NCBI GenBank assembly: GCA_020356105.1
Contig: CP070634.1
Coordinates: forward strand, 267,641 to 315,976
Direction of reading: 5' to 3'
Source of the DNA: Rhodospirillales bacterium
GTDB lineage: Bacteria; Pseudomonadota; Alphaproteobacteria; UBA8366; JADFVY01
DNA length: 48,336 nucleotides
In this document: positions 1 through 48,336 of the stretch, one piece after another
Layout: every line of letters begins with the position of its first letter
Position numbering within the stretch: position 1 is the first letter of the stretch
The notes under the pieces: generated by a model
The model's database searches: none
Told to the model about the DNA's origin: nothing
The model's input: the letters and a program-made list of their open reading frames with translations, nothing else
Made by a program: the position numbers and the translations under genes

Positions 1-885
1 CAGGTCGAGCAGCTGGCCGACATGCATGTCGTGCTCGACCATGCCGTCGTGATACTCGTTGCCGCTTGGCCCGGAGATGCCCGTATGCTCGTCCTTCACA
101 TGGGTGCGGAAGTGCATGCGCGTGCCGTTCCACCACACGAACCACGGCGTGCCGGCTTCGTTCTGGCGCTTGATGAAGTCGATGGCAGAGGCGACGGTCT
201 CGTCGTCCACCGTCTCCATGCGCTTCTTGGTCAGCGGGCCGGTATCCTCGATCCTCTGGGTGCCGTCCGCATTGGCGTAGGTGCGCATCACGCCGCGCGG
301 ACCGAATTGCTCGATGAAGGTCTTGCCGTTTGCGAGCACCATGTCTTTCGGGTAATCGCGGTTCTCCGGCTCCTCCTCGGCGTTCAGATGGTAGAGGTTG
401 CCGAAGAACTCATCGAAGCCGTGCATCGTCGGCAGATGCTCGTCGCGGTCGCCCTGGTGGTTCTTGCCGAACTGGCCGGTGGCATAGCCCTGGCTCTTCA
501 TGACCGTGGCGATGGTAACGTCCGTCTTCTGCCAGCCCTGCGCCGCGCCCGGCAGGCCGACCTTGGTCATGCCCGTGCGGACCGGCACGTTGCCGCCGAG
601 GAACGCGGCGCGCCCGGCGGTGCAGCTCTGCTGCGCGTAGTAGTCGGTGAAGGCCAGACCCTCGGCGGCGATACGGTCGATATTCGGCGTCCGGTAGCCC
701 ATCATGCCGAGATTGCGGTGGCTGATGTTCCAGGTGCCGATATCGTCACCCCAGATCACGAGGATGTTCGGCTTGTCCGTTTGCGCCGTGGCGGCCCCGG
801 CCGCCAGGATCCCGGCGAATGCGATTGCCAGTGTGACGACCGCGAGCCTCCCGCCTGCGCCCGACCGCTCAGGATTAACCCTCAT
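1..885 (-). CDS. Arylsulfatase-family sulfatase, partial (3' end outside window)
   Basis: Only the first 295 codons are present; the frame stays open to base 1. Translation shows a signal peptide (hydrophobic residues about 14-33, likely cleavage after ATA at 32-34), so the enzyme is probably exported to the periplasm. The alkaline-phosphatase/sulfatase fold is recognised from the N-terminal metal-binding GDD (46-48), the catalytic Cys88 in CTAGR (88-92), expected to be converted to formylglycine, and the GKNH motif (140-143). The motif has Ala where the usual CxPxR has Pro, which bears on the maturation enzyme. Start ATG at 885-883 has GGAGA 6 bases upstream. Family role: hydrolysis of sulfate esters; the substrate cannot be read from sequence. 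It stands apart from the ribosomal block, in the opposite orientation. Confidence 0.88.
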   Translation of the reverse strand, partial: MRVNPERSGAGGRLAVVTLAIAFAGILAAGAATAQTDKPNILVIWGDDIGTWNISHRNLGMMGYRTPNIDRIAAEGLAFTDYYAQQSCTAGRAAFLGGNVPVRTGMTKVGLPGAAQGWQKTDVTIATVMKSQGYATGQFGKNHQGDRDEHLPTMHGFDEFFGNLYHLNAEEEPENRDYPKDMVLANGKTFIEQFGPRGVMRTYANADGTQRIEDTGPLTKKRMETVDDETVASAIDFIKRQNEAGTPWFVWWNGTRMHFRTHVKDEHTGISGPSGNEYHDGMVEHDMHVGQLLDL

Positions 886-1043
886 ATTGATCTCCAGAGA
901 TTGTGTGATTGCCTGTTGTGACGACGTCCCGCCAGATACGTAGTGCGATGAAGGTAACCCGTCCACAGGAATAGTCACCGGCCGCCAGGAATGACTGCGC
1001 GGAATGCCCCGGCCAATCCGCTGTTGCCCGAATCTCGGACCGG

Positions 1044-1065
1044 GCCCGGGGCCGACGCCCCGGGC
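1044..1065 (-). terminator. Strong GC hairpin downstream of the zinc-ribbon gene
   Basis: Perfect 9-bp inverted repeat (GCCCGGGGC, 1044-1052, with GCCCCGGGC, 1057-1065) around a CGAC loop, 31 bases past the stop codon of the minus-strand zinc-ribbon gene. There is no T-run after the stem on the minus strand, so it is terminator-like rather than a textbook intrinsic terminator. It also separates that gene from the sulfatase further downstream. Confidence 0.5.
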
Positions 1066-1095
1066 TGCGTTGCGCCAAGGATCCGGCGGGAGCCG

Positions 1096-1290
1096 TCAGG
1101 CGATGGTGCAGCTCATGTCCTGGCCGCAGCACATCGGCGACTTGATCTTGCCGTGGTCGTTGGGGCAGCGGGAGATCTGCACTTCCGAGCCGTTGTCCAG
1201 CGTCAAGGTGTCATTGACCAGCGGTGCGTCGCATTTGCCGCAGGTCGCATTGACGCTCATACCGCATTTCTCGCATTCATATGTCGCCAT
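1096..1290 (-). CDS. Small zinc-ribbon protein (64 aa)
   Basis: A 64-residue protein with eight cysteines: CxxC pairs at 6/9 and 17/20, then Cys42, Cys54, Cys55 and Cys61. The pattern suggests two metal knuckles binding zinc (or iron, as in rubredoxin-like folds); the end MCCGQDMSC recalls the CCG motif of desulfoferrodoxin-type domains. No catalytic domain, signal peptide or membrane segment is seen. Function is unknown; small proteins of this kind are common in alphaproteobacteria. The start ATG at 1290-1288 begins [10 protein letters not shown] and follows a weak AGGGAC. It has its own promoter (1331-1360) and a hairpin after the stop, so it is probably a single-gene unit, divergent from rpsB. 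Confidence 0.8.
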
Positions 1291-1330
1291 CTTAAGTGTC
1301 CCTGTCGTTGTGTGGGCCGAGCCGAGATCG

Positions 1331-1360
1331 ACTATATCAACCGTCGCCGCGCCTGTTCAA
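1331..1360 (-). promoter_or_regulatory. Candidate sigma-70 promoter for the zinc-ribbon gene
   Basis: On the minus strand TTGAAC (1360-1355) and TATAGT (1336-1331) are separated by 18 bases, about 40 bases before the ATG at 1290. Both hexamers are close to consensus. Found by reading only. Confidence 0.5.
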
Positions 1361-1397
1361 GCACGCCCCGATCACGCCGTTTGCCGGCCGAATCCCC

Positions 1398-1426
1398 TTG
1401 CATTCGGCGGCCGGGCCCGGTATATC
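1398..1426 (+). promoter_or_regulatory. Candidate sigma-70 promoter for the rpsB operon
   Basis: TTGCAT (1398-1403) and TATATC (1421-1426) with a 17-base spacer, predicting transcription from about 1433 and a leader of roughly 130 bases before rpsB. It lies back to back with the zinc-ribbon promoter. Confidence 0.5.
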
Positions 1427-1428
1427 CC

Positions 1429-1483
1429 GCGCCACGCACCCCGGCGGGTGCGTTATTTCACACGCGGGTTATTCGGGTGGCGC
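1429..1483 (+). promoter_or_regulatory. Structured 5' leader of rpsB
   Basis: A 7-bp hairpin (CGCACCC 1435-1441, loop CGGC, GGGTGCG 1446-1452) lies inside a longer inverted repeat (GCGCCAC 1429-1435 with GTGGCGC 1477-1483); the two share base 1435, so the full outer arm and the inner hairpin cannot both form. Known: in E. coli S2 represses rpsB-tsf through the rpsB leader. That this leader does the same is inference; no alignment to that leader was possible here. Confidence 0.35.
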
Positions 1484-1563
1484 GCAAATTCGCGTCGGCT
1501 CGGTCCGGTGCCGGGACGATCCGGCCAGACCCGCGGCGGCCAACCGGAGAAGGATTGACAGTC

Positions 1564-2601
1564 ATGGCGACTCCCAGTTTCACCATGCGCCAGCTGCTCG
1601 AGGCAGGTGTGCATTTCGGCCATTCGACGCGGCGCTGGAACCCGAAGATGGAGACCTTCATCTTCGGCGCCCGAAACGGCGTACACATCATCGATTTGGA
1701 ACAGACGGTGCCGATGCTGCACCGGGCGCTGGAAGCGGTGCGCAATGTCACCGCCGGTGGCGGCCGGGTGCTGTTCGTCGGCACCAAGCGGCAGGCCAGC
1801 GAGGTCGTGGCCGACGCCGCGCAGCGTTGCGGCCAGTATTATGTCAACCACCGCTGGCTCGGCGGCATGCTGACCAACTGGAAGACCATCTCCAACTCGA
1901 TCAAGCGGCTGCGCGATCTGGAAAAGCAGCTCGAGGGGGAGACCCACGGCCTGACCAAGAAGGAGTTGCTTCGCCTGACCCGCGAGCGCGACAAGTTGGA
2001 ACGGGCGTTGGGCGGCATCAAGGAAATGGGAGCGTTGCCCGACGTGCTGTTCGTCGTCGATACCAACAAGGAGGCGATTGCGGTCAAGGAGGCCAACAAG
2101 CTCAACATTCCGGTGGTTGCGGTGCTCGACAGCAACAGCGATCCGGAAGGCGTGAGCTTTCCCGTGCCCGGGAATGATGATGCGATGCGCGCGATAACCC
2201 TGTATTGCGAGCTGATGCGCGACGCCGTGCTCGACGGGCTGCAGGAAGAGATGATGAAGACCTCGGCCGATGCAGGCACGGCGGTCGAGGCGCCGGTCGA
2301 GGCGTTGCCGGCCGAGGAGATGCCGGCGGCGGCCGACGCGCCGGTCGAGGCGCCGACGCAGGACGCGCCTGCGGCCGCGGAAGCCGGGGAGCCGGCCGGA
2401 GAAACACCGGCGGCGACCGAGCCGGTCGAGGAAGCGGCCGCCGAGCCGACGGAAGAGGCGCCGGCGGACGCCCCGGCAGCCGCCGCGCCGGCGCCGGAGG
2501 AATCGGCTCCGGATGCCCCGGCGGCAAGCGACGAACCGAGTCCCAAAACCAAGCCGGCCCCCGCACCGGCGCCCGAGGCGGAGAACGCCGACAGCGCATA
2601 G
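1564..2601 (+). CDS. rpsB: 30S ribosomal protein S2 (uS2) with long acidic C-terminal tail
   Basis: S2 binds the 30S subunit at the head-body junction with S1 and is needed for initiation. The N-terminal ~230 residues match the family throughout ([20 protein letters not shown] at 8-27, [25 protein letters not shown]). The start is ATG 1564, with GGAGAAGG at 1546-1553; the frame is open much further upstream but that part is not S2-like. The protein is 345 residues against about 240-260 in most bacteria: residues about 230-345 are a low-complexity Ala/Glu/Pro tail with repeated APVEA-like units. Such tails occur on S2 in some alphaproteobacteria; their role is unclear. First gene of a long plus-strand run; tsf follows after 102 bases. 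Confidence 0.97.
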
Positions 2602-2621
2602 GGTCCGCATCGGGCGCGCCG

Positions 2622-2634
2622 CCGCCTTCGGCGG
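2622..2634 (+). other. Short hairpin in the rpsB-tsf gap
   Basis: CCGCC-TTC-GGCGG (2622-2634) in the 102-base rpsB-tsf gap. No T-run follows, so it may trim transcript levels or protect mRNA ends rather than terminate. Nothing else recognisable is in the gap. Confidence 0.3.
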
Positions 2635-2703
2635 TTGGTCGGCGGATGTGCCGATGCGTGCTCGGGCATCACCGTAACCGTTCGTATCAAGGGGAATTGA
2701 GGA

Positions 2704-3600
2704 ATGGCCGAAATCACGGCTGCGCTGGTCAAGCAACTACGCGAGAAGACCGGCGCCGGTATGATGGATTGCAAGAAGGCGCTGCAGGAAAGCGGAGGCG
2801 ATCTGGACGCGGCGGAGGACTGGCTTCGGACCAAGGGCCTGTCCGCCGCGGCAAAGAAATCGGGACGCACCGCGTCGGAAGGCCTGGTCGGCCAGCTCGT
2901 CGAAGGCGAATGCGGCGTCGTCGTCGAGATCAATTCCGAGACGGATTTCGTCGCCCGCAACGAGACCTTCCAGGCATTCGTGCGCGATGTCACGCAGGTG
3001 GCGCTGACCGTCGGCGGCGACCTGGAGAAGCTGAAGGCGGCCGATTACCCGGATGGCGGCCGCACCGTCGGCGACGAACTGACCAACATGATCGCGACGA
3101 TCGGCGAGAACATGGCCTTGCGCCGCGCCGCGGGCCTGTGCGCCGAGAACGGCGTCGTGGTCGGCTACATCCACAACAAGCTGGCCGACGGGTTGGGCAA
3201 GATCGGCGTTCTCGTGGCCCTCGAATCGACCGGCGACAAGAGCAAGATTGCGGCCCTCGGCCGGCAGATCGCCATGCATGTCGCGGCGGCGCGGCCGCAA
3301 TGGCTCGCCGTCTCCGATGTCGATCCGGCTGCGCTTGAGCGCGAACGCCACGTGCTGAGCGAACAGGCCCGCGACTCGGGCAAGCCGGAGGAGATTATCG
3401 CGAAGATGGTTGAGGGCCGTCTGCGCAAGTTCTATGAAGACACGGTGCTGCTCGAGCAGATCTTCGTCGTCGACAATGAAACCCGTATCGCGAAGGTGCT
3501 CGACAACGCCGCCGCGGATGCCGGCGCTCCGGTGACCATCAGCGGCTTCGTGCGCTTCGAGTTGGGCGAGGGGGTCGAGAGGGCGGCCGAAGAGAGTTAG
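2704..3600 (+). CDS. tsf: Translation elongation factor Ts
   Basis: EF-Ts exchanges GDP for GTP on EF-Tu. The 298-residue protein has the N-terminal UBA-like domain (about 1-45, with [11 protein letters not shown] at 18-27) and the EF-Tu contact motif TDFVARN (80-86), followed by two core subdomains. Length is typical. The start ATG follows GAGG. It is second in the conserved order rpsB-tsf-pyrH-frr, and is probably cotranscribed with rpsB. Confidence 0.98.
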
Positions 3601-3625
3601 GTCGCGCCACGCGGGAAGGGGGGAC

Positions 3626-4357
3626 ATGCCCGAAGACGCCAAACCGGCCTATCGCCGCGTGCTTCTGAAACTGTCCGGTGAAGCCCTCATGGGGGCGCAA
3701 CCCTACGGCCTGGAGGCGATGACCCTCAAGCGCATCGCGTCGGAGGTCAAGACGGTGCACGAGCTTGGCGTCCAGCTTTGTATGGTCATCGGCGGCGGCA
3801 ACATCTTCCGCGGCGTGTCCGGGGCGGCCGAGGGCATGGACCGGGTCAGCGCCGATTACATGGGCATGCTGGCAACGGTGATCAACGCGCTGGCGATGCA
3901 GAGCGCGCTTGAGGTCCAAGGCGTGCATACCCGCGTCCTGTCCGCGATCCCGATGCAGACGGTGTGCGAGCCGTATATCCGCCGCCGGGCCGTTCGCCAT
4001 ATGGAAAAGGGACGAATCGTCATCTTTGCGGCCGGTACGGGCAATCCGTCGTTTACCACCGACACCGCGGCGGCGCTGCGCGCGTTCGAGATGAACTGCG
4101 ATGTCATCATGAAGGCGACCAAGGTCGACGGGGTCTACAGTGCGGATCCGATGACCGACCCGACGGCGGAACGGTTCGATCGACTCACCTACCGCGAGGT
4201 GCTGGACCGCGAACTCAAAGTGATGGACGCCACCGCAATCGCACATGCGCGCGAAAACGGCATTCCGATTCTGGTCTTTTCGTTACACAATGCGGGTGCG
4301 CTGGTCGACGCCGCGCGGGGGCAAGGAGACTTTACTGTCATCAGCGACAATGGGTGA
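3626..4357 (+). CDS. pyrH: Uridylate kinase
   Basis: Phosphorylates UMP to UDP with ATP in the cytoplasm, feeding RNA, DNA and UDP-sugar synthesis. The 243-residue protein has the amino-acid-kinase fold signatures [10 protein letters not shown] (14-23) and GGGNIFRG, and [11 protein letters not shown] for nucleotide binding near residue 170. Bacterial PyrH is usually hexameric and allosterically controlled by GTP and UTP. Start ATG has GGAAGGGGGG just upstream; it lies 25 bases after tsf and 3 before frr. Confidence 0.98.
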
Positions 4358-4360
4358 GAC

Positions 4361-4918
4361 ATGACGGATATCGACATGGCCGACATCCGCAGGCGCATGG
4401 ACGGAGCTCTGAGTGCGCTCAAGCGGGAATTCGCGGGGCTGAGGACCGGCCGGGCCTCGACCGCGCTCCTCGAGCCGCTGGTCGCCGATGCCTATGGCGC
4501 GAAGATGCCGCTCAGCCAGTTGGGCAATATCGGTGTGCCGGAGCCCCGGCTGCTGACCGTGCAGGTCTGGGATAACGCCAATGTCAAGGCGGTGGAGCGC
4601 GCAATTCGCGAGTCGGATCTCGGATTGAACCCGCAGACCGAGGGTACGCTGATCCGGGTGCCGATTCCCGATCTCAACGAGGAACGGCGGCAGGAGCTGG
4701 TGAAGGTCGCAGGACGTTACGCCGAACAGGCGCGGGTCGCCGTGCGCAATGTCCGGCGAGACGGCATGGATCATCTCAAGAGGATGGAGCGGGAAGGCAC
4801 GATATCGGAGGACGAGCATCACACGATGTCGCAGGAGATCCAGGACATGACCGATGCGCATGTCAAACAGATCGACGAGGCCTTCCATGAGAAGGAACAG
4901 GAAATCATTCAGGTCTGA
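4361..4918 (+). CDS. frr: Ribosome recycling factor
   Basis: RRF splits the post-termination ribosome together with EF-G. The 185-residue length is exactly family size. Recognised from the three-helix-bundle signatures LRTGRAS near residue 28, the [16 protein letters not shown] segment, and the [14 protein letters not shown] helix in the C-terminal third. It begins 3 bases after the pyrH stop, so translational coupling is likely; uppS starts 4 bases after its stop. Confidence 0.98.
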
Positions 4919-4922
4919 TTGA

Positions 4923-5666
4923 ATGGACGCCCTGCGCGCATCGGAAATCGGTCCGCCGCCGGCGCCCGCCCATGTCGCCATCATCATGGATGGCAACGGG
5001 CGCTGGGCGCAATCACGTGGCTTACCGCGGATTGCCGGCCACAAGAGGGGAGCCGAATCGGTCCGCCGCGCGGTGAGGGCGGCGGCGGAGTTGGGCGTGT
5101 CGTACCTGACCTTGTTCGGATTCTCCTCGGAGAACTGGAACCGTCCGGAGGGCGAGGTCGGGGAGCTGATGGAGCTCTTGCGGCTGTATCTGGAATCGGA
5201 GATCGACGCGCTCGACGAACACGGTGTGCGGCTGCGGGTGATCGGCGACCGCTCGCGCTTCGGTTCGAGCATCGTCGGGCTGATCGACCGCGCGGAAACG
5301 CGGACAGCGGGGAACAGCCGGATCACCGTGATCCTGGCACTGAGTTATGGTGGGCGTCAGGAGATCGTCCAGGCGGTCCGGCGGCTGGCAACCCGGGCGG
5401 CCGAAGGCCTTCTCGATCCCCGGGCGATCGACGAGGCGACCTTCACCGACGCGCTTGAAACCGCGGGCATACCGGATCCGGACCTGTTGATCCGCACGAG
5501 CGGCGAACTGCGCATCAGCAATTTCCTGCTCTGGCAGCTGGCCTACACCGAGCTCGTTTTCACCGACGTTCTGTGGCCCGATTTCTGCGAGGAAGAACTG
5601 GTCGCGGCAATCGCCGCATACAATAGGCGTGAACGACGCTATGGTGCCTCCGTCGGCCCAAGGTAA
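4923..5666 (+). CDS. uppS: Undecaprenyl diphosphate synthase (cis-prenyltransferase)
   Basis: Condenses farnesyl diphosphate with isopentenyl diphosphates to make the C55 lipid carrier for peptidoglycan and O-antigen units. The 247-residue protein opens with the signature HVAIIMDGNGRWA (17-29); Asp23 is the Mg-binding catalytic residue. FGFSSENWNRP and the C-terminal RTSGELRISNFLLWQ (basic and aromatic substrate-binding residues) confirm the family. Start ATG 4923, 4 bases after frr. Its 3' end overlaps the likely start of cdsA by up to 38 bases. Confidence 0.97.
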   Translation: MDALRASEIGPPPAPAHVAIIMDGNGRWAQSRGLPRIAGHKRGAESVRRAVRAAAELGVSYLTLFGFSSENWNRPEGEVGELMELLRLYLESEIDALDEHGVRLRVIGDRSRFGSSIVGLIDRAETRTAGNSRITVILALSYGGRQEIVQAVRRLATRAAEGLLDPRAIDEATFTDALETAGIPDPDLLIRTSGELRISNFLLWQLAYTELVFTDVLWPDFCEEELVAAIAAYNRRERRYGASVGPR

Positions 5667-6447
5667 GCCGGGCGCGATCACCCAGCGGATCGTTTCGGCT
5701 GTGATCATGCTGCCGCTGGCGGCCGCCACGGTGTGGGCTGGCGGGTGGGTATTTGCGCTGCTGATTTCGGTCGCCGCCGCGTTGATGTACCTGGAATGGC
5801 AGGCCCTTTGCGGCGAAAAGGGCAGTTTGGCGTATGGGCTGGCCGCGATGTGTGCAGCGGCCACCCTGGTCTCGGTTTTGCCCGGTCCCTGGGCGGCCGT
5901 CGTCGCCGGCGTCTCGATCGGAATTGCAGGGGGTACCGGCGGCCATCGCGCCTTTCGCGCCGCGGGGTTCGCGTATATCGTGCTCGCCTGCATTAGCCTG
6001 GTGTGGCTGCGCCGGCTCGATCCGTCGGGATTGGAGGTCGTGGTCTGGCTGGGCGCGGTGGTGGTGATGACCGATACCTGCGCCTATTTTACCGGCAAGA
6101 CCGTTGGCGGCCCCAAACTGGCGCCGAAGATCAGCCCGAAGAAGACCTGGTCGGGGTTGCTAGGCGGTATGGCGGGGGCGGCGGTGGCCAGCGGCGCGGT
6201 CGGGGTATTTACGAACAGTCCGTACATTATTGCGCTGGTGATCATCGGCGCGATATTCGCGGTGATCGCTCAGCTGGGCGATCTTCTCGTTTCGCGCGCC
6301 AAACGCGCATTCGGTGTCAAGGATTCGGGCAATCTCATTCCCGGTCATGGCGGGGTTCTCGATCGCCTCGACGGGTTCCTCTCGGCGTCGCTCGCGCTCG
6401 CCGTACTGGTCTTGCTGGGCAGCGGGGGGCCGGTGGCATGGCAGTAA
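5629..6447 (+). CDS. cdsA: Phosphatidate cytidylyltransferase (CDP-diglyceride synthase)
   Basis: Makes CDP-diacylglycerol from phosphatidate and CTP at the inner membrane, the branch point for phospholipids. The protein is mostly hydrophobic with 7-8 predicted membrane segments. KISPKKTWSG (167-176) and the C-terminal family signature from SRAKR to HGGVLDRLDG (about 222-249) identify it. The start is uncertain: GTG 5629 (272 aa) overlaps uppS by 38 bases; ATG 5641 (268 aa) and GTG 5644 are alternatives, and no ribosome site decides clearly. The dxr start overlaps its last 10 bases. Confidence 0.95.
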   Translation: MNDAMVPPSAQGKPGAITQRIVSAVIMLPLAAATVWAGGWVFALLISVAAALMYLEWQALCGEKGSLAYGLAAMCAAATLVSVLPGPWAAVVAGVSIGIAGGTGGHRAFRAAGFAYIVLACISLVWLRRLDPSGLEVVVWLGAVVVMTDTCAYFTGKTVGGPKLAPKISPKKTWSGLLGGMAGAAVASGAVGVFTNSPYIIALVIIGAIFAVIAQLGDLLVSRAKRAFGVKDSGNLIPGHGGVLDRLDGFLSASLALAVLVLLGSGGPVAWQ

Positions 6448-7628
6448 TCCTTCCCGATGCGCAGGCGGCGCCGCGGCGCGTGACGATCCTCGGATCCACC
6501 GGCTCCGTCGGCTGCAACACGATCGATCTCATCGAACGCAACCGCAAGCGTTTCGAGGTGGTCGCGATGACCGCCGGAAACAATGTTGCGCTGCTGGTCG
6601 AGCAGGCCCTGCGCTTGCGGCCAAGGTTCGTGGCGCTGGCCGATCCAGATGGCTACGACGATCTAAAGAGCGGACTGGCTGGTAGCGGAATCGCCGTCGG
6701 CGCCGGCCCCGACGCTCTCGTCGAGGCGGCGGAGCATCCCACGGACTGGATCATGGCGGGGATCGTCGGGGCGGCCGGGCTCGCGCCGACGCTGGCGGCG
6801 ATCCGACGCGGCGGGATCATCGCCTTCGCCAACAAGGAGTGTCTCGTCAGCGCCGGACCGCTGGTGATGAGAGAAGTCGCGAGGAGCGGGGCGACACTGC
6901 TGCCCGTCGATTCGGAGCACAACGCGATCTACCAGGTTTTCGATTTCAACCGACGGCACGCGATCGAGGAGCTGATCCTGACCGCCTCGGGCGGACCGTT
7001 TCGCCTGCTGAGCCGGGCGGCCATGCGGCATGTGACCCCCGCCGAGGCCACCAACCATCCCAATTGGGACATGGGCGACAAGATCTCGATCGATTCCGCG
7101 ACAATGATGAACAAGGGGCTCGAGATCGTGGAGGCCTATCACCTGTTCGGGCTTCCGGAGGACCGCATTTCGGTCCTCGTGCACCCGCAATCGGTGATTC
7201 ACAGCATGGTGCGTTATGTCGACGGGTCGATACTCGCCCAGCTCGGCCAGCCGGATATGCGGACCCCCATCGCGTATGCCCTGGCGTGGCCCGAGCGAAT
7301 GGCGGCGCCGGTTGATCGGCTGGATCTTGCCGAATTGTCGACCCTCAATTTCGAGCATCCCGATCCGGAGAAATTTCCCGCGTTGTCGTTGGCGCGCGAA
7401 GCGCTGCGCGCGGGTGGCACCAAGCCGACCGCGCTCAACGCGGCCAACGAGGAGGCGGTCGCCGGCTTCCTGAAAAACCGGATCGGATTCCTCGACATTG
7501 CGCGAATCGTCGAGCATATACTGTCTGAGATGCCGCATGGCGAGATGGACTCGCTGGAGACCGTCCTCGAGACGGATGCCGAGGCGCGGCGACGTGCGCG
7601 GCGAGAAATTGCCGCAATGGCCGACTGA
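6438..7628 (+). CDS. dxr: 1-deoxy-D-xylulose 5-phosphate reductoisomerase
   Basis: Second step of the MEP isoprenoid pathway: DXP to MEP using NADPH and a divalent metal. The 396-residue protein has the nucleotide-binding GSTGSVG (19-25), the metal-binding LPVDSEHNAI (Asp158, Glu160) and HPQSVIHSM. The ATG at 6438 is chosen because it begins just before these conserved residues and overlaps the cdsA stop; upstream in-frame sequence is cdsA in another frame. The gene sits with uppS, which consumes isoprenoid precursors. Known target of fosmidomycin. Confidence 0.97.
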   Translation: MAVILPDAQAAPRRVTILGSTGSVGCNTIDLIERNRKRFEVVAMTAGNNVALLVEQALRLRPRFVALADPDGYDDLKSGLAGSGIAVGAGPDALVEAAEHPTDWIMAGIVGAAGLAPTLAAIRRGGIIAFANKECLVSAGPLVMREVARSGATLLPVDSEHNAIYQVFDFNRRHAIEELILTASGGPFRLLSRAAMRHVTPAEATNHPNWDMGDKISIDSATMMNKGLEIVEAYHLFGLPEDRISVLVHPQSVIHSMVRYVDGSILAQLGQPDMRTPIAYALAWPERMAAPVDRLDLAELSTLNFEHPDPEKFPALSLAREALRAGGTKPTALNAANEEAVAGFLKNRIGFLDIARIVEHILSEMPHGEMDSLETVLETDAEARRRARREIAAMAD

Positions 7629-7703
7629 ACTTATGCCCCAAGGCGTTAACGCGCCAATAATGGTTTGGCCGGATACTCGTGAAACGCCGGCTGGAAAGGT
7701 GAT

Positions 7704-9086
7704 ATGGAACTCTTCGCGAATTTCTGGGACGGGCTGTTCTGGTTTCTCGTCCTTCTGACGCCGTTGGTCTTCGTCCACGAGCTGGGTCACTATCTCGTGG
7801 CCCGCTGGTGCGGAGTGCGTGTCGACGTATTCTCGATCGGGTTCGGGCCGGAGCTGTTCGGCTGGACCGCCAAGAGCGGCACCCGATGGAAGATCAGCGC
7901 GGTTCCGCTTGGCGGTTATATCAAGATGTTCGGTGAGCACGCGCTCGAGCGCGATACATCGGGACAGGTCCGCGAACTGACCGAAGAGGAGAAGGCGGTC
8001 TCCTTCGAACACAAGCGGCTATCGCAGCGGGCGGCGGTGGTGTTCGCGGGTCCGGCCGCCAATTACGTGTTTGCGATACTCGTCTTGGCGGTCATGTACA
8101 TGACCTTCGGACAGAGCTATACGCCGGCCGTGGTGGCGGCGGTGGCCCCGGAATCCGCGGCGGCGCGCGCCGGCATCGAACCCGGCGATCGCGTGATCAG
8201 CGTCGATGGCGATCCGCTCGAGCGATACGAGGACCTCGCCGGCCGGGTGGCGCTTCACCCCGGCGATCCAATCGAAGTCGAGATCGAGCGGGACGGTCGC
8301 ACCCTGGCGATGACGGTGACGCCGGATCCGGTCGAGATGAAGATGATCGACGACACGGTACAGACCGTCGGCACTCTCGGGGTCGGCCTGATACCGCCGG
8401 TGGTGGCGGAGGTGATCCCCGACAGTGCGGCCGCAGAGGCGGGGTTTCGAGTTGGCGATCGGGTCATGCAGATCGGTGACACCCCGATCGGACGGTTCGA
8501 AGAACTGCGGCAGATCGTATTGGCGGCGCCGGGCAAGCCTCTCGAGTTTCTGATCGCTCGAGACGGCGCGGAGATCAAGCTGACGGCCGTACCGAAGGCC
8601 GATGAGATCAGGACGGAGAGCGGCGACACGCAGCCGGTCGGCAGGCTGGGCGTCGCGGCCAAGGCACCGCCGACCGACATCGTCCGGCATGGTCCGACCA
8701 TGGCGCTCTGGCAGGCCACCAAACGGTCCGTGGAGATCACCGAGGGAACCCTGACCGGCCTGGCGCAGATCGCCATCGGTGCGCGGGACAGCAAGGAGAT
8801 GGGCGGACCGATCATGATCGCCCAGGTCTCGCGCAAGGTCGCCAAGCGGGGGGTGATCGACTTCATCGGCATGATGGTGCTGTTCTCGATCACGCTGGGT
8901 CTGATAAATCTGTTTCCCATACCCGTGCTCGATGGCGGGCATCTCGCCTTCTACGCCCTTGAAGCTATCCGGGGCCGCCCGCTGGGCGAGCGTGCGCAGG
9001 AATACGGCTTCAAGATCGGGCTGGCCCTCGTGCTCAGCCTCATGATATTCGTAATGGTGAACGACCTATTGCACCGCGTGTTGTGA
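7704..9086 (+). CDS. rseP: Site-2 membrane protease RseP
   Basis: Intramembrane zinc protease that cleaves anti-sigma factors and remnant signal peptides. Of 460 residues, HELGH at 25-29 in the first membrane segment supplies two zinc ligands and the catalytic Glu26; the third ligand is Asp410 in the PVLDGGH motif near the C-terminus. Two PDZ domains lie between (about 130-210 and 225-310). The start ATG is preceded by GGAAAGGTG. It lies between dxr and bamA, the usual position, 75 bases after dxr. No rseA or sigma-E gene is in the window, so its substrate here is unknown. Confidence 0.96.
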   Translation: MELFANFWDGLFWFLVLLTPLVFVHELGHYLVARWCGVRVDVFSIGFGPELFGWTAKSGTRWKISAVPLGGYIKMFGEHALERDTSGQVRELTEEEKAVSFEHKRLSQRAAVVFAGPAANYVFAILVLAVMYMTFGQSYTPAVVAAVAPESAAARAGIEPGDRVISVDGDPLERYEDLAGRVALHPGDPIEVEIERDGRTLAMTVTPDPVEMKMIDDTVQTVGTLGVGLIPPVVAEVIPDSAAAEAGFRVGDRVMQIGDTPIGRFEELRQIVLAAPGKPLEFLIARDGAEIKLTAVPKADEIRTESGDTQPVGRLGVAAKAPPTDIVRHGPTMALWQATKRSVEITEGTLTGLAQIAIGARDSKEMGGPIMIAQVSRKVAKRGVIDFIGMMVLFSITLGLINLFPIPVLDGGHLAFYALEAIRGRPLGERAQEYGFKIGLALVLSLMIFVMVNDLLHRVL

Positions 9087-9140
9087 CGCCCGCCGTCAGA
9101 TAACAAGCTGAACAAAGCCTCGCACGGGGAGGCATAGTCT

Positions 9141-11531
9141 TTGCGAAATTCGGTTGCCGTCCCGAGCGTCCTGCTCTGTGCCGTCATCCTCATATCGACA
9201 GTGGCAGGCGCTCAAGAGGGCACCGGTGTTCCTGTGATCGTGGCGCCGCCTGCGCGCGGCCAGGCTCAGGAAGCCCCGACCCAGACGGCACCGACCGGCG
9301 AAATCGGCCGGCCCGACGCGGTCCGGACACGGCTTGCGCGTATTGTCGTCGAGGGAAATCAGCGCATCGAGCAGGAGACGGTCGCGACCTACATGACGGT
9401 CCGCCCGGGCGATCCGTTCGGCCCGAAGGAAATCAACGATTCCCTCAAAAAACTCTTTGCGACAGGTCTTTTCGCGGATGTTGCGATCCGCGTCGAGGGC
9501 GCGGTGCTCATCGTGCGCGTCGTCGAGAATCCGATCATCAACCGGATTGCATTCGAGGGAAACAAGAGGATCGAGGACAGCACTCTCGGCCAGGAAGTCC
9601 AGTTGCGTCCGCGTGTTGTTTTCACCCGCACCAAGGCCCAGAACGACGTAGAGCGCATTCTCCAGGTCTACCGCAGGAACGGACGGTTCGGCGCGACCGT
9701 CGAGCCGAAGGTCATCATGCTCGAGCAGAACCGCGTCGACCTCGTATTCGAAATCAACGAGGGGCCATTGACCCGGGTTGCCCGCATCAGTTTCGTCGGC
9801 AATCAGCGGTTCTCCGATCGCACGCTGCGGGGTGAGATATTCACCCGTGAATCCCGCTGGTACCGGTTCTTTAGCACCGCTGACACATACGATCCGGACC
9901 AGTTGGCGTTCGACCAGGACATGTTGCGGCGCTTCTATTTGAACAAGGGATATGCAGATTTTCGGGTGCTCTCGGCGATTGCCGAGCTCTCGCCGGACAA
10001 GGATGCCTTTTTCATCACGATTACGATCGAGGAGGGCGAGCGCTACAAGTTCGGCAAGATCGACGTCCAGACCGCGATACCTGAACTGGATCCCGAACCC
10101 CTCCGAGATCTGGTGACGTTCGAGGAGGGTGACTGGTACGATGCGGAAGAGGTCGAAAACACGGTGCTTGCGCTGACCACCGAGGTTGGCAATTTCGGCT
10201 ACGCGTTTGTCGATATCCGCCCGCGCGTCACACGCGATCGCGAGCAGCGGATCATCGATATGGTCTTCGATGTCAAGGAGGGCCCGCGGGTCTTCGTCGA
10301 GCGGATAGATATCGGCGGCAATGTGCGGACGCTGGACCGTGTCATCCGCCGCGAGTTCCGGCTTGTCGAGGGTGACGCGTTCAACTCGGCCAAGCTCGAA
10401 CGCTCCCGAACCCGGGTCAACAATCTCGGATATTTCTCGCGCGTCGAGGTCAAGACCGAGGAGGGATCGGCGCCCGACCGCACGGTGATCAAGATCGACG
10501 TGGCCGAACGGTCGACGGGCGAACTCGGCTTCGGTGCGGGATATTCGACGACCGACGGTTTCCTTGCCAACGTGTCGCTGCGCGAGAGAAACCTGCTTGG
10601 CAAGGGGCAGGACATACGGGTAATGCTCACTCTGGGCCAGCGTCGCCAGGAATTCGATGTCGGCTTCACGGAGCGCTATTTTCTCGGCCGCGACCTTTCG
10701 GCGGGTGTCGACCTGTTCCGGCTGAGCGAGGACAACACCAATTTCAGCTCGTTCGAGAGCACCCGGACGGGTGGCAGCCTGCGGCTCGGATACGAGATCA
10801 ACGAGCGCTGGTCGCAGCGGCTTCGCTACACCCTGCGGCAAGATGACATCCGGATCATTATCGATGATCCGCCACCGTCACAGGCGATTCTGCAGCAGGA
10901 AGGCGTGACGCTGACGTCGCTGATCGGCCAGGATCTGACCTATGACCGCCGTGACAGCAGGATCAATCCGACCGAAGGTTATTTCGCGAGCCTCTCGGCC
11001 GATTACGCCGGTCTCGGGGGTGACCTCAACTATGTGCGGGGTCGCCTACGGCTCGGCTACTACCTGCCCATCACCGACGATATCATCGCGGGCCTGACCG
11101 GGGTTGTCGGGATCATCGAAGGGATCGATCAGGACATCCGCATCACCGACAATTTCTTCCTCGGCGGCGATAATCTGCGCGGGTTCGAGACGGCGGGTGT
11201 CGGGCCGCGCGATACGGCGACGGGAGACGCGCTCGGCGGCAAGAAGGTCGCCTACGGCTCGTTGCAGTTCCGCTTCCCGATCGGGCTGCCCGATGAATAC
11301 GGGATCGGCGGCAAGTTGTTCAGCGATTTCGGGACCCTGACGGATGCCGATTACGACCCGACTTTGAACCCGGACGTCAAGGACATTCCCTCGCTGCGGC
11401 TTACCTGGGGAACAGGATTGTCGTGGAATTCGCCAGTAGGACCGCTTAGTCTTGATTTTGCCTGGCCAATACGACAGGAAGACTTCGACAGGACCGAGGT
11501 ATTCCGGCTGCGCTTCGGCACAAGCTTCTGA
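9141..11531 (+). CDS. bamA: Outer-membrane protein assembly factor BamA, TTG start
   Basis: Central component of the BAM complex, which folds beta-barrel proteins into the outer membrane. The 796-residue protein has a signal peptide (hydrophobic about 8-22, AGA-QE cleavage), five POTRA domains (about 55-420) and a 16-strand barrel (about 440-796), ending in Phe as BAM substrates do. The barrel contains the conserved VRGF-like motif as LRGFETAGVGPR. The start codon is TTG, supported by GGGGAGG (9126-9132) 8 bases upstream and by the signal peptide beginning immediately. It precedes its functional partner skp by 16 bases. Confidence 0.96.
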   Translation: MRNSVAVPSVLLCAVILISTVAGAQEGTGVPVIVAPPARGQAQEAPTQTAPTGEIGRPDAVRTRLARIVVEGNQRIEQETVATYMTVRPGDPFGPKEINDSLKKLFATGLFADVAIRVEGAVLIVRVVENPIINRIAFEGNKRIEDSTLGQEVQLRPRVVFTRTKAQNDVERILQVYRRNGRFGATVEPKVIMLEQNRVDLVFEINEGPLTRVARISFVGNQRFSDRTLRGEIFTRESRWYRFFSTADTYDPDQLAFDQDMLRRFYLNKGYADFRVLSAIAELSPDKDAFFITITIEEGERYKFGKIDVQTAIPELDPEPLRDLVTFEEGDWYDAEEVENTVLALTTEVGNFGYAFVDIRPRVTRDREQRIIDMVFDVKEGPRVFVERIDIGGNVRTLDRVIRREFRLVEGDAFNSAKLERSRTRVNNLGYFSRVEVKTEEGSAPDRTVIKIDVAERSTGELGFGAGYSTTDGFLANVSLRERNLLGKGQDIRVMLTLGQRRQEFDVGFTERYFLGRDLSAGVDLFRLSEDNTNFSSFESTRTGGSLRLGYEINERWSQRLRYTLRQDDIRIIIDDPPPSQAILQQEGVTLTSLIGQDLTYDRRDSRINPTEGYFASLSADYAGLGGDLNYVRGRLRLGYYLPITDDIIAGLTGVVGIIEGIDQDIRITDNFFLGGDNLRGFETAGVGPRDTATGDALGGKKVAYGSLQFRFPIGLPDEYGIGGKLFSDFGTLTDADYDPTLNPDVKDIPSLRLTWGTGLSWNSPVGPLSLDFAWPIRQEDFDRTEVFRLRFGTSF

Positions 11532-11547
11532 AAGGGATTGGTCGAAT

Positions 11548-12132
11548 ATGATTATGTTCTCAAGGTCACCGGTTTTTCTATGTCTCCTCGCGGCCGCGAT
11601 ACTCTTGTGGCCGGCGGGCCGCACTGCGGTCGCGCAGAACCAGGCGAAGCCCCCCGTCATAGCAATGATCGATTTCGCAAAGGCGGTCCATGAATCGAAG
11701 GCGGGGCAAAGCCTGCGACAGCAGTTGGACAAGCAGCGCGCGATCTACGAAAAGGAGATCAAGAGCGGGGAGAGCAAGCTGGAAGAAGCGCAGCAGGAGT
11801 TGCAGCAGCAGCAGGCCGTACTCTCGCCGGAAGCTTTCGCCCGCAAGCGGCAGGAATTTCAGCAGCAGGTCGGCGAACTGCAGCGCAAGGCCCAGGACCG
11901 CAGGCGGATGCTGGATCAGATGCAGGGTGACGGGCTTCGTCAGATCGAAACGGAACTACGGGAAATCCTTGGTCAGCTGGTCAAGGAACGCGGCTACGAT
12001 ATCGTGATGAATGCCGGTGCGGGTGGCGGGCCGATCATTATGGCGGCCGGAGAGTTGTTCATCACCGACGAGGTGATCCAGCAGCTGAACAAGAAACTGC
12101 CCGCCGTGACGGTCAAGCCGCCGGCGAACTGA
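11548..12132 (+). CDS. skp: Periplasmic chaperone Skp/OmpH family
   Basis: Skp-type chaperones carry unfolded outer-membrane proteins across the periplasm to BamA. The 194-residue protein has a signal peptide (about 1-30, ending TAVAQ) and a long, charged, Gln-rich coiled-coil arm (about 60-135) that forms the tentacles of the trimer, then a short beta core. Start ATG 11548 chosen because the signal peptide begins there; AAAGGGATT lies upstream and the frame before it is bamA sequence in another frame. Placement right after bamA agrees with the function. Confidence 0.92.
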
Positions 12133-12136
12133 GCGC

Positions 12137-13165
12137 ATGGCGGACCCCCGCTTCTTTCGACGCACCGGGCCATTCCGGCTCGCCGATCTGGCCGACCAGT
12201 GCGGGGGAGAGCTGGCGACGGGCGTGGACCCGGATGCCGAGATCGTCGATGTCGCGCCACTCAGCACGGCTGGTCCCGACGAGATCAGCTTCTTCGATAA
12301 TTTGCGCTACAAGGCGGAAGTGAACGCCAGCAAGGCCGGCGCGTGCATAATGCAGCCCGAAAACACCGTACATGCGCCAAAGACGATGGCCTGCGTGTTG
12401 TCGCAGGATCCCTACAGGGCGTTCGCGCTGGTCGCCGGGCGCTTCTATCCCGACACGGCCCCGGCTGCCGGCGTCGACGCATCGGCCACGGTCAGCGATA
12501 GCGCCGTGCTGGGTGATGGAAGCAAGGTTTGCGCCGGCGCCGTCATTGGCGCCGAGGCGAAGATCGGCGCGCGTTGTCAGATCGGCGCGAATGCGGTCAT
12601 CGGCGACGCGGTGATCGTGGGTGACGATACGATTATCGGCGCGAATGCCGTCCTGTCCCATTGCGCCATCGGTGCCCGCGTCGTTATCGGCCCCGGCGTC
12701 TGTGTCGGTCAGCCCGGCTTCGGTTACGTCATCGACCCCGGGGGACATCATCTGGCGGTGCCGCAGCTCGGGCGAGTCATTGTCGAGGATGGGGTGGAGA
12801 TCGGCGCCAATTGCGCAATCGACCGTGGGTCTGGGCCGGATACCGTTATCGGCGCGGGCACGGTGATCGACAACCTTGTCCACGTAGCCCACAACGTGCA
12901 GATCGGTCGTGGTTGCGTGATTGCCGGCCAGTCGGGTATATCGGGCAGCACCAGGCTGGGCGACCTCGTTGTGATGGCCGGTCAGACGGGGTTGGCCGGG
13001 CATATCAAGATTGGCTCCGGTGTGCAGATCGGGGGGCAGAGCGGGGTTCTTAGCGATGTTCCACCCGGGCTGCGCGTCATGGGTACGCCGGCAAAGCCGG
13101 TGCGGGAGTTTTTCAGGGAAGTGGCAGTCCTGTCGCGTTTGGCGGGCAAGCGAAAGAGAACCTGA
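12137..13165 (+). CDS. lpxD: UDP-3-O-(3-hydroxyacyl)glucosamine N-acyltransferase
   Basis: Third step of lipid A synthesis: adds a second 3-hydroxyacyl chain (from acyl-ACP) to the glucosamine nitrogen. The 342-residue protein has an N-terminal uridine-binding domain (1-105, with [10 protein letters not shown]) followed by many hexapeptide repeats forming a left-handed beta-helix (about 110-300). The likely catalytic His252 is in VAHNVQIG. It begins 4 bases after skp. Length and order match the family. Confidence 0.97.
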
Positions 13166-13169
13166 TCGC

Positions 13170-13631
13170 ATGACAGACGATCCACCAGAAAATGGCGAAC
13201 TCGACATCAACGGGATCATACAGCGGATCCCGCATCGTTACCCTTTCCTGATGGTCGACAGGATCACCGAAATCGTGCCGCACGAAAGTGCGGTCGGCGT
13301 GAAATGCGTGACGGTCTCGGAACCACATTTTCAGGGACATTTCCCGGCAAGGCCGATCATGCCCGGGGTGCTGATCGTCGAGGCGATGGCGCAGACCGCG
13401 GGCGTTCTTGTTGTCCATTCGCTGGGTGAGGAGGGCCGGAACAAGCTCGTATACTTCATGTCGATCGATTCCGCCCGGTTCCGCAAGCCGGTCGTTCCCG
13501 GCGACGTCATGCACATACACGTCAGCAAGAAGCACAGCCGTGGCTCGGTTTGGAGATTCGAGGGCAAAGCAGTGGTCGACGGAAACGCCGTCGCGGATGC
13601 GACCTTCGCGGCCATGCTGGTCGATAAATGA
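13170..13631 (+). CDS. fabZ: 3-hydroxyacyl-ACP dehydratase FabZ
   Basis: Dehydrates 3-hydroxyacyl-ACP in fatty-acid elongation, competing with LpxA and LpxD for the same substrates, which explains its position among lpx genes. The 153-residue hot-dog protein has FQGHFPARPIMPGVLIVEAMAQ spanning residues 54-75, with His57 and Glu71 at the 14-residue spacing of the FabZ dyad. Start ATG 13170 lies 4 bases after lpxD; the open frame further upstream is lpxD in another frame. The stop overlaps the lpxA start as ATGA. Confidence 0.97.
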   Translation: MTDDPPENGELDINGIIQRIPHRYPFLMVDRITEIVPHESAVGVKCVTVSEPHFQGHFPARPIMPGVLIVEAMAQTAGVLVVHSLGEEGRNKLVYFMSIDSARFRKPVVPGDVMHIHVSKKHSRGSVWRFEGKAVVDGNAVADATFAAMLVDK

Positions 13632-14428
13632 CCGAGATCCACAAGACCGCTATCGTCGACAAGAAGGCAAATATCGGTGCGGGCGTTGCGATAGGCCCCT
13701 ATTGCATTGTCGGCTCGCAGGTCACGTTGGAGGATGGCGTCGAGCTGAAGTCGCATGTCGTCATCGACGGGCACACGACAATCGGTGCGCAATCGCGAGT
13801 GTTCCCCTTTGCCTCGATCGGATTGCCGCCACAGGACCTGAAATTCAGGGGCGAGCCATCGCGGCTGGTGATCGGCCGGAACAACGTGATTCGCGAATAT
13901 GTAACGATGAATCCGGGCACCGAGGGCGGCGGCATGGAGACCCGCATCGGCGATAACGGCCTCTTCATGATCGGTGCGCATGTGGCGCACGATTGTCGCG
14001 TTGGAAACAACGTCATCATGGTCAATAACGCAACGCTGGCCGGGCATGTGGTGGTCGAGGATTTCGCGATCATCGGGGGCCTGGCGGCGGTGCACCAGTT
14101 CGTGCGGATCGGCGCCCACGCGATGATCGGTGGCCTGTCGGGCGTCGAACAGGACGTCATTCCCTTCGGCACCGTCACCGGCGAGCGCGCCACCCTGTCC
14201 GGCCTCAATATCGTCGGCATGAAACGGCGTGGGTTCGAGCGGGCGGACATTCACGCATTGCGATCAGCTTTCAAGAGCATTTTCAACGAGAAGGGGACAC
14301 TGGCCGACCGGTTGGCCGATGCTCTTGATGGGCATGCGGGGAATGCGGCGGTCGAGGAGGTCATCGAATTCATTCGCGGTGAGTCCACGCGCGGCCTGAC
14401 CCGTCCGAAGTCGGAGAATGACGGCTAG
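13628..14428 (+). CDS. lpxA: UDP-N-acetylglucosamine acyltransferase
   Basis: First step of lipid A synthesis: moves a 3-hydroxyacyl chain from ACP to the 3-OH of UDP-GlcNAc. The 266-residue protein is a hexapeptide-repeat beta-helix (about 1-190) with a helical C-terminal cap. The catalytic His121 is in GAHVAHDCRVG (116-126). Overlaps fabZ by 4 bases (ATGA) and lpxI by 11, suggesting tight translational coupling. Confidence 0.97.
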   Translation: MTEIHKTAIVDKKANIGAGVAIGPYCIVGSQVTLEDGVELKSHVVIDGHTTIGAQSRVFPFASIGLPPQDLKFRGEPSRLVIGRNNVIREYVTMNPGTEGGGMETRIGDNGLFMIGAHVAHDCRVGNNVIMVNNATLAGHVVVEDFAIIGGLAAVHQFVRIGAHAMIGGLSGVEQDVIPFGTVTGERATLSGLNIVGMKRRGFERADIHALRSAFKSIFNEKGTLADRLADALDGHAGNAAVEEVIEFIRGESTRGLTRPKSENDG

Positions 14429-15239
14429 GCTCGGCATAGTTGCCGGCGGCGGCCGCCTGCCGAAACTGCTGATCGACGCGTGCCGCGAGTCCGGACGCGA
14501 TTTTTTTGTCTTGGCCCTGAAGGGGCAGGCCGATCCCGAGATCATCAATCAGGTTCCGCACGAATGGATCCGTATCGGTGCGGCGGGGAAGGGATTCGCA
14601 ATCTTGAAGCAGCAGGGTGTGCGGGAGCTGGTCATGGCCGGGCGCGTCCGCCGCCCCACGCTGCGGGACCTGCGCCCCGACATGCGGGTGGCCCGGTTCT
14701 TTGCCAGGCTGGGCAAGCGGGGTCTTGGCGACGATGGTCTGCTGCGCGCGGTAATCGATGAGGTGGAGGGTGAGGGATTCCGGGTTGTCGGAATTGGCGA
14801 TCTTCTGCCCGCGCTTCACGCGGAAGAGGGGGTGCTGGGGCGGGTCCGTCCCGACGCTCAGGCGGAAGAGGATATCGCACGGGGGAGAGCCGTTCTGTCC
14901 GCCCTGGCCGATACGGATGTCGGTCAAGCGGTTGTCGTGCAGCAGGGCATCGTTCTGGGAATCGAGGCCGTTGAGGGCACCGACGCATTGTTGGAGCGCT
15001 GCGGTGCGCTGAAGCGCAAGGGGCCGGGCGGCGTGCTCGTCAAGTTCAGCAAGAGGGGACAGGAAACAAGGGTCGATATGCCGACCATCGGTCCTGGCAC
15101 CGTCTCTAGTGCCGCCCGCGCCGGCTTGCGGGGCATTGCCGTCGAGGCTGGTGCCACGATCATCGTCGATCAGGACGAACTGGCTGAAGCCGCCGACCGG
15201 GCCGACCTGTTTGTCGTCGGTATCGCCGCCGATCAATGA
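14418..15239 (+). CDS. lpxI: UDP-2,3-diacylglucosamine pyrophosphatase LpxI
   Basis: Hydrolyses UDP-2,3-diacylglucosamine to lipid X and UMP, the step done by LpxH in E. coli. The 273-residue protein is of the DUF1009 family: an N-terminal domain starting LGIVAGGGRLPKL (5-17) and a C-terminal domain with VEGTDALLERC (185-195) and RVDMPTIGPGTV (218-229), whose Asp220 probably matches the essential Asp of Caulobacter LpxI. Start ATG lies inside lpxA; stop overlaps lpxB as ATGA. LpxI instead of LpxH is typical of alphaproteobacteria. Confidence 0.95.
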   Translation: MTARLGIVAGGGRLPKLLIDACRESGRDFFVLALKGQADPEIINQVPHEWIRIGAAGKGFAILKQQGVRELVMAGRVRRPTLRDLRPDMRVARFFARLGKRGLGDDGLLRAVIDEVEGEGFRVVGIGDLLPALHAEEGVLGRVRPDAQAEEDIARGRAVLSALADTDVGQAVVVQQGIVLGIEAVEGTDALLERCGALKRKGPGGVLVKFSKRGQETRVDMPTIGPGTVSSAARAGLRGIAVEAGATIIVDQDELAEAADRADLFVVGIAADQ

Positions 15240-16393
15240 GCACGACGCCGACGGTTTTCATCATTGCGGGCGAGCCGTCCGGCGATGTGCTGGGCGGAAG
15301 GCTGATGGCGGCGCTATCTCAAATGACGGGGGGGGCCATTCGGTTCGCCGGAATCGGCGGCGAGTCGATGCACGCTCAGGGCCTCGACACGCTCGTCCCG
15401 ATGGACGAGCTTTCGGTGATGGGGCTGGCTGAAATCGTCCCGCACCTGCCACGTCTGCTGCGACACATCCGGCGGGCGGCCGCCGCGGTCGACGATGTCG
15501 CGCCGGACGCCCTGATCACCATCGACTCACCGGACTTCACGCGCCGCGTCGCACGGCGCGTGCGCAACCGCTCGATTCCCAGGATTCATTACGTGGCGCC
15601 GACAGTTTGGGCGTGGCGGCCCGGCCGTGCCAAGGGCTTCGCGCAGGATTTCACGCACCTCCTCGCCTTGCTTCCGTTCGAGCCGCCATTGTTCGAGCAG
15701 GCCGGCCTGCCGTGCACGTTCACTGGCCATCCCGTTGTCGAGGCCGGTGCCCGGAGCGGCGATGGCACGGGGTTTCGCGCCCGCCACGGCGTGCCCGCCG
15801 ATGCCCCGACGATCTGCGTACTGCCGGGCAGCCGGCGCGGCGAGGTGGCGCGTCTGGCGGACGATTTCGGGGCGACGCTGGAGTTGTGCCACCGCCGCAT
15901 GTCCGCAATGCGCGTCGTCATCCCGACGGTGCCCGGGGTCGCCGACATGGTTGAACGCCGTGCCGCGGGCTGGCCCGGCTCACCCCTCGTGATCCATGGC
16001 GAGGCGGCGCGATATGACGCGATGGCCGCCTCGAACGTTGCCCTTGCCGCGTCAGGAACCGTGGCGCTGGAGCTGGCGGTTGCCGGGGTCCCGGCGGTCA
16101 TTGCCTATCGGGTGGCGCCGCTGACGCATTTCCTCCTGCGACGCATGGTGACCGTGCAATACGCGAACCTCATCAACATCATCGAGAATCGCGAAATCGT
16201 ACCGGAGCTGATTCAGGACGACTGCCGGCCGGATCGTCTCGCGCAGGAGATCGAGCGTCTCCTCGGCCCGGCCGGAGAGGCCCAGCTCGAGGCGAGCCAG
16301 CCGGCGCTCCGCCAGCTCGGGGTGGGCGGCGAGCCGCCAAGCCGTCGCGCGGCACGCACGATTCTTGACATAATCGGGGCTGCTGCGTCATGA
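15236..16393 (+). CDS. lpxB: Lipid A disaccharide synthase
   Basis: Glycosyltransferase family 19 enzyme joining lipid X to UDP-diacylglucosamine to give the lipid A disaccharide at the inner-membrane surface. The 385-residue protein has the N-terminal FIIAGEPSGDVLGGRLM (8-24), the YVAPTVWAWRPGRAK segment, and the C-terminal nucleotide-binding PGSRRGEV and AASGTVALELAVAGVPAVIAY-like region. Its direct substrate is made by the gene before it. Start ATG overlaps the lpxI stop. Confidence 0.97.
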   Translation: MSTTPTVFIIAGEPSGDVLGGRLMAALSQMTGGAIRFAGIGGESMHAQGLDTLVPMDELSVMGLAEIVPHLPRLLRHIRRAAAAVDDVAPDALITIDSPDFTRRVARRVRNRSIPRIHYVAPTVWAWRPGRAKGFAQDFTHLLALLPFEPPLFEQAGLPCTFTGHPVVEAGARSGDGTGFRARHGVPADAPTICVLPGSRRGEVARLADDFGATLELCHRRMSAMRVVIPTVPGVADMVERRAAGWPGSPLVIHGEAARYDAMAASNVALAASGTVALELAVAGVPAVIAYRVAPLTHFLLRRMVTVQYANLINIIENREIVPELIQDDCRPDRLAQEIERLLGPAGEAQLEASQPALRQLGVGGEPPSRRAARTILDIIGAAAS

Positions 16394-16445
16394 ACGGACC
16401 CAGCCCTCGAATTGTAAATGCCACGATATCCGGAAAGGACGACTG

Positions 16446-16859
16446 ATGAGCGCCGACGGAGATTTCTCGAAGTTCCGGCTTCTTCACACGATGATTCGGG
16501 TCAAGAACCTTGAAAAGTCGATCGATTTTTACACCCGCCTGCTCGGGATGAAGCTGACCCGCCGCAAGGACTACCCGAGCGGCGAATTTACCCTGGCGTT
16601 CGTCGGCTACGGTGACGAGACCGATTCGACGGTCGTCGAGCTGACCCACAATTGGGGACAGCAGGAACCGTACGACCTGGGAACCGGCTTCGGTCATCTG
16701 GCGATCGGCGTGCCCGACATCTACAAGACGTGTGAGACTCTGGCGGCCGAGGGGGTCTCGATTCCCCGCCCGCCCGGGCCCATGAAGCACGGCGGCTCCG
16801 TGATCGCGTTCATCGAGGATCCGGATGGCTACAAGATCGAGCTGATCGAACGCGCCTGA
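16446..16859 (+). CDS. gloA: Lactoylglutathione lyase (glyoxalase I)
   Basis: Converts the methylglyoxal-glutathione hemithioacetal to S-lactoylglutathione. The 137-residue VOC-fold protein has the four metal ligands at His14, Glu65, His84 and Glu132, with spacings close to E. coli GloA (a nickel enzyme), and conserved RVKNLEKSIDFYTRLLGM (18-35). It lies 52 bases after lpxB with its own AAAGGA ribosome site, so it may be the tail of the envelope operon or separately expressed. Its 3' end faces gltA. Confidence 0.93.
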   Translation: MSADGDFSKFRLLHTMIRVKNLEKSIDFYTRLLGMKLTRRKDYPSGEFTLAFVGYGDETDSTVVELTHNWGQQEPYDLGTGFGHLAIGVPDIYKTCETLAAEGVSIPRPPGPMKHGGSVIAFIEDPDGYKIELIERA

Positions 16860-16900
16860 GGTCGGCAACCGGGGCACATGAGGCGGTAACGGATCATCGC

Positions 16901-16915
16901 CCGGCCGGCGGCCGG
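16901..16915. terminator. Hairpin between convergent gloA and gltA
   Basis: CCGGCC-GGC-GGCCGG (16901-16915) in the 73-base gap between the two converging genes, where a shared terminator is expected. No T-run on either side, so a weaker or factor-assisted stop is possible. Confidence 0.4.
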
Positions 16916-16932
16916 TTGGGCGCGCCCGGCCA

Positions 16933-18264
16933 TTAACTGCGCTTGTCGAAGGGGGCGTAAGCGCGTTTGGGATGTCCGGTGTAGAGTTGTCGCGGCCGGC
17001 CGATCTTCTGTTCGGGATCCTCGATCATCTCGCGCCATTGCGCGATCCAGCCGACCGTGCGCGCGACGGCGAACAGAACCGTGAACATCGAGGTCGGGAA
17101 ACCCATGGCCCGCAAGATGATTCCCGAATAGAAGTCGACGTTGGGGAACAACTTGCGATTGACGAAATAGTCGTCCTCCAGCGCGATCCGTTCCAGCTCC
17201 ATCGCCAGATCGAGCAACGGTTCGTGCTGGACCCCAAGCTCCTCCAGGACCTCGTGGCAGGATTGCCGGAGCACTGCCGCGCGCGGATCGTAATTCTTGT
17301 AAACGCGGTGGCCGAATCCCATCAGGCGGAAGGGATCGTCCTTGTCCTTCGCGCGCTTGATGAATTCGCTGATGTTGTCCTTCGAGCCGATTTCTCCCAG
17401 CATGTTGAGCACCGCCTCATTGGCGCCACCGTGGGCGGGCCCCCAGAGCGACGCGATACCGGCGGCTATGCAGGCGAACGGATTGGCCCCCGAGGATCCG
17501 GCAAGGCGCACCGTCGATGTCGACGCGTTCTGCTCATGATCGGCATGGAGAATGAAGATCCGGTCCATGGCGCGCGCTACCGATCGGCGGATCTTGTAGT
17601 CCTCGCACGGAGTTGCAAACGTCATGTGCAGGAAGTTTTCGGCGAATGACAGGTCGTTGCGAGGATAGATGAAGGGCTGCCCGAGCGAATACTTGTAGGC
17701 CATGGCCGCAATGGTCGGCATCTTCGCGATTAGCCGATGCGAGGCAATCATGCGCTGGCGCGGGTCCGAGATATCGGTCGAGTCGTGGTAGAACGCCGAG
17801 AGCGCGCCGACAACGCCGACCATCACGGCCATCGGATGCGCATCGCGCCGAAACCCACGATAGAAATACTGCAGCTGTTCGTGCAACATCGTGTGGTAGG
17901 TGATGTTGTTCAGGAACTGCTTGTATTGCGCCGTATCGGGCAATTCGCCCTCGAGAAGGAGATAACAGACCTCCATGAAGTCGCTTTGCTCCGCCAATTC
18001 CTCGATCGGATAGCCGCGGTACAGAAGGACCCCCTCATCGCCGTCGATATAGGTGATCGCAGACTCGCACGAGCCGGTCGAGGTATAGCCGGGATCGTAT
18101 GTGAAGTAGCCCGTGTCCGCATAGAACTTGCGAATATCGACGACCGCCGGCCCGACGGATCCGTCAAGCACCGGATAATCGAATGTCTTGCCGGTGCGGT
18201 GATCCTTCATCGACACCACATCACCGGTGACGACATGCTTTGTGGCCGTGGGTCCGTCGCTCAT
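16933..18264 (-). CDS. gltA: Citrate synthase (type II)
   Basis: Condenses acetyl-CoA and oxaloacetate to citrate, the entry to the TCA cycle. The 443-residue protein carries catalytic His278 ([10 protein letters not shown]), His319 (FGHRVYKN) and Asp377 (NVDFYSG), plus the conserved [11 protein letters not shown]. This is the long, gram-negative, NADH-sensitive hexameric type by length and N-terminal domain. Start ATG 18264-18262 has GAGG upstream and begins [10 protein letters not shown]; the longer open frame is not conserved in character. A good promoter precedes it (18359-18387). gltX lies upstream in the same direction, 203 bases away. Confidence 0.97.
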
Positions 18265-18358
18265 GGCTACCTCACAAATTGTTTTTCCGAGAGCGATGCG
18301 GGGCGTGTACGCCGTCGCGCGATGTTGCACTGCCGCATCCGGTTCTGGGGTGTCGGCG

Positions 18359-18387
18359 ATTATAACCCGCGTCAGGGCAGGGGGCAA
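18359..18387 (-). promoter_or_regulatory. Strong sigma-70-like promoter for gltA
   Basis: On the minus strand TTGCCC (18387-18382), 17-base spacer, then a perfect TATAAT (18364-18359). Predicted start near 18352 gives a leader of about 88 bases. It implies that gltA is expressed independently of gltX. Confidence 0.6.
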
Positions 18388-18467
18388 TTAGCCTGAGGCG
18401 GCCATACCCCGCTACGACCCGAAATTCGCCCGTCCCGCCGCTACCCGCGCTGACGACGAGCGAGGCG

Positions 18468-19892
18468 TCACGTTGGCGCTGACGCTGGCGCGGCCGATGC
18501 TCTCGCGAGCCGCTCGAGGCTTTCCTCGCGACCGAGAATCTGCATGACCTCGAAGATCCCCGGCGATACGTTCGAGCCCGTCAGTGCGGCACGCACCGGC
18601 TGCGCGATATTGCCGAGCCCGAGGCCTTTGCGTTCGGCCAGCGCGCGGATCGCGGATTCCATGGGTTCCGACTGCCAGCGATCGAGGGCCGCAAGGGCCT
18701 GTGCTGCCTCTGCGATCAGCGCCGGCCCTTCGCCCGCGAGCAGCTTCGCAGCTTTCGGATTTGCCGGAGGCAGCGCTGGAGGAATGATATAAAATATAGA
18801 ATTATCAGCAAGATCGACCAATGTTTTTGCGCGCTGCTTCAATCCATCCATGCCGGCCAGGAGACGTGCGCGCGCTAGGTCCTCGACATCTGATCCCAGC
18901 CGCTCGGAAAGCATCGGCAGGACCAGCTCCCACAGTCGCTGATCGTCGGCCTCGCGCATGTAGTGTCCGTTCAGATTCTCCAGCTTGGTGAGATCAAAGC
19001 GCGCGGGCGAACGTCCGACGGCATCCAGCTCGAACCATTCGATGGCCTGCGCGGTGTCGATGATTTCCTCGTCGCCATGCGCCCAACCGAGCCGCAGCAG
19101 GTAATTGCGCATCGCCTCGGGCAGATAGCCCATATCCCGGTAGGCCTCGACGCCGAGCGCGCCGTGCCGTTTCGACAGTTTGGATCCGTCCGGCCCGTGA
19201 ATGAGGGGGATATGGGCGAAAACCGGGATCTCCCAGTCCAGGGCGTTAAACAGTTGGATCTGCCGCGCCGCGTTGGTCAAATGGTCGACGCCGCGGATCA
19301 CGTTCGTGATGCCCATGTCATGGTCATCGACAACCACCGATAACATGTAGGTCGGCGTGCCATCGCTGCGCATCAGCACCATGTCGTCGAGCTGTGCGTT
19401 GGCGATCCGCACGTCACCCTGGACTGAGTCGGCGATTGTCGTCTCGCCCTCCTGCGGCGCCTTCAGGCGGATCGCGGGCGCGACGTCCGCGGGAGCGTCC
19501 TTCGGGTCGCGGTCGCGCCAGCGCCCGTCATAGCGCATGGGCCGGCCCTCGGCCTTGGCGCGCTCGCGCATCTCGGCCAGCTCCTCCGGCGTGCAGTAGC
19601 AGCGGTAGGCCTGCCCCGCCTCCAGCAGTGCCCGCACGATGGCAGCATGCCGCTCCAGGTTGGCGGACTGGTACACGACCTCATCATCCCAGTCGAGCTC
19701 CAGCCAGGAGAGACCGTCAAGAATTGCGCGGATCGCCTCCGGTGTCGAGCGGGCGCGGTCCGTATCCTCGATGCGCAACCGGTAGCGGCCACCGTAATGG
19801 CGCGCATACAGCCAGTTGAACAGGGCGGTCCGGGCGCCGCCGATATGCAGGAAGCCCGTCGGCGACGGTGCAAACCGTGTCGTGACCGTCAT
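18468..19892 (-). CDS. gltX: Glutamyl-tRNA synthetase
   Basis: Charges tRNA-Glu (and in many alphaproteobacteria tRNA-Gln, later amidated by GatCAB). The 474-residue class I synthetase has the HIGH-type motif HIGG (16-19) within [16 protein letters not shown], the KMSKS-type KLSKR (238-242), and Cys98/Cys100 in a CYC sequence. Start ATG 19892-19890 has GGGGAGAGG just upstream, which decides it over an in-frame ATG 25 codons earlier. Whether it is discriminating cannot be read here; alphaproteobacteria often carry two gltX copies. Confidence 0.96.
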
Positions 19893-19999
19893 TGCCTCTC
19901 CCCACCGGCAGTCGATGTGTTCGTCAACATGCGCGCCGATGTAGCATATCGGCACGAGTTGCGCCAAAATAGTTTTCTGCTACCAGGAGGCGAAAAAGA

Positions 20000-22180
20000 A
20001 TGAGCGAGACGACGGCACCGAGCATGCCATCGACACGCGTATCGCGCTGGATCGTGCGGCCTCTATCCGCGTGCCTGATCACGAGCATCGTGGCCGAGCG
20101 GGAGCGCTGGCCCCTGTGGATGCCGGTGCTTGTCGGATCGGGCATCGCGGCGTACTTCGCGCTGCCGACGGAGCCACCGGGCTGGATCGGCGCGGGTGCG
20201 CTGCTTGTCTTATCGGCCGTCGCGGCGCTGCGGCGACGCCATGCGACGGCACTCACGGTCGGACTTGTCGGGGGAATGCTTGCCGGCGGTTTCGCCGTGG
20301 CGCAGTTGCGCGCAGAGTCGACCGCGGCGCCGGTATTGGCGGAGCGGTATGGTCCGGCCCCGGTCGTCGGCCTGGTCACCCAGGTGGAGGAAATGCCGGC
20401 CGGTCCTCGCGTAACGCTGGAGCGGGTCACGCTGGAGGGCTATGCGACGGAGCTGACGCCCCGGCGAGTCCGTATCACGCTTCGGCGGTCCGATCGCGTC
20501 CGGATCGGCTCGACGATCGATGTGCTGGCAAGGCTCGCCCCGCCGTTTTCGCCGGTGATGCCCGGCGCATTCGACTTCCAGAGAAGCTCCTGGTTCAAGG
20601 GACTCGGGGCGACCGGATTCGCCTTGGCACCTGCGCGGATTCTGGCGGCCGACGATCCCAAATCTGCGCGTCTCTTGCTGGCGGACTTTCGCTATCGTGT
20701 TGCCGAGCGGACCCGTCTGGCACTGGCGGGACAAACCGGAGCCGTCGCGGCCGCCCTTATGACCGGGGATCGCAGCGCGATCTCGCGACCTACCCTGTAT
20801 GCCATGCGCGATTCAGGGCTTGCACATTTGTTGGCGATTTCCGGGCTGCATCTGGGTCTGGTGGCGGCGACCCTGTTCTTCGGATCGCGTGCCCTGTTGG
20901 CCTCGTCCGAGCGGCTGGCCCTGCGCCATCCGATAAAGAAATGGGCGGCTGTCCTGGCGCTCGCAGGGAGCTTCGGATACCTGCTGCTTGCGGGTGCGCC
21001 GATACCGACCCAGCGCGCCTTTCTGATGACCGGCCTCGTGCTGATCGCCGTGATCGTCGATCGCGAGGCCATTTCGATGCGGCTCGTCGCCTGGGCTGCC
21101 GTGCTGGTATTGGCAGCGGCGCCGGAAAGCCTGCTCGGCGCAAGTTTCCAGATGTCGTTCGCCGCCGTGGTCGCGCTCGTCGCCTTTTACGAGGTCGCAC
21201 GCGATCGGCTGCAGACGATCAGAGCGATCCTGCCGGACGGGTTGCCTGGACGCATCCTCGCCTACGCCGCGGGCGTGGCCGCAACCACCGTCGTCGCGAG
21301 CGTTGCGACGGGTCTGATCGGACTGCACCATTTCGGTCGGGTCGCGGTGTACGGCTTGGCGGCGAACATGCTGGCCGTTCCGATCACCGCGCTGTGGATC
21401 ATGCCATCAGCAGTGATCGCAGCGCTCCTGATGCCGTTCGGTCTTGAGGGGCCGGCACTTGCCGCGATGGGTGCGGGGATTGATTTCGTCTTGTCGATCG
21501 CAACGACTGTCTCGAGCTGGCCAGGCGCCGTGCGGCACGTGCCGGCCATGCCGACAGGTGGCCTTGTCCTGACCGCGATGGGCGGTCTTTGGTTGTGTCT
21601 GTGGCGTTGCCGATGGCGCTATTTCGGACTGGTGGCAATTCTCGCCGGCGTCGCGACGATTCCGCTAGCCCGCGGCCCGGACATCATTCTGTCCGGCGAT
21701 GCGCGGCTGATGGCGGTGCGAATGGGCGACGGCCAACTAAGCCTCTCGGATCCCCGCGGCGCGCGATTCCAGTCCGCCATTTGGCTGGAGAGAAACGGAC
21801 AATCGAGGATCGATGTGTGGCCGGCGGCGGGGGAGTCGCCGGATGGCGGTCTGACCTGCGATTCGATCGGCTGCATTTACCGGATCGCCGGGCTGGACGT
21901 CGCATTGCTGCGCGACGGCCGTGCCCTGGACGAGGATTGCCGCCGTGCCGATATTCTGATCAGTGCGGTCCCGGTTCGCGGCCGGTGCCCTTATCCGCGA
22001 TGGCTGATCGACCGATTCGATATCTGGCGGGGCGGCGGCACCGCCCTGTGGGTCGACGAGACCGGCGTGCAAATCCGCACGGTGGCCGAGGCGCAGGGGG
22101 CCCGTCCCTGGTCTTCCCTGGCGCGCCGCACTCCGCGACGCCGCGGCGATCCGGCGCGGCCCGGCCTCGGCACTCAGTAA
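20000..22180 (+). CDS. comEC: ComEC/Rec2-family membrane protein
   Basis: ComEC is the inner-membrane channel for single-stranded DNA during natural transformation. The 726-residue protein has N-terminal membrane segments and a DUF4131-like soluble domain (about 90-215), then the Competence domain with [18 protein letters not shown] and the signature [14 protein letters not shown] (276-289), followed by several membrane segments to about 560. The last 150 residues sit where the beta-lactamase-like domain would be, but I see no HxHxDH metal motif, so that domain is degenerate, as in other alphaproteobacteria. AGGAGG (19985-19990) supports ATG 20000. Divergent from gltX; its 3' end overlaps lexA by 7 bases. 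Confidence 0.9.
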
Positions 22181-22842
22181 GCGCGCATCAGCCCGATCAG
22201 CCGACCTTGCACCCTGACCCGATCGGGACCGAATATCCGCGTTTCGTAGGCGGGGTTGGCGGCCTCCAGCGCGATCGACGCGCCTTTGCGACGCAACCGT
22301 TTGAGCGTGACCTCGCTGTCGTCGATCAAGGCGACGACGATCGCGCCGTTCTCAGCCGTATCGCAGCTGCGGATCAGCACGGTGTCGCCGTCGAAGATGC
22401 CCGCATCAACCATCGAGTCTCCCTCAACCGTCAGTGCGTAGTGATCGCCGCTGCCGATCAGTGCCGACGGCACTTCGACTTCGCTGGCGCTGTCACGCAA
22501 CGCCTCGATCGGCGTGCCCGCGGCGATCCGGCCGAGCAACGGCAGGTGCTTGTGCTCCGCCGGGGCGCCGGTCGTGCCGCCCTCGAAATTCGGTCGCAAC
22601 ACGTTGCCCTTGATCTGCCCCCCCATATTCTCGGGCAGGCGGGTGACCTCGAGCGCCCGGGCGCGATGCGGCAGGCGGCGAATGAAGCCCCGCTCCTCAA
22701 GGCCGGTGATGAGCCGGTGGATTCCCGATTTCGACTTCAGGTGCAGGGCATCCTTCATTTCGTCGAAGGATGGCGAGACACCGGTCGATTCAAGCCGGTT
22801 GTTTATGAAATTGAGAAGTTCGTACTGTTTGCGTGTCAGCAT
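22174..22842 (-). CDS. lexA: SOS repressor LexA
   Basis: Represses DNA-damage genes until RecA filaments trigger self-cleavage. The 222-residue protein has an N-terminal winged helix (1-65; [13 protein letters not shown] and [16 protein letters not shown]) and a C-terminal S24 peptidase domain: cleavage site Ala108-Gly109 in GRIAAGTP, nucleophile Ser143 in EGDSMVDAG, general base Lys181. It is longer than E. coli LexA (202) because of a longer linker, typical of alphaproteobacteria. Two candidate LexA operators lie upstream, implying autorepression. Downstream of moeA in the same direction, with 206 bases between. Confidence 0.97.
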
Positions 22843-22971
22843 AGCCCTTGTATCCCCCGTGATCGCCTTGCCCCTCCCATATCGAGCCTCGATCCCCGGT
22901 CGGCTCTTCGGTCGTTATGGCGGCCGGCGGTTCCGTCCTAGTGGTCCGTGAGCCGTTGACTACCACATGTA

Positions 22972-22986
22972 GAACAAAACCAAAAC
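22972..22986 (-). promoter_or_regulatory. Second, imperfect LexA-type box upstream of lexA
   Basis: GAAC-N7-AAAC, one base off the alphaproteobacterial LexA site GAAC-N7-GAAC (written GTTC-N7-GTTC on the other strand). Its centre is 25 bp from that of the perfect box at 22997-23011 and nearer to lexA. Confidence 0.4.
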
Positions 22987-22996
22987 ATCAACACAT

Positions 22997-23011
22997 GTTC
23001 TAGTTTGGTTC
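22997..23011 (-). promoter_or_regulatory. lexA: LexA operator (SOS box)
   Basis: Exact GTTC-N7-GTTC (tagtttg spacer) about 155 bases before the lexA start. This direct-repeat form is the known LexA target in alphaproteobacteria such as Rhodobacter, distinct from the E. coli palindrome. Supports SOS autoregulation of lexA. Confidence 0.75.
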
Positions 23012-23048
23012 CTCGAGACGGTCAAGGGAATTTCACGCGGCTGCGGAA

Positions 23049-24266
23049 TCACGCCGAGTCGAGGCTGCCCGGGATCGGCAGGACGTCAACCATGGCACCG
23101 GAATCGAGCGGTGGCGCGAAGGGGGGGCGCAGGATCAAGCAGTCGGCCTGCGCCAGCATGGCCAGCATCGAGCTGTCCTGACGCGCGAACGGCGTTACGG
23201 TAAGGCCGCCATCGGGATCATTATCCAGCTTGGCGCGCAGATAGTCCTGGCGCTCGTCGTTTTCGCCGAGCGGCGCGGTCAATTTCGCCGTCAGGCGCGG
23301 CGAGGCTTCGGCGTCCGGGGCCCCGAGCATGCGCGCCAGCGCCGGCCGCAGATAGACAATCGCGCAGACCATGGCGGAAACTGGATTGCCGGGCAGGCCC
23401 AGTACCGGCGTGTCACCGACATGCCCGAAGATCAGGGGCTTTCCCGGGCGCATGGCGATCTTCCAGAAATCGAGCTCGAAGCCGATCTCGCCAAGGACGC
23501 TCTGGACCAGATCGTGATCGCCGACCGAGGCGCCGCCGCTGGTCAAGAGCAGGTCCGCGCCCGACGCGCCGGCAGCCATCGCCGCCAGCGCGTCGCGATC
23601 ATCGGGCGCGATTCCGAGCATGCAGGGCTCGCCGCCGAACACACGGACGGCAGCGGCGAGCGCGATGCTGTTCGAGCTGACGATCTGGTCCGGGCCGACC
23701 GGATCGCCGGGCATGACGATCTCGTCGCCGGTCGCCAGAATCGCGACACGCGGGCGCCGCCGGACCATCAGCCAAGGCACGTTCATCGCCGCAGCAAGCC
23801 CGACATCGCGCGCGGTGAGCACGCGGCCCGCCTTCAGTCGGATATCGCCGGTCTTGAAATCGAGTCCAGCGGGCCTTACGAACCGCCCCTTTTCGGCGCT
23901 CTTCAGAATCGTCACCGTGCCTTCTGCGGCCTCGGTGTTCTCCTGCATGACGACCGTATCGGCGCCGGCGGGCAGCGTTCCGCCGGTGAAGATCCGGACC
24001 GACTCGCCTTTCGAGACGGCACCCGCAAAGGCGTTGCCGGCGGGCGCCTGCCCTATGATCTTCAGCGTGACGGGAACCGTCTTGACGTCCTCTGCCCGCA
24101 CGGCGTAGCCATCCATCGCGGACACCTCGGCCGGCGGCTGTGTGCGGCGCGCGGCGACATCCTCGCCGAGGACCCGACCGAGCCCGTCACCCACGGCGAT
24201 TTGCTCCAGCGGCAGCGTCTTCAAGGAGCCGAGGATGCGCGCCAGGGCGTCGTCGACCGAGAGCAT
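23049..24266 (-). CDS. moeA: Molybdopterin molybdenumtransferase MoeA
   Basis: Inserts molybdate into adenylated molybdopterin, releasing AMP, to form the molybdenum cofactor. The 405-residue protein has AEVSAMDGYAVR (47-58), GGTLPAGADTVV, the MogA-like domain TSGGASVGDHD and GLPGNPVSAMV. Start ATG 24266 overlaps the moaC stop as TGATG, indicating coupling, and begins [12 protein letters not shown] as in the family; the longer open frame lies inside moaC. Works downstream of MoaC in the same pathway. Confidence 0.96.
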   Translation of the reverse strand: MLSVDDALARILGSLKTLPLEQIAVGDGLGRVLGEDVAARRTQPPAEVSAMDGYAVRAEDVKTVPVTLKIIGQAPAGNAFAGAVSKGESVRIFTGGTLPAGADTVVMQENTEAAEGTVTILKSAEKGRFVRPAGLDFKTGDIRLKAGRVLTARDVGLAAAMNVPWLMVRRRPRVAILATGDEIVMPGDPVGPDQIVSSNSIALAAAVRVFGGEPCMLGIAPDDRDALAAMAAGASGADLLLTSGGASVGDHDLVQSVLGEIGFELDFWKIAMRPGKPLIFGHVGDTPVLGLPGNPVSAMVCAIVYLRPALARMLGAPDAEASPRLTAKLTAPLGENDERQDYLRAKLDNDPDGGLTVTPFARQDSSMLAMLAQADCLILRPPFAPPLDSGAMVDVLPIPGSLDSA

Positions 24267-24742
24267 CAGTCGGCCCTGAACTCGCCCGACTTGCCGCCCG
24301 CCTTGTGGGTCAGCCGGATCTCGGAGATGCGCATGCCGCGATCGACGGCCTTGCACATGTCGTAGACGGTAAGCGCGGCCACCGCGACCGCGGTCAGCGC
24401 CTCCATTTCGACGCCGGTGCGGCCGGCCAATTTACAGGTTGCCGAGATATCAACCGCGTTTCGCGCTTCGTCGACGCGCAGATCGACCGTAACCGACGCA
24501 AGAGCCAGCGGGTGGCACAGCGGGATCAGATCCGGCGTCCGCTTTGCGCCCATGATCCCCGCGAGACGTGCGACCGAGAGCACGTCGCCCTTCTTGACCC
24601 CGCCCGATACGATCATGCCGATGGTCTCGGGTTGCATGATGACGCTGCCGGCGGCCGTGGCGGTGCGCTCGGTGATATCCTTGTCGGATACGTCGACCAT
24701 TACCGCCTTGCCATCCTTGTCGAAATGCGTGAAATCCGCCAT
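24266..24742 (-). CDS. moaC: Cyclic pyranopterin monophosphate synthase MoaC
   Basis: Converts 3',8-cyclo-GTP to cyclic pyranopterin monophosphate, the first pterin of molybdenum-cofactor synthesis. The 158-residue protein keeps all catalytic residues at E. coli positions: Lys51, His77 in PLCHPLAL, Asp128 and Lys131 in [11 protein letters not shown]. Begins 16 bases after the trpC stop. moaA is not in the window. Confidence 0.97.
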
Positions 24743-24758
24743 TGCAACGGCTCCGTGG

Positions 24759-25562
24759 TCAGGCCGGCACGGGGTGGGCCAGCAGTTCCGCCGTCGCCGC
24801 GGTAACGTCCGCCGACCGCATCAGCGATTCTCCGATCAGGAAGCAGCGCGCGCCGGCCGCGGCCATGCGGGCCAGATCCGCCGGCGTGCCGAGGCCGCTT
24901 TCGCAGACCAGAATCCGATCCGACGGGACCATCGGCGCCAGCGCCTCCGTGGTCGCGATATCGACCGACAGCGTCTTGAGATTCCGGTTATTCACGCCGA
25001 GGAGGCGGGACCGCAGCTTCAGCGCCCGTTCCATCTCCGCCGCGTCGTGGATCTCGACCAGCGTGTCCATGCCCAGCTCGAGAGCGACCGCTTCCAGCTC
25101 CGCGGCTTGCGCATCGCCGAGTGCGGCCATGATCAACAGAACACAGTCGGCGCCGAGTGCCCGCGACTCGTATATCTGGTATGGCTCCAGCATGAAATCC
25201 TTGCGCAGGACCGGCAGATCGACCGCGCCCCGGGCGGCCACCAGATCATCGTCGCATCCTTGGAAATAGGGCTGGTCGGTCAGCACCGAAAGGCATGAGG
25301 CGCCACCGTCCCGATACGCCGCCGCCAATGCCGGCGGATCGAAATCCGGCCGGATCAGCCCCTTGCTGGGCGACGCCTTCTTGATCTCGGCGATCAGCCC
25401 GTATTGCCCAGAGGCCACAGCCGCGGCCAGAGCGTCGGCGAAACCACGCGGGTGGGCGGACGTTGTCGCGCGGGCCTCGATCTCGGCTTGCGGGATCGCG
25501 CGCTTCGCCGCCGCGACGTGGTCGCGCTTCGCAGCGCAGATCCGGGACAGCACGTCGCTCAT
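24759..25562 (-). CDS. trpC: Indole-3-glycerol phosphate synthase
   Basis: Closes the indole ring from CdRP in tryptophan synthesis. The 267-residue single-domain TIM barrel (not fused to TrpF) has [11 protein letters not shown] near residue 58-68 with the catalytic Lys, [21 protein letters not shown] and [10 protein letters not shown]. Overlaps the trpD stop by 4 bases (ATGA). Confidence 0.97.
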
Positions 25563-26599
25563 CGCGCCGCGTCTTGCCGCCCGGCAATCGAGACCAGCTT
25601 GTCGAGCGCTGCCTTGGCCTTTCCCGAATCGATCGCCGCGGCGGCCTGTTGAGCACCGTCACGCAGGTCGGACGCCCTGCCGGCCACCAGCAGCGCGGCC
25701 GCAGCGTTGTAGACCGTGATATCACGGTAGGCGTCTTGCGCGCCCTCGAGCAGCGCGCGCAGGGCCGCGGCGTTCTCCTCCGGCGTCCCGCCCTTCAATT
25801 CCTCGGGGCGCGCCACGGCGATTCCGGCATCCTCCGGCTTGACCTCGAGCGCGGAGATCGCGCCGTCCCGGTACTCGCTGACATAGCTGACACCGGTGGT
25901 GGTCAACTCGTCGAGACCGTCGCCGCCATGCACCACCCAGACTCGATCGGCGCCGAGTTTGCCGAGCACCTCGGCCATCGGCTCGATCCAGTGACGCGAG
26001 AAACAGCCAACCAGAAGCCGCTTGACGCCTGCCGGATTCGAGAGCGGACCGAGAATATTGAATATCGTCCGGGTGCCAAGCTCGACCCGGGTCGGCCCGA
26101 CATTGCGCATGGCCCCATGGTGGCGCTGCGCCATCAGGAAACCGATTTTGGCCTCGCGGATCGCCCGCTCGACCTTGTCGAAATCCGCTTCGATGTCGAC
26201 CCCAAGCGCAGACAGGACGTCGGCCGATCCGGACTTCGACGAGGCGGCGCGGTTGCCATGCTTCGCGACCGGCACACCGCAGCCGGCCACGACCAGCGCC
26301 GCCGCGGTCGACACGTTGTAGGTGCCCGAGGCGTCGCCACCGGTTCCGACGATGTCGATCGCACCGTCCGGCGCCGGCATCGGGACCGCCTTCGCGCGCA
26401 TTACGCGGACCGCGCCGGTGATCTCGGCGACCGTCTCGCCACGCACCCTGAGCGCCATCAGGAAGGCGCCCATCTGCGAAGGCGTCGCGTCACCCGACAT
26501 CATGATGTCGAAGGCGCGCTCGGATTCCGCTTCGGTCAGCGCCTTGCCGTCGGCGACCTTTGCCAGCAGTTTCCTGAAATCGTCGATATCCCCTGTCAT
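25559..26599 (-). CDS. trpD: Anthranilate phosphoribosyltransferase
   Basis: Transfers phosphoribosyl from PRPP to anthranilate. The 346-residue protein has the PRPP-binding [35 protein letters not shown] and the [14 protein letters not shown] segment. Start ATG 26599-26597 begins [12 protein letters not shown]; an in-frame ATG 20 codons earlier adds residues unlike the family. It is not fused to trpG, and a 177-base gap separates it from trpG, wider than usual. Confidence 0.96.
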
Positions 26600-26670
26600 A
26601 CGGCGCCCCGTATACTGTCGTGACGGCTGATATAACAGGCATGAGACCGAATCTGCCACAAATCTTTATC

Positions 26671-26685
26671 GCACGCTTCGCGTGC
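26671..26685 (-). terminator. Hairpin in the trpG-trpD gap
   Basis: GCACGC-TTC-GCGTGC (26671-26685), a perfect 6-bp stem in the 177-base gap after trpG. On the minus strand it is followed by an AT-rich stretch but no T-run. It could partly terminate or process the trpG transcript. Nothing else clear is in the gap. Confidence 0.35.
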
Positions 26686-26776
26686 CGGCCGTGAAGGACG
26701 GATCGTGCATCGACAGGACCACGGGTTCCCGGCGGCAGCGCTGGAAGCAGGCCGCCCGCCCGGCCCGTGCGGCATG

Positions 26777-27364
26777 CTATGCGTAGGCGACCTTGTGTCC
26801 GGCAAGGTGCAGGAAATTCGCAAGCAGGTCGTGGCCGTGCTCGGTGGCGATGCTCTCGGGGTGGAACTGCACGCCGTGCACCGGCAGATCCTTGTGCTGC
26901 AGGCCCATGATCAGCCCCTCATCCGATTCCGCGGTGACGTCGAAGCAGTCTGGCAGGTCCTCGCGGGCGACGATCAGCGAATGATAGCGGGTCGCGGGGA
27001 ACGGGTTGGGCAGGCCAGCGAAGACACCCTGGCCGGTATGGTGTACCTGGCTGACCTTGCCGTGCATCGGCAGTGGCGCCCGGACGATCTTGCCGCCGAA
27101 CGCCTGGCCGATTGCCTGATGGCCGAGGCACACGCCGAGCAGCGGCAACTTGCCGGCGGCCGATTTGACCAGCTCGAGGCAGATGCCGGCGCGCTCCGGA
27201 TCACACGGTCCCGGCGAGATCACGATGCCGGCAGCGCCGAGCGCGAGAGCTTGCTTGACCGTAATGGCGTCGTTTCGGTGCACGGTCACCTCGGCGCCGA
27301 GTTCGCCGAGGAAGTGAACCAGGTTGTATGTGAAGCTGTCGTAGTTGTCGATTAGGAGAAACAT
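26777..27364 (-). CDS. trpG: Anthranilate synthase glutamine amidotransferase subunit
   Basis: Releases ammonia from glutamine and passes it to TrpE. The 195-residue class I amidotransferase has catalytic Cys79 (GVCLGHQAI), His168 and Glu170 (QFHPES) and the N-terminal [13 protein letters not shown] (3-15). It may also serve folate synthesis (PabA) if no separate gene exists. Normally next to trpE; here trpE is about 5 kb upstream and a divergent copper module lies between, so trpG needs its own promoter (candidate at 27406-27434). Confidence 0.96.
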
Positions 27365-27405
27365 TTCAATCCCTTGGTGCCAGCCGACATGGCCCCGGAC
27401 GGCGG

Positions 27406-27434
27406 GTTATAGCAGGGTTCCGCCGGTCGCGGAA
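27406..27434 (-). promoter_or_regulatory. Candidate promoter for trpGDC
   Basis: On the minus strand TTCCGC (27434-27429) and TATAAC (27411-27406) separated by 17 bases, about 42 bases before the trpG start. The -35 match is weak. No Trp-rich leader peptide was seen. Confidence 0.4.
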
Positions 27435-27462
27435 GCGCCGCCGGGCGAGCAAGCCCAAAACA

Positions 27463-27477
27463 TTCCAGTTTTTGGAA
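27463..27477 (+). promoter_or_regulatory. Upstream CueR-type dyad
   Basis: TTCCA-N5-TGGAA, the same arms as the dyad inside the copZ promoter, centred 30 bp further upstream. It lies outside the copZ -35 and about 30 bp upstream of the candidate trpG -35 on the other strand, so it could be a second CueR site. Confidence 0.45.
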
Positions 27478-27486
27478 AGTTTAGTG

Positions 27487-27517
27487 TTGACCTTCCAGCT
27501 TGTGGAACGCTTATCTC
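27487..27517 (+). promoter_or_regulatory. CueR-type copper promoter of copZ-copA
   Basis: TTGACC (27487-27492) and TATCTC (27512-27517) are 19 bases apart, the long spacer that MerR-family activators correct. Within the spacer is the dyad TTCCA-GCTTG-TGGAA (27493-27507), very like the E. coli copA site. Strong evidence that CueR with Cu(I) activates this module. Confidence 0.8.
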
Positions 27518-27570
27518 TATGCAAATGCGCAAGCAACGGCCGCGTGGCGAGACAGATGGAGATGAACGAA

Positions 27571-27786
27571 ATGTCGCACGATACGGTGGTTTTGAAGATC
27601 GAGGGCATGACCTGCGGCCATTGCGTCGCAAGGGTTCAAAAGGCGCTGGATACGGCGCCGGGTGTGCATGAGGCAAAGGTCGACCTCGAATCGGGTACGG
27701 CCGAGATTCACCTGGACGCCGGCGCCGACCCGGCAACCTTGATCGGTGTCGTCGAAGCGGCGGGCTACGCCGCGCAGGCCGCCTGA
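27571..27786 (+). CDS. copZ: Copper chaperone CopZ-like, HMA domain
   Basis: Small cytoplasmic Cu(I) carrier that hands metal to CopA. One heavy-metal-associated domain fills the 71 residues, with the GMTCGHC metal loop (Cys14, Cys17). Start ATG 27571 chosen because GGAG (27558-27561) lies 9 bases upstream and the size then equals the family; in-frame ATGs at 27556 and 27562 are alternatives. Preceded by the CueR-type promoter and followed by copA after 33 bases. Confidence 0.9.
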   Translation: MSHDTVVLKIEGMTCGHCVARVQKALDTAPGVHEAKVDLESGTAEIHLDAGADPATLIGVVEAAGYAAQAA

Positions 27787-27819
27787 GGCCGCGTTTTCAT
27801 CCGAGGAGGGGAAACCCCG

Positions 27820-30249
27820 ATGACGGCGACGGGAACGGCTGACACCGCCGACCGAGAGTTTGAAAAGGATGCCAGACGCCACGCGCGGCTGCAGGTCGAA
27901 GGCATGACCTGCAGCGCTTGCGTCGGACATGTCGAGCGGGCGCTCAAGGCGGTTCCCGGTGTTGTGGCGGCATCGGTCAACCTGGCCACGGAACAGGCGG
28001 ATGTCGATTTCGCGGATGGGGTCGACGTGGGCGCTCTGGCCGATGCCGTCGAGCAGGCCGGTTATACCGTCCGGCCGAGCGAGATCACGCTTGCGGTGCG
28101 CGACATGACCTGCGCGGCCTGCGTCGGACATGTCGAGCGGGCGCTCAGCGGTGTGCCCGGCGTCGTAGACGCCTCGGTCAATCTCGGCACCGAAACGGCA
28201 ATCGTCAAGGGGTTCGGGGTCGAGGCGACCGAGTTGATCGCGGCGATCGAGGGCGCCGGCTACGGCGCCGCGGTGGCGGAAGGCGGCGTGCCGCGCGATG
28301 CAGCGGAGCGGACCGCGGATCGGCGCGAAATGCTGGTTGTGCTGGCGTCGGCGCTGCTCACCCTGCCGCTGGTCGTGCCGATGTTCGGGGAACTCGCGGG
28401 TCTCGACCTCGCGCTGCCGGGGTTGTGGCAGCTGGCGATCGGGGCGACCGTACAGTTTACGATCGGCTGGAAGTTTTATGTCGGCGCCTGGAAGGCGCTG
28501 AAATCCCTGACCGGCACCATGGATCTGCTGGTTGCGCTCGGCACCAGCGCGGCGTTCGGACTGAGCAGCTATAACCTGTTCTTCGCCTCTTCGGAGGCGG
28601 ATGCGCATCTCTACTTCGAGGCGGCCGCCGTCATCATTACCCTCATCAAGCTGGGCAAGTGGCTCGAGGCGAGGGCCCGTCGCGGCACCTCGGCGGCGAT
28701 CCGCCAGCTGATGAAGCTGCGGCCGGAACAAGCACAGGTCGAGCGCAACGGCGAGGTCGTCACCGTGTCCGCGGCCGCGGTGCAGACCGGCGAGATCGTG
28801 GTCGTGCGACCGGGAGAGCGGATTCCGGTCGACGGCGCGGTGGTGAGCGGCGACAGCGCCGTCGACGAGTCGCTGCTGACCGGCGAGAGCATCCCGGTTC
28901 ACACGGCACGCGGCGACAGGGTCACCGGCGGCAGCGTCAACGGCGATGGCCTGCTGCGCATCGAGACGACAACCGTCGGCAAGGAATCGATGCTGGAGCG
29001 CATCATCGCGCTGATCGAAAGCGCGCAGGCGGCAAAGCCCCCGGTCCAGAGGATGGTCGATCGGGTCACCAATGTATTCGTGCCGGCGGTCGTCCTCGTC
29101 GCGATCGTCGCCTGGGCCGGCTGGCTGCTGGCCGGCGGCACCATGGAAGAGAGCATCATCGCCGCGGTTTCGGTCCTCGTCATCGCCTGTCCCTGCGCGC
29201 TCGGCCTCGCCACGCCGACTGCGATCATGGCCGGGACCGGCGCGGCGGCGCGGGCCGGCATCCTGATCAAGGAGGTCGAGGCGCTGGAGCGGGCCGGCGC
29301 GGTCGATACCATCATCTTCGACAAGACCGGCACATTGACCGTCGGGCAGCCGCAAGTGACCGACCTCGTGCCGGCGGACGGCGTTGATGAGACGCTGCTG
29401 CTGCGCCTTGCGGCGTCCGCCCAGCAGGGCAGCGAGCATCCGCTGGCCAAGGCGGTGCTTGCAGCGGCGGCCGAACGAGGCCTTGCTCTCGAGGGCGTCG
29501 AGGGGTTCAGCCGGATCGGCGGTCGCGGGCTGACCGCGCGGGTTGGCGGCACCGGGTTGTGGATCGGCAATCGCGGCCTGATGCGCGAGGCTGCGGCTGG
29601 CACGGGCCCGCTGGAGGGAGCCGTGGCGGCGCTGGAAGAGGATGGCAAGACGGTGATGTGGATCGCAGATGAGGACGGCCGATTGCTTGGGGCGATCGCG
29701 GTCGCCGATCAGCTGCGCAGGGAGGCGGTCGAGACCCTCGCGATCCTGCACGAGCGCGGCATCGCCGTGGTGATGCTGACGGGCGACAATGCGCGAACCG
29801 CAGCTGCGATCGCAAAGCGGCTTGGCCTCGACGATTTCCGGGCCGAGGTGCTGCCGGCGGACAAGGCGGCGGAAGTCGAGCGAATGCAGGCGGAGGGACG
29901 GGTCGTCGCCATGGTCGGAGACGGCGTCAACGATGCGCCGGCACTGGCCGCAGCCGATATAGGTATCGCCATGGGGAGCGGCACAGACATCGCCATGGAA
30001 ACCGCCGGCATCACTCTGATGCGGTCGGATCCGCGACTGGCGGCGGACGCCATCGACGTCAGCCGGGCGACGGGTCGAAAGATCTATCAGAACCTGTTCT
30101 GGGCGTTCATTTACAACGTGGTCGGCATCCCCCTGGCGGCGCTGGGTTATCTGAGCCCGATGATCGCGGGCGCGGCGATGGCGTTCAGCAGCTTCAGCGT
30201 CGTCAGCAATGCCTTGACCCTGCGTCGATGGACAGCAAAGTCGAAGTAG
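27820..30249 (+). CDS. copA: Copper-exporting P1B-type ATPase CopA
   Basis: Pumps Cu(I) out of the cytoplasm using ATP. The 809-residue protein has two N-terminal HMA domains (CSAC at 31-34 and CAAC at 98-101), eight predicted membrane segments, the TGES actuator motif, the membrane CPC (457-459) that marks Cu/Ag specificity, the phosphorylated Asp501 in DKTGTLT, the HP motif in SEHPLAKAV and [10 protein letters not shown]. The two HMA regions share an exact 28-base repeat (27919-27946 and 28120-28147), showing internal duplication. ATG 27820 follows GAGGAGGGG. Middle gene of a copZ-copA-cueR unit. Confidence 0.97.
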
Positions 30250-30253
30250 GAAT

Positions 30254-30278
30254 AATAAATGAAAAACAGATGTTTATT
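30254..30278. other. AT-rich inverted repeat between copA and cueR
   Basis: AATAAA (30254-30259) and TTTATT (30273-30278) around 13 bases, in the 49-base copA-cueR gap, which is AT-rich. It could be an operator or part of a cueR promoter; no CueR-type TTCCA dyad is present here. Confidence 0.25.
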
Positions 30279-30298
30279 GCGGTTTTAGGAGAGTTTTG

Positions 30299-30691
30299 AT
30301 GAATATTGGTGAAGTGGCCAGCCACTCCAGTGTCAGCGCCAAGACCATCCGCTATTACGAAAGTATCGGGCTGATTGCCCCGGCGCGTCGAACCGCGAGC
30401 GGTTACCGCACGTATGACGAAAAGGACGTGCAGACCCTGCGCTTCATTCATCATGCGCGGAACCTCGGATTCAGCGTCAAGGACGTGGCGATGCTGCTCG
30501 ATCTCTGGCGTGACCAGAAACGCGCCAGCGCTCACGTCAAGGCGCTGGCAATGGCCCATATCGCGGCGGTCGACCGGAAGATCGAGGAGCTTCAAAAAAT
30601 GCGCGATACGCTGCTCGATCTGACCCATCACTGCCATGGCGATGATCGGCCGGATTGTCCGATCCTCGACGGCTTGGCTGGCGAGCCGTGA
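30299..30691 (+). CDS. cueR: MerR-family copper regulator CueR
   Basis: Cu(I)-sensing activator of copper export genes. The 130-residue protein has the MerR helix-turn-helix at the N-terminus (MNIGEVASHSSVSAKTIRYY, 1-20), a long dimerisation helix and the metal loop Cys112-x7-Cys120, at E. coli CueR positions; Ser77 matches the residue associated with monovalent-metal selectivity. Start ATG 30299 has AGGAG at 30287-30291; a TTG directly before it is unlikely. It follows copA by 49 bases and very probably acts at the copZ promoter. Confidence 0.93.
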   Translation: MNIGEVASHSSVSAKTIRYYESIGLIAPARRTASGYRTYDEKDVQTLRFIHHARNLGFSVKDVAMLLDLWRDQKRASAHVKALAMAHIAAVDRKIEELQKMRDTLLDLTHHCHGDDRPDCPILDGLAGEP

Positions 30692-30746
30692 ACGCCCGGC
30701 GCAACGGCCTTACAAAAAACACAAAATCTCAACGATTTCGAAACAG

Positions 30747-30775
30747 TTGGCCCGTAACGCTTTCCCCGTTACCCT
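30747..30775 (+). promoter_or_regulatory. Possible promoter of the deacetylase gene, overlapping a dyad
   Basis: TTGGCC (30747-30752), 17 bases, TACCCT (30770-30775). The spacer and -10 contain GTAACG-N7-CGTTAC (30754-30772), which could be an operator. Hexamers are weak. Confidence 0.25.
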
Positions 30776-30802
30776 GTGATACCCGGGACAGGCGAGGGAA
30801 AG

Positions 30803-32449
30803 ATGCGGCGCAGCGGCAACTCCAGGCCAATCGGCGGTCGTCGGGTCAACCGACGCCGACCCAGGGCGATCGTTCCGGCGGTGTCGGCGGATCGCGGGCC
30901 AATGTGGTTGCGGCGCAGGGTTTTCGTGCCGCACTCCCGATCGAGATTTCTGACCGCGTGGTTGCGTGGTCGCGCGGTGCGGGGTTGCGCCCGCATGCCC
31001 GGGGCCGGTCGAGTAGTTGATGCCTGCCGGAGATGCCTGGCCCACGCGGGGACCGCCTGGTTACTGCTGCAGTCCACGCTGGCAGCACGATTCGATATCA
31101 TACGAACGCATTGGACGGGCAGCGTCGCGCTTTTGAGACGGGTCTGCGCAGCCGCCTGGCGCTGCTGCTCCAAGGGCCGACCTCTTGCGATTCGGCGCGG
31201 CCATGGTGTGGTCCTGGGCACCGTGGCAGGCGTGGCGGCGGTCATTGCGGCCGCGACCGTTATCGTCTTGAGCGTAGAGGCGCTGCGCCATCAGGAAGGA
31301 ACACCGCAGCCGGTCGCCGATTCGCCTGGGGCTTCGCCGCCGCTTGACTGGGATCGGCTCGCGGGCGACCGGGAGTTTTCGCCGCCGCTGGCATCGCATA
31401 TCGTCCCGTCGGATCACGAGACCGAGCATTTGCGCACCGCGTTTGCCGACAACCGGGAGATTGCAGACCCTGTGCCGGGCAGAACATCGTTAGGCAGGCC
31501 GCCATTTGCGGGGCCGGTTGAGGCGACGGCCGACGATGAGGAGGACATCGCCGCCGCATTGCCGCTCTTGGAAGGCCCCGTCGCGCAAGCGGCCGGTGTG
31601 CCATTGCAGGAGCGGCTGGTGCCACGTCCGAAGGTCCGACCCGCCATACCGGCGGGGCCCCCGCAATGGCTCGCCTATGCCGTAGAACCCGAGCGCGCTC
31701 CCGGTGCCAGGCCGATGATCGCGATCGTCATCGATGATGCCGGGGTCGCCCAGGCGCGCACGGCCCGGGCGATCGAGCTGCCGCCACCCCTGACCATCGC
31801 CTTTATCCCGTACAGCCGGAATCTCGAGCGACAGACCCGTCAAGCCCGTCAGAACGGCCATGAGCTCCTGGTGCATGTTCCGATGGAACCGGATAACGGT
31901 GCCGTCGATCCGGGTCCCAACGCGCTGCTGACAACATTGGATGAAGACGAAATCATGCGGCGGTTTCGCTGGGCGCTTGAGCGTTTCGACGGCTATGTCG
32001 GCGTCAACAACCACATGGGTAGCAAGTTCATGGCGCGGGCCGATCTGCTGGAGCCGTTGCTGGCCGAGATGAACGCCCGCGGTCTGATGTTCCTCGACTC
32101 GCGCACGGATAAGGGGACCGTCGGCGCCCAGTTGGCGCACGAAATGTCTCTGCCGCATGCCAGCCGTCAAGTCTTTCTCGACAATGATCTCGATGCCGGC
32201 AAGATCGCCGCGCAGCTGGAGCGGCTCGAGCGGCTCGCCCTGCGGCAGGGTCACGCAATCGCGATCGGTCATCCGCACGATGTCACTGTCGATACGCTCG
32301 CGCGATGGATCCCGCAGGCGCGGGCGCGGGGCTTCGATCTTGTACCCGTAAGCGCGATCGTCAAGTTGGCATATGGCGGCGAGCCGGCAAGTCAGCTAGC
32401 CGCGGCCCGCCGCGGCGAAGCGAACGGCCTCCTCGGCAGCGCGGAGTAG
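30803..32449 (+). CDS. Divergent polysaccharide deacetylase (YibQ/DUF610 family), membrane-anchored
   Basis: The catalytic domain (about 300-530) has the family motifs IAIVIDDAG with Asp311/Asp312, LLVHVPMEP, VNNHMGSKF (401-409), LDSRTDKGT and GHPHDVT (489-495); the fold is related to NodB deacetylases, but the substrate of this branch is not established. One membrane segment (about 135-157) would place the domain in the periplasm. The first 134 residues are Arg-rich with several Cys and no recognised domain, so the true start may be later; ATG 30803 (GAGGG just upstream) is a choice, not a certainty, giving 548 aa against about 320 for E. coli YibQ. Its last 54 bases overlap the end of trpE on the other strand. 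Confidence 0.8.
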   Translation: MRRSGNSRPIGGRRVNRRRPRAIVPAVSADRGPMWLRRRVFVPHSRSRFLTAWLRGRAVRGCARMPGAGRVVDACRRCLAHAGTAWLLLQSTLAARFDIIRTHWTGSVALLRRVCAAAWRCCSKGRPLAIRRGHGVVLGTVAGVAAVIAAATVIVLSVEALRHQEGTPQPVADSPGASPPLDWDRLAGDREFSPPLASHIVPSDHETEHLRTAFADNREIADPVPGRTSLGRPPFAGPVEATADDEEDIAAALPLLEGPVAQAAGVPLQERLVPRPKVRPAIPAGPPQWLAYAVEPERAPGARPMIAIVIDDAGVAQARTARAIELPPPLTIAFIPYSRNLERQTRQARQNGHELLVHVPMEPDNGAVDPGPNALLTTLDEDEIMRRFRWALERFDGYVGVNNHMGSKFMARADLLEPLLAEMNARGLMFLDSRTDKGTVGAQLAHEMSLPHASRQVFLDNDLDAGKIAAQLERLERLALRQGHAIAIGHPHDVTVDTLARWIPQARARGFDLVPVSAIVKLAYGGEPASQLAAARRGEANGLLGSAE

Positions 32450-33907
32450 CGCGCGCGCCTTGTTGCAGCTTTCCTGGAACTCGCTCTCGGGATTGCTGTC
32501 ATACACGATCCCGCCGCCGGCCTGGACGTACATCCTGCCATCCTTGACGACTGCGGTGCGCAGCGCGATGCAGGTGTCCATGTCGCCGCTCGCTCCGAAA
32601 TATCCGATACAGCCCGCATACACGCCGCGGCGATCGGGTTCGAGCTCGTCGATGATCTCCATTGCCCGGACCTTCCGCGCGCCGGACACCGTGCCCGCCG
32701 GGAACCCTGCGGCAAGCGCTCGCAACGCATCGAATTCGGGCGCGATTTCGCCCTCCACGTTGGAGACGATGTGCATCACGTGCGAGTAGTACTCGACGGT
32801 CATCTGCTCGGTCACCTCAACGGTCCCGACCTTGGCGACGCGCCCCACATCGTTGCGTCCAAGATCAAGCAACATCAGGTGTTCGGCCAGCTCCTTCGGG
32901 TCGGCAAGAAGGTCAGCCGCCAGCGCCTTGTCCTCGGCTGCGTCCTGCCCGCGCGGTCGGGTGCCGGCAATCGGACGAATGACGACCTTGCCGTCGCGCA
33001 AGCGCACAAGGATCTCAGGGCTCGAGCCGACGATGCTGAACGCGCCGAAATCGAGGAAGAAAAGAAATGGTGACGGGTTGAGGCGGCGCAACGATCGATA
33101 GAGAGCGAATGGCGGCAGCGCGAACGGCACTTCGAAGCGTTGCGAGAGCACGACCTGAAAGATGTCGCCCGCCAAAATGTATTCGCGCGCGGCCTCGACC
33201 ATCTCCCGAAACTCGGTCGGCGTCATATTCGACGAAGGTTCAGGGACTTCCGCGCTAATTGTACCCGCTTCGCGCCGGTAGGGCAGGGAACGCTCGAAAT
33301 CGGCGACCGTATCGGCGAGACGTTCGAGCGCGCCTCGCCACGCGGCATCTGCATCGATGCCGGCTTGCGGCCGCACCGGCGTGATCACGGTCACGAGATC
33401 CTCGATCGTATCGAACACGGCGATCACCGTCGGTCGCACGAACAGCCCGTCCGGCACGTCGAGCACACGCGGTTTGCCTTCCGGCAGTTTTTCCATCAGC
33501 CGGACCATGTCGTAGCTCATATAGCCGACCAGCCCGGCCGCCATCGGCGGCATATCATCGGGCAAATCGATCGCCGACTCGTCGAGAACAGCGCGCAGCG
33601 AATCGAGTGCGCCGCCATCGCAGGGCTCGAAGCTGTCCGGGTCGAAGCGGGCGCGGCGGTTGATTTCCGCCCTGTCCCCGAAACAGCGCCAGATGAGATC
33701 GGGTTTCAAGCCGATGAAGGAATACCGGCCCCGAATTGATCCACCCTCGACCGACTCCAGCAAGAAGCTATTCGGCCGACCGTCCGCCAGCTTCAGCATG
33801 GCCGAGACCGGCGTTTCCAGATCGGCAATCAGCGATGTCGTGACGACCTGCGGCTGACCGGCCGCGTATCGCCGCGCGAAATCGTCAAAGGCGGGCGAGA
33901 CCTCCAT
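32396..33907 (-). CDS. trpE: Anthranilate synthase component I
   Basis: Forms anthranilate from chorismate and ammonia, the committed step to tryptophan. The 503-residue protein has the N-terminal tryptophan-binding LLES element in NSFLLESVEGG (feedback inhibition), and the chorismate-binding core with IVGSSPEILVR, PIAGTRPRG, LDLGRNDVGRV, FPAGTVSGARKVRAMEIIDELEP and YAGCIGYFG. Begins 8 bases after the ppiD stop and is probably cotranscribed with it. Separated from trpG by about 5 kb of opposite-strand genes. The last residues (VRFAAAGRG) overlap the deacetylase 3' end. Confidence 0.97.
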   Translation of the reverse strand: MEVSPAFDDFARRYAAGQPQVVTTSLIADLETPVSAMLKLADGRPNSFLLESVEGGSIRGRYSFIGLKPDLIWRCFGDRAEINRRARFDPDSFEPCDGGALDSLRAVLDESAIDLPDDMPPMAAGLVGYMSYDMVRLMEKLPEGKPRVLDVPDGLFVRPTVIAVFDTIEDLVTVITPVRPQAGIDADAAWRGALERLADTVADFERSLPYRREAGTISAEVPEPSSNMTPTEFREMVEAAREYILAGDIFQVVLSQRFEVPFALPPFALYRSLRRLNPSPFLFFLDFGAFSIVGSSPEILVRLRDGKVVIRPIAGTRPRGQDAAEDKALAADLLADPKELAEHLMLLDLGRNDVGRVAKVGTVEVTEQMTVEYYSHVMHIVSNVEGEIAPEFDALRALAAGFPAGTVSGARKVRAMEIIDELEPDRRGVYAGCIGYFGASGDMDTCIALRTAVVKDGRMYVQAGGGIVYDSNPESEFQESCNKARALLRAAEEAVRFAAAGRG

Positions 33908-33915
33908 GATCGGCG

Positions 33916-35784
33916 TCAGAACCTGTTGAGGGCGGCTCGATCGATCGTCACCCCGAAGCGTTCCCGCAAGGCATTGTTGAATTGAATCAGCACGTCACTC
34001 ATCATCTGATTGGCGAGCACGGTCGAGAGCTCTCCGGGCTCCGACAGATCTGCCGGCTCGATCGCCTTTAGCTGGGCGACGATGAATCCCTCGGGCGATT
34101 CGTCCATCGCCGGCTGACCCAGCTCGACCTTGAATAGATCACTCGCCAGGAGCGGCGTGATGTTTCTCGATTCCGCTCCGCCGCCGCGGCGGTCGAACGG
34201 TTTGCTATCCTGCGCGGTCAGGCCCTCGGCGGCGGCCAGGTCGCTCAGTGATTCACCGTTTTCGAGGCGTGTGACAATCGCCAGCGCGCGAGTCCGCGCG
34301 GCTTCCCTGCGCCGGTCCGCCTTCCACGTGTTTGCCACCTCGTCGCGCACCTCCTCGAGGGGACGCAGCGCGGAAGGGATGCTCTCGTCGATGCGCAGCA
34401 GATAGTAGTCGCCTTCCGGCAACTGCGTAACGCGGCTCATCTCGCCAGTTTCCGTCAGAAATGCCATGTCGAGAAAATCGCCGCCCGGAAGGTCATCGAC
34501 GGGCTGGCCGTTTGCCCCGACACCGCCAAGATCAAGCGGTTCCGTCCGCCGCAGCGGTATGTCCAGAGTCGCTGCGGCCTCTTCAAGCGTCGCGCCACCG
34601 GCCAATTCGTCCTCCAGCGCCCGCGACAGGTCGTAGAGGACTTCGGCGGACTGCTCGATCCTCAGCCTTTCCTCGATCTCGCCGCGCGCCTCGTCAAACG
34701 GCATTATCGACTCGGGGATGACCTCCGTGACGCGGAAGACATGCCAGCCGAACGGGGACTGCTGGGGGGGCGAGATCGCGCCTTCCGCCAGCCCCGCGAC
34801 CGTATCCCAGAGCTCCGGCACTGGGAATTCCGCGGCCGTGAACATCCCGAGTTCGAGAGCCGCCGCATCCTGACCGGCGATTTCCCTGGCGACGGTCGCG
34901 AAGGTTCGTCCTTCACCGACCGCCGCGGCCACCTGCCGGGCGCTCGCCTCATCCGCGACCAAAACCTGCTGCACCTTTCGCCGCTCGTCCTGCGTGAAAT
35001 CGGCAAGATTGGCATCGTAGTACTGGCGCGTCTGCTCTTCGGTGACGATGATCTCTCGCATCGCCAGTTCGCGGGTCACGTGAAGATAGTTGATCCGACG
35101 CCGTTCTGGCGCGGTGAACTGGTCGGCTCGCTCCTGATACAGTGCTTGGAGGGTCTCGGTGTCGGGCTCGCCGACATCCAGGGTCGCATCGACGGGGACC
35201 ACGGCGACGCTCGCAACGCGTTTTTCGCCGCGCCATCGATGCAGCGTCGTCACCAGGGAATCCGGCGCGTCGTCCGGAAAATCAAAGCTGTTGATGATCT
35301 GACGGCGCAGGATGTCGCGACGCACATCGCTGACAAACTGACCTTCCGAGAGGCCGGCCTGGCGCAACGCGAATTCATACCGAGCGCGGCTGAATCGGCC
35401 TGTCTCGTCAAAAAAAGACGGTTCTTCGGCGATTATGCTCCGCACCTGGCCGTCGCTCACCGCCATGCCGAGCATGTCACCACCCAGCTCATAGACGCGA
35501 GCCGAGATCAGCCGGTCGAGCACCTGGTCCAACAGGCCGAGGCTGCGCGCCTGTTCGGCGCTCAACTCGATGCCCTGCGCGCGGAACCGGTTGAGTTCTC
35601 GTTGGAACGCCTCGGAGAGTTCGGTCGTCGAAATCGCATCATCGCCGACGGTCGCCACGTCGTCGGCCTCCTGGACCTGGGTGATGTAGTCGGTGACGCC
35701 CCAAGCTGCGAAGCTGATGATCAGCAGCACGACAAGCAGCTTGGCAACGAGGCTTGCGGCGGAGGAACGAAGTTGCTGAAGCAT
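33916..35784 (-). CDS. ppiD: Periplasmic folding factor PpiD (SurA-like N-domain plus PPIase)
   Basis: Inner-membrane-anchored chaperone acting on proteins leaving the Sec channel. The 622-residue protein has one N-terminal membrane segment (about 14-32), a SurA-type chaperone domain (about 40-180), a parvulin-like PpiC domain (about 230-360, with PFGWHVFRVTEV) and a long C-terminal part. Many family members have a weak or inactive parvulin site. Start ATG 35784; the gene is divergent from tpiA across 201 bases. It heads a ppiD-trpE unit, a common alphaproteobacterial order. Confidence 0.92.
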   Translation of the reverse strand: MLQQLRSSAASLVAKLLVVLLIISFAAWGVTDYITQVQEADDVATVGDDAISTTELSEAFQRELNRFRAQGIELSAEQARSLGLLDQVLDRLISARVYELGGDMLGMAVSDGQVRSIIAEEPSFFDETGRFSRARYEFALRQAGLSEGQFVSDVRRDILRRQIINSFDFPDDAPDSLVTTLHRWRGEKRVASVAVVPVDATLDVGEPDTETLQALYQERADQFTAPERRRINYLHVTRELAMREIIVTEEQTRQYYDANLADFTQDERRKVQQVLVADEASARQVAAAVGEGRTFATVAREIAGQDAAALELGMFTAAEFPVPELWDTVAGLAEGAISPPQQSPFGWHVFRVTEVIPESIMPFDEARGEIEERLRIEQSAEVLYDLSRALEDELAGGATLEEAAATLDIPLRRTEPLDLGGVGANGQPVDDLPGGDFLDMAFLTETGEMSRVTQLPEGDYYLLRIDESIPSALRPLEEVRDEVANTWKADRRREAARTRALAIVTRLENGESLSDLAAAEGLTAQDSKPFDRRGGGAESRNITPLLASDLFKVELGQPAMDESPEGFIVAQLKAIEPADLSEPGELSTVLANQMMSDVLIQFNNALRERFGVTIDRAALNRF

Positions 35785-35985
35785 AAAGGTATCCGTTGAC
35801 AGTCGTGGTCGTTGACCGGGGCGCCGGCGCGCGGCGCGGCATCATAGAGGGGCCCGGGCAGGCACCGCAACAGGCAATCCGCGGCGCTCCGGTTCCGGTC
35901 TCTGGCCAACGGACCGGCCGCATGCTAAGGCATCGAGAAGAGGCCCGCCGGTCGTGGCAACCGTGGGCGAAAAAGGAGATTCGCC

Positions 35986-36735
35986 ATGTCGCAGCGAACC
36001 CCGCTGATCGCGGGAAACTGGAAGATGAACGGCCTCGTAACGGATTCGATCGCTCTTGCCCGCGCGATAGCGGATGGCGCGGTCGCGGAGTGCGACCTGC
36101 TGGTCTGTCCCCCGGCAATACTGATTCCGCCGGTCGTCGACGCCTTGACGAATCGCACAATTGCCGTGGGCGCCCAGGACTGCCATTTTGCCGAATCCGG
36201 CGCCCATACCGGTGACATCTCGGCGGCCATGCTAAGGGATGCGGGATGCAGCCATGTCATACTCGGGCACTCAGAGCGCCGCGCCGACCATGGCGAGAGC
36301 GACAAGCTGGTGTGCTCGAAGACGGTGGCCGCGCACGCGGCCCAGCTGGTTGCCATCGTCTGTGTCGGTGAGACCCTCGAGGAGCGCGATTCGGGCAAGA
36401 CGCTCGAGCGCATCGACATGCAACTAGATGGCTCGCTCCCCGATGGCGTTACGGGCGAAAACACGGTGATCGCGTATGAGCCCGTCTGGGCGATCGGCAC
36501 GGGCCGCACGCCGACGCCCGCCGACGTCGCCGAAGTCCATGGCCATATCCGCGAACGGGTGGCGACGCGGTTCGACACCGGCATCGCCGAGGCGGTGAGG
36601 ATCCTCTACGGCGGATCCATGAAACCTTCGAATGCCGCCGCGCTTCTTAAGATCGACGGGGTTGACGGCGGCTTGATCGGCGGCGCCAGTCTCAACGCTG
36701 AGGACTTTCTGGCGATTGCGGCCAGTTGCCCATGA
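35986..36735 (+). CDS. tpiA: Triosephosphate isomerase
   Basis: Interconverts dihydroxyacetone phosphate and glyceraldehyde 3-phosphate. The 249-residue TIM barrel has catalytic Lys13 (AGNWKMNG), His95 (ILGHSERR) and Glu165 ([11 protein letters not shown]), and the C-terminal phosphate-binding [10 protein letters not shown] and [15 protein letters not shown] 8 bases before the ATG. First of a run with secG and pyrG; a strong hairpin after its stop suggests partial termination. Confidence 0.98.
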
Positions 36736-36747
36736 TCGCGGCAGCCT

Positions 36748-36774
36748 GTCGCGGCGGAAATGGCCGCCCGCGAC
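36748..36774 (+). terminator. Terminator-like hairpin after tpiA
   Basis: GTCGCGG (36748-36754) pairs with CCGCGAC (36768-36774), then after a one-base bulge CGG pairs with CCG, leaving an AAATGG loop. It starts 12 bases past the tpiA stop. No T-run follows. The rest of the 152-base gap to secG shows no clear promoter. Confidence 0.45.
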
Positions 36775-36887
36775 AAAATCGGCGCTGGCAATCCGGGCAT
36801 CAAGTCGCTACATAAGCGCCGAGGCGGGTGGTTCGGGCCGGACGGTCCGGACGCTCTTTTGTCCAACATTCGGCCGGCGGTTGCTTG

Positions 36888-38971
<2,084 letters not shown>

Positions 38972-38992
38972 TCGAGCCGGAGCCGAGTCGAG

Positions 38993-39835
38993 ATGACTGC
39001 ACCACACCAAATCGACGTCGGGCCCCTCCGGATTGGCAACGATCTGCCTCTGACATTGATCGCCGGTCCCTGCGCGATGGAAAGCCGGGCCCATGCGCTG
39101 GAGATGAGCGCGGCGCTCAAAGAGATCACGGAGGCCCTCGGAATCGGCCTGATCTACAAGACTTCATACGACAAGGCCAACCGGACATCGGGCTCCAGCC
39201 CGCGGGGTGTGGGGCTGGAGGCCGCACTGCCGGTATTCGCCGAAATTCGCGAGACGACCGGTCTGCGGGTGTTGACCGACGTACATCTACCCCAGCATTG
39301 TGCCATCGTCGCGGATGCGGTCGACGTGATCCAGATCCCGGCGTTTCTGTGCCGTCAGACAGATCTGCTGCTCGCTGCCGCCGCGACCGGCAAGGCGATC
39401 AACGTCAAGAAGGGGCAGTTCCTGGCACCTTGGGACATGGCCAACGTCGCTCGGAAGATCATCGACGCCGGCAATCCCGACGTCATGCTTTGCGAGCGCG
39501 GCGCCAGCTTCGGATACAATGCCCTGGTGTCTGACATGCGGGCATTGCCCATCATGGCGAGGACCGGGCTGCCGGTCGTGTTCGATGCCACCCATTCGGT
39601 GCAGCAGCCGGGCGGGCAGGGCACAACGTCGGGCGGCCAACGCGAGTTCGTTCCCGTGCTGGCACGGGCGGCGATCGCACTCGGCGTGGCGGCGGTGTTC
39701 ATGGAGGTCCACCAGGATCCCGACAACGCGCCGTCGGACGGCCCGAACATGGTTCGGCTGGATCGGCTGCGAGACATCCTGAATGAACTCATGCAGTTCG
39801 ACCGGCTGGCAAAGGCAAACCCGCTCGACATTTGA
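38993..39835 (+). CDS. kdsA: 3-deoxy-8-phosphooctulonate synthase (Kdo8P synthase)
   Basis: Condenses phosphoenolpyruvate with arabinose 5-phosphate to Kdo-8-phosphate, for the sugar that joins lipid A to the LPS core. The 280-residue TIM barrel has [11 protein letters not shown] (22-32), [24 protein letters not shown] and [12 protein letters not shown]. Cys27, where metal-independent enzymes have Asn, indicates the metal-dependent class. 21 bases after pyrG; it uses PEP, the product of the next gene, eno. Confidence 0.97.
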
Positions 39836-41164
<1,329 letters not shown>

Positions 41165-41278
41165 CAAGTCATCTTTTGCGAGTCTAGGGCACCCATCAAT
41201 ACAGCTTAAAGAATCATATTGTAATCAAAGACTCTTTTTTCATTGACGTGCGACTCGGGCCTGTGATTCCCTCACTGC
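41165..41278 (+). other. AT-rich gap between eno and the ftsB-like gene
   Basis: A 114-base gap with an AT-rich core (about 41203-41245), rare in this DNA. GAGTCT (41180-41185) can pair with AGACTC (41229-41234), which is followed by TTTTTT (41235-41240). The loop of 43 bases makes a standard terminator doubtful, but the T-run after a stem arm suggests the eno transcript may end here, with the promoter for the next gene nearby. Confidence 0.35.
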
Positions 41279-41602
41279 ATGTCGGTGATTCGCGAACTTG
41301 GGCGGCAGGCTCGGCAGATCGTCGCCTCATTGCTGGGAATCGCGTTGATTGGGTATTTCGCCTATCACGCGATCGAGGGCGAGCGCGGATTGCGTAGCTA
41401 TTTCGCGCTCAAGCAAAAGATCGAGTTCGCCAGAGCAGAGCGGGATAATGCCCGCGCCGAGCGCCGGATTCTCGAGCGTCGCGTCCTCGCACTGCGACCG
41501 GACTCGCTTGACCTCGACATGCTCGAAGAACGCGCGCGACAGGTGCTCGGCCTCGTGCACCAGGACGATTTCGTGATTCAACTGCCACCTCCGACACGCT
41601 GA
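41279..41602 (+). CDS. FtsB/DivIC-type septum protein
   Basis: Small bitopic protein of the FtsB-FtsL-FtsQ divisome subcomplex. The 107 residues show a short cytoplasmic N-terminus, one membrane segment (about 14-31), a periplasmic coiled coil (about 38-70, rich in Arg and Glu) and a short C-domain with DLDMLEERARQVLG, the conserved element in FtsB. The eno-ftsB neighbourhood is conserved in proteobacteria. Start ATG 41279 begins just before the hydrophobic part. Confidence 0.85.
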   Translation: MSVIRELGRQARQIVASLLGIALIGYFAYHAIEGERGLRSYFALKQKIEFARAERDNARAERRILERRVLALRPDSLDLDMLEERARQVLGLVHQDDFVIQLPPPTR

Positions 41603-41714
41603 AGCCGCGAGTTCCGGCGATTGCATACCGGACCGCCTCCAGCGATCCCCGGGGTTGGCTTGATCGGCTTGGACCGGTGCGGTCACGGGCGAATTTCCGC
41701 TGGGGCGCTGCCGG

Positions 41715-41818
41715 TAAAAATCTACCTGTGTTTTAACGATGAACCGAAAATAAGTTAATTAGATGATTATTATTTAAAAACAATGTCTTACAAACATCTT
41801 GATTATCGTCGCGATCAA
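41715..41818 (+). promoter_or_regulatory. AT-rich control region upstream of pdhA
   Basis: The 280-base gap before pdhA holds a sharply AT-rich block (about 41715-41806) and the inverted repeat TTGAT-N10-ATCAA (41799-41818), 65 bases before the pdhA start. The block also has AGATG/CATCT arms. I infer a promoter and operator region for the pyruvate dehydrogenase operon but cannot pick hexamers with confidence; no PdhR-type site was recognised. The first part (41603-41714) shows nothing clear. Confidence 0.4.
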
Positions 41819-41882
41819 ACCTACCGTGCGCGTCGCATTTGGATCGATCATCGTCCGAGACAGGCAGCATCGGGAGGACCGC

Positions 41883-42902
41883 ATGGCCAAGGCCAGTGCG
41901 AAGCGAAAACCGCGGGGCAAGAAGTCGGCGGCGCCGGCCGCAGGGGGCGACGAGCTTCTGAAGTATTACCGGGAAATGCTGCTGATCCGCCGCTTCGAGG
42001 AGAAGGCGGGGCAGTTGTACGGCATGGGACTGATCGGCGGCTTTTGCCATCTGTATATCGGCCAGGAAGCCGTGGTGGTCGGTATCCAATCCGCCTGCCG
42101 CTCGGATGACGCGGTGGTGACGAGCTACCGCGACCATGGTCATATGCTGGCCTGTGGGATGGACCCGCGCGGGGTAATGGCAGAACTGACCGGCCGGGCC
42201 GGCGGATACTCGAAAGGCAAGGGTGGGTCCATGCACATGTTCAGCCGCGAGAAGAACTTCTTCGGCGGCCATGGAATCGTCGCCGCGCAGGTGCCGATCG
42301 GTACCGGTCTAGCCTTTGCCTTCCGCTACCAGGGCACAGACAACATATGCACGACCTATTTTGGCGACGGCGCTGTCAACCAGGGCCAGGTTTACGAATC
42401 ATTCAACATGGCCGCGCTCTGGAAGCTTCCGGTGCTCTATGTCATCGAGAACAACAAGTACGGCATGGGCACCTCCGTCGAGCGCGCCTCGGCCAGCACC
42501 GATCTGTGCCAGCGGGGCAAGGCCTATGGTATTCCGGGCGAGGCCGCCGACGGTATGGATGTTGTGGCGATGCGCGCGGCGGCGGAAAAGGCCATCGCGC
42601 ACTGTCGCGCTGGAAAAGGGCCCTATATTCTCGAGGCAATGACCTACCGCTATCGCGGTCATTCAATGTCCGACCCGGCGAAATACCGCACCAAGGAGGA
42701 GGTGCAGAAGGTGCGCAGCGAGCGCGATCCGATTGATTATCTGCGCGACATGATCATCGGCGGCGAGCATGCGGATGAAGAGGCGTTGAAGCAGATCGAC
42801 CGAGAGGTAAAGGACATCATCGCGGATGCCGCGGCGTTCGCTCAGGAGAGCCCCGAGCCGGATCCGTCGGAATTGTGGACCGACGTCCTGGTCGAGGCGT
42901 AG
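41883..42902 (+). CDS. pdhA: Pyruvate dehydrogenase E1 component, alpha subunit
   Basis: With PdhB decarboxylates pyruvate on thiamine diphosphate and acetylates the lipoyl group of E2. The 339-residue protein has the TPP-binding motif from GDG (161-163) to NN (190-191), GKGGSMHMF, and [11 protein letters not shown], the segment equivalent to the mitochondrial phosphorylation loop. Start ATG 41883 has GGGAGG upstream and begins [14 protein letters not shown], a typical basic tail. Heads the operon pdhA-pdhB-pdhC-cupin-lpd-lipA. Confidence 0.97.
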
Positions 42903-42913
42903 GGGAGGGGGAA

Positions 42914-44284
42914 ATGCCGATCGAAATCCTGATGCCGGCGCTTTCGCCGACCATGACCGAGGGCAATCTGGCGAAATGGCTGAAGCACGAAGGCGATGCG
43001 GTCGCGGCGGGAGACGCCCTGGCTGAAATCGAGACCGACAAGGCGACCATGGAGGTCGAGGCCGTCGACGAGGGTATCCTTGGCAAGATCCTCGTACCGG
43101 ACGGCAGCGAGGGCGTGCAGGTCAATCAGCCGATCGCTCTCTTGCTTGAGGAGGGCGAGGATTTATCGGCGCTCGAGCGGAGCGAACGTGGCGAGGCGGC
43201 AATGCCGGCCGCGGATGCTTCTGTTCGCGTGGAAGCGCCGAAATCGGTGGCCGCTCCAGCCGAAGCAGTGGTCGAAGCAGAACCCGATTGGACCGGATCG
43301 ACCGTCAGTATGACCGTTCGCGAGGCGCTGCGGGACGCGATGGCCGAGGAAATGCGGCACGACGATAGCGTGTTCCTGATGGGCGAGGAGGTGGCGCAAT
43401 ATCAGGGGGCGTACAAGGTCAGCCAAGGGCTTCTGGACGAGTTCGGTGACCGCCGGGTGATCGATACGCCGATCACCGAGCATGGTTTCGCCGGGCTCGC
43501 GGTCGGTGCGGCGTTCAACGGGCTGCGGCCCGTCGTCGAGTTCATGACGTTCAATTTCGCCATGCAGGCAATGGACCACATCATCAATTCGGCCGCCAAG
43601 ACGCTCTACATGTCGGGTGGCCAGATGGGGTGTCCCATCGTATTTCGCGGACCGAACGGGGCGGCGGCCCGCGTCGCGGCCCAGCATTCGCAATGTTACG
43701 CGAGTTGGTTCGCACACTGCCCCGGCCTCAAGGTGGTTGCGCCCTGGTCGGCGGCCGATGCCAAGGGACTGTTGAAATCGGCGATACGTGACCCGAACCC
43801 GGTGATTTTCCTCGAGAACGAAATTCTCTACGGCCACAGCTTCGAGGTACCTGACCGCGAGGACTGGACAGTGCCGATCGGCAAGGCGAAGGTCGTCCGT
43901 CCGGGCGCGGACGTTACGATCGTGGCCTTCTCGATCATGGTCGGCAAGGCGCTGGAGGCGGCCGAGACGCTTGCGGCCGACGGCATCGATGCCGAGGTGA
44001 TCGACCTCCGCAGCTTGCGGCCACTGGATACGGATACGATCGTCAAATCTGTCGAGAAGACCAACAGGGTGGTCAGTGTCGAGGAAGGCTGGGCCTATTC
44101 CGGAATCGGTTCGGAGGTCGCGGCGCGGATCATGGAACAGGCGTTCGACTGGCTCGATGCGCCGGTGGCCAGGGTCTGCGGCGCTGACGTGCCATTGCCG
44201 TATGCGGCCAACCTGGAACGCCTCGCCCTGCCTCAGGCCGACACCATCGCCGCCGCGGCGAAAGACGTCTGTTACCGGTCCTGA
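42914..44284 (+). CDS. pdhB: Pyruvate dehydrogenase E1 component, beta subunit with N-terminal lipoyl domain
   Basis: Partner of PdhA. Of 456 residues, 1-80 form a lipoyl domain with the modified Lys43 in [11 protein letters not shown], then an Ala/Glu/Pro linker, then the transketolase-like beta subunit (about 135-456; [42 protein letters not shown]). A lipoyl domain on E1-beta is an alphaproteobacterial trait. Its first 74 bases match the start of pdhC at 71 positions. GGGGAGGGGG precedes ATG 42914, 11 bases after pdhA. Confidence 0.97.
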
Positions 44285-44300
44285 ACGGGGAGGGGACGAC

Positions 44301-45623
44301 ATGCCGATCGAAATCCTGATGCCGGCACTTTCGCCGACCATGACCGAGGGAAACCTGGCGAAATGGCTGAAGCAGGAGGGCGATACAATCGCCGCGGGCG
44401 ATGCAATCGCCGAGATTGAGACCGACAAAGCGACGATGGAGGTCGAAGCGGTCGACGAGGGCGTGCTGGGCCGCATCCTCGTGCCCGACGGAACCGAGGG
44501 CGTGGCCGTCAACCAGCCAATCGCCCTGCTGCTTGAGGAGGGCGAAGATACCGAGGCGATTGCCGGTTACGAGACGAAAGGCACGGCATCCCCGGAACTA
44601 TCGGTTGGCGCGCGTGAATCGTCCGCTGGGGCGGCGGGCTCGAATGGTGGCGGCGCGGCTTCCACCGCTTCACTCGCGACCGCCGGAGGAACGGATTCGG
44701 CGTCTCCGGCGAAGGGCGAGCGGATCTTTGCCAGCCCATTGGCGCGCCGGATGGCGCAACAAGCGGGGCTTGATCTCGCCGGCTTGAAGGGCAGCGGGCC
44801 CAACGGCCGCATCGTAAGGGCCGACGTCGAGGCGGCGATTTCGGCCGCGCCTGGCGCCATGGCGCCAGCAGCTCCTGCCGCACGCCGACCAGCACCTACT
44901 GCGGCCGGCCCGGGCGCCCGCCAATTGGCGGATGCGCTGGGCATGTCGTATCGGATGGAGCCCAACACCAACACACGCAAGACGATCGCGCGGCGGCTCA
45001 GCGAGTCGAAGCAGACCGTGCCGCATTTCTATCTGACGATCGAATGCGTGATCGACGATCTGCTGGCGGCCCGCAAGCGGCTCAATGCCGACAACGATCT
45101 CAAGGTGTCGGTCAACGATTTCGTCATCAAGGCGGCGGCGGCGGCGCTTGTCAAGGTTCCGGCGGCAAACGCGTCATGGGATGATGAGGGCATTCTGTAT
45201 TACGATCGCGCCGACATCTCGGTTGCCGTTGCGACGCCGTCCGGCCTCATCACGCCAATCGTGACCGGCGCCGAAAGCAAGGGATTGGCCCAGATTTCCG
45301 GCGAGATGAAGGACCTCGCAGCACGGGCCCGAGAGGGGCAGCTGAAGCCCGAGGAATACCAGGGCGGCACGTTTACCGTCTCCAACCTCGGGATGTACGG
45401 GATCAAGGAGTTCGCGGCCATCATCAACCCGCCGCAGGGATGCATCCTCGCGGTTGGCGCCGGCGTGCAGCAGCCGGTGGCGAGGGACGGCGAGCTGACC
45501 GTCGCCACCGTGATGAGCTGCACCCTGTCCGTGGATCACCGGGTGGTCGATGGCGCGGTCGGCGCCGAATTTCTGGCGGCCTTCCGAGCGTATGTGGAAA
45601 ACCCCGTTTCCATGCTGCTGTGA
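44301..45623 (+). CDS. pdhC: Dihydrolipoamide acetyltransferase (E2) of pyruvate dehydrogenase
   Basis: Core of the complex; passes the acetyl group from lipoyl to CoA. The 440-residue protein has one lipoyl domain (1-80, Lys43), an Ala/Ser/Gly linker, an E1/E3-binding domain (about 142-180; [21 protein letters not shown]), a second linker, and the catalytic domain with His413 and Asp417 in DHRVVDG. GGGGAGGGG lies before the ATG, 16 bases after pdhB. Confidence 0.97.
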
Positions 45624-45630
45624 GGGCGTC

Positions 45631-45993
45631 ATGGAAAAAGTGAACCTGGCCGGCAAATTCGCCCTGTTCGATGACCGCTGGAGTCCCAAGCTGGTGGCCG
45701 TGCTGGACGACTACGACATCAAGCTCGCCAAGCTGGAGGGAGAGTTCGTCTGGCACAAGCACGACGGCGACGATGAGTTTTTCCTGGTCGTCGACGGGCA
45801 CCTTTCGATCGATTTTCGTGACCGCACGGTGGACCTCGATGCGGGCGAGTTTCTGGTGGTGCCGAAAGGCGTGGAACATCGGCCGCGGGCGGAGCGCGAA
45901 TGCCGCGTCCTGCTGATCGAACGTGCAGGCGTCGTCAACACCGGCGACGCGCCGGCGGGCGCGTTGACGCGGCACACCCTGGATAGGATCTGA
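45631..45993 (+). CDS. Small single-domain cupin
   Basis: A 120-residue beta-barrel with the complete cupin metal site: His42, His44 and Glu49 in WHKHDGDDEFFLVVDG, and His83 in PKGVEHRP. The protein begins about 7 bases after pdhC and ends 2 bases before lpd, so it is translated within the pyruvate dehydrogenase operon. Function unknown; similar small cupins are described as sugar isomerases or mannose-6-phosphate isomerase-like, but nothing here fixes a substrate. Start ATG 45631 with GAGGG upstream; the longer open frame lies within pdhC. Confidence 0.88.
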   Translation: MEKVNLAGKFALFDDRWSPKLVAVLDDYDIKLAKLEGEFVWHKHDGDDEFFLVVDGHLSIDFRDRTVDLDAGEFLVVPKGVEHRPRAERECRVLLIERAGVVNTGDAPAGALTRHTLDRI

Positions 45994-45995
45994 CC

Positions 45996-47402
45996 ATGGC
46001 TGTTGAGACCACATTCGACGTCGTCGTAATCGGCGGCGGGCCCGGGGGATACGTAACGGCGATACGTGCGTCGCAGCTGGGCCTTTCCGCCGCTGTCGTC
46101 GAACGCAAGCATCTGGGAGGTATCTGCCTCAACTGGGGCTGCATCCCGACGAAGGCGCTGCTGCGCTCGGCCGAGGTGTACCGCAACATGACCTATGCGG
46201 CGGACTACGGCCTGTCCGTCGAAAAGGTCGGTTTCGATCTCAACAAGATCGTCGAACGCTCCCGCAAGGTTTCCGGGAAGCTGAGCGGTGGCGTCGGCTA
46301 CCTTCTGAAGAAGAACAAGGTGGCGGTGTTCGACGGCGAAGGACGCCTGGACGGGCCCGGGAAAGTTGCCGTCGCCAAGGATGGTAAGCTGGTAGCCAGC
46401 CTCTCGGCCAAACACATCATCCTCGCAACCGGCGCGCGGGCCCGCAAGCTGCCGGGGTTGGAGCCGGATGGCAAATTCGTGTGGTCCTACATGGAGGCGC
46501 TGGTTCCGGACACGATGCCGACTTCAGTGCTGGTCGTGGGTTCGGGGGCGATCGGGATCGAATTCGCCAGCTTTTTCCGCACGTTGGGCGCTGAGGTTAC
46601 GGTCGTCGAGCTATTGCCGCAAATCCTGCCGGTCGAGGACGCGGAAATCGCCGCCATTGCGCACAAGCAGTTCGAAAAGGAGGGGATGAAGATCATCACC
46701 GGGGCCAAGGTGACCGGCCTGAAGAAGGGCAAGGACACGGTTACCGCCACCGTCGAGCCCGAGAAGGGCAAGAAGAGCGAGATCACCGTCGAGCGCGTCA
46801 TCTCGGCCGTTGGCGTGGTCGGAAATACCGAGAATCTGGGCCTCGAGGGAACCAAGGTTAAGACGGATCGGGGCTGCATCGTCACCGACGGATACGGCCG
46901 CACGGATGAGCCGGGCGTGTACGCCATAGGCGACGTCGCCGGCCCGCCGATGCTGGCCCACAAGGCAAGCCACGAGGGTATCATTTGCGTCGAGAAGATC
47001 GCCGGAGTGAAGAACGTCCATCCCCTGGACAAGACCAGGATTCCCGGATGCACATATTGCCATCCGCAGGTCGCCAGCGTCGGCCTGACGGAGGCCAAAG
47101 CCAAAGACTCGGGCCGCACCGTGCGGGTTGGCCGCTTTCCCTTCATGGGCAACGGCAAGGCGATCGCGCTGGGAGAGCCGGAAGGCTTGATCAAGACCGT
47201 GTTCGACGAGAAGACCGGCGAGTTGCTAGGCGCGCACATGGTGGGCGCCGAGGTAACGGAGCTGATCCAGGGGTTCGTCGTCGCCATGGGGCTTGAGACG
47301 ACCGAGGCCGAGTTGATCGAGACGGTGTTCCCGCATCCGACCCTGAGCGAGATGATGCACGAGTCGGTTCTTGACGCCTTTGATCGTGTCATCCACATCT
47401 AG
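45996..47402 (+). CDS. lpd: Dihydrolipoamide dehydrogenase (E3)
   Basis: FAD enzyme that reoxidises dihydrolipoyl groups and makes NADH; may be shared with other 2-oxoacid complexes. The 468-residue protein has the FAD-binding [12 protein letters not shown] (11-22), redox Cys44 and Cys49 ([13 protein letters not shown]), NAD-binding [11 protein letters not shown] and the C-terminal His-Glu in [11 protein letters not shown]. Two bases after the cupin stop. Confidence 0.97.
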
Positions 47403-47430
47403 CGTCAGGCGGGTACTGAAAGCGAGTGAC

Positions 47431-48336
47431 ATGAACTCCGGCACGGGCCCGAAATTGCGGCATCCGGAAAAACGGAACCGGCCAGACAGCCCGGTCCCGC
47501 GGAAACCCGCATGGATCAGGGTCAGGGCGCCGGTCTCGAGGGAATACAAGGCGACGCAGGCGATTGTCAGGGACAATCGGCTTCATACGGTTTGCGAAGA
47601 GGCTGCGTGTCCCAATATCGGCGAATGTTGGTCCAAGCGGCACGCAACGATGATGATCATGGGCGATGTCTGCACCCGCGCCTGCGCGTTCTGCAACGTT
47701 GCGACCGGAAAGCCCGCGCTACTGGATCCTCTGGAGCCGTCAAACGTGGCGATCGCGGTGGCGCAACTGAGGCTGGAGCATGTCGTCGTGACCTCCGTCG
47801 ACCGCGACGACCTCGCAGACGGCGGCGCCGATCATTTTGCCCGGGTGATCCGGTCGATCCGACACGAATCGCCGATCACGACCGTCGAGGTTCTGACACC
47901 GGACTTCAAGGACAAGCTCGGCGCGATCGAGACGGTAACGGCGGCCCGACCCGACGTGTTCAATCACAATCTCGAGACGGTACCGCGGCTCTATCCAACG
48001 ATTCGTCCTGGCGCGCGTTATTTCACCAGCCTCGAGCTGCTGCACAGGGTCAAACGCATCGATTCCGCCATGTTCACGAAATCGGGCCTGATGGTCGGGC
48101 TCGGCGAGACTCGCGAGGAGGTCGGCCAAGTGATGGATGATCTGCGGGCGGCGGACGTGGATTTCCTGACCATCGGGCAGTATCTGCAGCCGACCCGCAA
48201 GCACGCGCCGGTCGACCGGTTCGTCACGCCCGAGGAGTTCGCAGAGTACGCAACGTTGGCCCGCGGCAAGGGTTTCCTGCTGGTCGCCAGCACACCGCTG
48301 ACGCGGTCGTCGTACCACGCGGGGGAGGATTTTGCC
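47431..48336 (+). CDS. lipA: Lipoyl synthase, partial (last residues outside window)
   Basis: Radical SAM enzyme that inserts two sulfurs into octanoyl groups on lipoyl domains. ATG 47431 opens a frame of 302 codons to the window end. Auxiliary cluster ligands are Cys55, Cys60 and Cys66 ([12 protein letters not shown]) and the SAM cluster is Cys81, Cys85, Cys88 (CTRACAFC). The sequence reaches [10 protein letters not shown], very near the usual C-terminus, so only a few residues are missing. Lying after lpd, it supplies the lipoyl cofactor used by PdhB and PdhC. 28 bases after lpd. Confidence 0.95.

Follow-up and report, generated by a model that had tools for sequence, protein, structure and literature searches.

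Promoters governed by the copper sensor CueR usually carry one operator dyad, as the initial annotation of this locus stated and as holds both in the relatives surveyed here and in the literature (PMC1526738). Why, then, does the DNA upstream of copZ contain two? In the window, the entire stretch of 48,336 nucleotides that was analysed, the motif TTCCA-N5-TGGAA occurs exactly as first annotated, at 27463-27477 (TTCCAGTTTTTGGAA) and at 27493-27507 (TTCCAGCTTGTGGAA). The centres lie at 27470 and 27500, confirming the reported distance of 30 bp. These are the only exact copies in the window, where 0.03 are expected, and none of 100 shuffled sequences gave two. Throughout the genome (3.86 Mb) the 10-bp palindrome is found at six places, with these two forming the sole adjacent pair; one of the other four belongs to a second CueR-type promoter and three have no such promoter adjoining. 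Under a first-order model fitted to local composition, the chance of a dyad in the 100 bp upstream is about 2e-5 for the 10-bp form and 0.0024 for the 8-bp form. The locus is organised as follows.

26777-27364, minus strand: trpG, anthranilate synthase component II, the divergent neighbour (trpGDC); TIGR00566 above cut-off.
27406-27414, minus strand: extended -10 of trpG, TGCTATAAC (also given as TGCTATAA); CTGYTATAA conserved in 7/7 family genomes.
27430-27435, minus strand: -35-like element of trpG, CTTCCG; this or a close sequence in the seven genomes.
27459-27482, plus strand: conserved 24-bp block enclosing the upstream dyad, with AAGTTTCCAGTTTTTGGAAAGTTT as the family consensus; mean pairwise identity 0.867 (n=7).
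27463-27477: upstream CueR-like dyad and candidate accessory operator, centred on 27470, roughly -54 relative to the inferred copZ start; exact motif match, top CueR-matrix hit, 7/7 family genomes.
27487-27492, plus strand: -35 of copZ, TTGACC; invariant in the seven genomes, its placement with respect to the dyad matching published CueR/HmrR promoters.
27493-27507, plus strand: downstream dyad, the main CueR operator, in the 19-bp spacer; exact motif match, half-sites invariant in the seven genomes, second-best CueR-matrix hit.
27512-27517, plus strand: -10 of copZ, TATCTC; TAT in 6/7 and TAC in G002, at the 19-bp position.
27562-27786, plus strand: copZ, copper chaperone, ATG at 27562 or 27571; CopZ-family HMM hits just under cut-offs, CopZ 64-80% identical in family genomes.
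27820-30249, plus strand: copA, Cu(I) P1B-ATPase; TIGR01511 above cut-off.
30296-30691, plus strand: cueR, Cu(I)-responsive regulator of the MerR family, last in copZ-copA-cueR; TIGR02044 179 bits, cut-off 147.

The copZ promoter and its predicted CueR operator

To judge from sequence, the downstream dyad is the textbook operator of a CueR/HmrR-type promoter serving copZ-copA-cueR. It had been placed inside the copZ promoter spacer, and it fills exactly the 19-bp gap between TTGACC and TATCTC. This arrangement, a palindrome in a 19-bp spacer running from TTGAC to the -10, is conserved in all seven family genomes and is followed by copper-export genes together with their cognate regulator, the copA and cueR products both scoring above the model cut-offs. 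The cueR gene is the only CueR match of the genome at E<1e-20.

The published CueR/HmrR signal reads ACCTTCCAG-(3)-CTGGAAGG with a 19-bp spacer, the regulator being the second gene in actP-hmrR (PMC1526738). Promoters of copA (actP) of this kind share with copZ the TTGACC, the ACCTTCC..GGAAGG palindrome within the 19-bp spacer and a regulator downstream in the operon (PMC1526738). They are described with one spacer palindrome, whereas copZ adds a second, promoterless one 30 bp upstream. The source genome has one further CueR-type promoter (TTGACCTTCCAGCAGCTGGAACAGATA, G000:C1:2553266-2553292, minus strand; L191 and L304), and this carries a single dyad. The gene behind it encodes a c-type cytochrome with a CAACH motif; CueR sites preceding cytochromes have been noted in Vibrio (PMC1526738).

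The upstream dyad lies in no promoter spacer of 19-20 bp. No -35 and -10 motifs at MerR spacing were found around it on either strand, none is conserved there in the family relatives, and a promoter scan gave no consensus sites. The idea of a second rightward promoter at the upstream dyad was rejected for want of these elements.

Conservation and character of the upstream dyad

Seven genomes from three genera make up the family set: the source genome, one other of its genus and five from two further genera. In all six relatives, whose loci were reached through their CueR matches, trpG is divergent from copZ-copA-cueR. A search of the family with the 45-bp double-dyad pattern found it in 7/7 genomes, with the centres always 30 bp apart, and the reversed control pattern had no match in any of the seven. 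G000, G003, G005 and G006 have a perfect upstream dyad; in G004 it contains one mismatch, in G001 two and in G002 three. When the seven sequences were anchored on the -35, identity outside the 24-bp block was 0.459 over the 46 bp upstream, 0.357 in the 4-bp linker and 0.350 in the leader. Inside the block, the half-sites of the dyad are 0.893 identical, against 0.459 for the neighbouring 46 bp, and their C-C and G-G are kept in 6-7/7 genomes. The GTTTTT centre and the flanking AAAGTTT are conserved as well, the centre reaching 0.844 identity as compared with 0.694 in the downstream dyad. In a rough test that treats columns as independent, none of 100000 draws of resampled background columns attained the identity of the block.

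The proviso attached to the original observation, that the upstream copy might not be conserved in close relatives, does not apply, since the block reaches 87% identity, against 46% and 36% in its flanks, and is present in 7/7 genomes at identical spacing. Because it has been kept 30 bp away from its partner in every member of the family, the upstream dyad is probably a real, conserved, lineage-restricted accessory control site.

Its likeness to CueR operators was scored with a half-site matrix drawn from 87 CueR-type promoter sites. Almost all of these belong to other loci and genomes, and the family's own seven copZ promoters were left out. The two dyads are the best hits in the window, with 19.2 bits for the upstream and 19.1 bits for the downstream copy, the next hit scoring 10.2; the annotation of both as CueR-type in sequence thus stands. 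Reference CueR operators have a median of 20.2 bits, and the four perfect upstream dyads score 19.2-20.3. Over the family the upstream copies range from 11.7 to 20.3 bits, each of them below its downstream copy except for a tie in the source genome; the three damaged ones have 11.7, 13.1 and 15.1 bits. The flanks are less typical: A stands where CueR sites prefer G/C, and the canonical CC/GG flanks are absent. Conservation of centre and flanks beyond what CueR half-sites involve suggests an additional or a different constraint. Two alternatives were kept in consideration because the conserved GTTTTT centre and the A flanks are unlike ordinary CueR sites.

According to the first, the block serves chiefly as an A/T-rich UP-type element bound by the alpha subunit of RNA polymerase, its likeness to the CueR dyad being secondary. 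Alpha binds between -35 and -60, and the TTTTT and AAAGTTT tracts, kept in nearly all seven genomes, fall within this zone, roughly -45 to -57 relative to the inferred start. An A/T element would have no need, however, of the C-C/G-G of the half-sites, nor does it explain a dyad symmetry and a CueR-matrix score far above the window background. The tracts are also displaced by 3-4 bp from the UP consensus, which we counted against this reading. We consider it unlikely.

The second alternative, to which we give slightly less credence still, makes the upstream dyad the operator of a different regulator with a site resembling that of CueR, acting for example on trpG or on both promoters. It would account for the A beside GGAA and for the fixed centre, in both of which the dyad departs from canonical CueR sites. 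It would also suit the separation of the trpG -10 and the dyad centre (27406-27470), a constant 62-63 bp in 7/7 genomes across sequence only 46% identical. Against it, the upstream dyad scores as a normal CueR site, and its 17-bp core has a single occurrence in the genome when up to one mismatch is allowed, with just two more at three mismatches. With the core near-unique in the genome, no regulon is visible for such a regulator.

Paired dyads at other CueR promoters

Among 97 CueR-type promoters of relatives with sufficient flanking sequence, an exact upstream dyad was seen only in this family and in divergent CueR pairs. The cases from outside the family came from a single genus of the order plus one additional genome, at distances of 35, 42, 50, 51 and 53 bp; downstream controls at the same 97 promoters yielded two exact dyads. 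A survey of the class (385 genomes) found the strict double pattern in four, namely the source genome and three with divergent pairs, and no other tandem case. The 30-bp arrangement was absent outside the family in the surveys of relatives, order and class. Since the upstream dyads at the 97 sites were confined to the family and to divergent pairs, we rejected the idea that CueR promoters generally have such a dyad. No second CueR site at a promoter was found in the titles, abstracts and passages searched, which represent an incomplete, open-access part of the literature.

Scanning a named genome collection for paired dyads returned at least 119 stretches (L007-L125). At least 79 loci have opposed TTGAC motifs on both dyads; among the matches listed, the centres are 40-43 bp apart in 16, 50-54 bp apart in 58 and at other distances in five, counts that overstate independence as the loci are often related by descent. 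Divergent CueR promoters set back to back are common across the Alphaproteobacteria and occur in some other groups (L038, L066, L022 and L051 are examples among the matches listed), and intermediate spacings are rare among these matches. The centres fall at four or five helical turns, and therefore neighbouring CueR dimers would tend to one face of the DNA, again among the matches listed. By this predicted phasing, the divergent pairs listed would repeatedly set CueR dimers on neighbouring sites in phase with each other. These pairs resemble the copZ locus in having two CueR-type dyads, mostly at whole-turn spacing (40-43 and 50-54 bp among the matches listed). They differ from it in that each dyad has its own TTGAC facing its own side, whereas copZ has one TTGAC and a distance of 30 bp.

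Tandem dyads on one strand, 24-54 bp apart, are scattered through other bacteria and include copA promoters of Leisingera, Shimia and Paracoccus among the matches listed. They were not taken as support, because dozens of upstream 8-bp dyads are expected by chance, an estimate that assumes tens of thousands of CueR promoters in the collection. Only the Leisingera set looks conserved among the scattered cases listed. In its four related loci (L019, L025, L031 and L043), a CueR-type copA promoter is preceded, at a distance of about 40 bp, by TTCCAGTTTTNGGAA; the titles name Leisingera in three and Nocardioides marinus in one, this last being alike in sequence and perhaps mislabelled. With their similar GTTTT centre, these loci are a possible parallel case. 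Another stretch, L123, has at least two whole CueR-type promoters in tandem (TTGACCTTCCAGTAACTGGAACCTA), 54 bp apart and upstream of a copA-like gene, with a further TTTGACC after them.

The commonness of back-to-back CueR promoters in Alphaproteobacteria, including genus g6 of the same order, raises a third alternative: that the upstream dyad is half, or the relic, of a divergent pair whose leftward copper gene has since been replaced by trpG. The DNA itself makes this very improbable. In place of a second TTGAC on the other strand, the -35 position reads TAAACT here and AAACT-type sequences in the relatives (CAAACT and alike), not TTGACC; no -10 is conserved, and the spacing is 30 rather than 41 or 52-54 bp. 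Lacking a reverse TTGAC or -10 and having the wrong spacing, a divergent CueR promoter, working or relic, was rejected. The outgroup G020, from another family of the order and with the same trpG synteny, points the other way, having a single dyad and less DNA. Its distance from the trpG -10 to the copper-promoter -35 is 51 bp, as against 80 in the source genome. The difference of 29 bp approximates the dyad spacing and therefore fits the gain of a module of about 30 bp in this family, a direction read from this one outgroup. Finally, that the resemblance arose by chance and was preserved by recent common ancestry is hardly credible, for although there are seven genomes from a single family, divergence has brought the flanking spacer down to 46% identity, whereas the block holds a level that no resample reached.

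A possible accessory operator and its bearing on trpG

We favour, with a probability of about 0.6, the reading that the upstream dyad is a family-specific accessory CueR operator which holds a second dimer and tunes the autoregulated copZ-copA-cueR operon. The second dimer would sit next to the copZ -35, on roughly the same DNA face as the first. The initial annotation equated 30 bp with about three turns and had both sites facing the same side; at 10.5 bp per turn the distance amounts to 2.86 turns, some 50 degrees short, so that "same side" is only approximate. So placed, the upstream dimer would cover the stretch bound by the C-terminal domains of polymerase alpha, and may raise local CueR occupancy through cooperative loading, restrict or assist polymerase docking, or do both. 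The operon concerned encodes cueR itself. Here we infer CueR binding to the upstream dyad, cooperativity and an effect on transcription. The spacer-distortion mechanism of MerR proteins is barred to the upstream dyad, which lacks its own promoter elements. Activation by CueR is a matter of DNA distortion, and structures with RNA polymerase place the dimer on one face of the spacer and the polymerase opposite, with almost no contact between them (PMC9909328). The CarA operator of Myxococcus offers a likeness, in that two MerR-family dimers occupy one operator region cooperatively (PMC9304148), as is only predicted at copZ. CarA, however, is the repressor of a carotenoid operon, binding a tandem-repeat region, with no metal sensing and no activation through a 19-bp spacer.

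The same dyad had been proposed to influence the trpG promoter about 30 bp away. A conserved minus-strand promoter is indeed present there, the edge of its -35 lying 27-28 bp from the dyad; it spans 27-57 bp from the dyad without overlap. The dyad centre precedes the inferred trpG start by some 70 bp and falls outside the trpG -35/-10 spacer. These distances make occlusion of trpG unlikely, and direct occlusion was rejected with the dyad 27 bp beyond the -35. Activation of the MerR type drops out too, leaving a class-I-like or shared-module effect as a weak possibility. The constant 62-63 bp may denote a spacing-constrained module of both promoters and the dyad, or indels may simply be rare there; trpG leader lengths in the family run from 25 to 52 bp. 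Another locus, L173 (G030:C510), departs from the rest: trpG and cueR are direct divergent neighbours there, and no copA was found in between. More tentatively, and at odds well short of even, the site could form a bipartite CueR element. Its second dimer, at about -54 and locked in spacing to copZ (30 bp) and trpG (62-63 bp), would couple copper status to the export operon and possibly to tryptophan synthesis. If so, a metal-sensing activator of the MerR family would also act from outside the promoter spacer.

Metal-sensing activators of the MerR family are explained by a single dimer that distorts a single promoter spacer. Were the upstream block merely an A/T element, it would be of local interest only. 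Read as an accessory operator, a conserved second dyad lacking its own promoter would be a variation on a known CueR promoter type. The natural pair of sites, with the half-broken versions of the relatives, offers a test of CueR cooperation or of upstream polymerase contact, and if a further operator is indeed conserved beyond the spacer, a dose-shaping layer would lie above the CueR switch.
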